The notes under the pieces are model-generated. The model saw only the letters and a program-made list of their open reading frames with translations. It had not been told where the DNA came from and searched no databases. A stretch of 64,000 nucleotides of DNA from an uncultured Bradyrhizobium sp. (GTDB lineage: Bacteria > Pseudomonadota > Alphaproteobacteria > Rhizobiales > Xanthobacteraceae), in assembly GCF_947648125.1 (NCBI RefSeq), contig NZ_CANSMR010000017.1, positions 1 to 64,000 of the forward strand, in the 5' to 3' direction. Below, in pieces: positions 1 through 64,000 of the stretch. Position 1 is the stretch's first letter, and the number at the start of each line of letters is the position of its first letter. Both the position numbers and the translations under genes were made by a program.

Positions 1-1
1 C

Positions 2-49
2 CATCATCACCACCATCATCATCACAGCTTCTACCGTCGCGATTACTGA
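2..49 (+). CDS. C-terminal fragment of a protein with a polyhistidine tail (cut by window edge)
   Basis: The first bases read in frame 2 as eight consecutive histidines followed by SFYRRDY and a TGA stop. A good rho-independent terminator follows 25 bases later, which supports this being the true end of a gene. Everything upstream lies outside the window, so family and function cannot be named. Natural histidine runs at a C-terminus usually bind metal ions, but that is only an inference here. Confidence 0.5.
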   Translation, partial: HHHHHHHHSFYRRDY

Positions 50-74
50 GCGATGGCGACCGATCGGCGGTACC

Positions 75-103
75 ACAACGGGGCCCGCGGGCCCCGTTGT
101 TTT
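75..103 (+). terminator. Rho-independent terminator
   Basis: A perfect 13-bp inverted repeat (ACAACGGGGCCCG and its complement, positions 75-100, no unpaired loop bases in the primary sequence) is followed by a short T run at 100-103. It sits just after the His-tailed gene. The strong GC stem could also stop the leftward transcript that ends at 128. Confidence 0.75.
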
Positions 104-127
104 GTCAACGATGATGCTGCATCTCGC

Positions 128-850
128 TCAATCGTTGCGCGCCTTCTCCTTTGCGGCGCGGTGCAGATGGCGATATGTGCCGTCGAACACCGTGTCCGAT
201 GACGACGTCCATTCCGTTCCGGCGGCCAGTTTGGGCCGATTGTTGTAGATGCGGCGCGCCTGCAATTCGCGTTCGGCAGCCTCCTCCTCGCCCATCTGCT
301 CGAGCTGAAAGTTCGCTTCCTCGGGAATCACGATGATCTGGGCGAACGGCTCGTTCGGCCGGAAAATGTGAGTGCGCCCTTCCGCCGGCGCCTTGAACAC
401 CGTGAAGAACATCATCGGCCACCAATTGCGCACGAGCGCCGGAACGGCGATCGGCACGGAGTCGGTGCGATCGGTGTAGAAGCGCGGATGCGGTTCGGTA
501 CGGATCGCCATGCCCTTCTCGACCTTGAGATCGAGCAATATCTGGTAGGTGTAGAACGCGTCGCCGAAATTCCGGAAGGGTGGCCACTGCACGCCGCTGT
601 CCGGCGGCTCGCCCCAATCCGCATCGAGGCGCAACTGGCCATCCTTCGTGGTGACGTGCAGCTCGAAATCATAGGGGTAGAACAGCTCGATGCCGTATTG
701 CGCGCCCTCCGAGAACGGCACGCAATGCCAGACCTGCTCGCGCGAACCATCGCTGCGCGGCTCACGGTTGCCGGCCCAGCCCGGAATCTCGAGTTTGGTC
801 CGCCGCGGCGCCAGGCGCGCGTCGTTCAGCCGATATTTGACCCTGTCCAT
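128..850 (-). CDS. Conserved hypothetical protein, 240 aa
   Basis: I do not recognise a named family. The product is soluble, about 240 residues, with no signal peptide or membrane segment. It is rich in aromatic residues (WHCVPF, FYPYDFEL, NWWPMMFF) and has an acidic, Glu-rich stretch near the C-terminus (EQMGEEEAAERE). The ORF extends upstream to 889, but the ATG at 850 is preferred because a GAGGGGG ribosome-binding site lies a few bases before it (856-862). It is divergent from the iron gene mbfA, with about 165 bases between the two starts. Confidence 0.6.
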   Translation of the reverse strand: MDRVKYRLNDARLAPRRTKLEIPGWAGNREPRSDGSREQVWHCVPFSEGAQYGIELFYPYDFELHVTTKDGQLRLDADWGEPPDSGVQWPPFRNFGDAFYTYQILLDLKVEKGMAIRTEPHPRFYTDRTDSVPIAVPALVRNWWPMMFFTVFKAPAEGRTHIFRPNEPFAQIIVIPEEANFQLEQMGEEEAAERELQARRIYNNRPKLAAGTEWTSSSDTVFDGTYRHLHRAAKEKARND

Positions 851-972
851 ACAATCCCCCTCGTGAGCCACAGTAACTCGAACGGGCACAGAACAGCCCG
901 GTTCCCTTCATCGTGATCACGAACAGGGCCATAGCGCGGCTTTGTGGATTGACCCCAGCACGGCCTACACAT

Positions 973-995
973 ATTAGAATTATTCTAATTCTAAA
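973..995 (+). promoter_or_regulatory. Iron control element (Irr-type operator) upstream of mbfA
   Basis: The sequence contains the palindrome ATTAGAATTATTCTAAT (973-989), that is TTAGAA-N3-TTCTAA. A further direct half-site, TTCTAAA, overlaps its end (989-995). Irr of Bradyrhizobium binds iron control elements of the form TTTAGAA-N3-TTCTAA, and mbfA is a known Irr target. The site lies 22 bases before the chosen mbfA start codon, so a bound repressor would block transcription or early elongation. Confidence 0.75.
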
Positions 996-1016
996 TTGGG
1001 TAAAGAAGGCGTCGTC

Positions 1017-1988
1017 GTGAAGAATTTCGCCGATTTGACCGAGCGCGAGGTACTCGCGGTCGCGATTGCCTCCGAAGAGGAGGACAGCCGGATCTATATG
1101 TCCTTCGCCGAGGACCTCACCGAGCGCTATCCTGATACCGCAAAAATCTTCGAGGAGATGGCGGAGGAAGAGCGCGGCCATCGTCACCGGCTGCTCGAAA
1201 CCTATGAGCAGCGCTTCGGCCCGCACCTGCCGCCGATCCGGCGCGAGGACGTCAAAGGCTTTCTGCGCCGGCGCCCGATCTGGCTGACCAAGAACCTGCC
1301 GCTCGACACCATCCGCAAGGAAGTCGAGACCATGGAATTGGAGGCCGAGCGCTTCTATGCCCGTGCCGCCGAAAGGGCCGACGATGTCGGCGTGCGCCGG
1401 CTGCTCGGCGATCTCGCCGAGGAGGAGAAGGGCCACGAGAAGCTCGCGGTCCGCCTGACCGGCGAGATCCTCAAGCCCGACGTGCGCGCGGAGGAAGACC
1501 GCACGCGGCGGCGGATGTTCGTGCTGCAATACGTGCAGCCGGGCCTCGCCGGACTGATGGACGGCTCGGTCTCGACCTTGGCGCCGCTGTTCGCCGCCGC
1601 CTTCGCCACCCATCACAATTGGCAGACGTTTCTCGTTGGCCTCGCCGCCTCGATCGGTGCCGGCATCAGCATGGGCTTTGCGGAGGCGCTGTCCGACGAC
1701 GGCTCGCTGACCGGCCGCGGCTCGCCCTGGCTGCGCGGCATCACCTGCGGATTGATGACGACACTTGGCGGTCTCGGCCACACCATTCCCTATCTGGTGC
1801 CCGACGCCTGGCCGAACGCATTCTGGATCGCGACTGCGATCGCCGGGATCGTGGTGTTCTTCGAATTGTGGGCGATCGCCTTCATCCGCTCGCGCTACAT
1901 GGACACGCCGTTCCTGCAGGCGGTGTTCCAGATCGTGCTCGGCGGCGCGATCGTGCTCGCGGTCGGCATATTGATCGGCGCGGCGTAG
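1017..1988 (+). CDS. mbfA: Membrane-bound ferritin MbfA, iron exporter
   Basis: MbfA exports iron and protects against iron and peroxide stress. Residues 1-150 form a ferritin-like di-iron domain: SEEEDS near residue 20, an ExxH at E52/H55 (EERGH) and a second at E137/H140 (EEKGH). Residues 170-323 form a membrane domain of the VIT1/CCC1 type with about five hydrophobic segments. The length of 323 residues fits the family. The frame is open from a TTG at 996, but GTG 1017 is chosen: AAAGAAGG precedes it and MKNFADLTERE is the usual MbfA beginning. An Irr-type operator lies directly upstream. The outer-membrane gene 19 bases downstream is probably co-transcribed. Confidence 0.92.
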   Translation: MKNFADLTEREVLAVAIASEEEDSRIYMSFAEDLTERYPDTAKIFEEMAEEERGHRHRLLETYEQRFGPHLPPIRREDVKGFLRRRPIWLTKNLPLDTIRKEVETMELEAERFYARAAERADDVGVRRLLGDLAEEEKGHEKLAVRLTGEILKPDVRAEEDRTRRRMFVLQYVQPGLAGLMDGSVSTLAPLFAAAFATHHNWQTFLVGLAASIGAGISMGFAEALSDDGSLTGRGSPWLRGITCGLMTTLGGLGHTIPYLVPDAWPNAFWIATAIAGIVVFFELWAIAFIRSRYMDTPFLQAVFQIVLGGAIVLAVGILIGAA

Positions 1989-2007
1989 CGCGGAATCGAG
2001 GTATCTG

Positions 2008-2874
2008 ATGTGCCGTCTCCGCAAACATCGCGTTCTGGCCGGCGCAGCATTGACCTTGCTGGGCGCGCTCGGATGCAGCGGTCGCGCGCAGGCGACCGAC
2101 GAGATCCAGGTCTACAATGCCGGCATCGCGGCGGTCGGCCAGTTCACCATCCAGCAGCATCTCAACTATGTCGGCATCGGCCAGAAGGATCCGCCGTTCC
2201 CCGGCGGCTTTCCCTCCAACCACAGCCTCAACGGCACGCCGGAGTTTGCCTATGGCATGACGGACTGGTGGGAGCTCGGGCTCTATCTGCCGTTTGCCGT
2301 GCAGGACCGGCAATTCCTGTCCGACGCATTCAAGCTGCGCACGCTGTTCGTGTCGCCGAACGCCGACAAGCGCAATTTGTTCTACGGCATCAATTTCGAG
2401 CTGAGCTACCAGATGCCGAAATTCGCGCAGACCCGCTGGGGCCTCGAGATCCGGCCGATCATCGGCATGCGCAACGCGGACTATGAATTCATCGTCAATC
2501 CGATCGTCGACGTCGGCTTCGGCAAATATGGCGAGGCGGATTTCGCTCCCGCCGCGCGTGTGGCGCGGAAGCTGAAGGATAATGTGTATGTCGGCCTCGA
2601 ATACTATGGCGATTTCGGCAAGATCGGCGCCTTCAGCCCGCTCGCCGAGCAGCAGCACACATTGTTCGCGGTGACCGACTTCAAGGTGGGCGATGTCGAC
2701 ATCGACTTCGGCGTCGGCTACGGCCTGACGCGGGCATCCGACCGGCTCGTGGTCAAGACCATCATCGGATACGCCTTCCCGGTGCCCGGGACCAAGGAGA
2801 GCAGCGAGCGCGCCAGCGCGAGCGGCCCCATCAATCCCATGGCACACCTGTCGGCGCGCAGCACGCCATATTAG
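2008..2874 (+). CDS. Outer-membrane beta-barrel-like protein downstream of mbfA
   Basis: The 288-residue product starts with a clear signal peptide (basic MCRLRKHR, hydrophobic core, likely cleavage after AQA near residue 29). It then shows alternating aromatic/hydrophobic strands typical of a transporter-like outer-membrane barrel (WWELGLYLPF, VYVGLEYYGDF, DIDFGVGYGL). GAGGT precedes the ATG. The gap to mbfA is only 19 bases, so the two are probably one operon under the iron control element. A role in iron efflux across the outer membrane is a guess from context. The family itself is not one I can name. Confidence 0.65.
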   Translation: MCRLRKHRVLAGAALTLLGALGCSGRAQATDEIQVYNAGIAAVGQFTIQQHLNYVGIGQKDPPFPGGFPSNHSLNGTPEFAYGMTDWWELGLYLPFAVQDRQFLSDAFKLRTLFVSPNADKRNLFYGINFELSYQMPKFAQTRWGLEIRPIIGMRNADYEFIVNPIVDVGFGKYGEADFAPAARVARKLKDNVYVGLEYYGDFGKIGAFSPLAEQQHTLFAVTDFKVGDVDIDFGVGYGLTRASDRLVVKTIIGYAFPVPGTKESSERASASGPINPMAHLSARSTPY

Positions 2875-3034
2875 GCGCGCGTCGGGTTCGTCGACATCAG
2901 GCAGAGCCCGATAATCACGATCGCGTTAGGCGATGTGTGACGTCAAAGGTTGCGCGAGCGCAATTGCGATCAAGCCGGTCTTGCCCGTCCGCTCCATTCT
3001 GCGCATGATCGCCGCCAAAATCAGGGAGCACGCC

Positions 3035-4507
3035 GTGGCCAAATCGCAATACAGTTTCAAGACCGCCGTCGAACTGTCGGATGCGCTACGCAACAAGCAG
3101 GTCTCCGCCGTCGAGCTCGCCGAAGACGCGATCGGCCGCATCGAGCGCCACGACGGCAAGATCAACGCGGTCTGCGTGCGCGATTTCGAGCGCGGCCTCG
3201 CTGCGGCCCGCGCTGCCGATGCCGCGATCGCGCGCGGCGAGCACAGGCCACTGCTCGGCATTCCCATGACGGTGAAGGAATCCTTCAACGTCGCGGGATT
3301 GCCGACCACCTGGGGCTTCCCGCCTCAAAAGGATTTTGTGCCGACTGAGGACGCGCTCTCGATCCAACGGGTAAAGGACGCCGGCGGCGTGATCCTCGGC
3401 AAGACCAACGTGCCGGTCGCCCTCGCCGACTGGCAGAGTTACAACGAGATCTACGGCACCACCAACAACCCCTACGACCTCGGCCGCACGCCGGGCGGCT
3501 CCTCCGGCGGGTCGTCGGCCGCGCTCGCCGCGGGCTACGGCGCATTGTCGCTCGGCTCCGACATCGGCGGCTCGCTGCGCGTGCCGGGATTCCACTGCGG
3601 CATCTATGCACACAAGCCGACCTTCGCGCTGCTGCCGTCGCGCGGCCACACCCCGCCGCCGCTGCCGCCGCTGCCGTTCGATCGCGATCTTTCCGTGATC
3701 GGCCCGATGGCGCGCGGCGCGGCCGACCTCGCCCTCGTGCTCGACGTGATGGCCGGCCCCGATCCGCTCGAAGCCGGCAAGGCCTACCGGCTGGACCTGC
3801 CGGCGGCGCGCCACAGCGTCTTGAAGGATTTCCGCATCCTCGTGATCGACAGCGATCCGCTGCTCCCGACCGACAAGGTGATCCGGGGAAGCATCGACAA
3901 GCTCGCGAGCAACCTCGACAAGGCCGGCGCGAAAGTGTCTCGCTCGAGCCCACTCTTGCCGGACTTCGCCGCGTCCTCGCGGCTTTATATGCGGATCCTG
4001 CTGTCGTTCCTCGCGGCGACCTTCCCGCCGGAGGTCTATGCCGGCGCCTGCGCGGCGGCGGCCGCGCTGCCGGCCAGCGACACCAGCCTGCAAGCCGAGC
4101 GGCTGCGCGGCATCGCGCTCAGCCATCGCGACTGGGTGATCGCCGACGGCGGCCGCGCACGGCTGCGCGCGCAATGGCGCGAGCTGTTCAAATCGTTCGA
4201 CGCCGTGATCTGCCCGATCATGCCGACGCCGGCCTATCCGCACGACCATTCGCCCGACCAGGAGCAGCGGCGGGTTCTGATCGACGGTGAGCCGCACGTC
4301 TACACCGACCAGCTCGCCTGGCCCGGCATCGCGACCCTGCCCGGCCTGCCCTCGACCGCGATCCCGACCGGCTTTGCGCCCGACGGATTGCCGGTCGGCG
4401 TGCAGATCGTCGGCCCCTGGCTCGAGGACCGTACGCCACTCAAGCTCGCCGAGCTGATCGAGCGCGAGTTCGGCGGCTTCGTGCCGCCGAAGATGTTCGA
4501 TGATTGA
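3035..4507 (+). CDS. Amidase (amidase signature family)
   Basis: This is a hydrolase of amide bonds with the Ser-cisSer-Lys triad of the amidase signature family: Lys81 (MTVKES), the GGSSGGSSAA loop at about 154-163, and the nucleophile Ser180 in SDIGGSLR. At 490 residues it has the usual length. The frame is open from 2933, but GTG 3035 is preferred because AGGGAG lies 7 bases before it and the protein then begins like other amidases (SFKTAVELSDAL). It stands alone between convergent or co-directional genes. The substrate cannot be told from sequence. Confidence 0.85.
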   Translation: MAKSQYSFKTAVELSDALRNKQVSAVELAEDAIGRIERHDGKINAVCVRDFERGLAAARAADAAIARGEHRPLLGIPMTVKESFNVAGLPTTWGFPPQKDFVPTEDALSIQRVKDAGGVILGKTNVPVALADWQSYNEIYGTTNNPYDLGRTPGGSSGGSSAALAAGYGALSLGSDIGGSLRVPGFHCGIYAHKPTFALLPSRGHTPPPLPPLPFDRDLSVIGPMARGAADLALVLDVMAGPDPLEAGKAYRLDLPAARHSVLKDFRILVIDSDPLLPTDKVIRGSIDKLASNLDKAGAKVSRSSPLLPDFAASSRLYMRILLSFLAATFPPEVYAGACAAAAALPASDTSLQAERLRGIALSHRDWVIADGGRARLRAQWRELFKSFDAVICPIMPTPAYPHDHSPDQEQRRVLIDGEPHVYTDQLAWPGIATLPGLPSTAIPTGFAPDGLPVGVQIVGPWLEDRTPLKLAELIEREFGGFVPPKMFDD

Positions 4508-4520
4508 TGCGAGTCCCACC

Positions 4521-4604
4521 GTCATTGCGAGCGAAGCGAAGCAATCCATATAGCAACGTGCGCGGAACGATGGATTGCTTCGTCGCTCCGCTCCTCGCAA
4601 TGAC
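4521..4604. repeat. Dispersed palindromic repeat, family A
   Basis: An inverted repeat whose arms begin GTCATTGCGAGCGAAGCGAA and end in the complement CTCGCAATGAC. Related copies lie at 8785-8866 and 42522-42600. It fills the intergenic space after the amidase. The family is intergenic in all three copies here and could form a long hairpin in RNA. Confidence 0.85.
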
Positions 4605-4629
4605 GAGATGAGAAGCCGGGAGGAAACCA

Positions 4630-4983
4630 ATGAGCAACGACCTCGATGAGCTGACAAAACTCAACAAGGACTACGTCGATTCCGTTCAGAACTGCGACGT
4701 CAAGCGTTTCGACGAAATCCTGGCGCAGGACTTCTACTGCACCAATCCCGACAAGAGCCTGGTCGACCGCGCCGCCTTCCTGAAGCAGACGGCGATCCCG
4801 GTGAAGATCAAGGGGTTGAAGGCCGAGGACGTCAAGATCCGCATCCTCGGCGATTTCGCCATCATCCACGCCCAGACCAGCTACACCAACGCCGACGGCC
4901 AACCTACGCACGGCCGCTACACCGATTGCTGGGCAAGGCAGAACGGCAAATGGCTCGCGGTGTCGGCGCACGTCGCGCGGTGA
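4630..4983 (+). CDS. SnoaL/NTF2-like small protein (DUF4440 type)
   Basis: The 117-residue soluble protein has the helix-then-sheet layout of the NTF2-like superfamily: an N-terminal helix (LTKLNKDYVDSVQNCDVKRFDEILAQDF), a middle segment, then beta strands ending in a conserved-looking YTDCWARQNGKWLAVSAHV. Such proteins bind or convert small ligands, and many are uncharacterised. GGGAGGAAACC just before the ATG is a good ribosome-binding site. No partner gene is evident. Confidence 0.75.
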   Translation: MSNDLDELTKLNKDYVDSVQNCDVKRFDEILAQDFYCTNPDKSLVDRAAFLKQTAIPVKIKGLKAEDVKIRILGDFAIIHAQTSYTNADGQPTHGRYTDCWARQNGKWLAVSAHVAR

Positions 4984-4990
4984 GCGAGGT

Positions 4991-5026
4991 GTCGTCCCGG
5001 CTCGCGCTTCGCTTGGCCGGGACGAC
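4991..5026. terminator. Hairpin between convergent genes (repeat family E arms)
   Basis: An 11-bp perfect stem, GTCGTCCCGGC (4991-5001) and its complement (5016-5026), with a 14-base loop. It lies between the convergent SnoaL-like and alcohol dehydrogenase genes, with no strong T run. The same arm sequence appears in the repeats at 19607-19736 and 34512-34647, so it may be a small repeat copy that also serves as a two-way terminator. Confidence 0.55.
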
Positions 5027-5032
5027 GGGGCC

Positions 5033-6121
5033 TCAGCTGTCGAACATGATCACGCTGCGGAGGGTCTTGCCGGCTTTCATGTTGGCAAAGCCCTCGTTGA
5101 TCTCGCTGAGCTTCAGCTTGGCCGAGATCCAGTCCTCGAGATGCAGCTTGCCGCGCATGTAGAAGTCGACGAGGCGCGGCATGTCGACGCGGAAATGGTT
5201 GGAGCCCATCGACGAACCCTGGATGCGGCGCTCGCGCAAAAAGTCAAAACCGTGCAGCTCGATCTTCTGGCCGAACGGGATCATGCCGACGATGGTCGCG
5301 GTGCCGCCGGCGGCCAGCATGGCGAAGGCCTGCTCGGCAGTCTCCTTGCGGCCGAGCACCTCGAAGGAATGATGCACGCCGCCGCCGGTGAGCTCGCGCA
5401 CCTGCTGCACGACGTCGCCGCGCGCGGGATCGACGATGTCGGTGGCACCTAACTTGGTCGCGAGCTGCAGCTTCGCCGGATTGGTGTCGATCGCGATGAT
5501 GCGGCCGGCGCCGGCGATCTGCGCGCCGTTGATCGCGGCCATGCCGACGCCGCCGCAACCGATCACAGCCACGGTCTCGCCGGCGGTCACCTTCGCGGTA
5601 TTCACCACGGCGCCATAGCCGGTGATGACGCCGCAGCCGATCAGCGCGGCGAGATCGAGCGGCATCTCCTTCTTGATCTTCACGATGGCGTTCTCGTGGA
5701 CCAACATCTGCTCGGCGAACGACGACAGATTGAGGAACTGGTTGAGCTTCTCCTTCCGGCCCCAGGACAGGCGGTTGGAGGCGCCGGGCAGCATCTTCAC
5801 CGTGGTGTCGGTGCACAGCACGGTGCGCCCGGTGGTGCAATTGTCGCAGGTGCCGCAGAACACCGACAGACAGGTTACGACGTGATCGCCCGGCTTCACG
5901 TAATTGACGTCGGAGCCGACCTTCTCGACCACGCCGGCCGATTCATGGCCGAGCACGGCCGGCAGCGGATGCGGATAGAGGCCTTCCATGAAGTGCAGGT
6001 CGGAATGACAGAGGCCCGCGACCGCGGTACGGATCAGGACCTCACGCGGCCCCGGATTGGGCACGCTGACGTCCTCGATCACCAGCGGCTGATTGACTTC
6101 ATGCAGGACGGCGGCCTTCAT
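5033..6121 (-). CDS. Zinc-dependent alcohol dehydrogenase
   Basis: A 362-residue medium-chain dehydrogenase/reductase. Visible features are the catalytic zinc ligands (GLCHSD with Cys, GHESAG with His-Glu, and IGCGV later), a structural-zinc loop with four cysteines (CGTCDNCTTGRTVLC) and the Rossmann motif VIGCGGVGMAAING. The pattern matches class III-like NAD-dependent alcohol dehydrogenases acting on primary alcohols or aldehyde adducts. AAGGGAG precedes the ATG. The next gene upstream, transcribed the same way, is an AidB-like acyl-CoA dehydrogenase, so the two may share a transcript in a fatty- or branched-acyl degradation context. The substrate is unknown. Confidence 0.88.
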   Translation of the reverse strand: MKAAVLHEVNQPLVIEDVSVPNPGPREVLIRTAVAGLCHSDLHFMEGLYPHPLPAVLGHESAGVVEKVGSDVNYVKPGDHVVTCLSVFCGTCDNCTTGRTVLCTDTTVKMLPGASNRLSWGRKEKLNQFLNLSSFAEQMLVHENAIVKIKKEMPLDLAALIGCGVITGYGAVVNTAKVTAGETVAVIGCGGVGMAAINGAQIAGAGRIIAIDTNPAKLQLATKLGATDIVDPARGDVVQQVRELTGGGVHHSFEVLGRKETAEQAFAMLAAGGTATIVGMIPFGQKIELHGFDFLRERRIQGSSMGSNHFRVDMPRLVDFYMRGKLHLEDWISAKLKLSEINEGFANMKAGKTLRSVIMFDS

Positions 6122-6174
6122 CGGGATCTCCCTTGGCGTTTCTGATTGTTTGAACGGTGCGCTCGCGCGGCAGA

Positions 6175-7992
6175 CTACGCTGCTGATAGCAATTCGCCAA
6201 CCTCGGCCATGCCGACGGCGCGATCGCCGAGCAGGTGCTCGGTCATCCTGCGCTGAACGGTATTTTCCGCTAGCCGGAACGGATCGCCCGGCATCACGCG
6301 GTGATCGATCACCATCCGCGACAGCAACAGCCGGCGCGCGTCACCGCGCATCTCATGAATGCGACCGCCCTCCCATGCCAGCGCCACCGCGCTCGCGACA
6401 TGATAGAGCAGGCTGGTGGCGCGCCGCGCATCGCCCTCATTGTCGATGCGGCCTGCGACTTCGCGCGCAAACCCGATCGCACGATCGCTGAGATCACGCA
6501 GCCGGTTGCGCCAGGCTTGCGGCACATTCGGGCCGTCATCGAGCCGCGCATGCAGATCGGCGGCGAGCGCGTTGTCGGCGCCATGGCGTCCGACCGCGCG
6601 CTGCAGCGCATCGATCGCGACGATGTTGCCGGTGCCCTCCCAGATCGAACCGAGATGCGCATCGCGCAGCAGCCGCGGCGTGACGAATTCCTCGATGTAG
6701 CCGATGCCGCCGCGCATCTCCATCGCGTCGCCGCAGACCTTGCGGGCGTCACGGGTGGCGCGGAATTTCAGGGTCGGCGTCAGGATGCGGAGCAGCGCCG
6801 CGGCATCCTGGCTGCCGGCCTCGGCGCGGTCGAGCGCATCGGCGGTCAGGAAGCTCATCGACAGCGCCTGCTCGGTCGGCAGCATGATCTTCATCAGCTG
6901 ACGCCGCGCCAGCGGCAGATCGATGATGCGTTGGCCAAACACCACGCGGCCCCTCGCGACGGTGATCGCGTCGTGCCAGGCGCGGCGCATCAGCGCGGTC
7001 GACTTCACGCCGTTGGAGAGCCGCGACGAATTCACCATTTCGGCCATCTGCACGAAGCCGCGGTCGAGCTTGCCGACGGCATAAGCGATCGCACCGTCGA
7101 ACTTGATCTCGCCCGAGGCCATCGAGCGGGTGCCGAGCTTGTCCTTCAAACGCACGATCCGGTAATGGTTCTGCGAGCCGTCGTCGAGGAAGCGCGGCAT
7201 CAGGAACAGGCCGACGCCTTTAGTGCCCGGCCCTGCGCCCTCGGGGCGCGCCAGCAGCATCACCACCTTGGCGTCGGCATTCGAGCAGAACCACTTCTCG
7301 CCATAGAGCCGCCAGTGGTCGCCCTCCTGCACCGCGCGCGTGGTCAGCGTGCCGACGTCGGAGCCGCCCTCCTTCTCGGTCATGAACTGGCCGCCCTGCG
7401 TCAGTCTGCTCATGTCGGTCTGGGTCAGGCCGTCGAGATATTTCGCCTTCAGTGCCTCGCTGCCGAAATTCGCCAGCAGTTTTGCGCAGCCATCGGTGAC
7501 GTTGATCGGGCAGCCCATGCCGAATTCAGTCTGGTTGAACAGGAAGGTGAAGGCGTGCTTGGCCACCACAGGATATTTGTCGGGCCAGCCCATGATGCCC
7601 TTGCGGATCGACAGTGCGTGGATGCCGAACTCGCCGAACGCGGCCTTCTCGATCTCGCGATAGGCCGGATGATATTCGATTGTTTGCACGTCGCGGCCGA
7701 ACTTGTCGCGCTGGTGCAGCACCGGCGTATGCCGGTCGGCAAGCCGCGCGCATTCGTCGAGATAGCCGCCGGCCAATCCACCGAGCCGGTCGAGATGCGG
7801 CTCGATGTGGCGGAACAACGCCTCGGGCAGATGCAGTTTCAGAAGATCGGTCAGCGCCGGATCGGCCCGGTAGAAATTCATTCCCGTCGTATCGGGCGCC
7901 AACAGGCCCGGCTGGCTGGCGGACGACGTTTTCGGATCCTGTTTGTGCGGCTGCATTGAATTCCCGGCTTCGGTGCTCATTTGTTTGGGCAC
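6175..7992 (-). CDS. AidB-like acyl-CoA dehydrogenase
   Basis: A 605-residue flavoprotein of the acyl-CoA dehydrogenase superfamily, longer than the usual 380-residue enzymes. The N-terminal segment (MNFYRADPALTDLL) and the core motif MTEKEGGSDVGT resemble the AidB subfamily, which has an N-terminal extension and an extra C-terminal helical domain. Later motifs include GTRSMASGEI, MEMRGGIGYIEE and WEGTGNIVAID. GTG 7992 is chosen because GGAGGAGG lies 6 bases before it; an ATG at 7980 is the alternative. The SDR gene is divergent, with only 35 bases between the starts. It may act on branched acyl-CoA or, as proposed for AidB, bind DNA; sequence cannot decide. Confidence 0.85.
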   Translation of the reverse strand: MPKQMSTEAGNSMQPHKQDPKTSSASQPGLLAPDTTGMNFYRADPALTDLLKLHLPEALFRHIEPHLDRLGGLAGGYLDECARLADRHTPVLHQRDKFGRDVQTIEYHPAYREIEKAAFGEFGIHALSIRKGIMGWPDKYPVVAKHAFTFLFNQTEFGMGCPINVTDGCAKLLANFGSEALKAKYLDGLTQTDMSRLTQGGQFMTEKEGGSDVGTLTTRAVQEGDHWRLYGEKWFCSNADAKVVMLLARPEGAGPGTKGVGLFLMPRFLDDGSQNHYRIVRLKDKLGTRSMASGEIKFDGAIAYAVGKLDRGFVQMAEMVNSSRLSNGVKSTALMRRAWHDAITVARGRVVFGQRIIDLPLARRQLMKIMLPTEQALSMSFLTADALDRAEAGSQDAAALLRILTPTLKFRATRDARKVCGDAMEMRGGIGYIEEFVTPRLLRDAHLGSIWEGTGNIVAIDALQRAVGRHGADNALAADLHARLDDGPNVPQAWRNRLRDLSDRAIGFAREVAGRIDNEGDARRATSLLYHVASAVALAWEGGRIHEMRGDARRLLLSRMVIDHRVMPGDPFRLAENTVQRRMTEHLLGDRAVGMAEVGELLSAA

Positions 7993-8027
7993 GACTATCC
8001 TCCTCCGGCCGAGCAAAGGAAAGCCCA

Positions 8028-8729
8028 ATGGATATTCCAAAATACAAGATCGCCCTGATCGTCGGCGCCGGCGAAGGCCTCAGCGCCTCACTGACACGGC
8101 TATTTTCGCGCGAGGGAATTCGCGTCGCGCTGGGCGCCCGCAGCATCGAGAAACTTGGTGCGTTATGCAACGAGACCGGCGCGCGCGCCTATGCCTGCGA
8201 TGCCACCAAGGCCGAAGATGTCGCGCGTTTGTTCGGCCTGGTCGAACGCGAGATCGGAACACCCGACCTCGTGGTCTATAACGCCTCTGGCCGCAGCCGC
8301 GGTCCGTTCGTTGAACTCGTCCCTTCCGAGGTCCAGCAGGCGATCGCGGTCTCGGCGTTCGGCGGTTTCCTGGTGGCACAGGAAGCAGCGAAGCGCATGC
8401 TGCCCAACAAGAAAGGCGCGATCCTGTTCACCGGCGCCTCCGCCAGCGTCAAGGGCTATGCGCAATCGGCGCCGTTCGCGATGGGCAAGTTCGCATTGCG
8501 TGGACTGGCGCAGAGCATGGCGCGCGAATTGTCACCGCAGGGCATCCATGTCGCGCATTTCGTGATCGACGGCGGCATCCGCAGCGCCGCGCGCACTGAG
8601 CCCGCCGACCGCCCGGATTCGATGCTCGATCCCGACGCGATCGCGTTGAGCTACTGGAACGTGCTGCAACAGCCGCGCAGCGCCTGGACTTGGGAGCTGG
8701 AATTGCGGCCCTGGGTTGAGAAGTTTTGA
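8028..8729 (+). CDS. Short-chain dehydrogenase/reductase family protein with altered active site
   Basis: A 233-residue Rossmann-fold protein: nucleotide-binding IVGAGEGLSASL near residue 10, then DLVVYNASG in place of the usual NNAG, and FTGASAS carrying the catalytic-type Ser. Where classical enzymes have YxxxK, this one reads FAMGK, so the catalytic Tyr is Phe. The protein may therefore have a different chemistry or a non-catalytic role. AAAGGAAA precedes the ATG at 8028. The same frame is open further upstream but overlaps the acyl-CoA dehydrogenase. The divergent and downstream genes (acyl-CoA dehydrogenase, enoyl-CoA hydratase) suggest acyl-CoA metabolism. Confidence 0.85.
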   Translation: MDIPKYKIALIVGAGEGLSASLTRLFSREGIRVALGARSIEKLGALCNETGARAYACDATKAEDVARLFGLVEREIGTPDLVVYNASGRSRGPFVELVPSEVQQAIAVSAFGGFLVAQEAAKRMLPNKKGAILFTGASASVKGYAQSAPFAMGKFALRGLAQSMARELSPQGIHVAHFVIDGGIRSAARTEPADRPDSMLDPDAIALSYWNVLQQPRSAWTWELELRPWVEKF

Positions 8730-8784
8730 GATGACGGAGATCATGCAAGCAGCGTAACGTCGGCGACAACCATCCGCCGCATCC

Positions 8785-8866
8785 GTCATTGCGAGCGGAG
8801 CGAAGCAATCCATGCCACCACGAGCGGCGAAATGGATTGCTTCGGCGCTTCGCGCCTCGCTATGAC
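8785..8866. repeat. Dispersed palindromic repeat, family A
   Basis: A second copy of the inverted repeat seen at 4521-4604, with arms starting GTCATTGCGAGCGGAGCGAA and ending CTCGCTATGAC (one base off perfect pairing). It lies between the SDR and enoyl-CoA hydratase genes and may affect read-through between them. Confidence 0.85.
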
Positions 8867-8892
8867 GGCAACGATTGGCTTGGAGAGGAACC

Positions 8893-9723
8893 ATGACCGC
8901 TGAAATCAAGATCGAGACTGGCACCGACGAACTGCTCTGCGTGATCCGCGACCGCGTCGCCGTCATCACGCTGAACCGCCCCGATGCCCGCAACTCGCTG
9001 TCGGACACGCTGACGCCGGCGCTGCGCACGATGATCCGGACCTGCGGCGAAAACCCCGAGGTCGGCGTGCTGCTCGTCACCGGCGCCGGCAAGGCGTTCT
9101 GCGCCGGCGGCAACGTCAAGGGCATGGGCGCCAATCGCGACCCGAAGAAGCTCGAAATGTCCTATGAGGACAAGGTCGCCGACCTGCAGGAGCGCCAGCG
9201 CCTGCTGACCGGCGCGCTGGCCTCGGTGCGCAAGCCGACCATTGCCGCGCTGCCCGGCCCGGCGGTCGGCGCGGGCCTCGCGATCGCGATGGCCTGCGAC
9301 ATCCGGATCGCGGCGCAATCCGCCTTCATCTCGACCGGTTATCTGCGCGTGGCGCTGAGCGGCGACTACGGCATGGCTTGGCTATTGACGCGCCTGGTCG
9401 GCACCTCGCGCGCCCGCGAATTGATGTTCACCTCCGAGAAGGTCGATGCCACGAGGTGCGAGCAGATCGGTCTCGTCAACCGCGTGGTGCCGGACGAAAC
9501 GTTGCAGGACGAAGCATTCGCCCTGGCGAAGTCGATGGCCGAAGGCCCGACGCTCGCGCTGCGCTACATGAAGGACAATCTCGACGAGGCGCTGCAATTC
9601 GACTTCGCCACCGCGCGCGACCACGAGGCCGAGCGGCTGATCCGCCTGACCACAACGGCGGATCACAAGGAGGCGGTGCAGGCCTTCATCGAGAAGCGCA
9701 AGCCGGTATTTCGGGGTAATTGA
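8893..9723 (+). CDS. Enoyl-CoA hydratase/isomerase family protein
   Basis: A 276-residue crotonase-fold protein. It shows the CoA-binding and oxyanion-hole segments VITLNRPDARNSLSD, GKAFCAGGNVKGM and PGPAVGAGLAIAMACDIRIAA. These hydrate or isomerise acyl-CoA double bonds. In the position of the usual catalytic Glu pair the sequence runs ALSGDYGMAWLL, so the precise reaction is unclear. GAGAGGAA precedes the ATG (8893); the frame is open slightly upstream. It follows the SDR in the same direction, 163 bases later with a repeat between, which fits a shared acyl-CoA pathway. Confidence 0.88.
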   Translation: MTAEIKIETGTDELLCVIRDRVAVITLNRPDARNSLSDTLTPALRTMIRTCGENPEVGVLLVTGAGKAFCAGGNVKGMGANRDPKKLEMSYEDKVADLQERQRLLTGALASVRKPTIAALPGPAVGAGLAIAMACDIRIAAQSAFISTGYLRVALSGDYGMAWLLTRLVGTSRARELMFTSEKVDATRCEQIGLVNRVVPDETLQDEAFALAKSMAEGPTLALRYMKDNLDEALQFDFATARDHEAERLIRLTTTADHKEAVQAFIEKRKPVFRGN

Positions 9724-9744
9724 GCGCGTAGCGCCCTTCAAGTC

Positions 9745-9909
9745 ACCTCTCCCCTTGTGGGAGAGGTCGGATTGCATCGGAAGATGCAATCCGGGTGAGG
9801 GGTTCAGGTCTCTCCGTGAGGGCGAGTCTGCCGAAAGACCGCACCCCTCACCCGCACCGCATTCCGCTTCGCTGCATGCGCTGCGGCCCCTCCCACAGGG
9901 GGAGAGGCG
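9745..9909. repeat. Dispersed palindromic repeat, family B
   Basis: A long inverted repeat with outer arms CACCTCTCCCC and GGGGGAGAGG. Inside it are secondary dyads around GGATTGCATC/GATGCAATCC and GGGTGAGGGG/CCCCTCACCC. Related elements lie at 25042-25190 and 30827-30988, with a truncated copy at 52078-52121. Confidence 0.85.
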
Positions 9910-9949
9910 AAGCAAGCGCGTAGCCCGGATGAAGAATCAAAAAGAAAAG

Positions 9950-9980
9950 GGCCCGGTTCTGGAGGGGCCAGAACCGGGCC
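9950..9980 (-). terminator. Rho-independent terminator of the GNAT gene
   Basis: A perfect 13-bp stem, GGCCCGGTTCTGG (9950-9962) and its complement (9968-9980), with a 5-base loop. On the minus strand it is followed by CTTTTCTTTTT, so it terminates the leftward acetyltransferase gene ending at 9988. Confidence 0.88.
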
Positions 9981-9987
9981 TAGTCAG

Positions 9988-10611
9988 TCAAACCGCAAGC
10001 GAGGACATCGTGGCCAAGCGGGAAGTGGCGGCGAGCCGCCAGCTGGCACAGGGAATGTCTTGTGGTTCGACGTGGATCTCCTTCGCAAAGCGCACCAGCT
10101 TCCAGTCACCGGGGCTTTGGGTAAAGGCGTAATCGGACTTGCGGGCGAGCCCGATCATCGCCGCATTGGAGCGCAGCGTGTCGCCGAAGATGCGCTCGGC
10201 TCCGAAGGACGCCGCGCGGCATTCGAGATTCTTCAACAGCGCCTTGCCAATGCCGTGGCCCTGCCACCGGTCATCGATCGACAGGCCGAACTCAACGCTC
10301 GACGTATCGGCATGGAAGGCATAGCGGGCTTCGCCGACGATGGTCTCAAAACCATCGACCACCATCGTCGCGACCACCGTGAACCGGTCTGCCTCGCCGA
10401 CGTGAATAAAACGCTCGAGCTCCATCTTTGGCAGCTCGCTTAGTGCACCCAGGAAGCGGTTGTAACGGGACCCGGCGGAGAGCGAGCGGATGTAATTCTG
10501 CAGCTCTTCGCGATCGCGCGGCTCGACGAAGCGCACCTTGATCTCGCTGCCGTTCCTGGCGCGCAGCACATCAGAGTGTTGCTTGAGATCGTCGAGATGC
10601 AGCGCAGTCAT
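9988..10611 (-). CDS. GNAT-family N-acetyltransferase
   Basis: A 207-residue protein with the acetyl-CoA-binding GNAT core: the motif DDRWQGHGIGKALLKNLE (R/QxxGxG/A) near residues 110-127, preceded by strands ending in SSVEFGLSI. The acceptor substrate is unknown. GAGGAG sits 6 bases before the ATG. A strong terminator follows. The DUF1127 gene 70 bases upstream runs the same way and may be co-transcribed. Confidence 0.85.
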   Translation of the reverse strand: MTALHLDDLKQHSDVLRARNGSEIKVRFVEPRDREELQNYIRSLSAGSRYNRFLGALSELPKMELERFIHVGEADRFTVVATMVVDGFETIVGEARYAFHADTSSVEFGLSIDDRWQGHGIGKALLKNLECRAASFGAERIFGDTLRSNAAMIGLARKSDYAFTQSPGDWKLVRFAKEIHVEPQDIPCASWRLAATSRLATMSSLAV

Positions 10612-10681
10612 GACACGCTCCTCGGGGTGAAGGAATTAGCCGGCGCCCCTCGATCGAGGCTGCGCCGGCGATGGCGGCCCA

Positions 10682-10885
10682 TTAGGCCCGCCAGAATGGC
10701 TTGTCGGTCTCGAAAACGATGTCGCTGCGGGACATGCCGATGTCGTGCAGGTCGCGCTCGGTCCACTGCGACAACTCGCGGCGGCGCTCATAGCGATCCC
10801 ACCAGACATGCAGGGTATCGCTGACCTGGTTCAGCAACCCAGGCGTATGATGATTTGTCATCGATTCATGGGTGAAAATGGACAT
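10682..10885 (-). CDS. DUF1127 small protein
   Basis: A 67-residue protein with the DUF1127 signature WDRYERRRELSQWTERDLHDIGMSRSDI. DUF1127 proteins are small, Arg-rich and common in alphaproteobacteria; some take part in RNA maturation or in phosphate and carbon metabolism control. TAGGAG precedes the ATG at 10885; an in-frame ATG a few codons later is the alternative. It is divergent from the LysR gene, with about 117 bases between starts that must hold both promoters. Confidence 0.88.
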   Translation of the reverse strand: MSIFTHESMTNHHTPGLLNQVSDTLHVWWDRYERRRELSQWTERDLHDIGMSRSDIVFETDKPFWRA

Positions 10886-11002
10886 TTACGGCTCCTATCG
10901 GTAACCTGTTGACGGTAATATCGGAGCTATTCGGCCCGTTCACAAACGACACTTTGTACCGCTTCGCATGAATTAAAGTCATGCATCGGAGATTACCCTG
11001 AC

Positions 11003-11902
11003 ATGACCAGCCGCCTGCCTTCGCTGAACGGCCTCAGGGCATTCGAGGCCGCCGCGCGGCACATGAGCTTCACGGTCGCAGCGTCCGAATTGAACGTGAC
11101 GCAGACCGCGATCAGCCATCAGATCCGGCGCCTCGAGGAAGAGCTCGGCGTTCGTCTGTTCGTCCGCCAGAACCGCTCGTTGAGCCTGACGCCGGAGGCC
11201 GCCGAATACCTTCCCGGCGTCCGCGCCGCCTTCAACGACCTCAGGCTCGCGACCGATCGCCTGCTGCGTCGCGACGATGGTCACGTGCTCACCGTCTCGA
11301 CGCTGGCATCGCTCGCCGCCAAATGGCTGCTGCCGCGACTGTCGGCGTTCCAGGAGGCGCATTCCGGCATCGATGTCCGCATCACCACCTCGACCAGCCT
11401 GGTCGACTTCCAGCGCGACAAGGTCGACGCGGCGATCCGCTATGGCCGCGGACAATGGGCCGGCCTGCGCGCGGACTGGCTGATGGCGGACGAGCTGTTT
11501 CCGGTGTGCAGTCCCTCGCTGCTGGATGGAACCAGGCCGCTGAAATGCCCTGAAGACCTCAGGGACCATGTGCTGCTGCACACCAGCAACGCCAACAGCG
11601 ACGATTGGCGGCTGTGGCTGACCGCAGCCGGACTGCCGACCGACATCTCCAAGCAGCCGGGCGTGACCTTCGACCTGCTGTTCGTAACGATCCAGGCCGC
11701 GATCGACGGCATCGGCATTGCGATGGGCCGTACCTCCTATGTGCAGGACGATATCGCCAAGGGCCGGCTCGTGGTTCCGTTCAAGATTGCATTGCCGGCC
11801 GACGCCGGCTTCTATCTGGTCACGCCGCAGGGACGCGTCGATTCTCCGAAGCTCTCTGCATTCCGCTCCTGGCTCGGCGCCGCGGCGCATACGACGCCTT
11901 GA
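11003..11902 (+). CDS. tcuR: LysR-family regulator (GcvA/TcuR type), probable tcu regulator
   Basis: A 299-residue LysR-type regulator. The N-terminal winged helix is clear (SLNGLRAFEAAARHMSFTVAASELNVTQTAISHQIRRLEEELGVRLF), followed by the inducer-binding domain. The GcvA-like opening PSLNGLRAFEAAARH matches regulators of single-substrate operons. It lies directly upstream of tcuC-tcuA-tcuB in the same direction, like the LysR regulator TcuR of the Salmonella tcu cluster, so control of tricarballylate genes is likely. The assignment rests on position; the family alone would not give it. Confidence 0.75.
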   Translation: MTSRLPSLNGLRAFEAAARHMSFTVAASELNVTQTAISHQIRRLEEELGVRLFVRQNRSLSLTPEAAEYLPGVRAAFNDLRLATDRLLRRDDGHVLTVSTLASLAAKWLLPRLSAFQEAHSGIDVRITTSTSLVDFQRDKVDAAIRYGRGQWAGLRADWLMADELFPVCSPSLLDGTRPLKCPEDLRDHVLLHTSNANSDDWRLWLTAAGLPTDISKQPGVTFDLLFVTIQAAIDGIGIAMGRTSYVQDDIAKGRLVVPFKIALPADAGFYLVTPQGRVDSPKLSAFRSWLGAAAHTTP

Positions 11903-11934
11903 TGCGGCGCACGCAGCAGCGCAAGAGCTTCTTG

Positions 11935-11986
11935 TTTTGACGCGTTTTCTTTACGCGACCGGTGCCCACTTCGCTCAAAAACGCTC
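11935..11986. repeat. Dispersed repeat, family D
   Basis: The element begins GTTTTGACGCGTTTTCTTTA and contains ACCGGTGCCCACTTCGCTC before AAAACGCTC. A close copy lies at 63056-63110 with a decayed second unit at 63124-63170. It lies just after the LysR gene. Confidence 0.75.
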
Positions 11987-12075
11987 CGGAGAATTCCACC
12001 TACGGCTTTTTTCCGATAGCGGCGGCGCGATTTCGGGTTGGTCGCGCCGGACAGCCGTGCCAAATTGCCGCATAT

Positions 12076-12089
12076 GGCAGTTAACTGCC
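12076..12089. promoter_or_regulatory. Candidate operator upstream of tcuC
   Basis: GGCAGTTAACTGCC is a perfect 14-bp palindrome, 55 bases before the tcuC start and inside the only intergenic region of the tcu cluster large enough for a promoter. LysR regulators bind dyads of this size. Assigning it to the adjacent LysR protein is an inference. Confidence 0.4.
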
Positions 12090-12144
12090 TTGGCCGGCGA
12101 GACAATTTGCGCCGGCCGTTTTGTCACGGGGAGGAAAGGGCGTT

Positions 12145-13470
12145 ATGTCGCAGTCGAGTTCATCGCAAGTCCCGCAAATCAAATCGCGTCTCGGCGCCAT
12201 CCTCCGCGCGACCAGCGGCAATTTCCTCGAGCAATTCGATTTCTTCCTGTTCGGCTTTTATGCGCAGGACATCGCGAAGGCGTTCTTCCCCGCCCAGAAT
12301 GAGACCGCGGCGCTGCTCAATGCATATGGCGTGTTCTGGCTTGGCGCGCTGATGCGTCCCGTGGGCGCGGTCGTGCTCGGCTCCTACATCGATCGCATCG
12401 GCCGCCGCCAGGGCCTGATCGTGACGCTCGCGCTGATGGCGCTGGGTACCGTCGTGATCGCCTTCTGCCCGTCCTATGCATCGATCGGCATTGCCGCAAC
12501 GATCATCGTGCTGATTGGCCGGCTGATCCAGGGCTTCTCCGCCGGCGTCGAACTGGGCGGCGTCTCCGTTTATCTTTCCGAGATCGCAACACCCGGCAAT
12601 CGGGGATTCTACACCTCGTTTCAATCCTCCAGTCAGCAGGTCGCCATCTTCGTCGCGGCCGTCATCGGCTTCGTCCTGAGAGAGGTGATTCCGGGCGACA
12701 CCTTCCTCGATGCGATCGGCGGCGTCGCCAAATGGCGCATCCCGTTCTTCATTGGATGCCTCATCATTCCCGTGATTTTCATGTTGCGGCGTTCGCTTGA
12801 GGAAACACCGGCCTTCCTGGCCATGAAGAAGCATCCGACGCCAAGCGAAGTGTTTGCCTCGGCGATCGAGAACTGGCGCATCGTCATCCTGGGCATGATG
12901 ATCGCGGTCCTGACCACCACGACGTTCTATTTCATCACGGTGTATGCGCCCGGCTTCGGCAAGGAGCTGCACCTTTCGGCCTCCGGGACGCTGCTGGTGA
13001 CCCTGCTCGTTGCGGTGACGAATTTCATCTGGAATCCGGTCGGCGGCGCGCTGTCCGACCGGATCGGCCGCAAGCCGGTGCTGATCGCCATCGCGAGCCT
13101 GTCGTTCGTGACCGCCTACCCGGCGCTGTCGTGGCTTGCGCATGAGCCCACGCTCGGGAAGCTGCTCGCCGTGCAGATGATGTTCTCGTTCTACTTCGGC
13201 GTCTACAGCGGCACGATGCTGGGATGCCTGGTCGAGATCGTACCGGCGCATGTCCGCACCACCTGCTTCTCGATCGCGTTCGCGTTGGCGGCGGGCATAT
13301 TCGGCACGTCGACTCCCTTCGTCGCGACCAAGCTGATCGCCATGACCGGCCAGGACAAGGCCTCGCCGGCCTACTGGCTGATGTTCGGCGCTGTTCTCGG
13401 CATCATCGCCGCGCTGATCGTCTATCGTGGCGGCCAGACCATCGAGCAGCGCGAGACGGTTGCTGCGTGA
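12145..13470 (+). CDS. tcuC: Tricarballylate/citrate proton symporter TcuC (MFS)
   Basis: A 441-residue major facilitator of the metabolite:H+ symporter group with about twelve hydrophobic segments. Landmarks are SGNFLEQFDFFLFGFYAQDIAKAFFP at the N-terminus, the loop motif GSYIDRIGRRQGL, and GRLIQGFSAGVELGG, all close to CitA/TcuC citrate-type symporters. It would import tricarballylate or citrate for the dehydrogenase encoded next. GGAGGAAAGG precedes the ATG at 12145; the frame opens slightly earlier. The tcuA gene follows after 132 bases that contain a repeat. Confidence 0.87.
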   Translation: MSQSSSSQVPQIKSRLGAILRATSGNFLEQFDFFLFGFYAQDIAKAFFPAQNETAALLNAYGVFWLGALMRPVGAVVLGSYIDRIGRRQGLIVTLALMALGTVVIAFCPSYASIGIAATIIVLIGRLIQGFSAGVELGGVSVYLSEIATPGNRGFYTSFQSSSQQVAIFVAAVIGFVLREVIPGDTFLDAIGGVAKWRIPFFIGCLIIPVIFMLRRSLEETPAFLAMKKHPTPSEVFASAIENWRIVILGMMIAVLTTTTFYFITVYAPGFGKELHLSASGTLLVTLLVAVTNFIWNPVGGALSDRIGRKPVLIAIASLSFVTAYPALSWLAHEPTLGKLLAVQMMFSFYFGVYSGTMLGCLVEIVPAHVRTTCFSIAFALAAGIFGTSTPFVATKLIAMTGQDKASPAYWLMFGAVLGIIAALIVYRGGQTIEQRETVAA

Positions 13471-13508
13471 CTCTCCGCATGCAATTGGGGCAGACTCTTT
13501 GATTTGAA

Positions 13509-13550
13509 CATGATCTTTCGGAAAACCGCTACACACTTTTCCGGATCATG
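13509..13550. repeat. Dispersed palindromic repeat, family C
   Basis: An inverted repeat of the type CATGATC ... AAAACCG ... CACTTTTCCGGATCATG. Other copies are at 16734-16769 and 29786-29857. Here it lies between tcuC and tcuA. Confidence 0.75.
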
Positions 13551-13602
13551 CTCATTCGCCTGCCCCAGTTGCTTTCCATGCCAACCACGATAACAAGAAC
13601 GC

Positions 13603-15003
13603 ATGGTTGATCTGACGCGCAGGTTCGACGTGCTGGTGATCGGCGGCGGCAACGCCGCCCTTTGCGCTGCGATCAGCGCACGGCGCGCCGGCGCATCCGT
13701 GCTGGTGCTGGAGGGCGCTCCGAAATTCTACCGCGGCGGCAACACCCGCCACACCCGCAACATGCGCTGCGCCCATGACGCGGCGACCGAGATCCTCACC
13801 GGTCCCTACACCGAGGAGGAGTTCTGGAAGGATTTGCTGCTGGTGACCGGCGGCCAGACCGACGAAGAACTGGCCCGCTTCATGATCCACGAGTCCAAGG
13901 ACATCCTGAACTGGATCGTCGAACAGGGCGTGCGCTGGCAGCCCTCGCTCGGCGGCACGCTCAGCCTTGGCCGCACCAACTCGTTCTTCCTCGGCGGCGG
14001 CCGCGCGATGCTGAACGCGCTCTATCGCACCGCCGAGGAGCTCGGCGTCGACGTCCTCTACGATGCCGAGGTGATCGATCTCAAGATCGAGGACGGCATG
14101 TTCCTCTCAGCCGCGCTGAAGCAGCCGGTCGGCGGCAAGACCGAGGTGCGTGCCTCGACGCTGGTCGCGGCGGCCGGCGGCTTCGAGGCCAATATCGAGT
14201 GGCTGAAGCAATATTGGGGCGAGGCCGCCGACAATTTCCTGATCCGCGGCACGCCCTATAACCGCGGCGCGATCCTGAAGATGCTGCTCGCGAAGGGCGT
14301 GCAGGAAATCGGCGATCCCACCCAGTGCCACGCGGTGGCGATCGATGCCCGTGCGCCGAAATTCGACGGCGGCATCATCACCCGCCACGACTCGGTGGTG
14401 TTCGGCATCGTCGTCAACAAGCATGCCGAGCGCTTCTACGACGAAGGCGAGGACATCTGGCCGAAGCGCTATGCGATCTGGGGCCGCCTGGTCGCAGCAC
14501 AGCCGGACCAGATCGCCTACATCATCTTCGACTCGACCGTCGTGACGAGCTTCATGCCGACGCTGTTCCCGCCGATCGCAGGCGCGACGATCGCCGAGCT
14601 CGCCGGCAAGCTCGAGCTCGATGCGTCAGCGTTGGAAAAGACCATCACCGACTTCAACGCCGCGGTGCAGCCCGGCACGTTCGATCACACCATCCTCGAC
14701 GACTGCGCTACCCAAGGCATCACGCCGGCGAAGACGCATTGGGCGCGCAGGATCGCGACGCCGCCCTACCTTGCCTATCCGGTGCGGCCCGGCATCACCT
14801 TCACCTATCTCGGCACCCGCGTGAACAAGCAGTCGCGGATGCTGATGAAGGACGGCAAGCCGTCCGCCAACATGTTCGCGGCCGGCGAGATCATGGCCGG
14901 CAACGTGCTCGGCAAGGGCTACGCCGCCGGCATCGGCATGACCATCGGCAGCGTGTTCGGCCGCGTCGCCGGGCGGGAAGCGGCGAAGAATGCGCGGAAT
15001 TGA
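13603..15003 (+). CDS. tcuA: FAD-dependent tricarballylate dehydrogenase TcuA
   Basis: A 466-residue flavoprotein of the fumarate-reductase/succinate-dehydrogenase flavoprotein family. It oxidises tricarballylate to cis-aconitate. The dinucleotide-binding motif DVLVIGGGNAALCAAISARRAGASVLVLEG opens the protein. The C-terminal part has GEIMAGNVLGKGYAAGIGMTIGSVFGRVAG, the second FAD-binding stretch. Electrons are passed to TcuB, encoded 29 bases downstream. The ribosome-binding site before ATG 13603 is weak, so translation may depend on the surrounding transcript. Confidence 0.9.
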   Translation: MVDLTRRFDVLVIGGGNAALCAAISARRAGASVLVLEGAPKFYRGGNTRHTRNMRCAHDAATEILTGPYTEEEFWKDLLLVTGGQTDEELARFMIHESKDILNWIVEQGVRWQPSLGGTLSLGRTNSFFLGGGRAMLNALYRTAEELGVDVLYDAEVIDLKIEDGMFLSAALKQPVGGKTEVRASTLVAAAGGFEANIEWLKQYWGEAADNFLIRGTPYNRGAILKMLLAKGVQEIGDPTQCHAVAIDARAPKFDGGIITRHDSVVFGIVVNKHAERFYDEGEDIWPKRYAIWGRLVAAQPDQIAYIIFDSTVVTSFMPTLFPPIAGATIAELAGKLELDASALEKTITDFNAAVQPGTFDHTILDDCATQGITPAKTHWARRIATPPYLAYPVRPGITFTYLGTRVNKQSRMLMKDGKPSANMFAAGEIMAGNVLGKGYAAGIGMTIGSVFGRVAGREAAKNARN

Positions 15004-15032
15004 CGCGCGGAACTGAGGACAAGGCTGGCGCG

Positions 15033-16136
15033 ATGCACGGGACGAGGATCTTGCAGGAAGCCGACCGTCTGATGACGGTGTGCAATTCCTGCCGCTATTG
15101 CGAGGGCCTGTGCGCGGTGTTTCCCGCGATGGAGATGCGCCGCGCCTTCTCCGACGGCGACCTCAACTATCTCGCCAATCTGTGCCATTCCTGCGGCGCC
15201 TGCTACACCGACTGCCAGTTCTCGCCGCCGCACGAGTTCAACGTCAATGTCCCGAAGACGCTGGCGGTGGCGCGCGCCGAATCCTACGCGGCCTACGCCT
15301 GGCCGCGGGCCTTCTCCGGCGCGTTCGCGCGCAACGGCCTCGTCATCAGCCTGATCGCAGCGCTCAGCGTCGCCGCCTTCATCTTCGGCTTCGCCGCGAT
15401 CAACGACCGCGGCGTGCTCACCGGCATCCACACCGGGCCCGGCGCGTTCTACGGACTGATGCCGCACAATGCGATGGCGCTGCTGTTCGGCGCCGCTTTG
15501 CTCTACGCGATCCTCGCGCTGGTGATGGGCGTCCGGTCGTTCTGGCGCGATATCGGCGAGCCGGTCGGCATGAAAACGGATGCGAAGGCGCTGTTGCAGG
15601 CGGTCCGCGACGCCGGCGAGCTGCGCTATCTCGACGGTGGCGGCGTCGGCTGCTTCAACGAGGACGATCACCCGACCGACCGCCGCAAGCTGTATCACCA
15701 CTTCACCTTCTACGGCTTCGCCCTGTGCTTCGCCGCGACCTGCGTCGGCACGCTGTACCACTATCTGCTGGCGCGCGAGGCGCCCTATGCGTGGTGGGAC
15801 CTGCCGGTGGTGCTCGGCACGCTCGGCGGCATCGGCCTCGTGGTCGGCCCGATCGGGCTCCTGTCGGAGAAATGGAAACGCGACCGCGTGCTGGTCGACG
15901 AGCAGCAGATGGGTATGGACACCGCGTTCATCCTGATGCTGTTCCTGACCAGCGTCACCGGCCTTGCCTTGCTGCTCTGGCGTGAGAGCGCCGCGATGGG
16001 TCCGCTGCTGGCGCTGCATCTCGGCGTGGTGTTCGCGCTGTTCATCACCATGCCCTACGGAAAATTCGTGCACGGCATCTACCGCTTCGTCGCGCTGGTG
16101 CGCTACGCACGGGAACGGCAGATGATGGCAGAATGA
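15033..16136 (+). CDS. tcuB: Tricarballylate utilisation membrane iron-sulfur protein TcuB
   Basis: A 367-residue membrane protein that reoxidises the TcuA flavin and sends electrons to the quinone pool. Two 4Fe-4S-type CxxCxxCxxxC motifs are visible: C17/C20/C23/C27 and C51/C54/C57/C61. About six hydrophobic segments follow, with histidines (YHHFTFYGF, YHYLLARE, HLGVVFALF) that could bind heme. ATG 15033 is chosen although the same frame is open into tcuA. With tcuC and tcuA this completes the uptake-and-oxidation set for tricarballylate, entering the TCA cycle as cis-aconitate. Confidence 0.9.
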   Translation: MHGTRILQEADRLMTVCNSCRYCEGLCAVFPAMEMRRAFSDGDLNYLANLCHSCGACYTDCQFSPPHEFNVNVPKTLAVARAESYAAYAWPRAFSGAFARNGLVISLIAALSVAAFIFGFAAINDRGVLTGIHTGPGAFYGLMPHNAMALLFGAALLYAILALVMGVRSFWRDIGEPVGMKTDAKALLQAVRDAGELRYLDGGGVGCFNEDDHPTDRRKLYHHFTFYGFALCFAATCVGTLYHYLLAREAPYAWWDLPVVLGTLGGIGLVVGPIGLLSEKWKRDRVLVDEQQMGMDTAFILMLFLTSVTGLALLLWRESAAMGPLLALHLGVVFALFITMPYGKFVHGIYRFVALVRYARERQMMAE

Positions 16137-16145
16137 ATGCGGAAT

Positions 16146-16263
16146 GTAGGGTGGGTTAGCGAAGCGTAACCCGCCATCTTCTTCGCGGCACGAAGTCGGT
16201 CGGTTACGCCTTCCGCCTTCACTCGTTGAGCTACGGCGGACGTAGTCGGCTAACCCACCCTAC
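16146..16263. repeat. Dispersed palindromic repeat, family H
   Basis: An inverted repeat whose arms read GTAGGGTGGGTTAGCGAAGC and the complement GGCTAACCCACCCTAC. It separates the rightward tcu genes from the leftward Rieske gene and fills almost the whole gap. No T run is present. Confidence 0.8.
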
Positions 16264-16296
16264 GGGACCTCTCGCGTGGCGCCAGCGCGGCGGATA

Positions 16297-16710
16297 CTAC
16301 AAATCCACCACCACATAGTCGCTTTCGACCGCGACCTTGATGGTCTCGGCGACATACGGCCCTTTCACCACATTGGTACCCGGCTCGACGCTGACGGGAT
16401 AGGCGCGCACGCGGAAGCGGCGCGGGTCGCAATAGGACTGGCCGGTGCGGATATCGAACTCCCAGCCGTGCCAGGGGCAGCGCAGGATCTCGCCGAGCTT
16501 GGTGTATTCGATCTCGCCGGGGTCTGACGACGAGGCAAGCCCGATCAGCGGCCCCTCGCACAGCGCCGCGCCCTGATGCGGACAGCGATTCAACAGGCCG
16601 AAGAACTCGCCCTTGACGTTGAAGACGGCAATCGGCCGTCCGTCGATCTCGAGGAATTTTCGCGAACCCGGCGGCAGTTCGTCCACCGGGGCAATTACAT
16701 GACGCGCCAT
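16297..16710 (-). CDS. Rieske [2Fe-2S] protein
   Basis: A 137-residue Rieske-fold protein with both cluster motifs: C43-P-H45 (CPHQG) and C78-P-W-H81 (CPWHGWEFD). It has no membrane anchor, so it resembles a ferredoxin component or a stand-alone Rieske protein of a ring-hydroxylating system and not a bc1 subunit. No oxygenase large subunit or reductase is encoded nearby. GAGAA precedes the ATG. It follows two amidohydrolase genes in the same direction, with a family C repeat between, so it may serve the same pathway. Confidence 0.88.
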   Translation of the reverse strand: MARHVIAPVDELPPGSRKFLEIDGRPIAVFNVKGEFFGLLNRCPHQGAALCEGPLIGLASSSDPGEIEYTKLGEILRCPWHGWEFDIRTGQSYCDPRRFRVRAYPVSVEPGTNVVKGPYVAETIKVAVESDYVVVDL

Positions 16711-16733
16711 CAGTTGTTCTCACGCATGATCTG

Positions 16734-16769
16734 ATTCGAAAAACCGGTTCCCACTTTTTCGGATCATGC
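16734..16769. repeat. Dispersed palindromic repeat, family C
   Basis: An inverted element starting GCATGATCTGATTCG and ending TTCGGATCATGC. The stop codon of the leftward amidohydrolase (16764-16766) lies inside its right arm, so the repeat supplies the end of that gene. Confidence 0.8.
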
Positions 16770-17873
16770 GATACCGTACAGCTGCTTCGCATTGTCGAGA
16801 TAAAACGCCTGGCGGTTGGCGTCGCTGACGCCGGCCGGCAGCACGCGCGACGGCTCGTCGTAATCCCAGTGCGGGTAGTCGGTCGCAAACAGCAGCTTGT
16901 CCCAGCCGATCCATTCGATGGTCTGGAACAGATGGTCGCGGCTCTCCGGATCCTCCATCGGCTGCGTCGTCCACCAGATGTGATCGCGGATATATTCCGA
17001 CGGCTTGCGCTTCAGATGCGGCACCTCGGCATGCAGCCGCGCAAACACCTTGTCGAGCCGCCACGCCAGCGACGGCGCCCAGCCGAACCCAGCCTCGACC
17101 ATCACCATCTTCAGTTTCGGGAAGCGTTCGAACACGCCCTCGAGCACGAGGCTCGCCAGCGCGGTCTGCTGGCACTGCGAATGGCCGACCATCTCCTCGA
17201 TGTAGTAGCTCGGCCATCCCGAGGCCGTGATCGGGTTGCCGCCGAAGCCGAAGGCGTGCACGCCGATCGGAAGGCCGGCCTCCTGCGCCGCCTCATAGAT
17301 CGGCCAGTAACGGCGCTGGCCGAGCGGCTCGACATTGCGGCTCAGCAGCAGCACCTGGACGAAATTCCTGTCACCTGCGCGCCTGCGGATTTCGGCGGCA
17401 GCCGACACGCCGTCCTCGTTGGCGACGACGACCGAGCCCTTCAGGCGCGAGTCCTTGCTGGTCCATTTCTCGATCTGCCAGTCGTTGATCGCCGAGCAGA
17501 TCGCGGCCGCGAGATCCTGGTTGCGGATGCCCTGCCCGGTGTTGAGCGGGTTGAGCACGCCGAGCGCGACATTGTTGGGGTCGAGCAGCTGCTTCTGCAT
17601 GAAGGACAGCGACGAGCCCTGCGGTCCGCCTTCCGGCGGATAGGCATCGCGGCGCGAAGCATTCGGCTGCGCCTTCGGGTATGGCGGTCCTCCCATCATG
17701 CCCTGATAAGGATGGACGCCGAATGTTTCGAGATGGGCGTGCCAGCGCTTGGCGAGGAACGGATTAAGTTCGTCGTTGGTCGCGCGCGCCGGATGGATGT
17801 CGCAATCGGCGATCGCGGTTTTGATGTTGCCGGACGACGCGGTCTGCGGATGCTCGCGAATCTGAATGTTCAT
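16764..17873 (-). CDS. Amidohydrolase (ACMSD-like metal-dependent hydrolase), copy 1
   Basis: A 369-residue TIM-barrel enzyme of the amidohydrolase-2 family. The N-terminal metal motif is DCDIHPA, with a His in IGVHAFGFGG, a MVEAGFGWAPSLAWRLDK segment and the catalytic-type Asp in FATDYPHWDYDEP. Such enzymes hydrolyse or decarboxylate ring-derived acids. Its start overlaps the end of the upstream gene by 4 bases (ATGA), so the two are translationally coupled. They are paralogues of equal layout. The substrate is unknown. Confidence 0.85.
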   Translation of the reverse strand: MNIQIREHPQTASSGNIKTAIADCDIHPARATNDELNPFLAKRWHAHLETFGVHPYQGMMGGPPYPKAQPNASRRDAYPPEGGPQGSSLSFMQKQLLDPNNVALGVLNPLNTGQGIRNQDLAAAICSAINDWQIEKWTSKDSRLKGSVVVANEDGVSAAAEIRRRAGDRNFVQVLLLSRNVEPLGQRRYWPIYEAAQEAGLPIGVHAFGFGGNPITASGWPSYYIEEMVGHSQCQQTALASLVLEGVFERFPKLKMVMVEAGFGWAPSLAWRLDKVFARLHAEVPHLKRKPSEYIRDHIWWTTQPMEDPESRDHLFQTIEWIGWDKLLFATDYPHWDYDEPSRVLPAGVSDANRQAFYLDNAKQLYGIA

Positions 17874-18952
17874 GGCGTCGTCTCCTTCACATTCTGCTTC
17901 AGCCGGCCGTAGGTTGCGAGCGGATTGTCGATCATGATCTTGCGGACCAGATCCTGCGACAGCCCCTTCGGCAGCACCTCGTCACCGTCGAACTGCCAAT
18001 GCGGGTAGTCGGTCGAGAATAGGATCAATTCGTCCGACTGCATATGGTCGAACAGCCGGTTCAGCGTATCCCCTTCCGGCGGTGCGTCGACCGGCTGCAG
18101 CGAGAAACGGATGTTGCTGCGCACAATCTCCAGCGGCGCGCGGTCGACCCACGGCGTCTCCATGCGCACGCCGCGCCAGAACTTGTGCAGCCGCCACAGG
18201 AACGGCGGCAGCCAGGTGAAGCCCGACTCCAGCATCACCATTTTCAGGTTCGGATGGCGCGCGAACACGCCCTCGACGATCAGGCTGGTGAGCTGGGTCT
18301 GGAACGCCTGCGCCTGCGCGACGTAGTCCTCGATGTGATAGGAACCCCAGCCGACCGAGGTCGGCGGATTGTGATAGGCGCTCCCGGCATGGATGCCGAT
18401 CGGCAGGCCGAGCCGTTCGGCCGCGGCGTAGATCGGCCAATAGTGACGCTTGCCGAGCGGCATGTCGCCCATCACGAGCATCAGCACCTGCACGAAGCGC
18501 TTGTCCTGCGCACAGCGCTCGATTTCGGCGACCGCCTTCTCGATGCTCTGCACGGGGATCACGATCGAACCGCGCAGGCGATCGTCCTTGTCGAGCCATT
18601 CCTTGACCAGCCAGTCGTTCAGCGCGCGGGAGAAGGCATCGGCCATGTCCTCGGAGAACACCATCTGCACGCCATAGAGCGGATTGCAGATGCCGGTGGC
18701 GGTGCCGAACCGGTCGAGCGCCTGGCGCTGCATGTCGGCAAGGCTCGAACCCGGCTTGCCCTGTGCAGGACGCCAGTCCGGCCGCGAGGAGATCGGCGAA
18801 TTGGCCGGATAGGATTGCGAGATCAGGTCGGTCATGCCGCGGGTCGTCACCTGGTCGCGCCAGTAGTCGTTCATGTACGGCAGCAGGCTGGTGAGATGAG
18901 GCACGGCGGGATGCAGATCGCAATCCACGCCACCCGCGATCGGCGACGTCAT
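17870..18952 (-). CDS. Amidohydrolase (ACMSD-like metal-dependent hydrolase), copy 2
   Basis: A 360-residue paralogue of the next gene with the same landmarks: DCDLHPAVPH near the N-terminus, IGIHAGSAYHNPP, MLESGFTWLPPFLWRLHKFW and FSTDYPHWQFDGDE. GGAGGAAACACC precedes the ATG at 18952; the frame opens six codons upstream. As first gene of the run (amidohydrolase, amidohydrolase, Rieske) it probably carries the promoter in the 170-base gap before the CinA-like gene. Two adjacent paralogues may act on successive intermediates or form a hetero-oligomer. Confidence 0.85.
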   Translation of the reverse strand: MTSPIAGGVDCDLHPAVPHLTSLLPYMNDYWRDQVTTRGMTDLISQSYPANSPISSRPDWRPAQGKPGSSLADMQRQALDRFGTATGICNPLYGVQMVFSEDMADAFSRALNDWLVKEWLDKDDRLRGSIVIPVQSIEKAVAEIERCAQDKRFVQVLMLVMGDMPLGKRHYWPIYAAAERLGLPIGIHAGSAYHNPPTSVGWGSYHIEDYVAQAQAFQTQLTSLIVEGVFARHPNLKMVMLESGFTWLPPFLWRLHKFWRGVRMETPWVDRAPLEIVRSNIRFSLQPVDAPPEGDTLNRLFDHMQSDELILFSTDYPHWQFDGDEVLPKGLSQDLVRKIMIDNPLATYGRLKQNVKETTP

Positions 18953-19124
18953 GGTGTTTCCTCCGCGCACGCTCTCGCAACAACTGTCGGGGCGTCGCTT
19001 GGCTGTTCTGCGGCATTCAAGCAGGCCGTGCCACGATCCGCAACTCGGCAGAGACCGGTGTGGTGTGCTAGGAAGGCAGAACGCCCCACGGGATTTTCAT
19101 GGCAAGCAACGAGAACGAGCGCCG

Positions 19125-19601
19125 ATGAACGCACTCATACCCATCGCCGAGCAGGTCGCCGCGAAACTGATCGCGAACAAGCAGACGATTGCGGTCGCGG
19201 AATCCTCCACCGGCGGACTGATCTCGGCATCGCTGCTCGCCGTGCCCGGCGCATCGGCCTATTTCCTCGGCGGCGGCGTGATCTACACCCGCGATGCGCG
19301 GCGCGCGCTGATGGACATTCCCGACGACGCCATGCGCGGTCTCCGCTCATCGTCAGAGCCTTATGCCCAGTTGCTGGCACGCCAGATCCGCGAGCGCCTC
19401 TCGACCGATTGGGGATTGTCGGAGACCGGTGCCGCCGGCCCGACCGGCAACCGCTACGGCGATGCCGCCGGCCATAGCTGCATGGCGGTCGCAGGTCCCC
19501 AGCAACAGGTGATCACGCTGGAGACCGCCAGCGGCGACCGGCAGGCCAACATGCAGGCGTTCGCGAAGGCGGCGCTGGAACTGTTGTTGACGAATCTATA
19601 G
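19125..19601 (+). CDS. CinA C-terminal domain protein (PncC-type amidohydrolase family)
   Basis: A 158-residue stand-alone CinA C-terminal domain. Motifs are AVAESSTGGLISA with the likely catalytic Ser, YFLGGGVIYT and SETGAAGPTGNRYGD. PncC-type members deamidate nicotinamide mononucleotide and recycle pyridine nucleotides. Some members are inactive or act elsewhere, so the exact role is not certain. The ATG at 19125 fits the usual domain boundary although the ribosome-binding site is weak. Confidence 0.8.
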   Translation: MNALIPIAEQVAAKLIANKQTIAVAESSTGGLISASLLAVPGASAYFLGGGVIYTRDARRALMDIPDDAMRGLRSSSEPYAQLLARQIRERLSTDWGLSETGAAGPTGNRYGDAAGHSCMAVAGPQQQVITLETASGDRQANMQAFAKAALELLLTNL

Positions 19602-19606
19602 CTACT

Positions 19607-19736
19607 GTCGTCCCGGGCAAGCGAAGCGCGACCCGGGACCCATAACCACAAATGCTGGTTGTTGAAGGCGCTGGGGCCGCAGCGTCGATCCGAACAACCG
19701 GTTGTGGTTATGGGTCCCTGCTTTCGCAGGGACGAC
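19607..19736. repeat. Dispersed palindromic repeat, family E
   Basis: The arms begin GTCGTCCCGGG and end CAGGGACGAC. Internal arms match around ACCCATAACCACA/TGTGGTTATGGGT. Similar elements lie at 34512-34647, a mini-version at 4991-5026 and a cut copy at 63975-64000. Confidence 0.8.
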
Positions 19737-19769
19737 GTGGGGAAAGAACCCGCTCTGGGTTAAGAGGCC

Positions 19770-19832
19770 GTAGCCCGGATGGAGCGAAGCGTAATCCGGG
19801 GCACCGCGCGACCCGGATTTCGCTGCGCTCCA
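19770..19832. repeat. Dispersed palindromic repeat, family G
   Basis: An inverted repeat with arms GTAGCCCGGATGGAGCGAAG and its near-complement CGCTGCGCTCCAT. The opening GTAGCCCGGATG also appears near 9920. Together with the flanking E and F elements it makes this 360-base gap almost entirely repeat. Confidence 0.7.
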
Positions 19833-19838
19833 TCGCCC

Positions 19839-19942
19839 CGTCATCCTGAGGTGCGAGCGGAGCGAGCCTCGAAGGATGCACGGGCATCAGCCGGGCCGTG
19901 GATCCTTCGAGACGCCTGCTACGCAGGCTCCTCAGGATGACG
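19839..19942. repeat. Dispersed palindromic repeat, family F
   Basis: The arms read CCGTCATCCTGAGG and its complement CCTCAGGATGACGG, with an inner dyad around CTCGAAGGATGCACGG/GTGGATCCTTCGAG. It is the third repeat in a row between the convergent cinA-like and prsE genes. Confidence 0.8.
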
Positions 19943-19965
19943 GGTCAATTATCTCGCGCGCTAGC

Positions 19966-21288
19966 TCACTTCTCGCGGAACGAGCGCATGAACTGGTCGC
20001 TCAGCGGCTTCATCAGGTACGACAGCATGGTGCGGTCGCCGGTCTGGACGAAGGCTTCGACCGGCATGCCGGGGATGATTTTCACCTCGCTGCCGAGGCG
20101 CGCGACCTCTTCCGGCGGCATCGAGACGCGGATCGTGTAGTAGCTCTGCCCGGTGCGCTGGTCGGTGTTGACGTCGGCGGAGACGCGGGTGACCACGCCG
20201 TTCAGCTCCGGCGTGGTGCGCTGGTTGAAGGCGGAGAGCCGCAGCACGGTCTTCTGTCCGACCTGGAGCTTGTCGATGTCCTGCGGATTGACCTTGGCCT
20301 CGACCGACAAATCATCGGCCCTCGGCACGATCATCATGATGGCATCGCCCGCGGTGACGACTCCGCCGACCGTGTGGACGGTGGATTGCAGCACCACGCC
20401 GTCCTGCGGGGCGCGGATATCGATACGGCGGAGCTGGTCTTCGGCGGTCACCTTGCGCTCGACGAACTCGCCGATCTTGTCGTTGGCCTCGCGCAGATCC
20501 TTCGAGACCTCCGAGAGCATGTCCTTGTCGACCTGGATGATCTGCAGCTCGGTCTCGGTGATCTTGCCCTTGGCCTGGGCGCGCGAGGCAATGTACTGCG
20601 CGCGCTCGCCGGAGAGCCGCGCCGCGTCGCGCTCCAGCGTGGTGAGACGCGTGAGCTGCACCAGATGCTGCTCATAGAGCTGGCGGACACCGACCAGCTC
20701 CTGCTGCACCAGCGCGATCTCCTTGTCCTTGGAGGTTTCCTGCGCCTGCAGGCCGGCGATTTCCTCGTTGAGCTGGGTGACGCGTTCGCGCAGCTGCGCC
20801 TTCTGGCCGGCGCGGCCGTTGACGCGGACCTCGAACAGCTTGGTTTCGCTTGCCATGATGTCGCGGACGTCGGGATCCCTCGCCTGCTCGGTGAGCTGCG
20901 GCGGAAACGCGATCTTGTCGAGGCCCTGCTGTTCGGCCTGGAGCCGGGCCGCACGCGCATAGAGACCGTTCAGCGTCTTGACCACGATCGCAAGGCTCGC
21001 CTTCACGACGGTCTCGTCGAGACGCACGACAACGTCGCCCGCCTTGACCGTGTCGCCGTCGCGCGCCAGGATTTCGCCGACGACGCCGCCGGTCGGATGC
21101 TGCACCTTCTTGACGTTGGTATCGACCACCACCGAGCCCGGCGCGATCAGCGCGCCCGAGATCGGCACCGTCGCAGCCCAGCCGCCGACGCCGCCGCCCA
21201 GGACCAGGACAACGGCGAGACCGACCACGAGATGCTTCCTGATCGAAGCATGTGCGTTGCGCGGCTGATCGGTCATGCGGCCGCTCAT
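19966..21288 (-). CDS. prsE: Type I secretion membrane fusion protein (HlyD/PrsE family)
   Basis: A 440-residue periplasmic adaptor. It has one N-terminal transmembrane segment (VVGLAVVLVLGGGVGGWAAT), a lipoyl-like half (VQHPTGGVVGEILARDGDTVKAGDVVVRLDE), long coiled-coil helices at about residues 130-300, the second lipoyl half and a beta-barrel end. It bridges the ABC exporter encoded by the overlapping upstream gene and an outer-membrane TolC-type channel, which is not encoded in the window. Its start overlaps the end of prsD by 4 bases. In rhizobia PrsDE exports RTX and adhesin-type proteins. Confidence 0.88.
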   Translation of the reverse strand: MSGRMTDQPRNAHASIRKHLVVGLAVVLVLGGGVGGWAATVPISGALIAPGSVVVDTNVKKVQHPTGGVVGEILARDGDTVKAGDVVVRLDETVVKASLAIVVKTLNGLYARAARLQAEQQGLDKIAFPPQLTEQARDPDVRDIMASETKLFEVRVNGRAGQKAQLRERVTQLNEEIAGLQAQETSKDKEIALVQQELVGVRQLYEQHLVQLTRLTTLERDAARLSGERAQYIASRAQAKGKITETELQIIQVDKDMLSEVSKDLREANDKIGEFVERKVTAEDQLRRIDIRAPQDGVVLQSTVHTVGGVVTAGDAIMMIVPRADDLSVEAKVNPQDIDKLQVGQKTVLRLSAFNQRTTPELNGVVTRVSADVNTDQRTGQSYYTIRVSMPPEEVARLGSEVKIIPGMPVEAFVQTGDRTMLSYLMKPLSDQFMRSFREK

Positions 21289-23036
21289 GACTTGGTCGCC
21301 CCCGCATCGGCGACGATCTTGATCGGCGTGGGCGCTGGCGGCGCGACGCGCTGCAGCACCTGCGCCAGCACGGTCTCCTTCGGCCCGAAGGTCTGCATGC
21401 GGCCGTCCTTGAGCACGAGCAGCTGGTCAACGCCCTCGATGCCGATCGGCCGATGTGCGACCACGATGACGACGGCGCCGCGCTCGCGGGCGCCACGCAC
21501 CGCGCGGGTCAGCGCCTCGTCGCCTTCGCTGTCGAGATTGGAGTTCGGCTCGTCCAGCACGATCAGGAACGGATTGCCGTAGAGCGCACGCGCCAGCGCC
21601 ACGCGCTGTGCCTGGCCGGCGGAGAGCGCAGTGCCCTGCTCGCCGACCTGGGTGTCGTAGCCCTCGCGCATCTTGATGATCATCTCATGCACGCCGGCCT
21701 CCTTGGCCGCCGCGATGATGCCGTCGGACTTGGCGTCGGGATCGAAGCGGCAGATGTTCTGCGCGACCGTACCGGCGAACAGTTCGACGTCCTGCGGCAA
21801 ATAGCCGACATGGCGGCCGAGTTGGTCCGACGACCACTGATCGAGCGCGGCACCGTCGAGCCGTACCTTGCCGCGCACCGGCACCCAGACGCCGACCAGC
21901 GCCCGGATCAGCGACGACTTGCCGGACCCGCTCGGGCCGATCACGCCGACGCCGCTGCCGGCTTCGACGGCGAAGGTGACGTCTTGCACGATCGGGCGCT
22001 GGTCACCCGGCGCAACCATGGTCACCGCCTCGACCGAGAGCTTCTTCTGCGGCGCCTGCAGCAGCGTCTGCTCCGGCCGCGCCGGAATCTGCTGCAGCAG
22101 GCGGTTGAGGCGCTGCCAGCTCTGCCGCGCGGCGACGAAGCTCTTCCAATGCGCGATCGCGAGATCGACCGGCGCCAGCGCCCGCGCGCTCAGGATCGAG
22201 CCGGCGATGATGATGCCACCGGTGGCCTCCTGGTGGATCACGAGATAGGCACCAACCGCGAGCACGGCGGACTGCAGCATCATGCGCAGCACCTTGGCGA
22301 CCGCACCGAGCCCGCCGCTCACGTCGCTCGCGCGCTGGTTGCCGGACAGATACTCCTCGTTGGCTTCGTTCCAGCGCTTGTTCATCCGCCCGGCCATGCC
22401 CATCGCCACGAGCACTTCGGCGTTGCGGCGGCTGGAGGCGGCGAGATCGTTGCGCCGCGCCGCGAGCGACATCGCTTCCCTGGCCGGCGTGCGCGACATG
22501 TATTCGGTGATCAGCGTCAGCGTCACCAGGATGATGGCGCCGACCAGCGCCGTGACGCCGAGCAGCCAATGGAACGCAAAGCAGATCAACATGTAGAACG
22601 GCAGCCAGGGCAGGTCGAAGAACGCGCCGGGACCCATGCTGCCGAGGAAGGAACGCACATTGTCGAGGTCGCGCAGCGGCTGCAGGCCCTCGCTGCGATT
22701 GCCGGCCATCAGCGGCAGCCGCACGATGGTGTCGAACACCCGCGCATTGAGCGCTTCGTCGAGCGAGGTGCCGACGCGGCCGAGGATCCGTCCGCGCAGC
22801 AGATCGAGCACACCCTGGGCCATGTAGAGGGCCGCGGCGATGACGACGAGGCCGACCAGAGTCGGAACGCTGCGGCTCGGCAGCACCCGGTCGTAAACTT
22901 GCAGCATGAACATCGAACCTGTCAGGTACAGCAGGTTGATCATGCAGCTGATGAGGCCGACGCCGATGAAGGCACTGCGGCATGCGCGCAGCGCCTCAGC
23001 CAGTTCGGAACGCCGGACAGCGGGCGCGACTGCCAT
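21285..23036 (-). CDS. prsD: Type I secretion ABC exporter (PrsD family)
   Basis: A 583-residue exporter with an N-terminal six-helix membrane domain (first helix near AFIGVGLISCMINLLYL) and a C-terminal ATPase: Walker A IGPSGSGKSS, signature LSAGQAQRVALARAL, Walker B LIVLDEPNSNLD. It lacks an N-terminal C39 peptidase domain, so its cargo has an uncleaved C-terminal signal. ATG 23036 is used; an upstream ATG at 23054 is equally open. No cargo gene lies beside it. The nearest cargo-like protein in the window is the VCBS adhesin at 36991-41154. Confidence 0.88.
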   Translation of the reverse strand: MAVAPAVRRSELAEALRACRSAFIGVGLISCMINLLYLTGSMFMLQVYDRVLPSRSVPTLVGLVVIAAALYMAQGVLDLLRGRILGRVGTSLDEALNARVFDTIVRLPLMAGNRSEGLQPLRDLDNVRSFLGSMGPGAFFDLPWLPFYMLICFAFHWLLGVTALVGAIILVTLTLITEYMSRTPAREAMSLAARRNDLAASSRRNAEVLVAMGMAGRMNKRWNEANEEYLSGNQRASDVSGGLGAVAKVLRMMLQSAVLAVGAYLVIHQEATGGIIIAGSILSARALAPVDLAIAHWKSFVAARQSWQRLNRLLQQIPARPEQTLLQAPQKKLSVEAVTMVAPGDQRPIVQDVTFAVEAGSGVGVIGPSGSGKSSLIRALVGVWVPVRGKVRLDGAALDQWSSDQLGRHVGYLPQDVELFAGTVAQNICRFDPDAKSDGIIAAAKEAGVHEMIIKMREGYDTQVGEQGTALSAGQAQRVALARALYGNPFLIVLDEPNSNLDSEGDEALTRAVRGARERGAVVIVVAHRPIGIEGVDQLLVLKDGRMQTFGPKETVLAQVLQRVAPPAPTPIKIVADAGATKS

Positions 23037-23185
23037 AAAAACCGATCTCTGCAAATCAAAAGAGTTACGTGATCACCACGTTGTATAGACGTTTGCGACC
23101 ACCGTCCATTTCAAGTCGCGCCAACCAAAGCATGGTTCGCGGCCTATTTTTGTGACTGCACAGACAGTTGACGGAATAATTTGCG

Positions 23186-24049
23186 TTAACCAGCCTCGGA
23201 ACCCGGACCCGCAGCGGGTGCGCTTCTCGGAAAGGGCACGAGAATGACCGACATCGAGACCCGGCCGATCTCGCCATCCACATCGAGCAATACCCCGCTG
23301 CCGACGCCAAGCCCGGCCTCCGGGCGCCAGCGGGCCTCGGCGCGAATGCCGATCCACGCGCCCCGTGGCGGCCTGAACAGTTGCACCGCGAGGTTCGGAT
23401 TGGGGTCGGCCACCACGTTCTGCACCGGTCGTGCGATGCCGTGGGTCCAATCGGCCGGACCGAGCACGCGCGCCAGCGGGCCGGCATCCGCGATCACGCT
23501 ATGGTGCATACGAAACCAGGCGACGTCGCCGCCGGCACGGGCTTCCATCGCGTCCATGAACCAGCTGCGGCCATGGACCGCGTGCGGGCTGTGCAACGGA
23601 AAACGCGTGGGATCCACCGGGTCGGCTGCGCTGCCGTGAAAGCCGGGGATATCGACCGCACGTTCGCGCGACAGCGTCACGCGCACCGTCGCACAGGGCT
23701 GCTCCTCGCCGGCCGGCCAGAGCGTGTTGTCGACGACGCTGACCCGGCCGCCCTCGGTCACGACGGTCACTTGCGTGCGCAATTCCGCCATCGGCGTCGG
23801 CCGCAGGAACCAGGCTGACGCCGATATCGCGGCGCCCCAGTTGCGCGAACCTGCCATCGCCTCGACCTCGGCGGTCAAGAGACTTGCGACCGCTCCGCCC
23901 TGGAGGCCTGCGAACGGCCCCGCCGCCAGCGCGGCGGGCCTCCAGTGATGCGGCGTGGCGAGCGGTTCGAAGATGGCCAAGGCGGATGAGATCCCATCAG
24001 ATGAGCAGGATTGAGCGTAGGAGCAATCTGATCCAAGAATAGCGGCCAT
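23186..24049 (-). CDS. Acyl-CoA thioesterase family protein (double hot-dog)
   Basis: A 287-residue protein with two hot-dog-like halves. The first has GPFAGLQGGAVASLLTAEVEA and SASAWFLRPTPMAELRTQVTVV; the second has DVAWFRMHHSVIADAGPLARVLGPADWTHG and the C-terminal GEIGRVSMSVILVPF. This layout matches thioesterase-like (TesB-type) proteins that hydrolyse acyl-CoA. The first ATG at 24049 shares its CATG with the ATG of the divergent LysR gene, so one start must be wrong; TTG 23980 is a possible later start. The LysR protein is likely its regulator. Confidence 0.65.
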   Translation of the reverse strand: MAAILGSDCSYAQSCSSDGISSALAIFEPLATPHHWRPAALAAGPFAGLQGGAVASLLTAEVEAMAGSRNWGAAISASAWFLRPTPMAELRTQVTVVTEGGRVSVVDNTLWPAGEEQPCATVRVTLSRERAVDIPGFHGSAADPVDPTRFPLHSPHAVHGRSWFMDAMEARAGGDVAWFRMHHSVIADAGPLARVLGPADWTHGIARPVQNVVADPNPNLAVQLFRPPRGAWIGIRAEARWRPEAGLGVGSGVLLDVDGEIGRVSMSVILVPFPRSAPAAGPGSEAG

Positions 24050-25001
24050 GACAAAAGGCCATTCATCACTTCAGGTGAACAGGATTCACCCATTGGACGC
24101 CCCGGATCCGCGGGCCATCCCGCCGCTGCCGGCGCTGCTCGCCTTCGAGCGCGCGGCAACCCAGTTTAGCTTCCGCCGCGCCGCGCGCGACCTGTCGCTG
24201 AGCCCGTCCGCAATCAGCCACCAGATCCGCGGACTGGAGCAGCAGTTCGGCACCAAGCTGTTCGTCCGCGGCGCGCGCTCGGTGCGGCTGACCGCGGCCG
24301 GCGAACGCTACCTTGCAAAGGTGTCGGTCGCGCTGGCGACGCTGCAGGAAGCAAGCCGCGACATGCTGCGGCGACGCGGCGAGGCCAGCGGCGAGCTGTG
24401 GATCAGCTCACTGCCGTTCTTCACCAGCGCCGTGCTGCTGCCGGCGCTGCCGGAGTTCAAGCGGCGCCATCCGCAGCTGACGTTGCGGATCGAGGCCACG
24501 CACCAATATGCCGACTTCAACGGCTCGCGCGTCGATGTCGCGGTCCGCTACGGGCGGGAACATGCCGCCGGGCTGAAGGTCGAGCCGCTGGTCCGGGTCA
24601 GCGGACAGCCGGTCTGCACGCCGGCGCTGGTCAAGGCGGGACTGCAGCGGCCGGAGGACCTGTCGCGCGAGGTTCTGATCCATGTCACGACTCAACCGCG
24701 GGCCTGGCCGGCCTGGCTGCAGCAGGCCGGACTGCCGCAACTCGCCCCGCGCGGGCATCTGTGGCTCGACAGCGTGCCGGCGATGCTGGAGGCCGCCGAG
24801 CACGGGCTCGGCGTTGCGATCGCGATCGCGCCGCTGATCAAGGCGCGGCCCGGCTTCGGCAAGAGGCTGGTGGCGCCGTTTGCGTTCGAGGCCGAGCCCA
24901 GCGAGACGATCTACCTGATCTCGCGCACCGAGCAGGCGCGGGACCGGCGGATCGCGGCGGTGCGGCGCTGGATCGCCGACGCAGTCGCGCGGGCGAGCTA
25001 A
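24048..25001 (+). CDS. LysR-family regulator (GcvA type)
   Basis: A 317-residue LysR regulator of the GcvA group. Its helix-turn-helix is PALLAFERAATQFSFRRAARDLSLSPSAISHQIRGLEQQFGTKLF, followed by a complete ligand-binding domain. The usual GcvA-type proteins start close to PLPALLAFE, so the first 15 residues may be untranslated. TTG 24093 with AGGA 8 bases upstream is a plausible true start. It is divergent from the thioesterase gene, the typical arrangement for a LysR regulator and its target. Confidence 0.85.
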   Translation: MTKGHSSLQVNRIHPLDAPDPRAIPPLPALLAFERAATQFSFRRAARDLSLSPSAISHQIRGLEQQFGTKLFVRGARSVRLTAAGERYLAKVSVALATLQEASRDMLRRRGEASGELWISSLPFFTSAVLLPALPEFKRRHPQLTLRIEATHQYADFNGSRVDVAVRYGREHAAGLKVEPLVRVSGQPVCTPALVKAGLQRPEDLSREVLIHVTTQPRAWPAWLQQAGLPQLAPRGHLWLDSVPAMLEAAEHGLGVAIAIAPLIKARPGFGKRLVAPFAFEAEPSETIYLISRTEQARDRRIAAVRRWIADAVARAS

Positions 25002-25041
25002 GCCTGCTGAGCTTGGTTGAGCTGGAACGGCGTCGAAAGTT

Positions 25042-25190
25042 CACCTCTCCCTTGGGAGAGGTCGATTTGCGCAGCAAATCGGGTGAGGGGTTACGGTCTA
25101 TCGAGAGAGCAAGAGCCCTCACCCGGATTGCACTGGACGATGCTTCGCATCGCCAGGCGCAATCCGACCTCTCCCCGATGGGGAGAGGTG
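25042..25190. repeat. Dispersed palindromic repeat, family B
   Basis: A family B element with outer arms CACCTCTCCC and GGGGAGAGGTG and the inner GGGTGAGGGG/CCCTCACCC dyad. The 26 bases before it (TTGAGCTGGAACGGCGTCGA) recur before the truncated copy at 52078-52121. It fills the gap between convergent genes. Confidence 0.85.
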
Positions 25191-25230
25191 AACCGAAACC
25201 TTGGCAAGCTCATTCAACCTCATCCTGCCT

Positions 25231-26208
25231 TTAGACCGCGGCGGCCGCCGGCTCAGCGAGGACGCAGCGTGCCAGATGGCCGGGTGCGACCTGCACGCTC
25301 GGCGGCAGGCTCACACTGCAACGCGGTTCGGCGAACTTGCAGCGCGGTGCAAAGGAGCAGCTGGCCGGTGCCTGGTCGAGCGAGGGCGGCGTGCCCGGGA
25401 TGGTCTCGAGCCGCTGGCCGCGCATCGCGCCGTGAATGGTCGAGGCCAGCAAGCCCTTCGCGTAGGGATGGACCGGCGTGCGCACGATATCGCGCAAGGC
25501 GCCCTGCTCCACGATCTGGCCGGCATACATCACCGCGACCCGGTCGCAGATCTCGATGGCAACGCCGATGTCGTGGGTGACGAAGATGACGGACATCCCG
25601 AATTCGCGCTGCAACTCGCGCAGCAGCAGCAGGATCTGGATCTGCACGGTGGCGTCGAGCGCGGTAGTCGGCTCGTCCGCGAGCAGGATCTTCGGCTTGC
25701 AGGCCAGCGCCAGCGCGATCATCGCACGCTGGCGCATGCCGCCCGACATCTCATGCGGATAGGAGTCCAGCCTTCGTTTCGCGGAGGGGATCCGCACCAC
25801 TTCGAGCATCTCGAGCGCGCGCGCCGTGGCGTCGCGCTCGCTCTTGCCCTCGTGACGCATCACCGTCTCCGCGATCTGACGGCCGATGGTGTAGACCGGA
25901 TCGAGCGCCAGCGCCGGCTCCTGGAAGATCATCGAGACGGTCTGCCCGCGGAATGCGGACAGCGTCTCGTCATCCATCGCCAGCACATCGCGGCCGAGCA
26001 CCTTGACGCTACCGGAGATCTGCGTGCGCTTCTTCGGCAACAGCCGCATCAGCGCGCGCAGCGTCACGCTCTTGCCCGAGCCGGACTCGCCGAGCAGCCC
26101 CAACACCTCGCCCTCGCCGAGCTGTAGGCTGAGATCGTTCACGGCATGGACCGTGCGATCGCCGGTGAAGCGGATGTTGAGGTTGTTGATCTCGACGAGA
26201 TTGGTCAT
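25231..26208 (-). CDS. Oligopeptide/dipeptide ABC transporter ATPase (DppD/OppD type)
   Basis: A 325-residue ATPase: Walker A GLLGESGSGKS, Q-loop IFQEPALALDPVYTI, signature MSGGMRQRAMIALAL, Walker B ILLADEPTTALD. The C-terminal oligopeptide extension carries four cysteines (CSFAPRCKFAEPRCSVS ... ARC) that bind a 4Fe-4S cluster in this family. It is the last gene of the leftward importer operon, overlapping the amidase gene by 4 bases. It pairs with the DppF-type ATPase encoded at 27802-28875. Confidence 0.9.
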   Translation of the reverse strand: MTNLVEINNLNIRFTGDRTVHAVNDLSLQLGEGEVLGLLGESGSGKSVTLRALMRLLPKKRTQISGSVKVLGRDVLAMDDETLSAFRGQTVSMIFQEPALALDPVYTIGRQIAETVMRHEGKSERDATARALEMLEVVRIPSAKRRLDSYPHEMSGGMRQRAMIALALACKPKILLADEPTTALDATVQIQILLLLRELQREFGMSVIFVTHDIGVAIEICDRVAVMYAGQIVEQGALRDIVRTPVHPYAKGLLASTIHGAMRGQRLETIPGTPPSLDQAPASCSFAPRCKFAEPRCSVSLPPSVQVAPGHLARCVLAEPAAAAV

Positions 26209-27617
26209 GCGAGCTTGGGTACCCTGGCGTGGAAGTCGGTCGCGCGCTGGAAGGCAGCACCAATCCGGAGCAACACCGCTTCCTCGAAGGAGCGGCCGAT
26301 CAGCTGCATGCCGACCGGCAGACCCGCCTTGGTGAAGCCCGATGGAATCGAGAGAGACGGCAGGCCGAGATAGTTGACCGGGCGGGTGAACCGCGTCAGC
26401 CGCTGGATCACCGCTTCCGCGCCCGGACCGTTGCCGACGTCGCTCTCGGCGATCGTCGGCGCCGGTACCGGGGCCGACGGCGCGATCACCGCATCGATCC
26501 CGTTGACCGCCGCGTTGTGCGCGGCGAGCGCGGGCCCGCGCCAGCGCATTGCTTCGAGATAGGTCACCGCGGGAATGGTGAGGCCATTCTGCAGCCGCAT
26601 CAGGACTTGTGCGCCATAATCCTGCGGCCGTTCGATCATCCAGCGTTTGTGGTAAGCTGCGGCTTCGGCCGCGAGCACCAGTTGCGACGCGGCGCTGAGC
26701 TGGCGCTGATCGGGCAGCTCGACCTTGACGATCTCGGCGCCTTCCTTCTTCAGGGTGGCCACGGTCTCATCGAGGATGCGCGCGACCTCAGGATCGAGGT
26801 CGTCGACGTAGAATGCCGTCGGGACGCCGATCTTGAGACCCTTCAGCGATTGTCTGGTCGCAGCCAGATAGTCGGGCACCGGTTGCGTCGACGCCGTCAG
26901 ATCCTCGGGGTCAGCGCCGGCCATCAGGCCGAGCAGCAGCGCGCAGTCCTCCGCGGTCTGCGCCAGCGGACCGACGGTATCGAGCGACTGCGACAGCGGC
27001 ATCGCGCCGGCGCGACTGACGCGGCCGACCGTCGTCTTCAGGCCAGTGACGCCGCAGAAATGCGCGGGCATGCGCACCGAGCCGCCGGTGTCGGAGCCGA
27101 GCGCGGCAAAGGTGAGACGTGCGGCGACCGCCGAGCCCGAGCCCGACGACGAGCCGCCGGTGATGTGTTCGACGTTCCAGGGATTGCGCACCGCGCCGTA
27201 ATGCACATTGTGGCCGGTCGGCCCATAGGCGAACTCGACCATCTGCAGCGAGCCGAGCCGGACCTGCCCGGCATCCTTCAGCCGCTGCAATGCCGTCGCG
27301 GTCGTCTTCGGCACGAAGTCGCGGCGGATCAGCGAGCCGCAGGTCACGACCTTGCCGGCCTCGTAATACATGTCCTTGTGCGCCAGCGGCACGCCGTGCA
27401 GCGGACCCCGGCTATTGCCCTTGGCGAGCGCGGCGTCGGCTTCGGCTGCGGCCGCAAGCGCCTGCTCGGATTCGATCGCCATATAGGCGTTGAGGCGCGG
27501 CTGCCATTCCGCAATGCGATGCAGCACGGCGCGCGTCACCTCATGCGAGGAGACTTTCTTGTCGGCAATCGCCTTGGCGACTGCGGTCAGCGTCATCAGG
27601 GCCGGTTCGGTGCTCAT
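26205..27617 (-). CDS. Amidase (AtzE/GatA-like) encoded inside an ABC importer operon
   Basis: A 470-residue amidase signature enzyme with Lys81 (LAHKDMYY), the GGSSSGSGSA loop near 154-163 and nucleophile Ser180 (SDTGGSVR). It starts within the stop of a 63-residue gene (ATGA overlap) and its end overlaps the DppD-type ATPase. The small upstream gene resembles the GatC/AtzG-type subunit that pairs with AtzE amidases, so the active enzyme may be a heterodimer. Position inside the importer operon suggests it hydrolyses the imported amide in the cytoplasm. No signal peptide is present. Confidence 0.87.
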   Translation of the reverse strand: MSTEPALMTLTAVAKAIADKKVSSHEVTRAVLHRIAEWQPRLNAYMAIESEQALAAAAEADAALAKGNSRGPLHGVPLAHKDMYYEAGKVVTCGSLIRRDFVPKTTATALQRLKDAGQVRLGSLQMVEFAYGPTGHNVHYGAVRNPWNVEHITGGSSSGSGSAVAARLTFAALGSDTGGSVRMPAHFCGVTGLKTTVGRVSRAGAMPLSQSLDTVGPLAQTAEDCALLLGLMAGADPEDLTASTQPVPDYLAATRQSLKGLKIGVPTAFYVDDLDPEVARILDETVATLKKEGAEIVKVELPDQRQLSAASQLVLAAEAAAYHKRWMIERPQDYGAQVLMRLQNGLTIPAVTYLEAMRWRGPALAAHNAAVNGIDAVIAPSAPVPAPTIAESDVGNGPGAEAVIQRLTRFTRPVNYLGLPSLSIPSGFTKAGLPVGMQLIGRSFEEAVLLRIGAAFQRATDFHARVPKLA

Positions 27618-27805
27618 TTCGACACCTGCTGCGCCAGCAGGAAGCTCGCGGGTTCGAGATCGAACGGCAGCGTGCCGGCAATCGGCGCGAAGCCGTCGAA
27701 TGCCGGGCCGATCGAATTGGCGATGCGGTTCGCTACCTCATCATCAGCGGGCACGTCGGCGACGTGCGCGATCACCTTGACGTCCCTGGGAGCTGGTCTG
27801 GTCAT
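27614..27805 (-). CDS. Small AtzG/GatC-like subunit (putative)
   Basis: A 63-residue protein. The second half (VANRIANSIGPAFDGFAPIAGTLPFDLEPASFLL) resembles the short AtzG-type proteins that stabilise AtzE amidases, in length, in the central helix and in the ending with an acidic-Pro loop. It overlaps the ATPase gene before it and the amidase after it by 4 bases each, so all three are translationally coupled. The same frame is open upstream inside the ATPase gene, but ATG 27805 is the coupled start. The family call is made by eye and is moderate. Confidence 0.7.
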   Translation of the reverse strand: MTRPAPRDVKVIAHVADVPADDEVANRIANSIGPAFDGFAPIAGTLPFDLEPASFLLAQQVSK

Positions 27806-28875
27806 GCCGCGTTTTCTCCTTTTGCTTTTGCCGGCGCGCGGCTGTGCCCGGAGCCAGCAATGGCCATGTAGCACGCCGCTTGATGGCCCATTGTATCGAG
27901 ATCGCTGAGTTTTGGCGTGTCGTTTGCGCAGAGCGGCTCCGCAAACGGACAACGGGTGTGAAACCGGCAGCCGGCCGGCGGATCGATCGGATTGGGCGGA
28001 TCGCCCGAGATCGGCGGCACCTCGGTGCGCCTGTCGGGATCGGATGACGGCATCGCCGCGAGCAGCGCGCGGGTATAGGGATGCGCCGGCGCGTCCCAGA
28101 CCGCGTCGACCGGCCCGAGCTCGACGACTTCGCCGAGATACATCACAAGCACGCGATCGGAGATGTAGCGGACCACGTTGAGATCGTGGCTGATGAAGAG
28201 ATAAGTCAGGCCGAATTCGCGCTTCAAATCGGCGAGCAGATTGAGCACCTGCGCCTCGACCGATTTGTCGAGCGCGGAAACCGCCTCGTCGAGGATCACG
28301 AGCCGCGGCGACAGCGCGAGCGCGCGGGCGATGTTGACGCGCTGACGCTGGCCGCCGGACACCTCATGCGGATAGCGGTTGGCGAATATCTCCGGCCGCA
28401 AGCCGACTTTGCCGAGCAGCTCGCGCGCCAGCGTCCGCGCCGTGTCATCGGCCATGCCGTGGACTTTGGGTCCGAAGGCGATCGACTCCTCGATGGTGAG
28501 GCGCGGATTGAGCGAGGCGTAGCTGTCCTGGAACACCATCTGCACACCGCGCCGCAAATCGCGCAGCGAGAGCGCCGGGCCGACCTGCCGGCCGTCAAAG
28601 ATGATGTCGCCGGCATCACGCGCCATCAGGTGCATCAGCAGCCGCGCGGTGGTCGATTTGCCGCAGCCGGATTCGCCGACAATACCGACGGTCTCCCCTT
28701 TCATGACCGCGAAATTGACGTCGTCGACGGCACGCACGGTCTTGCGTGGACTGAACAGCCCGCCACGCACCGGGAAGTGCTTGGTCAGTCCTTTGACCTG
28801 CAGCAGCGGCTGCGCGGCGCCGCCGATATCGGCGATCGGCTCCAGCATGTCGACGGAGAGATTGGCGTCGCTCAT
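27802..28875 (-). CDS. Oligopeptide/dipeptide ABC transporter ATPase (DppF/OppF type)
   Basis: A 357-residue ATPase with Walker A GIVGESGCGKST, Q-loop VFQDSYASLNPRLTI, signature VSGGQRQRVNIARAL and Walker B LVILDEAVSALD. The C-terminal extension has CRFHTRCPFAEPLC and a later Cys, as in other OppF-type proteins. It follows the DppC-type permease after 3 bases. Its end overlaps the small AtzG-like gene, so the amidase unit is inserted between the two ATPase genes of the importer. Confidence 0.9.
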   Translation of the reverse strand: MSDANLSVDMLEPIADIGGAAQPLLQVKGLTKHFPVRGGLFSPRKTVRAVDDVNFAVMKGETVGIVGESGCGKSTTARLLMHLMARDAGDIIFDGRQVGPALSLRDLRRGVQMVFQDSYASLNPRLTIEESIAFGPKVHGMADDTARTLARELLGKVGLRPEIFANRYPHEVSGGQRQRVNIARALALSPRLVILDEAVSALDKSVEAQVLNLLADLKREFGLTYLFISHDLNVVRYISDRVLVMYLGEVVELGPVDAVWDAPAHPYTRALLAAMPSSDPDRRTEVPPISGDPPNPIDPPAGCRFHTRCPFAEPLCANDTPKLSDLDTMGHQAACYMAIAGSGHSRAPAKAKGENAA

Positions 28876-28878
28876 GTT

Positions 28879-29766
28879 CTAGTTCCTGATGTCCATGGCG
28901 CTGCGCATGCCGTCGCTGAGCAGATTGAAGCAGATCGAGACCGCGAAGATCATCGCGCCCGGCAGCGCCGCGACCCATGGATTGACATAGATCGCGGTAC
29001 GCAGCGTGTTCAGCATCAAGCCCCATTCCGGCTCCGGCGGCTTGGTGCCGAGCCCAAGGAACGAAAGGCCCGCGGCGAGGATCATCGACACCGAGATCAG
29101 GCCGGTGGCATAGACGAAGATCGGGCCGAGTACATTGCCGAGCATGTGCACGCGCATGATGGTGAACGGACCGGCGCCGGAGGCGCGCGCCGCCTCGACA
29201 AAATCCATGTTGCGGACGCCGGTGGTGACGCTTTCGGCGACGCGGGTGATCTGCGGCACGAACACGATGGTCAGCGACACGATCGAATTGGTGATGCCGG
29301 CGCCGAGCGCACCCGAGATCGCTATCGCCAGCAACACCGACGGGAAGGCGTAGAACACGTCAACGGTGCGCATGATCGCGGTGTTGAGCTTGCCGCCGAC
29401 GTAACCCGCGACGAGGCCGAGCGAGGTGCCGATGGTGAAGGCGAGGATCACCGGCAGGATGCCGATGACCAGCGACAGCCGTCCGCCATAGATCAGCCGC
29501 GCCAGCATGTCGCGGCCGAGCTCGTCGGTACCGAGCGGATAGCCCGGCGTGCCGATGTGTCGGAGACGACGGATCATCGAGCCCTGATAGGGATCGGCGA
29601 GATGCAGCCATGGCGCCAGCAGCGCGGAGGCGAAGATCAGCACCAGGATGATGGCGCAGGCCATGCTGACCTTGTCGCGCCTGATGCGACGCCCGACCGT
29701 CGCCCAGTAGCCGCGCGCCTTGGTCGCGGGAGCGGCCTGCAATGCAGTATCTGACATCGCACTCAT
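28879..29766 (-). CDS. Oligopeptide/dipeptide ABC transporter permease (DppC type)
   Basis: A 295-residue inner-membrane permease with about six membrane segments. The first is MACAIILVLIFASALLAPWL; the EAA-type loop for ATPase contact is FVEAARASGAGPFTIMRVHMLGN. It forms the channel with the DppB-type partner. ATG 29766 is preferred because AAAGAG lies 7 bases upstream; ATG 29757 is an alternative. A family C repeat separates it from the upstream permease gene. Confidence 0.88.
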   Translation of the reverse strand: MSAMSDTALQAAPATKARGYWATVGRRIRRDKVSMACAIILVLIFASALLAPWLHLADPYQGSMIRRLRHIGTPGYPLGTDELGRDMLARLIYGGRLSLVIGILPVILAFTIGTSLGLVAGYVGGKLNTAIMRTVDVFYAFPSVLLAIAISGALGAGITNSIVSLTIVFVPQITRVAESVTTGVRNMDFVEAARASGAGPFTIMRVHMLGNVLGPIFVYATGLISVSMILAAGLSFLGLGTKPPEPEWGLMLNTLRTAIYVNPWVAALPGAMIFAVSICFNLLSDGMRSAMDIRN

Positions 29767-29785
29767 GCGCTGGCTCTTTGTTGGA

Positions 29786-29857
29786 GCATGATCTCCGCGC
29801 AAACGCGTTCCGCGTTTGTCGCGAGGGAAAACCGGTCCCCACTTTTCCGGATCATGC
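29786..29857. repeat. Dispersed palindromic repeat, family C (extended copy)
   Basis: A longer copy of family C: GCATGATC at 29786 and GGATCATGC ending at 29857, with an extra inner dyad AAACGCGTTCCGCGTTTG. It lies inside the importer operon between the two permease genes and directly after the dppB-type stop, where it may lower distal expression. Confidence 0.8.
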
Positions 29858-30811
29858 TCAGCTCCGCTTGATGCGCGGATCGATCGCGGCCTGCGCGATA
29901 TCGACCAGGAGATTGAGCAGCACGAAGAACAGCGCCAGCACCAGGATCGTGCCCTGCAGCAGCGGCAGATCGCGCTGGAAGATCGCCGAGTTCAGCAGCA
30001 GCCCCGAGCCCGGCCAGGAGAACACGGTCTCGATCAGGATCGAGCCGCCGAGCATGTAGCCGAGTTGCAGGCCCATCACCGCAAGCGCCGTCGGCGCCGC
30101 GTTCTTGATGACGTGACGAAACACCCCGGTCTCACGCAGGCCCTTGGCACGCAGCGCCTCGACGAAATCCTGGCTCAGAATATCGCCGGTCAGCGCGCGC
30201 ACTGTGCGGGTGACGATGCCCATCGGGATCACCGAGGTGGTGATCGCCGGCAGCACCAGATAGCGCAGATGCTCCCAGTCCCACGCCCAGGCGCCGGAGC
30301 CGCCGGGACCGGCACCGACCGCGGGCAGCCAGTTGAGCTGCACCGAGAAGATGATGACCAGCACCATGCCGAGCCAGTAATGCGGCAGCGAGACGCCGGC
30401 GATGGCGACCGACGTCGCGACCTTGTCGACCCAGGTGTCGCGGAAATAACCGGCGATCAGGCCGAACAGCAGGCCCAGCGTGAAGCCGATCATTGCAGCC
30501 GCAATCGCAAGCATCACGGTGTTGCCGACCGCGCGCATCACTTCCGACAGCACCGGCCGCCCGGTGGCGATCGAATTGCCGAGATCACCATGGATCGCGC
30601 GCCACAGCCACAGGCCGAACTGCACCGGCAACGGGCGATCGAAGCCGTAAGCGCTGCGCAATTGCGCGGCGAGCTCCTGCGAGGCGTCGGCCGGCAGCAC
30701 CGCGACCAAGGGGTCGCCGGGCGTGATGTGCACCAAGAGGAAGCACACCAGCGCAACGCTGAGCACGATCGGAATGACGTAGACGATCCGTCTGGACGTA
30801 TAGGCGAGCAC
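29858..30811 (-). CDS. Oligopeptide/dipeptide ABC transporter permease (DppB type)
   Basis: A 317-residue permease with six hydrophobic segments. It has the family opening RRIVYVIPIVLSVALVCFLLVHITPGDP, a large periplasmic loop and the EAA-type loop DFVEALRAKGLRETGVFRHVIKNA. The start codon is GTG 30811, with a GGAAG-type site about 12 bases upstream. It is the second gene of the operon, 197 bases after the binding-protein gene; that gap is filled by a family B repeat. Confidence 0.88.
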   Translation of the reverse strand: MLAYTSRRIVYVIPIVLSVALVCFLLVHITPGDPLVAVLPADASQELAAQLRSAYGFDRPLPVQFGLWLWRAIHGDLGNSIATGRPVLSEVMRAVGNTVMLAIAAAMIGFTLGLLFGLIAGYFRDTWVDKVATSVAIAGVSLPHYWLGMVLVIIFSVQLNWLPAVGAGPGGSGAWAWDWEHLRYLVLPAITTSVIPMGIVTRTVRALTGDILSQDFVEALRAKGLRETGVFRHVIKNAAPTALAVMGLQLGYMLGGSILIETVFSWPGSGLLLNSAIFQRDLPLLQGTILVLALFFVLLNLLVDIAQAAIDPRIKRS

Positions 30812-30826
30812 GTTGCGTTCTTTCTT

Positions 30827-30988
30827 CCTTCTCCCCTTGTGGGAGAAGGTGGCGCGCAGAGCGCGCCGGATGAGGGGTTCTATCCGCGGATAAAGTCATT
30901 TCAGATCGGAGAGGAGCGCCCGCGGAGACAACCCCTCACCCGGCTTCGCTCTCGCGAAGCCACCCTCTCCCGCAAGGGGAGAGGGTGC
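30827..30988. repeat. Dispersed palindromic repeat, family B
   Basis: A family B element with outer arms CCTTCTCCCCTTGTGGGAG and the matching ACCCTCTCCCGCAAGGGGAG, plus the GGATGAGGGG/CCCCTCACCC inner dyad. It lies between the binding-protein and permease genes of the importer, a common place for repeats that stabilise the upstream message and so raise binding-protein levels. Confidence 0.85.
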
Positions 30989-31008
30989 ACCGAGTATTCG
31001 CTACCCCC

Positions 31009-32661
31009 TCACGGCACGACCGAGACCGGCGAGAAGTCGACGAACCAGCTCTTCGGCTGCACAAAGCCCTTGACCTTCGGGCTCATCGCGCGCGGCGCAA
31101 CGTCGTGAGCGACGTAAAGGAACGCCGCATCGTCGACCGAGGCGGCGTGCAGTTCGGCGAGCGCGGCGTCGCGCGCCGCCGGTTCGAAGGTCTGGCGGGC
31201 CTTCTTCACCAGCTCATCAAACTTCGGATTGTTGATGAAGCCCCAATTGTTCGAGACCGGCGGCGCCATGCCCGATTGCAGGAAGCGCACCAGCGCGAAG
31301 AACGGATCCATCGCCGCATAGGTGACGTTGGTCGCGTTCGATCCGTTGGCCGACGGATCCTTGGCGCCGCGCCGCCAGTTGGTGAACAGCGTATTCCACT
31401 CGATGACGTCGAGCTGCACATCGAAATAGCACTCGGCCAAAGCCTGCTGCAGATACTCGTTCATCGGCAGCGGCAGCATTTGGCCCGAACCTGATGCCGA
31501 GGTCTGGATCTTGACCGTCAGCTTCTTGTTGGGACCGAAGCCGGCCTCCTGCATCAGCTTTTGCGCCGCCGGCTTGTCATACTTGATCTGGAAGGTCGGA
31601 TTGCCGCGCCAGGGATGGCCGGACTCGAACGTGCCGGTGGCCGGCACCATCAGCCCCGCGAGCAGGCCGTCGCGCAGCCCTTCGCGATCGACGCAGAGGT
31701 TGGCGGCCTTGCGGACGCGGATGTCATTCCACGGCGAGCCCTCGACGCGGGAGAACTGCCACGGCCAGACATGCGGCTCCTCGTTGGAATAGAGATTAAA
31801 GCCACGCTGCTTGATCTCGGGCAGCGCGTCGGGCGCCGGCGCCTCGATCCAGTTGACCTGCCCCGACAGCAGCGCCGCAGTGCGCGCGTTGGCCTCGGGC
31901 ATCGGCAACAGCACCATCTTGTCGGTCTTCGGCACGCGGGCCTTGTCCCAGTAGTTCTCGTTCTTCACCAGCTCGAGCCGCTCGCGCGGCGTGAAGCTCG
32001 ACATCTTCCACGGGCCGGTGCCCGAAGCGTCCTTGGCGAACGCCGCCCAGGCGGCCTGCGACTTCGCCTTGGCATCGGCACCTTCGGCCTTGTCGTAGAA
32101 CTTCTGCCACTTGGCCGGGCTCGCCATGAACAGATTGGTGAGGTTGATCGGCAGGAAGCTGTCCGGCTCCTTGGTGGTCAACTCAACCGTCATGTCGTCG
32201 ATCTTGCGCGCCGACACCAGCGTCGGCATCCGCGAGGCGGTGACGCCGACCTGGCTCGCGTCGTACTGCGGCGCGTCCTGCTTCAGTACCTTGTCGACGT
32301 TCCAGACCACCGCGTCGGCATTGAACGGCGAGCCGTCGTGAAAGCTGACGCCGGGACGCAGCTTGAAGACCCACTTGGTCTTGTCGGCGTCGTCGACCTT
32401 CCACTCGGTGGCGAGGCCCGGAATCATCGCGCTCGCCTTGTCCGACGAGGACAGGTCCCACATCGTCAGCGCGTCATACATCGTGAGCCCGGTGAAACGG
32501 TTGCCCTCAAAACCCTGGTCGGGCTGCCCGAGCGTGCGCGGAATATCGGCAGCCGTCATGCCAATACGCAGCACGGTCTCGGCGCTGGCGATAACAGGCA
32601 CACACGCGGCCATCGCAAGCGCCAGCATGATCGCCGTCGCATTGGTCTTCCTGTTACGCAT
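31009..32661 (-). CDS. ABC transporter substrate-binding protein (SBP family 5), copy 1
   Basis: A 550-residue periplasmic binding protein of the peptide/nickel/opine family. It has a signal peptide (MRNRKTNATAIMLALAMAACVPVIASA), then ETVLRIGMTAADIPRTLGQPD and the family motif VFKLRPGVSFHDGSPFNADAVVWNVDKVL. AAGGGG precedes ATG 32661; the open frame starts earlier. It is the first gene of the importer operon and binds the substrate for the DppB/DppC-type channel. The divergent gene at 32872 is a clear paralogue. Confidence 0.9.
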   Translation of the reverse strand: MRNRKTNATAIMLALAMAACVPVIASAETVLRIGMTAADIPRTLGQPDQGFEGNRFTGLTMYDALTMWDLSSSDKASAMIPGLATEWKVDDADKTKWVFKLRPGVSFHDGSPFNADAVVWNVDKVLKQDAPQYDASQVGVTASRMPTLVSARKIDDMTVELTTKEPDSFLPINLTNLFMASPAKWQKFYDKAEGADAKAKSQAAWAAFAKDASGTGPWKMSSFTPRERLELVKNENYWDKARVPKTDKMVLLPMPEANARTAALLSGQVNWIEAPAPDALPEIKQRGFNLYSNEEPHVWPWQFSRVEGSPWNDIRVRKAANLCVDREGLRDGLLAGLMVPATGTFESGHPWRGNPTFQIKYDKPAAQKLMQEAGFGPNKKLTVKIQTSASGSGQMLPLPMNEYLQQALAECYFDVQLDVIEWNTLFTNWRRGAKDPSANGSNATNVTYAAMDPFFALVRFLQSGMAPPVSNNWGFINNPKFDELVKKARQTFEPAARDAALAELHAASVDDAAFLYVAHDVAPRAMSPKVKGFVQPKSWFVDFSPVSVVP

Positions 32662-32871
32662 CTGAGCAACCCCTTCGAAGTCTGGTGACGTTTTGGTGAT
32701 TATTTCTTGGGCAAGCGTATGCAATGCCTGTGCCAAGGGGAATAGTTCTTCAGCAAATAACCGCTGGGCGCGTCATTTCTTCCCACCTCGCGCCTGAAGC
32801 GTGCGAAGATGCCTATTCTGGCATCATGCTTGCAAGATTTGGCCCCGACTTCCCACCAACGGAGCCTTCTT

Positions 32872-34479
32872 ATGCGCGCGCGCAATTCGATCCTGACGGC
32901 GGCAATGGCGCTCGCCCTGACCGCGGGCTGGCCGGCCAACTCAGCGCGAGCAGAGTCCATTGTGCGCTACGGCATTTCGATGGCCGACATTCCGCTGACG
33001 ACCGGCCAGCCCGATCGCGGCGCCGGCGCCTATCAGTTCACGGCCTACACGATCTACGATCCGCTGGTGGCCTGGGAGATGGACGTTGCCGACCGGCCGG
33101 GCAAGCTGGTGCCCGGGCTTGCGACCGAATGGAAGGTCGATGACAACGACAAGACCAAATGGCGCTTCACCCTGCGCAAGGGCGTGAAATTCCACGACGG
33201 CAGCGACTTCAACGCCGACGCGGTGATCTGGAATCTCGACAAGGTGCTGAACGACAAGGCACCGCAATTCGACAAGCGGCAGAGCGCGCAGGTCAAGACC
33301 CGGCTGCCCTCGGTCGCGAGCTACGCCAAGATCGACGACCAGACCATCGAGATCACCACCAAGACGGTCGACTCCTTCTTCCCTTACCAGATGCTCTGGT
33401 TCCTGGTCTCGAGCCCCGCGCAATACGAGAAGCTCGGCAAGGACTGGGACAAGTTCGCCAGCCAGCCCTCCGGCACCGGCCCGTTCAAGCTGACCAAGCT
33501 GGTGCCGCGCGAGCTCGCCGAGCTGACCAAGAACCCGGACTATTGGGACAAGAAGCGGCTGGCGAAGGTCGACAAGATGATCCTGATCCCGATGCCGGAG
33601 GCGCTGACCCGCACCAACGCGCTGCTGGCCGGCCAGGTCGACCTGATCGAAACGCCGGCGCCCGATGCCGTGCCGCAGCTCAAGGCCGCCGGCATGAGGA
33701 TCGTCGACAACGTGACGCCGCATGTCTGGAACTATCATTTGAGCGTGCTGCCGGGCTCGCCCTGGACCGACATCCGCCTGCGCAAGGCGCTCAACCTCGC
33801 GATCGACCGCGATGCGGTGGTTGGCCTGATGAATGGCCTCGCCAAGCCGGCCAAGGGCCAGGTCGACCCGTCGAGCCCGTGGTTCGGCAAGCCGAGCTTC
33901 GAACTGAAATACGACCTCGCGGCCGCGAAGAAGCTGGTGGAGGAAGCCGGCTATTCCAGGGACAAGCCGCTGAAGACGACCTTCATCATCGCCCAGGGCG
34001 GCACCGGGCAGATGCTGTCGCTGCCGATGAACGAATTCCTGCAGCAGAGCTTCAAGGAGATCGGCATCGATATCGACTTCAAGGTGGTCGAGCTCGAGAC
34101 ACTCTATTCGCACTGGCGCAAGGGCGCCGCCGACGAGATGAACGCCGGCATCACCGCCAACAACATCGCTTATGTCACCTCGGATCCGCTCTACGCTATC
34201 GTGCGGTTCTTCCATTCCGGCCAGGTGGCGCCGACAGGCGTCAACTGGGGCGGCTACAAGAATCCGAAGGTCGACGCGCTGATCGACGAGGCCAAGCAGA
34301 CCTTCGACAGCGCCAAGCAGGATGCGCTGCTGGCGCAGGCGCACGCACTGATCGTCGACGATGCCGCGCTGGTGTGGGTGGTGCACGACACCAATCCGCA
34401 CGCACTGTCGCCGAAGGTGAAGACCTTCGTGCAGGCGCAGCACTGGTTTCAGGATCTGACGCAGATCGGGCTGGAGTAG
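32872..34479 (+). CDS. ABC transporter substrate-binding protein (SBP family 5), copy 2
   Basis: A 535-residue paralogue of the divergent binding protein. It has a signal peptide (MRARNSILTAAMALALTAGWPANSARA), then YGISMADIPLTTGQPDRG and FTLRKGVKFHDGSDFNADAVIWNLDKVL. Both share the unusual tag GQPD and a long stretch around ATEWKVDDxDKTKW, so they arose by duplication. CGGAGC precedes ATG 32872. It has no permease genes of its own and probably feeds the same channel with a second ligand. The 210-base divergent gap should contain both promoters. Confidence 0.9.
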   Translation: MRARNSILTAAMALALTAGWPANSARAESIVRYGISMADIPLTTGQPDRGAGAYQFTAYTIYDPLVAWEMDVADRPGKLVPGLATEWKVDDNDKTKWRFTLRKGVKFHDGSDFNADAVIWNLDKVLNDKAPQFDKRQSAQVKTRLPSVASYAKIDDQTIEITTKTVDSFFPYQMLWFLVSSPAQYEKLGKDWDKFASQPSGTGPFKLTKLVPRELAELTKNPDYWDKKRLAKVDKMILIPMPEALTRTNALLAGQVDLIETPAPDAVPQLKAAGMRIVDNVTPHVWNYHLSVLPGSPWTDIRLRKALNLAIDRDAVVGLMNGLAKPAKGQVDPSSPWFGKPSFELKYDLAAAKKLVEEAGYSRDKPLKTTFIIAQGGTGQMLSLPMNEFLQQSFKEIGIDIDFKVVELETLYSHWRKGAADEMNAGITANNIAYVTSDPLYAIVRFFHSGQVAPTGVNWGGYKNPKVDALIDEAKQTFDSAKQDALLAQAHALIVDDAALVWVVHDTNPHALSPKVKTFVQAQHWFQDLTQIGLE

Positions 34480-34511
34480 TTGTTGGTCGTCGCCGCGTAA
34501 AGCTCTCCACC

Positions 34512-34647
34512 GTCGTCCCGGCCCAGTGCGCAATTGCGCACGGGGGCCGGGACCCATACGCCGCGGCCGGCGCAATGGGCACGCGGCCAGACGGCTTTCT
34601 AACAACACCCATTTGTGGTTATGGGTCCCGGCTTTCGCCGGGACGAC
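34512..34647. repeat. Dispersed palindromic repeat, family E
   Basis: The arms start GTCGTCCCGGC and end GCCGGGACGAC, with inner GGGACCCATA/TTATGGGTCCC arms. It lies between the convergent binding-protein and adenylate cyclase genes and may act as a two-way terminator. Confidence 0.8.
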
Positions 34648-34663
34648 AGCTGGTTTGCGGCGC

Positions 34664-36898
34664 CTATTTCGTCGTCAACGCAAAGGCGCCGTCCCAATCG
34701 TCCGGCGGCGGCTCCTTCTGGAAGGCGCGGATCCGTACCTCGTAGAGGCGGTAGAGATATTGCAGCGTCTGCGCCTCGTCGGTCTTGCGGCCGCGCTCGA
34801 TCGCGGCGAGCGCGCCGTCCCAATCGCGGCCGCGGTAGCAGGCGAGCATCTCGATGGTCAGGTTGCGCAGCCGCTGGAAGCGGCCGGAATTCGCCACGTC
34901 CTCGCGCCCGGCGATCGCGTAGATCACCTCGGGCTCCTTCTTGCCCTTCACCATGATGAAGTCGAGTTCGAGGATCGCGAACTTCTCCTTCACCGCGAGC
35001 GCGGTCTTCGATCCCACGATGATCGGGAAGCCGTACTCCTTGGACTGCCCCTCCAGCCGCGCCGCCAGATTGACGCTGTCGCCGAGCACCGAATAATTGA
35101 ACTTGAGATCAGACCCCATATTGCCGACCACGCAGGTGCCGGTGTTGAGGCCGACGCCGATGTTGAGCGGCACATAGACGTGGCCACCTTCCTGCGCTTC
35201 CTGTTCGCGCTTGCGGTTGAGGTCGCCGACGTGCTGCAGCATGTCAAGCGCGGCGTCGCAGGCGTTGAGCTGGTGCTGCTTGTCGTCGAGCGGCGCATTC
35301 CAGAATGCCATGATGGCGTCGCCCATGTATTTGTCGATATACCCTTTGCGGGCGAGGATCGCGTTGGTGAGCGGCGTGAGGAAACGGTTCATCAGCGCCG
35401 TGAGGCCCTGCGGATCGCGCTTGTAGGTTTCCGAGATCGAGGTGAAGCCGCGCATGTCCGAGAACATGATGGTCATCTCGCGCTCTTCGCCGCCGAGCAC
35501 GAGCCGCTCCGGCGATTGCGCCAGCTGCTCGACCAGCGCGGGCGACATGTACTGCACGAATTGCGACCTGATCTGCCGGCGCTGCTGCTGTTCGCGCACG
35601 AAGGCGGAGAAGATCAGGGTGAGATAGATTGCCGTGGTCGACATCAGCGGATAAGTGAAATCGATCAGGAGCCGGTGCTGGGAATAGAAATACCAGGACG
35701 TGCCGGTCAGCACCGAGGCGAACATCCCGCCGACAACCACGAGCGTGATCGGACCGAACTTCGGCGCGAAGGCGATGACCAGGAGCCCCATGATCAGCGC
35801 AGCGAAGAACTCGATGCCGATGCCGTAGTTCGGCTGCGAAACGACGTCGCCGGTCAGCGCGCTCTCCAGCACTTGGGCGTGGACCTCGACGCCGGGCATC
35901 GCCGGCGTTACCGGCGTGGTCTTGATGTCGTTCAGCCCGACCGCTGAGGTGCCGATCACGATCAGCTTGCCGGCGATCCTGTCCGGCGGCACCCGCCCAT
36001 CCAGCACGTCGACGGCGGAGACGTAGATCGAGGGGTCTCGGCGCGCGTAGTGGATCCAGAGCTGGCCGTGGAGATCGGTCGGGATCGCAAAGCCCCTGAG
36101 GCCCAGGCTCTTGATACCGGCCTTGTCGGCCTTGATCAGGATCGTGCCCGAGCCGCTCGCCACCCGCAGCATCTCGAAGCTCAGCGACGGCATGGTGATG
36201 CCCTGCGCCACCATGATCATCGGCACCCGCCTGACGATGCCGTCGCGTTCCGGCCTGATCGTGAACAGGCCTCGCCCGGCCGCGGCCTCCTCCAGCAGCG
36301 GCACGTTGCGCAGCAACCCCGGAAACATGAACATGAAGGGCTGCGGCTCTTCGCCGAGCGTCGCTAGTCCGGTGACCGGGAGCTTCTCGTTAAGGTCGGC
36401 GCGCACGTTGGGCCCGCCGGATTCGCCGAGCACCACGCGCGAGTTCTTGATGGCGTCGGCCAGGATGCTGTCGTTGCTCGGCAGCTGCCGCAGCCTGGCG
36501 CGCATCTCCTCATCGAGGCTGCTGAACGTATCGGCCGCGATATCGGGGTTGAGGCGGTCGGGCTCGGAGAACACCGCGTCGAACGCGATCACCACGGCGC
36601 CGAGCCGGGTGAGGTTGATGACGATGTCGGCAAGCCGCGTCCGCGGCCACGGCCATTGTCCGAGCCGGGGGTCAGCGAGGCTCTTCTCGTCGATATCGAC
36701 GATGGTGACGGGCCGCGCGGTCTTCTGGCGCGGTTCGATCACCTGGAACGTGTCGAACGTCCTGACGCGAAGCTCCTGCACCGGAGCCGGATCCGCGATC
36801 CGCAGCGCGGCAAAGCCGATCAACAGCGCCACGCAGGCCAGCCGCGCATAGCCGAAGCGCCGTCCGAACCACCTTCGTATCGCCTTCAGCCGTCTCAT
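34664..36898 (-). CDS. CHASE2-domain receptor adenylate cyclase
   Basis: A 744-residue membrane receptor that should make cAMP. After one membrane helix (about 18-34) comes an extracytoplasmic CHASE2 domain (about 45-350), then three helices (about 358-435) and a class III cyclase domain (about 470-660). All catalytic residues are visible: metal Asp481 and Asp527, adenine-selecting Lys523 and Asp607, and Asn610/Arg614 in SVNLAARLE. The Lys/Asp pair predicts ATP, not GTP, as substrate. It lies 92 bases after the FecR/VCBS protein gene in the same direction, so they are probably one operon. What the CHASE2 domain senses is not known; the FecR-type neighbour is a candidate. Confidence 0.9.
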   Translation of the reverse strand: MRRLKAIRRWFGRRFGYARLACVALLIGFAALRIADPAPVQELRVRTFDTFQVIEPRQKTARPVTIVDIDEKSLADPRLGQWPWPRTRLADIVINLTRLGAVVIAFDAVFSEPDRLNPDIAADTFSSLDEEMRARLRQLPSNDSILADAIKNSRVVLGESGGPNVRADLNEKLPVTGLATLGEEPQPFMFMFPGLLRNVPLLEEAAAGRGLFTIRPERDGIVRRVPMIMVAQGITMPSLSFEMLRVASGSGTILIKADKAGIKSLGLRGFAIPTDLHGQLWIHYARRDPSIYVSAVDVLDGRVPPDRIAGKLIVIGTSAVGLNDIKTTPVTPAMPGVEVHAQVLESALTGDVVSQPNYGIGIEFFAALIMGLLVIAFAPKFGPITLVVVGGMFASVLTGTSWYFYSQHRLLIDFTYPLMSTTAIYLTLIFSAFVREQQQRRQIRSQFVQYMSPALVEQLAQSPERLVLGGEEREMTIMFSDMRGFTSISETYKRDPQGLTALMNRFLTPLTNAILARKGYIDKYMGDAIMAFWNAPLDDKQHQLNACDAALDMLQHVGDLNRKREQEAQEGGHVYVPLNIGVGLNTGTCVVGNMGSDLKFNYSVLGDSVNLAARLEGQSKEYGFPIIVGSKTALAVKEKFAILELDFIMVKGKKEPEVIYAIAGREDVANSGRFQRLRNLTIEMLACYRGRDWDGALAAIERGRKTDEAQTLQYLYRLYEVRIRAFQKEPPPDDWDGAFALTTK

Positions 36899-36990
36899 AC
36901 CGTCTGGATATCACGCGCGGAGGGTTGTTCCAATCGAGCAGACGTTGCGCAATGCAGGATCCAGTCGGCTTTTCAGGAGGCCGACGCCCA

Positions 36991-39900
36991 TCACGTATAA
37001 TGAATGATGAAGTCGTTCTGGGACAAACTCGCCTTCGAGACATTGTGCAACGTGATCGTATCGGCACTGTCGACCGTGATCAGCGTATCGGCCGAATTGG
37101 TCGGCGACGTCGCCACATGCTGATCGAACCAGCTGCTGAAGGTGCTTGTCGAGACGACCGTCGACAGGTCGATCTGGTCCTGGCCCGGCGTAAAGTTCAG
37201 GATCGTGTCGTGGTTGAAGTTCGGCGCAAACACGAACTTGTCCTGATAGCCCGATCCGAAGAACACGTCCTTGTCGCTGGTGCCCGTCAGCGTCACCGGC
37301 TGAGACGGATTTTGCTGGACATTGAAGATCAGATTGACCGCGTCGCTCGCGCCATGGCCGTCGGTCACGGAGAGCGCTATCTTGTCGGTCGCCGGCGGGG
37401 TCTGGCCCGGATCGTAGACAAGGCCCGGCGACCCGAGCGCGGTGTTGATAGCCGAGAGATGGCCGAGCAGCGCCGGCGGCGCGACGCTGCTGCCCGAACC
37501 GGGGTTCGTCGCGGCAGCCAGGGTGAAGTTCTCGTTGGCGCCGGCATCGACATCCGTGACCGTCAGCCCGGAGATCGTTTCGGTCCCATTGGGATTTTCG
37601 GTGATGCTGATGTTGTCGGTATGGATCACCGGCGCGTCGTTGGCGCCGACCACATCGACCGTCAGCGTCGCAGTCCCGGTCGCGCCATGGGCATCGATGG
37701 TCTCGACGGTGAACGTGTCGGCATAGGTGCCCTTGGCCAGCGCATTGATCGCGGCGGAGTCGGGAACGTAGCTGTAAGTGCCATCCGGATTAACCGTGAG
37801 CGAGCCGTAGAGGCCCGCGATCGAGGAGTTGACCGCGACGTGGTCCGAATTGAGGGCGGCATAGGTCAGCGTCGCAGTCTCGCCATCGTCGACGTCATGG
37901 CCGTGCAGCGCGCCGGTGAGCGGGCTGAACGTGTCGTACGCAGCGGTATCGGTGAGCGTGCCGGCGTTGACGTCAGCCAGCGTCGGTGCGTCGTTGGCGC
38001 CGTTGATCGTAATCGTCACGGGCGTGGTGATGACGCCGCCATGATGGTCATCGATCTGGACCGTATATTTCAACGTCAGCGTCTCGCCGACGGCGAGGTA
38101 GTCGAAATTCTGGTCCGCAGCCGAGAACGTCCAGGTGGACGATCCAATCCCGCCATGGGTCGCATCCGTCAACGTGCCCAGCGACAGCCAGTTCAGGATG
38201 GTGGACTGGTCCTCGGGCAGGCCCGTGGTCGCGCCGGACTCGGCCACACCGGTGATGCTCACCGTGTGGGTGTCGCTGAGGTCCACATCGGTGAACGTCA
38301 CGGTGCCCGATGCGCTGTCCGGCTTGGATGAACCGGTCGTGTCGGGCTGCTCGGCGATGGTGGCCGCCTGCGCTTGAGACGTGACGGTCGGCGCATCGTT
38401 GCTGCCGGTAATCGTGATCGTCACCGGTTCGCTGATCACGCCACCATGATGGTCGTCGATCTTGACTGTGTAGGTCAGCGTCAGCGTCTCGCCGGCGGCG
38501 AGATAATCGAAATTCTTGTCCGCGGCCGAGAAGGTCCAGGCCTGCGATCCGTTCACATGGCCGGTCGAATCCGTCAGCGTCCCCAGCGACAGCCAGTTCA
38601 GGACCGTGGACTCGTCCTCAGGCAGGCCTGTGGTCGTGCCGGATTCCGCGACGCCGGTGATGGACACGGTATGGGTGTCGCTGAGATCGACGTCGGCAAA
38701 CGCCACCGCGCCTTGAGCCACGTCCGGCTTGGTCGAGCCGGTCTCCCCGATCGCCTCGGTGATCGAGGCAGTCGGCGGCGCCGATGTGAATGTCGGAACG
38801 TCGTTGGTGCCGGTGATGGTGATCGTGACCGGCTGGGTGACGACGCCGCCATGGTGGTCGTCGACCTGGATCAGGTAGGTCAGCGTCAGCTTCTCGCCGG
38901 CCGCCAGATAGTCGAAATTCTTGTCGGCGGCCGAGAACGTCCAGGCGCTGGATCCGGTGACGCCGCCGGTCGAATCCTTCAGCGTGCCGAGCGACAGCCA
39001 GCTCAGGATCGTCGCCTGATCGGGGAGCCCGGTGGTCACGCCCGTTTCGGTGACACTGGCAACGCTAACGCTGTGGGTGTCGCTGAGATCGACATCGGTG
39101 AAGGTCACGGTGCCGGACGCGGTATCGGGATTCGTCGAACCGGTTACGCCCTCGGCCTCGGTGATGGCTGCTGCCTGGGTCGGCGAGGTAATCACCGGCT
39201 TGTCGTCGGTGCCGACGATCGTGATCGTGACGGGGACCGTGACGACGCCGCCATGATGGTCGTCGATCTGGATCGTGTAGATCAGCGTCAGGGTCTCGCC
39301 GGCAGCGAGATAATCGAAACTCTTGTCGGCGGCCGAGAACGTCCAGGAGCGCGATCCCATCACGCCGTCGGTCGAATCGGTCAGCGTGCCCAGCGACAGC
39401 CAGCTCAGCATGGTGGCCTGGTTGGGAATTCCGCCAGTGAAGCCGGTCGCGGTGACGCCGGTGATGGCGACCGTGTGGGTGTCGGTCAAATCGGCATCGG
39501 TAAACGTCACCGTGCCATGCGCCGTATCGTGCACGGAGGAATTCGTCGTCCATGGGAGTTCGGTGATCGAACCGACCTGCGCCGAGGACGTCACGACCGG
39601 CGTGTCGTTGGTGCCGGTGATCGTGATGGTGATAGTCTTGAATGCGGTCTCGTTGCTCAGCGCGTAGTTGTTGTCGACGCGCACCATATAGGTGAGCGTC
39701 AGCGTTTCGCCGGCGGCGAGGAAGTCGAAGGCGCCGTCGGCAAGGCTGTAGGTCCAGGTTGCCGAGCCGATGTTGCTGTTCAGCGGATTGGGGTCGAGCA
39801 GCACCGGGACCTCGACCGCCGCGATCGCCGCCTGTTCCGCCGCCGTCAGCGACGAGGTGACGTCGTTGCCGCTGGCGTCGTGGTAGCTGAACGTACTGAA

Positions 39901-41154
39901 GTTGATCGTTGCAGTCGGCTTGTCGCCGAGATTGACGTCCACCCAGGTGATCTGGCCGGTCACCGTGTCGGGCAGCGTGCTATGGGTCTGTCCGGGCTGT
40001 TCGGTGAACGCCGCATTCTGTGTCACGACATGCGGCGCCCCGGCAATGTGGTCGGACTTGATGGGCGCAGCCTGCGATCCGGGATTGTTGGTCAAACCGA
40101 GCAGAAAGTTGATCGGCACGAAAGCTTCGCCGGTCGCGAGCTTCAGGCCGATCGTGACCGGGACGACGCTGTCCGTGAAGTTCGTCGTGAGCTTGGTATT
40201 GGGATTCGAATTGTCGGTAAACTTCAACGCGAAAACGTCGGAGATGAGCTTCTGCGCATCGGTCGACAGTTGCGCCGACGAGACGAAGCTGACGCTGCCC
40301 TGGCCGTTGACGATGGTCTGGGTGCCGGCCTGATCGACGGTCGCGATCGGATTGAGCGTCGTCTTGTCGAACAGGATGTAGGAGCCGGTGCTGCCATCGG
40401 GCTCGACCAGCACCTGGAATTTGGCCGGCGGCACACCACCCGCGCCCTGCACGTCGAAATCGATCTCGACCAGCACTGCGGTGCCGCGGATGCCCATGGT
40501 CGCAACCGGCGTATCGACCTTCATGTCGCCATGCTTGGCGGTCGCGCCGGCAACGAATGAGATCGTGCCCGAGACGAGGCTCATCAGCGACGAGTTGCTC
40601 GACCCGTTCGGGTCGTAGATCATCTCGTTCAGCACCATCTTGGCGTTTGGTCCGAGACCGAACACGGTGCCGTCGATGAAGGTAATGCCGAGCGTCGAGT
40701 CGCCGCCGGACTGCACCACGTCACCCTTGTTGACGTTGTCGCCCTGGTTCAGGACGATCGCGACACCATTGCGGATCGCGGTGGCGTTGCCCGCCAGCTT
40801 GGTGACGTGGCCGATGACCTTCGCCGGTTCCACCGCGCCGCCGGCCTGGGCATATTGGGTGTGGCCGGTGAGCGCGGCGACGAGGTCGCCGGTGAGATGC
40901 GCGCCTTCAGGCGACGCCAGGGCCGCGTGTTTCTCACCCTTGAAATAGTCGTGCAGGACGAGTTCCCGGTCGTCCTTCGAGATGACGAGATCGAGCCCGG
41001 TCCGCTTGAAGTCGCCGGTGAACAGCAATTGCCCGTCGTCGACGGTGATCGCGCCGGGCGGAGTGTGGGTGGAAACGCTGTCGACATGCACCGATCCACG
41101 GGCATAAGCGTCCGTGTTCGGCAAATAGCCGTCGAATTTCTCGACAAAGTTCAC
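36991..41154 (-). CDS. Large FecR/VCBS-repeat secreted adhesin-like protein
   Basis: A 1387-residue surface protein. Residues 110-230 resemble a FecR-type beta domain (IGHVTKLAGNATAIRNGVAI, DTPVATMGIRGTAVLVEI). Residues 375-515 are a divergent VCBS repeat. Residues 516-1052 hold four tandem VCBS repeats of about 134 residues with the recurrent core WTFSAADKNFDYLAAGETLT. Two cadherin-like domains follow (1053-1290). The C-terminus (1291-1387) has a hemolysin-type GTSDKDVFFGSG element and an uncleaved type I secretion-like end. There is no N-terminal Sec signal. The start is GTG 41154 with a weak ribosome-binding site, so a later start is possible. A LapG-like protease gene is divergent and an adenylate cyclase gene follows. 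Confidence 0.85.
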   Translation of the reverse strand: MNFVEKFDGYLPNTDAYARGSVHVDSVSTHTPPGAITVDDGQLLFTGDFKRTGLDLVISKDDRELVLHDYFKGEKHAALASPEGAHLTGDLVAALTGHTQYAQAGGAVEPAKVIGHVTKLAGNATAIRNGVAIVLNQGDNVNKGDVVQSGGDSTLGITFIDGTVFGLGPNAKMVLNEMIYDPNGSSNSSLMSLVSGTISFVAGATAKHGDMKVDTPVATMGIRGTAVLVEIDFDVQGAGGVPPAKFQVLVEPDGSTGSYILFDKTTLNPIATVDQAGTQTIVNGQGSVSFVSSAQLSTDAQKLISDVFALKFTDNSNPNTKLTTNFTDSVVPVTIGLKLATGEAFVPINFLLGLTNNPGSQAAPIKSDHIAGAPHVVTQNAAFTEQPGQTHSTLPDTVTGQITWVDVNLGDKPTATINFSTFSYHDASGNDVTSSLTAAEQAAIAAVEVPVLLDPNPLNSNIGSATWTYSLADGAFDFLAAGETLTLTYMVRVDNNYALSNETAFKTITITITGTNDTPVVTSSAQVGSITELPWTTNSSVHDTAHGTVTFTDADLTDTHTVAITGVTATGFTGGIPNQATMLSWLSLGTLTDSTDGVMGSRSWTFSAADKSFDYLAAGETLTLIYTIQIDDHHGGVVTVPVTITIVGTDDKPVITSPTQAAAITEAEGVTGSTNPDTASGTVTFTDVDLSDTHSVSVASVTETGVTTGLPDQATILSWLSLGTLKDSTGGVTGSSAWTFSAADKNFDYLAAGEKLTLTYLIQVDDHHGGVVTQPVTITITGTNDVPTFTSAPPTASITEAIGETGSTKPDVAQGAVAFADVDLSDTHTVSITGVAESGTTTGLPEDESTVLNWLSLGTLTDSTGHVNGSQAWTFSAADKNFDYLAAGETLTLTYTVKIDDHHGGVISEPVTITITGSNDAPTVTSQAQAATIAEQPDTTGSSKPDSASGTVTFTDVDLSDTHTVSITGVAESGATTGLPEDQSTILNWLSLGTLTDATHGGIGSSTWTFSAADQNFDYLAVGETLTLKYTVQIDDHHGGVITTPVTITINGANDAPTLADVNAGTLTDTAAYDTFSPLTGALHGHDVDDGETATLTYAALNSDHVAVNSSIAGLYGSLTVNPDGTYSYVPDSAAINALAKGTYADTFTVETIDAHGATGTATLTVDVVGANDAPVIHTDNISITENPNGTETISGLTVTDVDAGANENFTLAAATNPGSGSSVAPPALLGHLSAINTALGSPGLVYDPGQTPPATDKIALSVTDGHGASDAVNLIFNVQQNPSQPVTLTGTSDKDVFFGSGYQDKFVFAPNFNHDTILNFTPGQDQIDLSTVVSTSTFSSWFDQHVATSPTNSADTLITVDSADTITLHNVSKASLSQNDFIIHYT
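37999..39609 (-). repeat. Four tandem VCBS coding repeats, about 400 bp each
   Basis: Within the adhesin gene, four units begin at about 39609, 39210, 38808 and 38403 and end at 37999. They are similar in DNA as well as in protein, for example around the codons for DDHHGGV and WTFSAADKNFDYLAAGE. Such arrays can gain or lose units by recombination. Confidence 0.8.
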
Positions 41155-41160
41155 TGCGGA

Positions 41161-41400
41161 TCACCGCACGAAGGTTAATATTGGTAGAATATCCGAATGA
41201 TTACGCCTGCATATCATCGGATAAAGCTTCGCGAAACCATCCTGTGCTTTCGCGAGGTGCTCTGATTGCGCGGTTTGACTGGGTGTGACTTGGCTCACGC
41301 TCTCATGAGTCATGTATTTGCGACTCACATGACGGTACCATGAGATGGGATTCAAGCCAAGATGGGTACTGAGCCACGTATTCGTGGTATTCACTGACAT
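41161..41400 (-). CDS. Possible small ORF upstream of the adhesin gene, 79 aa
   Basis: An open frame from ATG 41400 (MSVNTTNTWLSTHLGLNPISW...) ends 6 bases before the adhesin start. It has lower GC and less typical codons than nearby genes and matches no family I know. It overlaps one CRP-like box, so it may be leader RNA and not a protein. An upstream ATG at 41442 is also in frame. Kept at low confidence because it would explain the lack of a good ribosome-binding site for the adhesin through coupling. Confidence 0.2.
   Translation of the reverse strand: MSVNTTNTWLSTHLGLNPISWYRHVSRKYMTHESVSQVTPSQTAQSEHLAKAQDGFAKLYPMICRRNHSDILPILTFVR
41284..41299. promoter_or_regulatory. CRP-like box 1
   Basis: TGTGACTTGGCTCACG matches the cAMP-CRP/FNR-type dyad TGTGA-N6-TCACA in 9 of 10 conserved positions. 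It lies 130 bases upstream of the adhesin start and recurs almost unchanged at 41468-41483. The adenylate cyclase in the same operon makes a cAMP-dependent site plausible. Confidence 0.5.
41306..41327. promoter_or_regulatory. Short inverted repeat next to CRP-like box 1
   Basis: TGAGTC and GACTCA form a 6-bp perfect dyad with a 10-base spacer, and a second dyad GTCATG/CATGAC overlaps it (41309-41333). It could bind a further regulator of the adhesin operon or fold in its leader RNA. Confidence 0.3.
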
Positions 41401-41467
41401 TTCTCTACTTGCCTTTATTTCCCCGCAGCCCCGAGAGGGCATTTGACCCCAATTTTCCGGCTAAAGC

Positions 41468-41483
41468 TGTGACCTGGCTTACA
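41468..41483. promoter_or_regulatory. CRP-like box 2
   Basis: TGTGACCTGGCTTACA has the same TGTGA-N6-TCACA layout with one mismatch (TTACA). It shares 13 of 16 bases with box 1, including most of the spacer. It lies 184 bases from box 1 and 266 bases before the LapG-like start, within the shared divergent region. Confidence 0.5.
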
Positions 41484-41748
41484 AATCGCAGCTATCCCGT
41501 GCGCAGATCGGCCGGGTTAACCAGAAGGCAAGGATGAGGCATTTCGCGGTGGAAAAAGGTTCGCTGGTCCGTTTCACAAATCGGTAAAGTTTTCGGGACC
41601 CGGACCACACGCCCTTTAGGCTCCCGCCCGGATTCCCCACATCTTAAGTTGATTCGAAGGGATCGTTGGCCATGCTGCCGGCATGAAACGATCCGGTCGC
41701 GTGCGCGGTGCAGTATCCACCCGTCGATGAGCGGACAGGGGGTGTCAC

Positions 41749-42501
41749 ATGGGTAACTCGCTTCGCTCGTTTGCGCTGCGCGCCGTCATGCTGGGCTTCG
41801 GCCTGGCCCTGGCCGCGCCGATTGCCGAGCTCAATGCCGCCTCGGTGCTTTCGCCCGGCCCGGCGACCCTCCTCAGAAAATCGACCGAGCCGTTCGGCCT
41901 GGCGACCAGCCTGCTTGCCGGCGGCGGCCTGCGCGACAAATGGCTCGGCGTGCAGCGCCAGCTTGCCGACGAATTGGAGCAGCTCGCAGCCTGCGAGAGC
42001 GACCGTGCGGGATGTGCGTCGCCGGAGGCGCTGCGGTTCCTGGCGATCGTCGATGCCGGACGCGCGCGCACCGGCCGCGCCCGTTTCGGCGAGATCAACC
42101 GCGCGATCAATCTGGCGATCCGCCCGGGCAGCGATCTTGCGACCTATGGCGAGCCCGACGTCTGGGCCACGCCGCTCGCCACCTTTGCCCGCGGCAGCGG
42201 CGATTGCGAGGACTACGCGATCGCGAAATTCGTGGCGCTCGGCAAGGCCGGCGTCGCGCCGGAAGATTTGCGCATCGTCGTCATGCATGACCTGCTCGGT
42301 GGCGAAGACCACGCCGTGGTCGCGGCGCGGCTCGACGGCCACTGGCTGACGCTCGATAACCGCCGCATGGCGATGATCGAGGATGCCGACATCAGGAGTT
42401 TTCGGCCGACCTTCGTGATCGACCAGAACGGCGTCAGCCGTTATGTCGATGCGCCGCTCGTCACCGAGGCCGCGTGGCGGCCGGCGGCTGGGGTGAATTA
42501 A
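41749..42501 (+). CDS. LapG-like transglutaminase-fold cysteine protease (BTLCP family)
   Basis: A 250-residue exported protease with an N-terminal signal peptide (about residues 1-30). The Cys-His-Asp triad of bacterial transglutaminase-like cysteine proteases is visible: Cys153 in GSGDCEDYAIAK, His188 in GEDHAVVAAR and Asp203 in TLDNRR. LapG proteases of this family release surface adhesins by cutting near their N-terminus. AGGGGG precedes the ATG by 6 bases. The gene is divergent from the large FecR/VCBS adhesin gene, an obvious candidate substrate. No LapD-type c-di-GMP receptor is encoded in the window. Confidence 0.87.
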   Translation: MGNSLRSFALRAVMLGFGLALAAPIAELNAASVLSPGPATLLRKSTEPFGLATSLLAGGGLRDKWLGVQRQLADELEQLAACESDRAGCASPEALRFLAIVDAGRARTGRARFGEINRAINLAIRPGSDLATYGEPDVWATPLATFARGSGDCEDYAIAKFVALGKAGVAPEDLRIVVMHDLLGGEDHAVVAARLDGHWLTLDNRRMAMIEDADIRSFRPTFVIDQNGVSRYVDAPLVTEAAWRPAAGVN

Positions 42502-42521
42502 GACCGCCAGACATAGTTTCC

Positions 42522-42600
42522 GTCATTGCGAGCGAAGCGAAGCAATCCATCCTTCCGCGAAAAAGGTGGATTGCTTCGTCGCTTCGCTCCTCGCAATGAC
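42522..42600. repeat. Dispersed palindromic repeat, family A
   Basis: A third family A element, arms GTCATTGCGAGCGAAGCGAA and the complement ending CTCGCAATGAC, filling the gap between the convergent protease and livK-type genes. Confidence 0.85.
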
Positions 42601-42627
42601 GACTGAATCGAGAGGAGCGCCTGCCCC

Positions 42628-43827
42628 TCAGAACATCAGATTGTCCTTCACCAGCACCCAGCGGCCGCTCTTGACCTGCTGCACCTGGGTGATGGTGTTG
42701 GCGAGATGATCAGTCTTGGAGAACTTGGTCGGCGGCGAGCTGAAGATGTCGAGGAACTTGTCGCCTGACTCCAGCGCGTCCAGCATCTTCTGGCCGGTGA
42801 GGTCCTTGCCCGCCTTCTGCGCGTAGAAGGCGAAGGTCATCACCGCGTTGTAGCCGATGATCGCCTGCGTGTTGGCCTCGCTGTTGAACATCTTCTTGTA
42901 GTTGACCAGCCAGTCCTTCACCTTGCCCTTGGCCGTATCCTCGTAGGGAATCTCGAAGCCCGACGCTGCGTAGAGGCCCTCGACCGCTTCCTTGCCGAGC
43001 GCCGGCACTTCGAGCACGTTGGTCGGGGTGGCGCCGAGGAAGGTCACGTCCCAGCCGAGCTTCTTCGCCTCGTTCATCGCGCCGATGGTCTCGCGGATCA
43101 CGGTGCCGAGCACGACGAGATCGCAGCCGTCGGACTTCATCTTGGCGACCTGCGCCGAGAAGTCGGAGGCGCCGCGCTTGTAGCTCGTGACCGAGGCCGG
43201 CTGCACCTTCATCGCGCCGAGCTGCTGGGTGAAGCCGTCGAGCACGTTCTTACCGTACTCGTCGTCCTGGTGCATGATGCAGGGCTTCTTGAAGTTCTTC
43301 CACTCCATCATGTATTTGATCGCGGCGCGCGTGCTCTCGACATAGGGCAGCAGGTTGTTGAACTTCAGCCGCTCCTGCGGCTTGGCGGGATCGAACTTGA
43401 AGGTGAATTCGGCGGCGGTCAGCGGGAACAGCTGCAGCACGCCGGCGTCGAACAGGATGTCCTGCGCGGCGAGCACGGTCGGCGAGCCCATCGGGCCGAT
43501 CATCGCGAAGACCTTGTCGCGCTCGACCATTTTCTGCGAAGCCAGCACGGCCTTCTTCGGGTCGTAACCATTGTCCTCCAGGATCATCTTAATCTTGCGG
43601 CCGTTGATGCCGCCGCCAGCGTTGATCTCCTCAACCGCCATCTTCATGCCGTTGGATACCGGAACGCCCCAGACCTTGATCGGGCCGGACAAATCCTGAT
43701 GCGTTCCGATCACGATCTCGGTCGGCGAGATGCCTTCATTGGTGACCTTGGTCTGGGCTGCGGCCGGCAGACAGGTCAGCGCCAGCGCGCTCACCGCAAG
43801 GCCCAGCGCCTTCAGCGATTTCGACAT
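42628..43827 (-). CDS. Branched-chain amino acid-type ABC substrate-binding protein
   Basis: A 399-residue periplasmic binding protein of the Leu/Ile/Val family. It has a signal peptide (MSKSLKALGLAVSALALTCLPAAAQ) followed by EIVIGTHQDLSGPIKVWGVPVSNGMKMAVEEINAGGGINGRKI. AAGGAGGAG precedes the ATG. It is the last gene of a leftward livH-livM-livG-livF-acyl-CoA synthetase series, so the ligand is probably an aromatic or aliphatic acid that is turned into a CoA ester after import, and not necessarily an amino acid. Confidence 0.88.
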   Translation of the reverse strand: MSKSLKALGLAVSALALTCLPAAAQTKVTNEGISPTEIVIGTHQDLSGPIKVWGVPVSNGMKMAVEEINAGGGINGRKIKMILEDNGYDPKKAVLASQKMVERDKVFAMIGPMGSPTVLAAQDILFDAGVLQLFPLTAAEFTFKFDPAKPQERLKFNNLLPYVESTRAAIKYMMEWKNFKKPCIMHQDDEYGKNVLDGFTQQLGAMKVQPASVTSYKRGASDFSAQVAKMKSDGCDLVVLGTVIRETIGAMNEAKKLGWDVTFLGATPTNVLEVPALGKEAVEGLYAASGFEIPYEDTAKGKVKDWLVNYKKMFNSEANTQAIIGYNAVMTFAFYAQKAGKDLTGQKMLDALESGDKFLDIFSSPPTKFSKTDHLANTITQVQQVKSGRWVLVKDNLMF

Positions 43828-43905
43828 TGCAGTCTCCTCCTTACATGGCCCATGTTGAGCGAAGGGTCGGGCCTGCTCGCTCCTTCGCCAATTCCCTCTC
43901 CCCGG

Positions 43906-45744
43906 CTAGGCCACCGCGCGTTCGCCATACATGGCGTCGATCTCGGCCGCGTAGCGCTTGTTCACAAAACTGCGTTTCAGCTTCATGGTCGGCGTCAGCT
44001 CCTCGTCCTCCGGCGTGAGCTGGCGCTCGATCAGGTAGAATTTCTTGATGGTCTCGACGCGCGCGAACTTTGCGTTGACCGCCTCGACCTCGCGATGGAT
44101 CAGGTCCTGGATCTCGCGGGCACGGCACAGGCTCGCGTAGTTGGTGAAGGGGATGTCCTGGTCCTGGGCGTATTTCTCGACATTCTCCTGATCGATCATG
44201 ATCAGGCAGGTGAGATACGGCCGCTTGTCGCCGATCACGACCGCATCGGAGACGTAGGGCGAGAATTTCAGCTGGTTCTCGATCTCGGACGGCGTGATGT
44301 TCTTGCCGCCGGAGGTGATGATGATGTCCTTCATCCGGTCGGTGATCTTCACATAGCCTTCATTGTCGATGGCGCCGACGTCGCCGGTGTGCAGCCAGCC
44401 TTTCGCGTCGATCGTCTCGGCGGTCTTCTCCGGCTGGTTGAGATAGCCCATGAACAGGAAGTCGCCCTTGATCAGGATCTCGCCCTTCGGGCAAATCATC
44501 ACCTCGCCCCAGGGCGCGGCCTTGCCGACCGAACCAAGCTTGATGCGGTCCGCCGGCATCATGGTCGCGACGCCGCAATTCTCGGTCTGGCCGTAGACCT
44601 CGCGCATGTCGATGCCGAGCGCGAGATACCAGCGGATCAGATCCGGCGAGATCGGCGCCGCGCCTGTGAGTGCGATCCGGCAGCGGTCGAGCCCGAGCAT
44701 GCGTCGGATGTTGCGGAACACCAGCCAGTAGGCGGCGCGGTTGGCGAGCCGCAGCGATAGCGGCGGCGTCTCGCCCTCCAGCCGGCATTCGGTCATCCTG
44801 TTGCCGATCGCAAGCGCCCGGGCATACATCCAGTTCTGGAACGGGGTCGCGTCCTTCAGCGCGATGGTGATGCCGGAATAGAACTTCTCCCAGATCCTGG
44901 GCACCGCGAGGAACGCGGTCGGCTGCACCTCGCGCAGATTGTCCGGCACCGTCTCAGGGCTCTCGGCGAAATTCATCACCGAGCCCAGCGCGAGCGAGAT
45001 GTAGTAGCCGCCGACCCGCTCGGCGACATGGCAGAGCGGCAGGAACACCAGCCGCTCCTCGCTGTCGGTCGAGGGATAGAGATCGTTGGCGTGGCGCATC
45101 TGATGCGTGACGCTGCGGTTGGAGTGCATCGCGCCCTTGGGCGGGCCCGTAGTGCCTGACGTATAGACCAGGATCGCGAGGTCGGAGGCGGTACGGCTGC
45201 CGGTCATTTCATCCCACAAGGCATCCTTGCCCTGCGCATGATTGCGGCCGAGCGCCGTGAACTCGGCGAGCGACAGCACCATGGGATCGGAGAAGCCGGA
45301 GAGGCCTTCCATATCGAACACGACGATCTTTTCCAGCGTCGGACAGCGCGACCGGCAGGTCAGCACCTTGTCGAGTTGCTCCTCGTCCTCGACGAACATC
45401 ACCCGCGTCTGGGAATCATTGACGAGGTATTCGACCTGCGCCGCCGAATCGGTCGGATAGATGCCGGAGGAGACGCCGCCGGCGCACAGGATGCCCATGT
45501 CGGCATAGACCCATTCTGGCACCGCGTTGGCGATGATCGAGGCGACGTCGCCGGGGCGGAAGCCGGTTGCATGCAGGCCGAAGGCGATGTCCTTGGATAT
45601 CTGCAGCCATTCGCGCCAGCTGGTCGGTTGCCAGATGCCGAACTTCTTTTCGCGGATCGCGGGCCTGTCGCCACGCGTTTGAACCGCGAGCAGAAAGCTC
45701 CTCGCGATCGTGTCGGCAACCGTCAGCACCGCTGGTCCTGCCAT
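43906..45744 (-). CDS. AMP-binding long-chain-type acyl-CoA synthetase
   Basis: A 612-residue adenylate-forming ligase. The AMP-binding motif is ILVYTSGTTGPPKGAMHSN; later motifs are EVYGQTENCG, GWLHTGDVGAIDNEGYVKITDRMKDIIITSGGKN and the C-terminal catalytic Lys region PTMKLKR. It activates a carboxylic acid to its CoA thioester. GGAGGGAGCGCGC precedes ATG 45744; the frame opens ten codons earlier. Placement between livF and the binding-protein gene suggests it acts on the imported acid. Confidence 0.9.
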   Translation of the reverse strand: MAGPAVLTVADTIARSFLLAVQTRGDRPAIREKKFGIWQPTSWREWLQISKDIAFGLHATGFRPGDVASIIANAVPEWVYADMGILCAGGVSSGIYPTDSAAQVEYLVNDSQTRVMFVEDEEQLDKVLTCRSRCPTLEKIVVFDMEGLSGFSDPMVLSLAEFTALGRNHAQGKDALWDEMTGSRTASDLAILVYTSGTTGPPKGAMHSNRSVTHQMRHANDLYPSTDSEERLVFLPLCHVAERVGGYYISLALGSVMNFAESPETVPDNLREVQPTAFLAVPRIWEKFYSGITIALKDATPFQNWMYARALAIGNRMTECRLEGETPPLSLRLANRAAYWLVFRNIRRMLGLDRCRIALTGAAPISPDLIRWYLALGIDMREVYGQTENCGVATMMPADRIKLGSVGKAAPWGEVMICPKGEILIKGDFLFMGYLNQPEKTAETIDAKGWLHTGDVGAIDNEGYVKITDRMKDIIITSGGKNITPSEIENQLKFSPYVSDAVVIGDKRPYLTCLIMIDQENVEKYAQDQDIPFTNYASLCRAREIQDLIHREVEAVNAKFARVETIKKFYLIERQLTPEDEELTPTMKLKRSFVNKRYAAEIDAMYGERAVA

Positions 45745-45919
45745 GCGCGCTCCCTCCTCTGCCGCTTGCCTCACCCGCCGGCTCGAATGCCGGTCTTGTT
45801 CGCGAAGCAGGCCTGAAATCTAGCTCCAACTCGCTCTCAGCGCCAAACCTTCCTCGGCCAACTTTAGTCGACGCCAACCTTCGTCGGCGCCGGCCTTTCC
45901 GCTCAACGCCGGATCTTCC

Positions 45920-46699
45920 TCAACGCCACGTCTTCTTCTTCTTCCAGCGCCGCTCGCCCCGCGCGCCGGCTTCCTTGGCGCCGAGGTAGAACTCCTGGAT
46001 ATCGGGTGAATTCAACAGCCGCTCGCAGGTGTCGTTCATGACGACGCGGCCGATCTCCAGCACATAGCCATAGTGCGCCGTCTCCAGCGCGATCTTGGCA
46101 TTTTGCTCGACCAGCAGGATCGACATGCCCTGCTCCTCATTGACGCGGCGGATGATGGTGAAGATCTCCTTCACCAGGATCGGCGACAGCCCAAGCGACG
46201 GCTCGTCCAGCAGCAGCAGCGTTGGCCGGTTCATCAGCGCACGCCCGATCGCAAGCATCTGCTGCTCGCCGCCCGAAAGCTGTCCGGCCGGCTGGCCGAG
46301 CCGCTCCTTCAGCCGTGGAAAATAGCCGTAGACGCGTTCGAGGTCCTGCGCCACACCGTCGCGGTCCTTGCGCAGATAGGCACCCATCATCAGGTTCTCG
46401 CGCACCGACAGGAACGGAAACACCTCGCGTCCTTCCGGCACGTGGCTGAGCCCGAGCCGCACGATCCGGTCGGCCTCCATGCGCTGGATCGGCTTGCCGA
46501 GGAATTCGATCGAGCCCTTCTGTGGATCGAGGATGCCGGAGATCGTCTTTAGCACCGTGGTCTTGCCGGCGCCGTTGGCGCCGAGCAGCGTCACGATCTG
46601 GCCGCGCGGGACCTCGAGGCTGATGCCGCGGATCGCCATGATCGGCCCGTAATAGCTCTCGATGTTGGAGAGTTTCAGGATGATGTCTGCTGCGCTCAT
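45920..46699 (-). CDS. livF: Branched-chain-type ABC transporter ATPase LivF
   Basis: A 259-residue ATPase: Walker A LLGANGAGKTTVLKTI, signature LSGGEQQMLAIGRAL, Walker B LLLLDEPSLGLSP. LivF-type proteins end shortly after the conserved region; this one carries a basic tail (RGERRWKKKKTWR). ATG 46699 is chosen; the frame extends into livG. It works with LivG as the ATPase pair of the importer. Confidence 0.9.
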   Translation of the reverse strand: MSAADIILKLSNIESYYGPIMAIRGISLEVPRGQIVTLLGANGAGKTTVLKTISGILDPQKGSIEFLGKPIQRMEADRIVRLGLSHVPEGREVFPFLSVRENLMMGAYLRKDRDGVAQDLERVYGYFPRLKERLGQPAGQLSGGEQQMLAIGRALMNRPTLLLLDEPSLGLSPILVKEIFTIIRRVNEEQGMSILLVEQNAKIALETAHYGYVLEIGRVVMNDTCERLLNSPDIQEFYLGAKEAGARGERRWKKKKTWR

Positions 46700-46709
46700 G
46701 GCATCATCC

Positions 46710-47468
46710 TCATGCGCCGAGATACGCTGCGACGACGTCGGGATGGTGCTGCACCTCGGACGGCGAGCCCATCGCCAGCACACGGCCGTAGTTCAGCGCG
46801 ATGACGCGGTCGGAGACGCGGTTGACCAGCGTCATGTCGTGCTCGACCATCAAGACCGTGATGCCGAGCTCGCTCTTCATGTCGCGGATCCAGAACGACA
46901 TGTCGTCGGTTTCCTCGACATTGAGGCCGGATGACGGTTCGTCGAGCAGGATCAGCTTCGGCTCCGAGCACAGCGCCCGCGCCAACTCGATCACCTTGCG
47001 CACGCCGTAGGGCAGCCCCGAGATCAACTTGTCGCGGTAGGGCTCGAGGTCGAGGAATTCGATCACCTGCTCGACCCGGCGGCGATGCGCCTTCTCGCCG
47101 GCTCGGACGCTCGGCAGGAACAGGAGCTCCTGCCAGAGCTGGGTGGTGGAATGGCGATGCCGGCCGACCAGCAGATTGCTCAGCACGGTCGCATTCTCGA
47201 ACAGCTCGATGTTCTGGAAGGTGCGCGCGATGCCGAGTTTGGCGATGTCGTACGCCGGCTGCTGGGTGATGTCCTGATCCTCGAAGAAGATCTTGCCCGA
47301 GGTCGGCGGATAGATGCGCGAGATCAGGTTGAAGATCGAGCTCTTGCCGGCGCCATTGGGCCCGATGATCGAGAGGATCTCGCCCTTCTCGACCGCGAAG
47401 CTGACCGCATCGACCGCCTTGAGGCCGCCGAAGTGCAGGGACAGGTTCTCGGCGCGGAAATAGCTCAT
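46710..47468 (-). CDS. livG: Branched-chain-type ABC transporter ATPase LivG
   Basis: A 252-residue ATPase with Walker A IIGPNGAGKSSIFNLI, the LivG-type insertion GIARTFQNIELFENATVLSNLLVGRH, Walker B LILLDEPSSGLN and the switch His in MVEHDM. The usual signature LSGGQ is replaced by ISGLPYGVRKVIELARAL, as in many LivG proteins. It overlaps livM by 4 bases and is followed by livF after 10 bases. Confidence 0.9.
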   Translation of the reverse strand: MSYFRAENLSLHFGGLKAVDAVSFAVEKGEILSIIGPNGAGKSSIFNLISRIYPPTSGKIFFEDQDITQQPAYDIAKLGIARTFQNIELFENATVLSNLLVGRHRHSTTQLWQELLFLPSVRAGEKAHRRRVEQVIEFLDLEPYRDKLISGLPYGVRKVIELARALCSEPKLILLDEPSSGLNVEETDDMSFWIRDMKSELGITVLMVEHDMTLVNRVSDRVIALNYGRVLAMGSPSEVQHHPDVVAAYLGA

Positions 47469-48616
47469 CGGTTCCGCTCCGATTTCACGTAGATCTTCTG
47501 CCGCTTGAAGGTCGCGCGCTTGTAGAGCGGAAACAGCTGGAAGAAGAGCTTGATCTTGAGCCAGCGGCCATAGAGCCCCAAGGGTTCGAACAGTACGAAC
47601 ACCACGATGATGATGCCGTAGATCGCGCCCTTCAGCCCGTTGGCGGAGGCAATCGCTGCGACCGCATCCTGGATGTGGCCTGCGCGTTCCGTGCCGGCGC
47701 CCAGCGTGGCCGCGACGCCGCCGATCACGCCGGGCATGTCGTCCTTCAGATAGGTCAGGAACGGATCGATCATGACCAGGAAGATCGCGCCCAGCACCGC
47801 GCCATGCAGGCTGAAGGTGCCGCCGATCAGGATCACGATGATGAACTCGATCGAGAGCTGCAGAGTGAACATCTCGGGTGAGATGAAGGACAGCTTGTGG
47901 GCGAACAGCACGCCGGCAAAGCCCGTGATCGCCGCCGAGATCGCGAACGACTTCACCTTGTAGAGCGCGACATTGATGCCCATGCTGCGCGCCGCGGTCT
48001 CGCTGTCGCGGATCGCGACAAAGGCGCGCCCGGTCGGCGAGCGCAGCAGATTGAGCGTGCCGACGATGGTCAGCACCAGCACCGCAAGGCAGAGATAGTA
48101 GAAGGTCGGGCCGTCGCGCGACACCGTGGTGCCGAGCAGCTGAATGGTCTTGACCCGCATGCCCTCGTTGCCGTGGGTCACGCTTTCCCAGCGCGCCAGG
48201 ATTTCCTCGACGATGAAGGCAAACGAGATCGTCGCGATCACCAGATAGATGCCCTGCAGCCGCAGCGCCGGAAATCCGACCAGCGCGCCGACCACGCCGG
48301 TCAATAGCCCCGCGGCGAGAAAATAGACCGGGAACGGCACGTTGAATTGCTGCAGATAGGCCGCGGTGTAGGCGCCGATCGCCAGAAACGCGGCATGGCC
48401 GAGCGAGGCCTGTCCGGTGAAGCCGGTCAGGATCAACAGCCCGACGCCGACGGTCGCATAGATGCAGACGAAGACGAGCTGGCTCATCAGATAGCTCGAG
48501 AGCAGGTAGGGCGCGATCAGCAGCACCGCCAGCAGCAGGCCGTAGGAATAGATATAGCCGGAATGCGGGAACAGCCTGATGTCGTCTTCATAGTCGGTCT
48601 TGAAGAGAAACCGCAT
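47465..48616 (-). CDS. livM: Branched-chain-type ABC transporter permease LivM
   Basis: A 383-residue inner-membrane permease with eight or more hydrophobic segments. It shows the LivM core GLLILTGFTGQASLGHAAFLAIGAYTAAYL and the SETAARSMGINVALYKVKSFAISAAITGFAGVLFA segment that contacts the ATPases. A basic C-terminal tail (KIKLFFQLFPLYKRATFKRQK) extends beyond the usual end. GAGGAG precedes the ATG, which follows livH by 10 bases. Confidence 0.9.
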   Translation of the reverse strand: MRFLFKTDYEDDIRLFPHSGYIYSYGLLLAVLLIAPYLLSSYLMSQLVFVCIYATVGVGLLILTGFTGQASLGHAAFLAIGAYTAAYLQQFNVPFPVYFLAAGLLTGVVGALVGFPALRLQGIYLVIATISFAFIVEEILARWESVTHGNEGMRVKTIQLLGTTVSRDGPTFYYLCLAVLVLTIVGTLNLLRSPTGRAFVAIRDSETAARSMGINVALYKVKSFAISAAITGFAGVLFAHKLSFISPEMFTLQLSIEFIIVILIGGTFSLHGAVLGAIFLVMIDPFLTYLKDDMPGVIGGVAATLGAGTERAGHIQDAVAAIASANGLKGAIYGIIIVVFVLFEPLGLYGRWLKIKLFFQLFPLYKRATFKRQKIYVKSERNR

Positions 48617-48626
48617 GTGTTACTCC

Positions 48627-49502
48627 TCAAACCTTCTTGCGGACGTGAAGGCCGAACAGGCCCTCGGGCTTGAGCAGCAGCACCGCGAGCAGAACGATGT
48701 AGGGCGCGACGTCCTTCCATCCCTGCGGCAGGTAGAAGCCGGCCATACTCTCGATCACGCCGATCAGGACGCCGCCGACCACCGCACCCGGGATCGAGCC
48801 GAAGCCGCCGAGCACCGCGGCCGGAAACGCCTTCAGCCCCAGCACCAGGCCGACATTGGAATGGATGAAGGTGATCGGCGCCAGCAGCACGCCGGCGCAG
48901 GTCGCCACCGCCGCCGAGATCGCCCAGACGATCGAGACCACGCGCTTGACGGGGATGCCCATGTAATAGGCAGCCAGCATGTTCTCGGAGCTAGCGCGCA
49001 TCGCGGTGCCGAGCGTGGTGCGGTTGAAGAACAGGTAAAGTAGCGCGCACAGGATGATGGTCGCCGCGATCACCGACAATTTGTCATAGGCGAGCACCAG
49101 GCTGCCGATCCTCAGGACGCCCTCGCTGAACGGCGTCTCGATCTTGAAGTCGTCGGTGCCCCAGATCATGCCGGCGACCGAGCGCAGGAAATAGCCTAGC
49201 CCGATCGTCGCCATGATGATGGAGAACTGCGGATAGCCGAGGATCGGCCGCACCACGAGCCGCTCGGCCAGCATGCCGAACAGCGCCATGCAGATCACCG
49301 CGCCGGCAAAGCCGACCCAGTAGTTCAGTCCGAGCATGCCGATGAAGGTGAAGGCGAAAAAACCGCCCAGCATCATCAAATCGCCTTGCGCGAAATTGAC
49401 GACCTCGGTTGCTTTGTAGACCAGCACGAAGCCGAGCGCGATCAGGCCGTAAACGCAGCCGAGCGCGACGCCGCTGACGAGCTGCTGAACAAAGTCCAGC
49501 AT
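48627..49502 (-). CDS. livH: Branched-chain-type ABC transporter permease LivH
   Basis: A 291-residue permease with eight hydrophobic segments. Motifs are GVALGCVYGLIALGFVLVYKATEVVNFAQGDLMMLGGF and the ATPase-contact loop MRASSENMLAAYYMGIPVKRVVSIVWAISAAVAT. It is the first gene of the leftward importer operon, with GGGAGGGAACG before the ATG. The promoter must lie in the 292 bases upstream, shared with the divergent ABC exporter genes. Confidence 0.9.
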   Translation of the reverse strand: MLDFVQQLVSGVALGCVYGLIALGFVLVYKATEVVNFAQGDLMMLGGFFAFTFIGMLGLNYWVGFAGAVICMALFGMLAERLVVRPILGYPQFSIIMATIGLGYFLRSVAGMIWGTDDFKIETPFSEGVLRIGSLVLAYDKLSVIAATIILCALLYLFFNRTTLGTAMRASSENMLAAYYMGIPVKRVVSIVWAISAAVATCAGVLLAPITFIHSNVGLVLGLKAFPAAVLGGFGSIPGAVVGGVLIGVIESMAGFYLPQGWKDVAPYIVLLAVLLLKPEGLFGLHVRKKV

Positions 49503-49794
49503 CGTTCCCTCCCCGATGCCCGGCGATTCTTCCCGATCGCTCGTTGCATCCCGCCTTCGCGCCCTTGTGTCGGAAGCGCTGAAAGCTGCCTATGTCCGCC
49601 CCGATTGAGCCAAAAGGCCCGATCCCTGTCAACAAACCGCTGATCCGGCTATATCATCACATTTGCGGAGATATGCCGCAGCACGGACTAATACGGATAT
49701 CGCGGTCGATTTGCCCCGTGCGATTCACTGCACCGAAACAGTTTTTGTCCAAGCTTGCGCAACCGACGAGCGAACTCCCGGATCGCCACGCACC
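49503..49794. other. Divergent intergenic region, no gene seen
   Basis: These 292 bases separate livH from the ABC exporter ATPase gene. The middle is AT-richer than its surroundings (GGCTATATCATCACATTTGC near 49650), as expected for promoters in both directions. No clear repeat, operator dyad or small gene was found. Confidence 0.5.
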
Positions 49795-50547
49795 ATGACT
49801 TCGCAACTGTCCGCACTCGCCGTGCGAAGGTTAACCAAGCGTTTTGACCGCCCGGCGGTCGACGCGCTCGATCTCACCGTCCGTGTCGGTGAATTCTATG
49901 CGCTGCTCGGGCCGAACGGCGCCGGCAAGACCACGACGCTGCGCATGGTGGCAGGGCTATTGCGGCCCGATGCCGGCTCGGTGTCGATCCTCGGCATCGA
50001 TGCGCTGGCCGATCCGGTCTCAGCCAAGCAGATCATGGCCTGGGTGTCCGACGAGCCGATGATCTACGACAAGCTGACGCCGCTGGAATATCTCGAATTC
50101 GTCGCCGGCCTGTGGGGCATCGATCCCCGCACGTCGGAGAAGTCGGCGCGCAATCTCCTGGTGTCGCTCGGGCTCGAGCCGCATCTCAACGAGCGCTGCG
50201 AGGGCTTCTCCAAGGGCATGCGCCAGAAGGTGGCGCTCGCCGGTGCGCTGGTGCACGATCCCCGCCTGATCATTCTCGATGAACCGCTGACCGGCCTCGA
50301 CGCGCTGTCGGCGCGTCACGTCAAGGGGCTGCTGCAGGAGCGCGTCCGCGCCGGCTGCACCGTGATCATGACCACTCACATTCTCGAGGTCGCTGAGCGC
50401 ATGGCCGACCGCATCGGCGTGATCGCGGCCGGCAGGCTGATCGCCGAGGGCACGCTGGCCGAGCTGCGCGAGCAGAACGGCCGCAACGACACCACCCTCG
50501 AGGACATGTTCATCGCGCTGGTCGATACCGAGGCGGCCGCCGCGTGA
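49795..50547 (+). CDS. ABC exporter ATPase subunit
   Basis: A 250-residue ATPase of the ABC-2 type: Walker A LLGPNGAGKTTTLRMVAG, signature FSKGMRQKVALAGAL, Walker B LIILDEPLTGLD and switch His in TTHILEV. It likely pumps out lipids, drugs or polysaccharide-like compounds with the membrane protein encoded next, whose GTG start overlaps its stop. The start ATG 49795 lacks a strong ribosome-binding site. Confidence 0.88.
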   Translation: MTSQLSALAVRRLTKRFDRPAVDALDLTVRVGEFYALLGPNGAGKTTTLRMVAGLLRPDAGSVSILGIDALADPVSAKQIMAWVSDEPMIYDKLTPLEYLEFVAGLWGIDPRTSEKSARNLLVSLGLEPHLNERCEGFSKGMRQKVALAGALVHDPRLIILDEPLTGLDALSARHVKGLLQERVRAGCTVIMTTHILEVAERMADRIGVIAAGRLIAEGTLAELREQNGRNDTTLEDMFIALVDTEAAAA

Positions 50548-52061
50548 GCTCGACCGCCCATCTTACCTGGTTCGCCCGTCACGAATTCCGCCTGGCGTGG
50601 CGCGAATGGCTGGCGATGATGACCGGCGGCCGGCGCCGGCGCAATCGCGCCGTGATCGGCCTGCTGATCTTCGCGGCGATCCTGCATCTGCCGGCCTATG
50701 CCGTGGTCGCCCGCTATGTCGACCTGCGGTTTCCGCTCGATCCGTCCTCGCTGATCGTGCTGACCGCGACGATCTTCCTGGCCTGGGCGCTGATGCTCTC
50801 GCAGGCGATCGAGTCGGTGACGCGCGTGTTCTACGCCCGCGCCGATCTCGACCTGATCATGTCGTCGCCAGCGAAGCTCACCAACATCTTCTCGATCCGG
50901 ATCGCCGCGATCGCGCTGACGGTGAGCAGCATGGCGCTGCTGCTGTCGACGCCGTTCATCGACGTGCTCGTGTACCTCGGCGGTGCGCGCTGGCTTGCCG
51001 GCTTCGGCGTCGTGCTTGCGATCGGGCTGTCGGCGGCGGCCGCGGCGATCGCCGTCACCGCGTTGCTGTTTCGCCTGATCGGGCCGGGCCGGACCCGGCT
51101 GGTGGCACAGATCGTCTCCGCCGTCATCGGCGCCGGCTTCGTCATCGCGCTGCAGGTCGTCGCCGTGCTGTCCTACGGCACGCTGTCGCGCTTTGCCTTT
51201 CTGACCTCGGAGACCGCGGCACGCATTGCCCCGGCCCCTGACAGCCTGCTCTGGTGGCCGGCCCGCGCATCGCTCGGCGATTTCGAGATCATGATGCTGC
51301 TGCTCGCCACAGCGCTCGTGCTGCTCGGCGTCGTGATGGCAGTGTTCGCGCCACGGTTTGCCGACACGGTCGCACGCGTCGCCGCCAATCCGGCGACGGT
51401 CACGCAAGGACGCGCCCGCGCGTTCCGGACCGGCTCGCGGCAGCAGGCGCTGCGGCGCAAAGAATTTTTGCTGCTGCGCCGCGATCCGTGGCTGCTGTCG
51501 CAGAGCCTGATGCAGATGCTCTATCTGCTGCCGCCGGCGCTGATGCTGTGGCGAAGCTTCTCCGGGACGTCGACCGCAATCGTGCTGATCACGCCTGTCA
51601 TCGTGATGGCCGCAGGCCAGCTCGCCGGCGGCCTCGCCTGGCTGACCATCTCGGGGGAGGATGCGCCCGATCTGGTGGCAACCGCGCCGCTGCCGCCGTC
51701 GCGCGTGACCCGCGCCAAGGTCGAGGTCGTGCTGATCGCGATCGCCACGGTTTTCGCGCCGCTGGTGGCCGCGCTGGCGTTCGCCTCACCAGGGCAGGCT
51801 GCCGTGACGGCGATCGCGATCATCATTGCGACCGCATCCGCCGCAGCGGTCCAGCTCTGGTTCCGCGCGCAGGCCAAGCGCAGCCAGTTCCGCCGGCGCC
51901 AGACCTCCTCCCGCATCGCCACCTTCGCGGAAGCCTTCTCCTCGATCGGCTGGGCCGCAACCGCAGCGTTGGCCCTGACGATCCCGGCGGCCGCGCTCGT
52001 CAGCGGCATGCTGACGCTGCTGACGCTCGCCACCGCCTGGAAGATCAGCCCGCGGCGCTAA
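50544..52061 (+). CDS. ABC exporter membrane subunit, 505 aa
   Basis: A 505-residue membrane protein with about 11-12 hydrophobic segments, larger than a typical six-helix ABC-2 permease, so it may hold two permease halves in one chain. The middle has a cytoplasmic basic stretch (RARAFRTGSRQQALRRKEFLLLRRDPWLL). GTG 50544 overlaps the ATPase stop by 4 bases, which couples the two. Substrate unknown. ABC-2 exporters of this size are seen in many alphaproteobacteria, but I cannot give it a named family. Confidence 0.82.
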   Translation: MSSTAHLTWFARHEFRLAWREWLAMMTGGRRRRNRAVIGLLIFAAILHLPAYAVVARYVDLRFPLDPSSLIVLTATIFLAWALMLSQAIESVTRVFYARADLDLIMSSPAKLTNIFSIRIAAIALTVSSMALLLSTPFIDVLVYLGGARWLAGFGVVLAIGLSAAAAAIAVTALLFRLIGPGRTRLVAQIVSAVIGAGFVIALQVVAVLSYGTLSRFAFLTSETAARIAPAPDSLLWWPARASLGDFEIMMLLLATALVLLGVVMAVFAPRFADTVARVAANPATVTQGRARAFRTGSRQQALRRKEFLLLRRDPWLLSQSLMQMLYLLPPALMLWRSFSGTSTAIVLITPVIVMAAGQLAGGLAWLTISGEDAPDLVATAPLPPSRVTRAKVEVVLIAIATVFAPLVAALAFASPGQAAVTAIAIIIATASAAAVQLWFRAQAKRSQFRRRQTSSRIATFAEAFSSIGWAATAALALTIPAAALVSGMLTLLTLATAWKISPRR

Positions 52062-52077
52062 AGCATGACGAGATCAG

Positions 52078-52121
52078 GTTGAGCTGGAACGGCGTCGATC
52101 ACCTCTCCCTTGGGAGAGGTG
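52078..52121. repeat. Truncated family B repeat
   Basis: GTTGAGCTGGAACGGCGTCG followed by ACCTCTCCCTTGGGAGAGGT, the left end of the family B element at 25016-25061, then ends. The short hairpin lies between convergent genes and could help termination. Confidence 0.7.
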
Positions 52122-52144
52122 AACCGAAACCGCGGTGAGCCGGT

Positions 52145-53083
52145 CTACCCCTTCATCACTTCCATCACCGCCGCGGCAAACGCCTCCGGCGCTTCCTGCG
52201 GCAGATTGTGGCCAGCGCCCGGGATCACGCGATGCGCCCGGCGGGCGGTGTATTTTGCCGCGCTGGCGCTGCCGTCGCGGGCCGGCGTCACGCCGTCGTC
52301 GGCGCCATCGAGCGAGATCGTGGGGACTGTAATCACCGGCAATGCGGCCAGCCGTCGCTGCACCTCCGCATATTGCGGGTCCCCATCGGCAAGGCCGAAG
52401 CGATGCCGATAGCTGTGAATCACGACGTCGACATAGTCCGGATTGTCGAATGCGATCGCGGTGCGCTCGAAACCGGCTTCGTCGAACGCCCAGCTCGGCG
52501 ACCATTGCGACCACAATAGCTTCGCGATACCGCGCCGGTTGGCGGCAAGCCCGGCGCGTCCGCGCTCGAGCTGGAAGTAATACTGATACCACAGCGGCAC
52601 CTCGCGCTCCGGCCGCGCCGGCGCCATCGCATGTGCGATGTCCTGGATCATGTAGCCGTTGGTGCAGACCAGCCCGATGCATCGTTCCGGCCACAGCGCC
52701 GCACCGATCGAGGCAGCGCGGCCGCCCCAGTCGTAGCCCGCGAATACCGCGCGCTTGATGCCGAGCGCATCCATCAGCGCGATCAGGTCGGCACCGACCG
52801 CCGCCTGCTCGCCCGAGCGCGGCGTCGCCTTGTCGCGGAACACCGTCGGTCCGTATCCACGCAGATAGGGCACGATGACCCGGCAACCTTGCGCCGCCAG
52901 CATTGGCGCGACGTCCACATAGGAATGGATGTCGTAGGGGAAGCCGTGCATCAGCAGCACCGCCGGCCCTTCGGCCGGGCCAGCCTCGTAATAAGCGATG
53001 GTGAGCACGCCTGCGTCGACATGGCGCAGCGGCTCGAGCCGCTTGGTGGATGATGCGCGCGGCGCGGAGCTATTGTCAGTCAC
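52145..53083 (-). CDS. Alpha/beta hydrolase (epoxide hydrolase/dehalogenase-like)
   Basis: A 312-residue alpha/beta-hydrolase. The oxyanion segment is LLMHGFPYDIHSY and the nucleophile elbow is AGYDWGGRA, so the nucleophile is Asp as in epoxide hydrolases and haloalkane dehalogenases. The C-terminal His is in IPGAGHNLPQEAPE, and an acidic residue (DGADDGV) precedes it. It hydrolyses an epoxide, halide or related bond. No partner gene is obvious. Confidence 0.87.
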   Translation of the reverse strand: MTDNSSAPRASSTKRLEPLRHVDAGVLTIAYYEAGPAEGPAVLLMHGFPYDIHSYVDVAPMLAAQGCRVIVPYLRGYGPTVFRDKATPRSGEQAAVGADLIALMDALGIKRAVFAGYDWGGRAASIGAALWPERCIGLVCTNGYMIQDIAHAMAPARPEREVPLWYQYYFQLERGRAGLAANRRGIAKLLWSQWSPSWAFDEAGFERTAIAFDNPDYVDVVIHSYRHRFGLADGDPQYAEVQRRLAALPVITVPTISLDGADDGVTPARDGSASAAKYTARRAHRVIPGAGHNLPQEAPEAFAAAVMEVMKG

Positions 53084-53257
53084 GCAGAACTCCCTGATCG
53101 CTGTGATCTGCGCGGCATGGTAGCGCGTCCCGACGCAAGAATCGCCCGGATCGTGTTGCAGCCAGCGCCGTGGAGCGATGCGCCGGCCTCATCATGACGG
53201 CACGCCGATTGCGCGATAGTCTGACGCCGGCGGATATCCCCGCAGACGGAACAGCTC

Positions 53258-54073
53258 ATGCTGAGATTGCTTGCCGCGCTCGTCTTGCTGGGAACATTGA
53301 CCAGCCACGCCCTGGCGCAGGACGGCCAGCGCAGCGAATGCTTGGCGATGGCCAATTCACCGCCACACGCCGTCCCGGTGAGCTACCGGCGCATCGCGGC
53401 CAAAGCGGATGAGGTCGCGATCACCTATGCCGGCCATTCCACCTATTACATCGACACGCCCGGCGGCATCAGGATCGCAACCGACTACAACGGCGTCTAT
53501 CGGACCGGTCGGCTGCCCGATGTCGTGACCATGAACCGTGCCCACGCGACGCATTACACGCTGTTTCCCGACCCGAAAATTCCCCACGTGCTGCATGGCT
53601 GGGGCGAGAACGGCCAGGCCGCGCATTACGGGATGCGGATCGGCGACGTCTATATCCGCAACGTGACCACCGACATCCGCCGCTATTGGGGCGAAGACTC
53701 CGGCGGCGAGATGATCAAGGACGGCAACTCGATCTTCATCTTCGAGGTCGCCGGCCTCTGCATCGGCCATCTCGGCCACCTCCACGTCAAGCTCGACGAC
53801 AGCCATTTCGCGGCGATCGGCCGGCTCGACATCGTGATGGTGCCGATCGACGGCACCTATACGATGTCGCTCGATGGCATCTCCGAGATCACCAGGCGGT
53901 TGCGCTCAGCCGTCGTGCTGCCGATGCACCGCTTCGCCACCCCGCTCGACGAGTTCATGCGCCTGATCGGCCAGCAATTCGAGATCGACCGCCGCGGTGG
54001 CGAGCGCACCTTGCGGATCTCACGCGACACGCTGCCGGCGACGCCGACGGTGATCATCCTCGACGGGGTGTGA
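53258..54073 (+). CDS. Exported MBL-fold metallo-hydrolase
   Basis: A 271-residue protein with a signal peptide (MLRLLAALVLLGTLTSHALAQ) and a metallo-beta-lactamase-type fold: YAGHSTYYIDTPGGIRIATDYNG, then NRAHATHYT in place of HxHxDH, GHLGH and PMHRF. The first motif HATHYT lacks the usual Asp, so metal binding may differ from standard UlaG-type members. It is followed after 44 bases by an amidohydrolase gene, a likely operon partner. Confidence 0.8.
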   Translation: MLRLLAALVLLGTLTSHALAQDGQRSECLAMANSPPHAVPVSYRRIAAKADEVAITYAGHSTYYIDTPGGIRIATDYNGVYRTGRLPDVVTMNRAHATHYTLFPDPKIPHVLHGWGENGQAAHYGMRIGDVYIRNVTTDIRRYWGEDSGGEMIKDGNSIFIFEVAGLCIGHLGHLHVKLDDSHFAAIGRLDIVMVPIDGTYTMSLDGISEITRRLRSAVVLPMHRFATPLDEFMRLIGQQFEIDRRGGERTLRISRDTLPATPTVIILDGV

Positions 54074-54117
54074 CGTCTCTTTTCAAAAAGAAGCAAAACC
54101 AAACGGGAGTGAAATCG

Positions 54118-55167
54118 ATGACCAGTACCTTGCCCGCCTCTGCGAGCGGGCTCTATGCCAATCCGCGCGAAGACTGGCTCGCCCAATATACCGAGGAAAT
54201 TATCGATCCGGCCCAGCCGATCGTCGATCCGCACCATCATCTCTGGGACCGCGGCGGGCTCCGCTACCTGATCGAGGAGATGCGCGACGACATCGCCTCG
54301 GGCCACAACATCGTGGCGACCGTCTATGTCGACTGCCGGTCGATGTATCGCACCGACGGGCCGGAGGCGTTCCGCCCGGTCGGCGAGGTCGAATTCGCCA
54401 ACGGCGTCGCGGCGATGGCGGCAAGCGGCGGCTATGGCAAGACGGCGATCTGCGCCGGCATCGTCAGCCACGTTAACCTTCTGATCGGCGACCAGGCCAA
54501 GGCGGTGCTGGAGGCGGAGATATCAGCCGGCAACGGCCGGTTCCGCGGCATCCGCCACTCCTCGGCCTGGGACGAGGACCCCAACGTCGCCCACATGTAT
54601 GCCAACCGCCCGAAGGGCATCTTGCTGGATTCCACCTTTCGTAAGGGGTTCGCCTGCCTGGCGCCGCTCGGCCTCAGCTTCGATGCCTGGTTGTTCCACC
54701 CGCAGATCGGCGAACTGACCGACCTCGCCCGCGCCTTTCCCGACACAAGGATCGTGCTCGACCATTGCGGCGGCCCCGTCGGCACCGGCCGCTTCGCCGG
54801 CAAGCGCGAGGAGACCTTTCCGGTCTGGAAGGCGTCGATCCAGGAGATCGCCAAATGCCCGAACGTCGTGGTCAAGCTCGGCGGGCTGGCGATGTGCCTG
54901 CTCGGCTACGACTTCCACCTCCGCCCCAGGCCCCCCTCGTCGGAGGAACTCGCTGCCGTCTGGCGGCCCTATGTGGAGACCTGCATCGAGGCGTTCGGCC
55001 CGAACCGTTGCATGTTCGAGAGCAACTTCCCACCTGATAAGGGACAGTGCAGCTATCAGGTGATCTTCAACACCTTTAAACGGCTTGCATCACAATATAG
55101 CGAAGCCGAGAAGACGGCGTTGTTCCTGAACACGGCAAAGGATGTCTATCGGCTCGATATCGGGTAA
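54118..55167 (+). CDS. Amidohydrolase (lactonase-like, TIM barrel)
   Basis: A 349-residue amidohydrolase-2 family enzyme. The metal motif is IVDPHHHLWDRGG, followed by RGIRHSSAW, VLDHCGGPVGTGRF and the catalytic-type segment FESNFPPDKGQCSY. The layout matches hydrolases of lactones or pyrone dicarboxylates. GGGAG precedes ATG 54118; the same frame overlaps the MBL gene. It is probably co-transcribed with the MBL gene and the GNAT gene 11 bases downstream. Confidence 0.85.
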   Translation: MTSTLPASASGLYANPREDWLAQYTEEIIDPAQPIVDPHHHLWDRGGLRYLIEEMRDDIASGHNIVATVYVDCRSMYRTDGPEAFRPVGEVEFANGVAAMAASGGYGKTAICAGIVSHVNLLIGDQAKAVLEAEISAGNGRFRGIRHSSAWDEDPNVAHMYANRPKGILLDSTFRKGFACLAPLGLSFDAWLFHPQIGELTDLARAFPDTRIVLDHCGGPVGTGRFAGKREETFPVWKASIQEIAKCPNVVVKLGGLAMCLLGYDFHLRPRPPSSEELAAVWRPYVETCIEAFGPNRCMFESNFPPDKGQCSYQVIFNTFKRLASQYSEAEKTALFLNTAKDVYRLDIG

Positions 55168-55178
55168 ACTTCCGACTC

Positions 55179-56111
55179 ATGGATGACAGCATCACCATCC
55201 GGCCGCTTCGTGAGCCTGATGCAGAAGCGGTGGTCGAACTCTACGCAAAGGCGGCTGCGGTGGAACCGCGGCTAGGCCCTGTCGCGCTGCCGCAGTGGGA
55301 CCAGTTCCTGAAGCTGCCGCAGAACCGTGGCGGCCGCGACTTCCGCATTGCCGAACGGAACGGCCAACTCCTCGGCCTCGCTGAGTCATCGTTGCGCGAT
55401 CAGGGCGCGCATCATTCCCGGTTCCTCAAGATCGTCGTCGCGCCCGAGATGCGGCGCCGCCGGATTGGCCTCGCGCTGTTCGACGACGTGCTTGCGATCG
55501 ACACCGATCCCGATCTCACCGTCCAGACGCTGGTGAGCAGCGACTGGCCGGCGGGGATGGCGTTCGTCGCCGCCTTCGGCTTTGTTCATCTTGAGTCAGA
55601 GATCGGGATGAAATGCGTCGAGCCGTTGCAGCCGGCGCGCACGCTCGCGGCGGCCCGCGCCACCATCGAGCAGGTCAGCGACGTCACCGCCTGCGCCGGC
55701 GAGGTCGCGCGCATCCACAACGTCGCCTATGCGTCGGACTCCGCCTTCCGCCGGTATTCACCGGAGGAGATGGCGCAGGTCCTGACCGAGAGCGAAGTCT
55801 GGATCGCGTCGGAAGACGGCCAGATGTCGGGCTTCTGCCTGACCGAGCCGGAGCGGAACTCGATGTGGATCGAGTCGGTCGCCGTCGACCCGGCGCGGCA
55901 GGGACGCGGGCTCGGCCAGCTGCTGGTCTACCGCGTGTTGGCCGCGCATGACGTGTCGGCCGAGCATCCCTGCTGGCTCAACGTCTCGAGCCGCAATGCG
56001 CCCGCGCTGAAGATCTATCGCCGGCTCGGATTCAAGCCGCAGCACGAGACCTGCCGCTTCAGCGCGCCGCGCGGCGAGCTGATCGCCGCCCGCGAGCGCA
56101 AGCTTCGCTAG
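55179..56111 (+). CDS. Double-domain GNAT acetyltransferase
   Basis: A 310-residue protein with two GNAT domains in tandem. The first has VVAPEMRRRRIGLALFDDVL (RxxGxA) near residues 85-105. The second, near residues 230-250, has VAVDPARQGRGLGQLLVYRVL (RxGRGLG), the better acetyl-CoA site. Substrate unknown. It lies 11 bases after the amidohydrolase gene, so the two share a transcript. Confidence 0.85.
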   Translation: MDDSITIRPLREPDAEAVVELYAKAAAVEPRLGPVALPQWDQFLKLPQNRGGRDFRIAERNGQLLGLAESSLRDQGAHHSRFLKIVVAPEMRRRRIGLALFDDVLAIDTDPDLTVQTLVSSDWPAGMAFVAAFGFVHLESEIGMKCVEPLQPARTLAAARATIEQVSDVTACAGEVARIHNVAYASDSAFRRYSPEEMAQVLTESEVWIASEDGQMSGFCLTEPERNSMWIESVAVDPARQGRGLGQLLVYRVLAAHDVSAEHPCWLNVSSRNAPALKIYRRLGFKPQHETCRFSAPRGELIAARERKLR

Positions 56112-56118
56112 CCGCGCT

Positions 56119-57375
56119 TTACGCCCACTCGCCCTTGCGGAACACCGGGACGCTGCGGCCGTCGGCGTGGATGCCGTCGATGTCGGTGTGGGCGGAGCCG
56201 ATCATCCAGTCGATATGGATCAGGCTCTTGTTGCCGCCCTGCTCGGCGATCTGCTGCGGCGTCAGCTTGTCGCCGTTGACGAAACATTTCGAGTAGCACT
56301 GGCCGAGCGCGATGTGCGAGGCGGCGTTCTCGTCGAACAGCGTGTTGAAGAACAACAGCCCGCTCTTCGAGATCGGCGATGAGTGCGGCACCAGCGCGAC
56401 CTCGCCGAGGCGGCGCGCGCCCTCGTCGGTGTCGAGCACCTTGTTCAGCACTTCCTCGCCGCGCGACGCCTTGGCCTCGACGATGCGCCCCTCCTCGAAC
56501 TTCACCGAGATATTGTCGATCAGCGTGCCCTGATAGGACAGCGGCTTGGAGCTGACGACGTGGCCGCTGACGCGGCGGCAATGCGGCGTCGTAAATACTT
56601 CTTCGGTCGGAATGTTGGCATTGCAGACAATGCCGTTCTTGGCGGTCGACGCGCCGCCTTCCCATTCATGGCCGTCGGCAAGGCCAATGGTGAGGTCCAT
56701 TCCGGGACCGGAATATTTCAACGCGTGGAAGCGCTGGCCGTTCAACCATTCGGTACGCTCGCGGAGCTTCGCATTGTGCCTTTCCCAGTTGGCGACGGCG
56801 CCGTCCTGATCGACCCGGGACGCGGAAAAGATCGCATCCGCGAGCCTGGCGACCGCGACATCCTCGGCATCGTCAGGGAATACCTGCTTCGCCCAGGACG
56901 TGCTCGGATAGGCGATGATGTTCCAGTTGGTGTCGAAATTGACGATCTTCTCCAGCGCCGGCTGGTAGGCGATCGAATTGGCCTTGCTGGCGCGCGCCAC
57001 CTTGGTCGGGTCTTCGCCCGACAGCAGCATCGGATTGTCGCCGACGATCGCGAGCCGCGCGGTGTTGGCGCCGAACGCCTTCGCCATGCCCTCATAGAGC
57101 CAGCTCGCGGCACGATCGAAACTCGCATCGTTGGCGTAGCGGTAGCGCGCCAGCGTGAGCTCTTCGTCCGAGAAGAACGGGGTCACGAGGCCCGCGCCGG
57201 CCTTGTAGGCGTGCTCCACCACCCGCCGCACCAGCGGCATTGCCGCGGCAGGCGCCGTCAGCAGCAGATCCTGCCCCGGCTGCAGCTGCAGGCCGACCTT
57301 GATCGCGACTTCGGCGAGCCGATCGAGTTTTACAGGATCGATCGAGGCGGAAAGGTTACGTTGATGTGCGGTCAT
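56119..57375 (-). CDS. M29-family metal aminopeptidase
   Basis: A 418-residue aminopeptidase of the thermophilic AmpS/M29 type. Motifs are GLADGHEWEGGASTAKNGIVCNANIPTEEVFTTP, VALVPHSSPISKSGLLFFNTLFDENAASHIALGQCY and IHIDWMIGSAHTDIDG, which carry the Glu, His, Tyr and Asp residues that bind the two metals in this family. It removes N-terminal residues from peptides in the cytoplasm. It ends 7 bases from the convergent GNAT gene. Confidence 0.9.
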   Translation of the reverse strand: MTAHQRNLSASIDPVKLDRLAEVAIKVGLQLQPGQDLLLTAPAAAMPLVRRVVEHAYKAGAGLVTPFFSDEELTLARYRYANDASFDRAASWLYEGMAKAFGANTARLAIVGDNPMLLSGEDPTKVARASKANSIAYQPALEKIVNFDTNWNIIAYPSTSWAKQVFPDDAEDVAVARLADAIFSASRVDQDGAVANWERHNAKLRERTEWLNGQRFHALKYSGPGMDLTIGLADGHEWEGGASTAKNGIVCNANIPTEEVFTTPHCRRVSGHVVSSKPLSYQGTLIDNISVKFEEGRIVEAKASRGEEVLNKVLDTDEGARRLGEVALVPHSSPISKSGLLFFNTLFDENAASHIALGQCYSKCFVNGDKLTPQQIAEQGGNKSLIHIDWMIGSAHTDIDGIHADGRSVPVFRKGEWA

Positions 57376-57495
57376 GAAGTGTCCGGCCGTGTCGTTTGAG
57401 GGCTTTTAAGGATTCGTAGTCCAATTCGATCCGCGTCCGCAAGGTTCCCGCCCGCCGCGCCCGATCACGCGACGGCGAGCCATTTGCCGCGAATT

Positions 57496-58857
57496 TTACC
57501 GCTTCACCGACGCCAGCACCCGGTCGACCATCTCGGGTGCAAGGCCGAGATAGTTTTTCGGCGCGGTGAGACGGTCGATCGTCGCCCGATCGATCCGGCT
57601 CGCGACGCGATCATCCGCCGCCAGCGCCTCGGCCAGCGTCAGGCCCTTGTCGTTGGCGACCCGGCAGGCGTCGTAGACCACATCATGCGCGTCCTGCCGG
57701 CCGATCGCGGGCGCAAGCCCCATCATCACGGCTTCGGCAACGATCAGCCCGCGGCTGATGTCGAGATTGGCGGCCATCCGCTTCTCGTCGACGATCAGGC
57801 CGCCGAGCGCGAACCTGGCCTGGTGCAGCGCGCCGGCGGTCAGCACGAAGCTTTCCGGGATCGCCATCCATTCGGCGTGCCACGGGCCGGTGGCGCGTTC
57901 GAAATCCTGCACCATCGCATCCAGCATCAGGCCGGCGTGCTGGCGCACTGCCTTGGAAGCGGCGAGCATCAGCTCCGACGAGATCGGGTTGCGCTTCTGC
58001 GGCATGGTCGAGGAGGCGCCGCGTCCCTTCACGAAGGGTTCGTAGACCTCAGCGAATTCGGTCGAGGCCATGATCATGATGTCGAGCGCGATCTTGCCGA
58101 GCGTTCCCGTCACCAGCGCGAGGAAATTCACCGCCTCCGCCAGACCGTCGCGCGCGACATGCCAGGTCGAGACGGGAACGCCGAGGCCGAGTTCCTCGCA
58201 CAGCGCCTTCTGGACCACGAAGCCCTTGTCGCCCAGCGAGGCCAGCGTGCCGGCGGCGCCGGCAAACTGGCCGACCAGCACGCGCGGCTTCAGCTCGGCC
58301 AGCCGCGCGGCGTGGCGATCGAAGGCGGCAAGCCAGATTGCGGTCTTGTAGCCGAAGGTCACCGGCAGCGCCTGCTGCAGATGGGTGCGGCCGGCCATCG
58401 GCGTGTCGCGGTATTTCTTCGAGAGATCGGCGAGGATGCCGCGCAGCGCGGCGATGTCATCCTCGATGATCGCAAGGCCATCGCGCAGTTGCAGCACCAC
58501 GGCGGTGTCCATGATGTCCTGCGTGGTGGCGCCCCAATGGACATAGCGGCCGGCCTCGCCGCACTGCTTGGCCATCTGATGCACCAGCGGCAGGATCGGG
58601 TAGCCGACGACGTCGGTCTCCTGCCGCAGCAGGTCGAAATCGAACGCGGTGATATCGGTGCGCTTTGCGATCTCCTCGGCCGCTTCTGCCGGGATCACGC
58701 CGCAACGCGCTTCGGCGTTCGCGAGCGCGACTTCGACTTCGGCATAGCGCTGGAGCAGCCGCAGGTCGGAAAACACCTCGCGCATCGCGCGCGTGCCGAA
58801 GGCATCGCGAAACAGCACGGAATCGAGCACGGTGGTCGAGGTCGGAAAGGCGGACAT
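57496..58857 (-). CDS. 3-carboxy-cis,cis-muconate cycloisomerase-like lyase (PcaB family)
   Basis: A 453-residue enzyme of the fumarase/adenylosuccinate-lyase fold. The family signature is GASSTMPQKRNPIS, with an earlier GATTQDIMDTA and ERATGPWHAEWMAIPE, which fit the PcaB subgroup. PcaB turns 3-carboxy-muconate into a lactone in protocatechuate breakdown. AGGATCTGCCC precedes the ATG. The preceding gene encodes a carboxymuconolactone decarboxylase-like protein, the next step of that pathway, but protocatechuate dioxygenase genes are not in the window, so the true substrate may differ. Confidence 0.85.
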   Translation of the reverse strand: MSAFPTSTTVLDSVLFRDAFGTRAMREVFSDLRLLQRYAEVEVALANAEARCGVIPAEAAEEIAKRTDITAFDFDLLRQETDVVGYPILPLVHQMAKQCGEAGRYVHWGATTQDIMDTAVVLQLRDGLAIIEDDIAALRGILADLSKKYRDTPMAGRTHLQQALPVTFGYKTAIWLAAFDRHAARLAELKPRVLVGQFAGAAGTLASLGDKGFVVQKALCEELGLGVPVSTWHVARDGLAEAVNFLALVTGTLGKIALDIMIMASTEFAEVYEPFVKGRGASSTMPQKRNPISSELMLAASKAVRQHAGLMLDAMVQDFERATGPWHAEWMAIPESFVLTAGALHQARFALGGLIVDEKRMAANLDISRGLIVAEAVMMGLAPAIGRQDAHDVVYDACRVANDKGLTLAEALAADDRVASRIDRATIDRLTAPKNYLGLAPEMVDRVLASVKR

Positions 58858-58917
58858 GGGCAGATCCTGTTGCCGGTCGCAGTCGGCAACGTCCCTATCA
58901 CGGCGCGCGCCCGTGCC

Positions 58918-59307
58918 CTACCCCTCCGCGGGTGCCTCGCCGAACACCTCGGCTGCGATCTTGCTGGTCTCGATCGCGGCTGGAATGCCGCAATACATCG
59001 CGACCAGCAGCAGCACGTCCTGCACCTGCGCGGCGGTGCAGCCATTGGCCAGCGCGCCCTTGGCATGGACGCGGAACTCGGTCGGCTTGCTGCTCGCCGC
59101 GGTGATGCCGAGCATCACGAGGCTGCGGACCTGGTCGGACAGCCCGCTGCGCTCCCAGACGTCCCCGTAGACGTAGGCATTGATGATGTTTTGCAGCGGC
59201 GTGCCAAAATCGCCCGCGGCCGCCATCCGCTTGGCGACATCGACCTCGCCGAACATCTTCTGCCGCCGGCGCAGCCCGCGGGCATGGAGATCGCTGGTGT
59301 CCACCAT
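58918..59307 (-). CDS. Carboxymuconolactone decarboxylase family protein (PcaC-like)
   Basis: A 129-residue all-helical protein of the CMD family. It has WERSGLSDQVRSLVMLGITAA and the C-terminal helix HAKGALANGCTAAQVQDVLLLVAMYCGIPAA, with conserved-looking Glu, His and Cys. Size and pattern fit gamma-carboxymuconolactone decarboxylase PcaC. It is the first gene of the leftward pair, starting 28 bases from one copy of a 15-bp operator-like site that it shares with the divergent binding-protein gene. Confidence 0.85.
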   Translation of the reverse strand: MVDTSDLHARGLRRRQKMFGEVDVAKRMAAAGDFGTPLQNIINAYVYGDVWERSGLSDQVRSLVMLGITAASSKPTEFRVHAKGALANGCTAAQVQDVLLLVAMYCGIPAAIETSKIAAEVFGEAPAEG

Positions 59308-59334
59308 CGTCGTCTGGCTCCCCTGTATGGACTA

Positions 59335-59349
59335 TTTATACGGATAAAT
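59335..59349. promoter_or_regulatory. Operator-like site O1 of the GntR regulon
   Basis: TTTATACGGATAAAT holds the dyad TTTAT-ACGG-ATAAA. Its inverse copy at 59399-59413 has one base difference. It sits between the pcaC-like start (59307) and the divergent bug-type start (59445), in position to control leftward transcription. Confidence 0.6.
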
Positions 59350-59398
59350 ATGTCGCACCTCAATATTCCGATAGGCTTGATGCTTGCCACTCTGATCC

Positions 59399-59413
59399 AT
59401 TTGTCCGTATAAA
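59399..59413. promoter_or_regulatory. Operator-like site O2 of the GntR regulon
   Basis: ATTTGTCCGTATAAA is the reverse complement of site O1 with one mismatch. The two sites are 64 bases apart, about six DNA turns, so a dimeric GntR regulator could bind both and loop the region. O2 lies 31 bases before the rightward start codon. Confidence 0.6.
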
Positions 59414-59444
59414 TTTGCCAAAAGCAGAGGCGGAGGGGACCGGG

Positions 59445-60404
59445 ATGAAGTTACGGCTGGGGCTACTTGTCGTCCTGCTCGCTGCGCTTCCGGCTCTGCC
59501 GGCTTTCGCGGCGGACGATTTCCCGCAACGGCCAATCAAGATCATCGTGCCGTTTCCGGCCGGCGCCGGCCCCGACAATGTCGCGCGGCTGGTCGGCCAG
59601 CATCTGCAGGACGCGTTCGGCCAGACCGTGCTGATCGAGAATCGCGCCGGCGCGCTCGGCAGCATCGGCGCCCAGGAAGTCGCCCGCAGCGCGCCCGACG
59701 GCTACACGCTGTTGATGGGCACCAACACCACCCATGCCAGCAACGTCGCAACGCTCAAGAGCCTGCCCTACGACCCGGTGAAGGATTTCGCGCCGGTGAT
59801 CCGCACCACCACCACGGCAATGGTGCTGCTGGTCAACCCGAAGCTCGCGGCCACCGACCTGCCGCAGTTCCTCAGCTACGCCAAGGCCACCCCCAATCTG
59901 ACCGCGGGCTACGGCTCCGGCGCGTCGCAGATCTCGATCGCGCAGCTGCAATCGCGCGGCGGCCTGTCGCTGATCGCAGCCTCCTATCGCGGCGTGCCGC
60001 AGGCGATGACCGACGTGATGGCCGGCGTCATCGACCTGACCTTCGGCGATTTCTCGGTCGCGATCCCGCAAATGCAGGGCGGCACCTTGCGTGGGATCGC
60101 CGTGACGTCAGCGACCCGCAACGAGCTGACGCCCGGCCTGCCCGCACTCTCGGAAGCGATGCCCGGCTTCGAGGCCACCATCTGGTACGGGCTGTTCGCG
60201 CCCGCCGGCACGCCGGAACCGGTGGTCAACAAGATCTACGCCGAGTGCGCAAAGTACCTCGCGATGCCGGAGACCAGGAAGAAGCTCGCCGATGTCGGCG
60301 TGATGGTGGCGCCGCTGGCGCCGGCCGAGTTCGGCGCCTTCGTCAAGAGCGAGGTCGTGCGCTGGTCGGCGGAGGTGAAGGCGGCCGGCATCCAGCCGCA
60401 ATAG
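59445..60404 (+). CDS. Bug-family extracytoplasmic solute receptor (TctC type)
   Basis: A 319-residue periplasmic binding protein of the Bug/TctC family. It has a signal peptide (MKLRLGLLVVLLAALPALPAFA) followed by the family opening DDFPQRPIKIIVPFPAGAGPDNVARLVGQHL and later ATPDLTAG-like and YGLFAPAGTPEPVVNKI motifs. Such receptors bind carboxylates for tripartite tricarboxylate transporters; the TctA/TctB membrane parts are not in the window. GGAGGGG precedes ATG 59445. It opens the rightward half of the GntR regulon. Confidence 0.88.
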   Translation: MKLRLGLLVVLLAALPALPAFAADDFPQRPIKIIVPFPAGAGPDNVARLVGQHLQDAFGQTVLIENRAGALGSIGAQEVARSAPDGYTLLMGTNTTHASNVATLKSLPYDPVKDFAPVIRTTTTAMVLLVNPKLAATDLPQFLSYAKATPNLTAGYGSGASQISIAQLQSRGGLSLIAASYRGVPQAMTDVMAGVIDLTFGDFSVAIPQMQGGTLRGIAVTSATRNELTPGLPALSEAMPGFEATIWYGLFAPAGTPEPVVNKIYAECAKYLAMPETRKKLADVGVMVAPLAPAEFGAFVKSEVVRWSAEVKAAGIQPQ

Positions 60405-60423
60405 ACCAGAGCTCCGTCGCACC

Positions 60424-61311
60424 ATGGCTCGCGAGACACCTGTCGGCATGATTGGCCTGGGCCTGATGGGATCGGCGCTTTCCGCGCGGCTGATCGACGC
60501 CGACGTCGGGGTGATCGGCTTCGACATCGATGCCGCGAAGAAGGACGGCCTGAGAGCCAGCGGCGCCGAGTTCGCGGCCTTCGCCGCCGACGTGGCGGCG
60601 CGCTGCCGGACCATCGTGATTGCCGTCTACGACGCAGCCCAGGTCACGGGTTTGCTGCCGGATATTGCGAACGCCGAGCTGCCGCCGCTCGTCATCTGCA
60701 CCACCACCTGCGCACCAGGCGAGATCACGGCGGTCGCCGAGATCGCCGTGCGCTCACGGCTTGCCTTCATCGAAGCGCCGATCTCCGGCACCAGCGCCGA
60801 GGTCCGCGCGGGCACGGCCACCGCGCTGGTCGCCGGCGATCGCGACGTGATCGCCGCCGCCGCGACGACGCTCGACATCCTCTGCCCGCAGCGGATCCAT
60901 GTCGGCGCAATCGGCAATGCGAGCCGCACCAAGCTTGCCATCAACCTGATCCTCCAGAACAACCGCGCCGCGCTGGCCGAAGGCATCGCCTTTGCCGAGA
61001 GCCTCGGCCTCGACGGCGCGAGCTTCCTTGCGACCGCACGGCAATCGGCGGCATATTCCAGAGTGATGGACGGCAAGGGACCGAAGATGCTGGCGCGCGA
61101 TTTCGCGCCGCAATCGCATATCGCGCAGACCCTGAAGGACGCCGAGCTGATCCTGCAGGAGGCCGGCCGGCACGGCCTGCCTCTGCCGCTGACCTCGGTG
61201 CAGGCCGGGCTGCTGCGTGCGGCGATCGCACTGCACGGCCCGGACTGCGACAGCGCCGCAGTGATCGAGGCGATCCGGGCCGGACGCGATCAGGACAAGG
61301 AACACTCATGA
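60424..61311 (+). CDS. 3-hydroxyisobutyrate dehydrogenase-like NAD-binding protein
   Basis: A 295-residue beta-hydroxyacid dehydrogenase-family protein. The dinucleotide fold starts VGMIGLGLMGSALSARLI, the family segment FIEAPISGTSAEVRAGTATALVAGD follows, and the helical C-terminus has a catalytic-type Lys in NASRTKLAINLILQNN. It oxidises a beta-hydroxyacid with NAD(P). The next gene overlaps its stop by 4 bases (ATGA). Confidence 0.87.
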   Translation: MARETPVGMIGLGLMGSALSARLIDADVGVIGFDIDAAKKDGLRASGAEFAAFAADVAARCRTIVIAVYDAAQVTGLLPDIANAELPPLVICTTTCAPGEITAVAEIAVRSRLAFIEAPISGTSAEVRAGTATALVAGDRDVIAAAATTLDILCPQRIHVGAIGNASRTKLAINLILQNNRAALAEGIAFAESLGLDGASFLATARQSAAYSRVMDGKGPKMLARDFAPQSHIAQTLKDAELILQEAGRHGLPLPLTSVQAGLLRAAIALHGPDCDSAAVIEAIRAGRDQDKEHS

Positions 61312-62288
61312 TCAACTGCGCGATCGCGGGCCTCGGCCGCTGGGGCCGCGCACTGGTCGAGGCTACGCGGAGCGAGCCGCGGCTCAGGATCGTCCGCGCG
61401 GTGGAACCCGACATGAGCAGCGCCGAGAGCTTTTGCGCGGCGCATGGTCTGTCGCCCGCGCCCAGCCTCGAGGCCGTGCTGGCCGAGCCCGGCATCGATG
61501 CCGTGCTGCTGGCAACGCCGCATTCGCTGCACAGGAACCAGGTGATCGCCGCCGCCGCGGCCGGTAAGCAGGTATTTTGCGAGAAGCCGCTGGCGCTCAA
61601 GCGCGACGATGCGGCCGAGATGTTCGCAGCCTGCCGCAACGCCGGCGTGACGCTCGCGGTCGGGCATAACCGGCGCTTCTGGCCGTCGATGCAGGCGCTG
61701 CGCGCGATTGTCGCAAGCGACGAGCTTGGCACGATCCTGCATGTCGAGGGCCACAACAGCAACGAGAACTCGCAAGGCATCACGCAGGGCTGGCGGCTGT
61801 CGCCGGAGGAGTCGCCCGGCGGCGGGCTGACCGGCGCGGGACTGCATGTGCTCGACAGCTTCGTCAGCCTCCTTGGTCCTGCCCGACAGGTTTATGCACG
61901 GTTGAGTGAACGCGAGGCCGGACCGCCGCCGCTCGACACTGCAACTTTAGCGATTGAATTTGTGAATGGCGTGAGTGCAACCCTTGCTACAGTCCGCGCA
62001 ACACCGTTCTATTGGCGCGTGCATGTGTTCGGGACGAAGGGATCCGCAGAGGTGCTCGACGAAGGGACGATGGTGCTACGGAAATCCGGCGAGGCGGCTG
62101 CGACGACGCGCTATCCGGCGGTCAACACGCTCACCGCGGAACTTGCGGCCTTTGCCGACGCGGTCGAACGCAGACAGCCGTTCCCCGTGCCCGAAGCAGA
62201 TGTGCTGGCGACGCTCTCCGCGTTCGAAGCCGCGTTGCAGTCGATGCAGTCTGGACATCCGGTTGCCTGCCATATGGCATACCAGTGA
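61308..62288 (+). CDS. Gfo/Idh/MocA-family oxidoreductase
   Basis: A 326-residue NAD(P)-dependent oxidoreductase. The Rossmann start is CAIAGLGRWGRALVEATRS, the family motif is VFCEKPLALKRDDAAEM, and the substrate segment GLTGAGLHVLDSFVSLLG has the catalytic His. Substrates in this family are sugars, inositols or cyclic alcohols. It is translationally coupled to the preceding dehydrogenase gene, and the regulator gene follows 6 bases later. Confidence 0.88.
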   Translation: MINCAIAGLGRWGRALVEATRSEPRLRIVRAVEPDMSSAESFCAAHGLSPAPSLEAVLAEPGIDAVLLATPHSLHRNQVIAAAAAGKQVFCEKPLALKRDDAAEMFAACRNAGVTLAVGHNRRFWPSMQALRAIVASDELGTILHVEGHNSNENSQGITQGWRLSPEESPGGGLTGAGLHVLDSFVSLLGPARQVYARLSEREAGPPPLDTATLAIEFVNGVSATLATVRATPFYWRVHVFGTKGSAEVLDEGTMVLRKSGEAAATTRYPAVNTLTAELAAFADAVERRQPFPVPEADVLATLSAFEAALQSMQSGHPVACHMAYQ

Positions 62289-62294
62289 TCCGCC

Positions 62295-63050
62295 ATGTCT
62301 GAACAACCGGAGAGGGCGAGATCGTCCCGCTACCGCGACATCGCCACCGGGCTGCAGAAGGACATCCGTCTCGGCACTTACGCGGTCGGCAATCTGCTGC
62401 CGACCGAAACCGAGTTGATGGCGAGCTATCAGGCGAGCCGCCAGACCGTGCGCGAGGCGCTGCGCATCCTGATCGACCAGGGCCTGATCGTGCGCCGCGC
62501 CGGCCTCGGTTCGGTGGTGATCGCCTCCGAACCGCCGGTGCTGTTCACCCACAGCGTCAAGTCGCTCGGCGAGTGGCTGCGCTATTCCAATGAGACCTAC
62601 CGCGACGTGGTTGGCAGCAGCGACATCGTCGCCGACCGCAAGCTGGCTGCGCTCCTGAAATGCGAGCCCGGCAAGAGCTGGTTCCTGATCGAGGCCGTGC
62701 GCCGCTCCGACCAGTTCGCCGCTCCGCTCGGCTGGACCGAGATCTACGTGTTGCGCCGGTTCGCCGATGTCGTGACCCGCAGCGACCACGGCCGCACCCC
62801 GGTGCACGAGCAGATCGCCAAGATGTACGGCCAGGTCACCGAGCGCGCACAGATGGAAATCTTCGTGCGCGGCATGCCGGCGCCGATCGCCAAGGCCCTC
62901 GGCGTTAAGACCGGATCGCCGGCGCTCACCGTGGTACGCCGCTACTACGGCCTGCGCGAGGAACTGTTCGAGGTCACCATCACCACGCACCCGGAAGGGC
63001 GCTACACCTACACGATGGATATGCAGCGCTCGCTGCGGCCGAAGCTCTAG
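62295..63050 (+). CDS. GntR-family regulator with UTRA domain (HutC type)
   Basis: A 251-residue regulator. The N-terminal winged helix runs YRDIATGLQKDIRLGTYAVGNLLPTETELMASYQASRQTVREALRILIDQGLIVRRAGLGSVV; a UTRA ligand-binding domain fills residues 80-250. HutC-type regulators repress their own catabolic operon until a pathway intermediate binds. It is the last gene of the rightward operon. The pair of 15-bp inverted sites at 59335-59413 is the likely target. Confidence 0.88.
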   Translation: MSEQPERARSSRYRDIATGLQKDIRLGTYAVGNLLPTETELMASYQASRQTVREALRILIDQGLIVRRAGLGSVVIASEPPVLFTHSVKSLGEWLRYSNETYRDVVGSSDIVADRKLAALLKCEPGKSWFLIEAVRRSDQFAAPLGWTEIYVLRRFADVVTRSDHGRTPVHEQIAKMYGQVTERAQMEIFVRGMPAPIAKALGVKTGSPALTVVRRYYGLREELFEVTITTHPEGRYTYTMDMQRSLRPKL

Positions 63051-63055
63051 ATTCT

Positions 63056-63170
63056 AGTTTTGACGCGTTTTCTTCACGCGAACCGGTGTCCACTTCGCTC
63101 GAAAACGCTCTGGCTTTTGTGGAGACGCGTTGTCTTGACGCGAGCCGGAAGCCGCTTCGCTTGAAATCGC
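63056..63170. repeat. Dispersed repeat, family D, two units
   Basis: A first unit (63056-63110) nearly identical to 11935-11986, with GTTTTGACGCGTTTTCTTCA and ACCGGTGTCCACTTCGCTC, is followed by a decayed second unit (63124-63170, GACGCGTTGTCTTGACGCGA). This is the only tandem copy in the window. Confidence 0.7.
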
Positions 63171-63171
63171 G

Positions 63172-63315
63172 CTAGCGCGCCCGGGCCAGATGCGTGCTGC
63201 TGGCAGAGGTATGTGCCATCTGCGGGGTGCCGCTCACACCCCAGACCACGACCGCGATCAGCGCGGCCGCCCAGACATATGGCACAGCATTCAGCTTCTT
63301 CATTTCCGAGATCAT
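63172..63315 (-). CDS. Possible small membrane protein, 47 aa
   Basis: The frame encodes MISEMKKLNAVPYVWAAALI... with one clear hydrophobic helix and a short polar tail ending HLARAR. The start could be ATG 63315 or ATG 63303. The ribosome-binding site is only fair (TTGGGG). One-helix proteins of this size are common in these genomes but often unannotated. No homologue is known to me. Confidence 0.45.
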   Translation of the reverse strand: MISEMKKLNAVPYVWAAALIAVVVWGVSGTPQMAHTSASSTHLARAR

Positions 63316-63662
63316 CCCCAACGTCTCAGGAGCACAGATGAATCTTACGACCTTAATCGCCAGCGTCTCACCAGGCACCCGTCCTTCACAACGCTACTAA
63401 GGTTAGACCTTGTCGGTTTCAGGACGTCTTCGTGCGAATCCGGAAATGATTTCGTGGGAACCGGGCCCTCTCATCCGAATTGATGAGACCGAGGTCTCGA
63501 CGGCTTCGGCGCTCGCTACAAGGCCGGAGAATTTCCTGCTTAAATTTGAGTCAGATGCACAACAAACGTTCCAAAGACCGCCCGCTGAATTCTTTTTGAT
63601 TGTCCGCCGGACTCCGGCCGTGGCATCAGGGCCTGTGACACTGCGATGACAAGGGTTCTCCC
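63316..63662. other. Intergenic stretch, no confident gene
   Basis: This gap holds AT-richer sequence without repeats. One frame (63410-63649) is open on the plus strand, but it starts with TTG, has no ribosome-binding site and its product resembles nothing known, so no gene is called. Confidence 0.4.
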
Positions 63663-63839
63663 GTGACTGCCCAACCGGCCAAACCGCACGGCGGCTCCCG
63701 CCGCCACTCCAAGGAAACCCAGGACGAGGTCGCGCGGTCGCTGGAACGGGAGCTGCAGTTCCTGGCGGAAGAGCGCCAGGAGCGCGCCCTCCGGCTCGGC
63801 CTCGACTTCGCAGCCAAGACGCCGAAGACCGACCACTAG
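63663..63839 (+). CDS. Small conserved-type hypothetical protein, 58 aa
   Basis: A GTG start with AAGGG 7 bases upstream opens a 58-residue frame: a basic start (GGSRRHSK) followed by a charged amphipathic helix (ETQDEVARSLERELQFLAEERQ) and an Ala-rich end. Codon use is GC-rich in third positions like real genes here, unlike the surrounding AT-richer bases. No function can be given. Confidence 0.6.
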   Translation: MTAQPAKPHGGSRRHSKETQDEVARSLERELQFLAEERQERALRLGLDFAAKTPKTDH

Positions 63840-63924
63840 GCGCGCTGCCGCGACTTGCTTCGCGGACGCTGCACCGGCGCGGCCGCAAATTCCGATTCAA
63901 CTGTCAAGCAGCTTGTCCGGTGTC

Positions 63925-63946
63925 ATCACCCGCGCATACGGGTGAT
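63925..63946. terminator. Hairpin after the small protein gene
   Basis: ATCACCCG (63925-63932) pairs with CGGGTGAT (63939-63946) around a 6-base loop. No T run follows, so it may not terminate efficiently. Confidence 0.35.
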
Positions 63947-63974
63947 CAAGTGTGTGAGGCACAGCTCCACCACG

Positions 63975-64000
63975 TCGTCCTGGCGAAAGCCAGGACCCAT
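63975..64000. repeat. Family E repeat, cut by window edge
   Basis: CGTCGTCCTGGCGAAAGCCAG is the start of an arm similar to the family E repeats at 19607-19736 and 34512-34647. The rest lies outside the window. Confidence 0.6.

Follow-up and report, generated by a model that had tools for sequence, protein, structure and literature searches.

We analysed 64,000 nt of DNA from an uncultured Bradyrhizobium sp. (assembly GCF_947648125.1, contig NZ_CANSMR010000017.1, positions 1-64,000 of the forward strand), hereafter the window. A first-pass annotation had singled out three genes, for a FecR/VCBS surface protein, a CHASE2 adenylate cyclase and a LapG-like protease, as a candidate cAMP-controlled adhesin system. 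Open reading frames (1387, 744 and 250 aa) and domain matches agree on these genes, at the coordinates and strands annotated (Table 1). The cyclase gene had been correctly placed downstream of the adhesin gene, with 92 bases between the adhesin stop and the cyclase start. Two exporter genes (19966-23054), overlooked earlier, also sit inside the window.

Table 1. Features of the adhesin locus, in window coordinates
Feature	Position	Strand	Basis
Type I secretion HlyD/PrtE-type adaptor	19966..21288	-	TIGR01843 396 bits, cut-off 208.65
Type I secretion ABC transporter, PrtD type	21285..23054	-	TIGR01842 739.7 bits, cut-off 510.15
CHASE2 adenylate cyclase, 744 aa	34664..36898	-	Domain matches and alignment to solved adenylate cyclase
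FecR/VCBS large adhesin, 1387 aa	36991..41154	-	GTG start; ORF and domain matches
Adhesin FecR/retention-module-like domain, ~residues 112-235	40450..40821	-	PF04773, NF033682 and 5ix9_A matches; limits by eye
Adhesin N-terminal domain 1, ~residues 40-100	40855..41037	-	Alignment conservation; limits by eye
CRP-like box TGTGACTTGGCTCACG, 1 mismatch	41284..41299	+	Adhesin-protease intergenic region
CRP-like box TGTGACCTGGCTTACA, 1 mismatch	41468..41483	+	Position kept in many Bradyrhizobium loci
Divergent class-1 LapG-like C93 cysteine protease, 250 aa	41749..42501	+	PF06035; triad C153-H188-D203

Gene products and promoter region

The FecR match of the adhesin (PF04773, residues 145-230) scored 31.6 bits against a cut-off of 24. 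The same region matched the LapA retention model below its threshold (retention_LapA NF033682, 19.6 bits, cut-off 50) and gave a weak profile match to a solved domain of a Marinomonas adhesin (PDB 5ix9_A, E 5.5e-5). In alignments, the first N-terminal domain is followed by a conserved AQA linker, and past the FecR domain comes another conserved segment, helix-like and ending in an N-rich tail (NxNTK/NANP). The protein also matches Cadherin_4 and Big_9, as well as VCBS (TIGR01965) in six stretches. The type I-like C-terminus reported previously is weak, with a Peptidase_M10_C match of 18.2 bits that falls below the cut-off of 20.7. The exporter is of the PrtD type and not the LapB type, given that TIGR03375 scored 386.4 bits (cut-off 693.1) versus 739.7 bits for TIGR01842. 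As in type I secreted adhesins, an ABC/HlyD exporter is linked to the adhesin. We infer that the large surface protein is such an adhesin, its secretion and surface display being predicted from the genes.

The cyclase combines a CHASE2 domain (PF05226, 190.7 bits), the sole match to this model in a profile search of its own genome, with a Guanylate_cyc domain (76 bits). The residues D481, K523, D527, D607, N610 and R614 were read by hand from an alignment to a solved adenylate cyclase; we take them to have catalytic roles, with the K/D residues forming an adenine-type pair. CHASE2 joined to a class III cyclase with adenine-type residues is the architecture of CyaD1-type enzymes, and the neighbouring FecR gene of that type is represented here by the FecR domain inside the adjacent adhesin. 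Because the domain search found a sensor domain on the periplasmic side but none that binds cAMP, the signal of the cyclase itself most likely runs from the outside to cAMP.

The protease matched Peptidase_C93 (PF06035) with 59 bits (cut-off 27) and the LapG structures 4u65 and 4fgo in profile comparisons, and its N-terminus resembles a signal peptide by eye. Its annotated Cys-His-Asp triad is invariant across 22 homologues, as are D152, E154 and D155 beside the catalytic cysteine, which presumably serve calcium. The LapG-like label holds for the C93 family and the triad, but the protein is not a LapG equivalog (NF045674, 61.2 bits, cut-off 320). The genome's second C93 protein (C16:131719), whose gene has unrelated neighbours, has counterparts in most genomes of the window's family.

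Both near-perfect TGTGA-N6-TCACA sites of the whole 64 kb fall within the 594-bp region between the adhesin and protease genes. We searched for such sites in 63 related loci, comprising 60 linked loci and three short contigs (L155, L165 and L186) drawn from the best 80 of 577 protease relatives. Of these, 38 carry a CRP-like site 276-358 bp ahead of the protease match, versus 0.14 loci expected from shuffled regions, and the other 1,147,526 bp of the same loci contained none. The distances between the box and the two start codons are ~320 and ~270 bp. The remaining 25 loci, 12 of which bear a Bradyrhizobium title, have no such box, and neither does any other named genus seen among the 63. The published relaxed Clr consensus HGTYHCNNNNGRWACA has no match in the promoter region; the window holds 4 matches versus 5.83 expected by chance. 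CRP-like proteins are encoded in the genome itself, among them those at C1:599413 and C23:88160, and the boxes suggest cAMP-type control of the shared promoter region.

Conservation of the gene unit

Comparisons of gene neighbourhoods support well that the adhesin, exporter and cyclase, together with the protease in the window's family, form a conserved gene unit. Among the best 80 of 577 protease relatives listed, all of them named loci, a FecR adhesin was found at 57, a CHASE2 cyclase at 49 and both at 46, which bears out the co-conservation of the three genes on which the first-pass reading depended. The 17 of these 80 loci that lie outside the 63 searched for CRP-like sites comprise 14 with a distant HlyD (28-30%) and three (L211-L213) with nothing linked. 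Across 119 family genomes, cyclase and adhesin occur together in 34, the cyclase alone in 5, the adhesin alone in 1 and neither in 79, in sets typed by hand and with related genomes counted as independent. Exporter position was read at 34 family loci, which represent 34 of the 39 genomes with a strong cyclase; those absent are the window's own, G064, G110, G070 and G003. At 30 of these 34 loci, HlyD precedes the cyclase on the same strand at a distance of 0-366 bp. The exceptions are L121 and three loci from the window's genus; in these three, as in the window itself, ~10-12 kb separate exporter and cyclase, an interval that holds peptide-transporter genes in the window.

The association extends beyond the family. 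An adhesin-like ORF lies within 1.5 kb upstream of 11 of 14 strong outside-family cyclases (the best 14 of 16 matches below 1e-200, with G262 and G178 left out) versus 1 of 20 weaker controls, which were hand-picked down the weaker list. L242 and L247 have no adhesin-like ORF upstream, and L240 begins at a contig end, so that its upstream gene is out of view. At L249 the upstream ORF is autotransporter-like, and one outside-family locus has an ABC transporter with a C39-like domain in place of the PrtD type. The strong cyclases cluster together in one tree.

The protease accompanies the adhesin-exporter-cyclase unit in the window's family and was seen with it nowhere else. Its earlier placement in the core of the system had to be given up, because there are loci with cyclase, exporter and FecR adhesin but no protease both within the family (L124, L125 and L127, from genomes G040, G043 and G091, which have no class-1 protease) and outside (L239+L271, L244+L272). 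Many relatives share the arrangement of adhesin, exporter, protease and cyclase genes, and this suggests a coupling of adhesion to cAMP and not to the usual c-di-GMP.

Cleavage site, LapD and related systems

Cleavage sites were counted in 74 distinct adhesins from 84 loci, including two loci (L118 and L119) where the adhesin is not beside a protease. Just 2 of the 74 carry [TAP]AA[GIV] within 170 aa past the FecR RGT motif. Of 33 adhesin N-termini scanned for the linker ahead of the FecR domain, 27 were readable and 6 could not be parsed; the full motif is present in 2 of the 27 (L197 and L200), and AA in 19, often within AQAA. The window adhesin has the motif at neither place, and its linker lacks AA as well. 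With the canonical site missing from 72 of 74 sequences after the FecR domain and from 25 of 27 linkers, canonical LapG cleavage was rejected, and the LapA-type release envisaged by the first-pass annotation becomes a guess. A strict xNP[KRNQGS] pattern occurs in 42 of the 74 adhesins, in none of 3 without a protease and in none of 2 joined loci. We do not claim it as a cleavage site, the sequences being too few and too related.

As annotated, no LapD was found in the window. The genome likewise has no match to PF16448 over the cut-off of 25; the best scored 22.9 bits, in an ORF adjoining a response-regulator-like ORF. The same model matched none of 14 control genomes, so this negative result lacks a positive control. 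Matches over the cut-off occur in 31 of the 119 family genomes and in 14 of the 39 with a strong cyclase. We read ten of them (L221-L230): five are ORFs without GGDEF or EAL and with histidine-kinase-like ends, three have a response-regulator-like ORF nearby and two are ambiguous.

As far as the available text of the sources goes, the Lap system of Pseudomonas fluorescens (LapA, LapG, LapD, LapBCE; PMC4359373, PMC13090378) resembles this locus in its large type I adhesin with an N-terminal retention-like domain, its C93 protease with a Cys-His-Asp triad, its exporter and a second messenger nearby. Unlike that system, the present locus has no LapD that we could find, an adenylate cyclase in the operon, a PrtD/HlyD exporter, no conserved TAAG site, and a FecR-type domain preceded by an extra domain. 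The Lap-like DvhA/DvhG/DvhD system of Desulfovibrio vulgaris shares a diverged protease and diverged adhesins with ours, but uses c-di-GMP through an HD-GYP receptor, and the available part of the source mentions no adenylate cyclase (PMC13090378). In the Lap-type systems that these sources describe, c-di-GMP acts through a receptor that holds the protease (PMC4359373, PMC13090378). In Shewanella putrefaciens, cAMP influences the retention of a Lap-type adhesin, but there cAMP and CRP take effect through BpfD, which is a homologue of LapD and so that same receptor, and no cyclase is among the operon genes named in the available text (PMC8938473). The proposal of a Lap-like system on a different second messenger is retained for the co-conserved cyclase and the lack of a detected LapD, but not as a canonical Lap system. 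Control of the surface protein by cAMP is plausible at the promoter, through the CRP-like boxes; a LapD-like hold on the protease is hypothetical. The open-licence literature gave no match for LapG, adenylate cyclase and CHASE2 together, which is not proof of absence, and none for CHASE2 with type I secretion or for a retention module with FecR.

FecR, CHASE2 and the proposed signalling

FecR genes recur beside CHASE2 cyclases, including cyclases that lack an adhesin. A FecR ORF lies within 6 kb at 14 of 24 weaker-subfamily cyclase loci, with 4 of the 24 not evaluable, a raw count with no background rate. For strong cyclases the figures are 12 of 31 in the family and 1 of 14 outside, with many adhesin N-termini lying beyond the fetched stretches. 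On plasmids, a FecR gene is adjacent or one gene away in all three annotated CHASE2 loci read (98 records matched). In the available text, the BiofilmReg operon of Burkholderia contaminans has a FecR protein adjoining a CHASE2 receptor and a link to biofilm, but comprises four genes with a histidine kinase and response regulator, no cyclase and no adhesin; the same 2016 paper states that what CHASE2 domains recognise is unknown (PMC5192318). The Sinorhizobium meliloti CyaD1-Clr-SMc02177/SMc02178 circuit likewise has a gene with a FecR domain in the vicinity of its CHASE2 adenylate cyclase, along with a CRP-type box, but the main text of the source uses none of the words adhesin, type I secretion and transglutaminase (PMC5498481). 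There, the FecR gene smc02177 near the CHASE2 cyclase is reported to be dispensable for perception of the plant signal (PMC5498481), which disfavours FecR as a general CHASE2 ligand, although three cyclases act jointly in that organism.

Adhesin and exporter thus have a cAMP-making receptor as their conserved partner, and cAMP could be the signal by which adhesion is sensed and reported. We tentatively favour an adhesin system wired to cAMP, in which FecR-CHASE2 sensing leads to cAMP and CRP-type feedback, with trimming or release by the protease. The exporter would thread the adhesin outward, leaving its FecR/retention-like N-terminus in the periplasm, where the CHASE2 part of the cyclase would read the FecR domain as present, anchored or pulled. 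The cyclase would then make cAMP, and a cAMP-loaded CRP-type regulator would act on the divergent promoter region, tuning the adhesin-cyclase and protease genes. The protease would trim or free the anchored adhesin, thereby also ending or changing the signal. Signal direction, FecR-CHASE2 contact and cleavage are the parts that we infer. More doubtful is a wider version, in which FecR domains may be the periplasmic ligands of CHASE2 receptors, here built into a type I adhesin; the cyclase would serve as a retention sensor that reports "adhesin anchored" as cAMP, in a loop that the LapG-like protease and the CRP boxes would close and that would replace LapD and c-di-GMP. With FecR so often its neighbour, CHASE2 has a concrete partner that can be tested. 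Bradyrhizobium is a root and nodule colonist, and the locus gives it a defined adhesion-signalling locus.

It is quite possible that the link is transcriptional only: CHASE2 would sense an unrelated outside signal, and cAMP with a CRP-type regulator would switch the adhesin and protease genes without physical contact between adhesin and cyclase. The CRP-like boxes fit this account, as does S. meliloti, where, according to the available text, CyaD1 acts through Clr on two nearby genes, smc02178 and the FecR-domain gene smc02177, and signal perception does not depend on any of these targets (PMC5498481). It leaves unexplained, however, the position of one group of CHASE2 cyclases behind adhesin genes in different families and the recurrence of FecR genes beside adhesin-less CHASE2 cyclases.

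An inside-out arrangement, where a membrane cNMP-binding protein reads cAMP and governs the protease in the way that LapD responds to c-di-GMP, is unlikely. Within 4 kb of the cyclase, 12 of the 34 family loci encode a membrane-type cNMP-binding protein (PF00027) and 10 an MBL-fold hydrolase, in some cases with the cyclase on one side and the protease on the other (L069, L073, L079, L090 and L134), and the genome has homologues at C40:19897 (47%) and at C17:66109 (40%, 2 kb past the window). However, these proteins have by eye no sizeable periplasmic part to hold the protease, their genes were not found beside the unit in the stretches searched of the other three loci of the window's genus, and they are present even in genomes that lack a class-1 protease (L121, L123, L126 and L130). 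Very improbable is release of the adhesin by a genuine LapG that answers to c-di-GMP through a LapD encoded elsewhere: the C93 family, the intact triad, the LapG structure matches and the PF16448 matches in family genomes would agree with it, whereas the genome's lack of such a match over the cut-off, the kinase-like or response-regulator context of eight of the ten matches read, the lack of a conserved TAAG-type site and the PrtD-type exporter argue against. That the genes share a place and not a function is hardly credible; the distance of the exporter and the intervening peptide-transporter genes would allow it, but many genera share the gene order, and the core is conserved in several families.

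The gene unit in the window and in its family

The unit described here is a real, conserved system, a variant form of Lap-like adhesin control with a CHASE2 adenylate cyclase as its basis. The adhesin, the cyclase and the protease lie where the first-pass annotation placed them, with the domains and catalytic residues it named. The window's genome contains a single CHASE2 match, this cyclase, and two C93 matches, one of which is this protease. That annotation had missed an exporter, which we found because its homologues sit within the unit in other genomes. Peptide-transporter, amidase and thioesterase-type genes separate it from the cyclase in the window; two SBP_bac_5 peptide-binding proteins are encoded in the same interval.

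Positions of the unit's genes and of neighbouring features in the window
Feature	Position	Strand	Profile score
FecR/VCBS adhesin	36991-41154	minus	
CHASE2 adenylate cyclase	34664-36898	minus	
Exporter, PrtD-type ABC	within 19966-23054	same strand	TIGR01842 739.7 bits (cut-off 510.15)
Exporter, HlyD adaptor	within 19966-23054	same strand	TIGR01843 396 bits (cut-off 208.65)
LapG-like C93 protease	41749-42501	plus	
Two SBP_bac_5 proteins	31009-34479	opposite strands	

We scored strong cyclases and adhesins at E values below 1e-240 and 1e-40, respectively, taken from listings. They occur jointly in 34 of 119 family genomes, with the cyclase alone in 5, the adhesin alone in 1 and neither in 79 (Fisher 2.8e-23, uncorrected for kinship; one genome, G064, was scored from a contig-end fragment). 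At the 34 cyclase loci read, from 34 of the 39 strong-cyclase genomes, HlyD lies 0-366 bp directly upstream of the cyclase in 30. The exceptions are locus L121 and three loci of the window's genus, in which the exporter is ~10-12 kb from the cyclase, as in the window. Within 4 kb of the cyclase, a membrane-type cNMP-binding protein is encoded at 12 of the 34 loci and an MBL-fold hydrolase at 10, eight of the loci being covered only as far as the cyclase. The window's genome encodes its membrane-type cNMP-binding proteins elsewhere. A small one (L108:6104-6730, equal to G000:C17:66103-66729) lies 2 kb past the window's end and ~24 kb from the protease, and a closer homologue is at C40:19897.

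Protease loci were taken as the best 80 of 577 relatives from a collection scan. The FecR adhesin is present in 57 of these 80, the cyclase in 49 and both in 46; 14 carry a distant HlyD (28-30%) instead, and 6 have none of the three. Linked loci among the 80 are mostly titled Bradyrhizobium, followed by Tardiphaga, Afipia, Rhodopseudomonas and Pseudolabrys. The closest protease among the matches listed is from Bradyrhizobium sp. NAS96.2 (95% identity), which makes Bradyrhizobium the probable origin of the window.

The core unit and the place of the protease

The LapG-like proteases are of two kinds. Class 1, the window's type, accompanies the FecR adhesin and the cyclase; it is not a single clade, as L072 falls outside (FastTree, 58 sequences). 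Class 2 proteases, mostly ~330-380 aa, form one clade that includes one unassigned sequence in the same tree, and none was matched in the window's genome. By gene size and reading, class 2 loci (L060, L067, L087) resemble TolC-LapB-LapC with another giant adhesin; in these stretches no CHASE2 cyclase is present and no LapD was recognised by eye. Small FecR proteins follow class-1-like proteases at L040:9867-11525, where no FecR adhesin adjoins the pair, and at L144:3397-5217, where one lies on the other side.

Across the order, 16 of 297 genomes have class-1 profile matches below 1e-35, and ten of the 16 belong to the family. All six outside loci carry a distant HlyD (26-33%), and none has a CHASE2 cyclase over the stretch covered. 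Upstream of the cyclase, a co-directional adhesin-like ORF (K/R-poor, G/D/N/T-rich) lies within 1.5 kb at 11 of 14 strong loci outside the family (the best 14 of 16), compared with 1 of 20 weaker controls. One outside locus seen whole encodes an outer-membrane channel, an ABC protein with a C39-like domain, HlyD, a 3762-residue FecR adhesin and then the cyclase; in a second the cyclase was seen with HlyD, a FecR adhesin of 6877 residues and an ORF of 382 codons. A FecR adhesin ahead of the cyclase recurs in a third (L246). The strong cyclases cluster together whether or not they come from the family, and the unlinked L242 and L247 fall within the group (FastTree, 60 sequences, midpoint-rooted). 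Since the cyclase reaches further outside the family than the class 1 protease, which is seen with the core only within it, the core unit is adhesin, exporter and cyclase, and the protease is an addition.

The proposal of a Lap-like system needs qualifying. Parts of the unit work like Lap, but four defining features were not found: a LapG equivalog, LapD (by profile search of the window's whole genome), a conserved TAAG-type site and the LapB exporter. We therefore do not class the unit under Lap. PF16448 (LapD_MoxY_N) matches in the family (L221-L230) are mostly histidine-kinase-like, so that such a match alone is no proof of LapD.

CRP-like boxes

TGTGA-N6-TCACA (at most one mismatch) occurs twice in the 64 kb, and both sites fall in the 594 bp that separate the adhesin gene from the protease gene. 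The chance mean is 0.93 and 23 of 100 shuffles reach at least two, so the number is unremarkable and only the placement is unusual. Among 63 loci from the best 80 of 577, a stricter box lies 276-358 bp ahead of the protease match in 38 and nowhere in the remaining 1,147,526 bp; shuffled regions carry it in 0.14 of 63 loci. The loci are related, and the 38 are thus not independent events. Half-sites are retained in the alignment and the flanks drift. Box-bearing loci are titled Bradyrhizobium, one Bradyrhizobiaceae; the box is absent from 12 other Bradyrhizobium loci and from other genera among the 63. The 17 other scan loci of the 80 (307 kb) hold two matches. Similar boxes beside weaker-subfamily cyclase genes (L258:9551, L264:9775 and L263:7006, the last ~50 bp before the cyclase ORF), three in 340 kb, are possibly due to chance. 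The window's genome has 21 Crp-type HTH matches, 16 above cut-off; for two of these proteins tested further, CRP is the top NCBIfam model, with both scores below its cut-off.

Proposed adhesin anchoring, role of FecR and direction of signalling

Around the observed gene unit, its conservation and its CRP-like boxes, we propose that the adhesin would be retained through its N-terminus, that CHASE2 may read its FecR domain, that the cyclase would put out cAMP, that a CRP-type regulator could feed back and that the protease would release the adhesin. Positions 112-184 of A2, a profile of the adhesin N-terminus built from 33 sequences, match chain 5ix9_A at 5.5e-5. This chain, labelled 'Antifreeze protein', is the N-terminal region by which the Marinomonas primoryensis adhesin is anchored. 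According to PMC13090378, that adhesin was the first for which a membrane-anchoring domain of this kind was reported. Because PMC5192318 describes the CHASE2 sensor as extracellular and a domain search found no cAMP-binding domain in the cyclase, outside-in signalling through the cyclase is favoured.

FecR and CHASE2 also recur as neighbours in the weaker subfamily. At 14 of 24 loci (4 not evaluable; no background rate for comparison), a FecR ORF is encoded no more than 6 kb from the cyclase; 12 of these 14 ORFs are under 400 aa and 9 are within 150 bp. On three annotated plasmids, picked from 98 records with a match (Ensifer PDNC004, Paracoccus pAMI5 and Ruegeria AD91A), FecR adjoins the cyclase or is one gene off. 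The CyaD1 circuit of S. meliloti likewise has a FecR gene near a CHASE2 cyclase: PMC5498481 gives SMc02177, a Clr target, as a FecR protein encoded near CyaD1 and dispensable for perceiving the plant signal. This dispensability weakens the idea of FecR as the ligand. Small FecR proteins are also encoded divergently from 1200-1650-residue FecR-bearing ORFs (L295:2242-6874, L297, L298, L299, L301), in stretches with no CHASE2 cyclase. At L302, on the Ensifer sp. PDNC004 plasmid, the FecR, TPR, CHASE2 cyclase and MBL-fold genes adjoin an NHLP-type export system that includes a cyclic nucleotide-binding gene.
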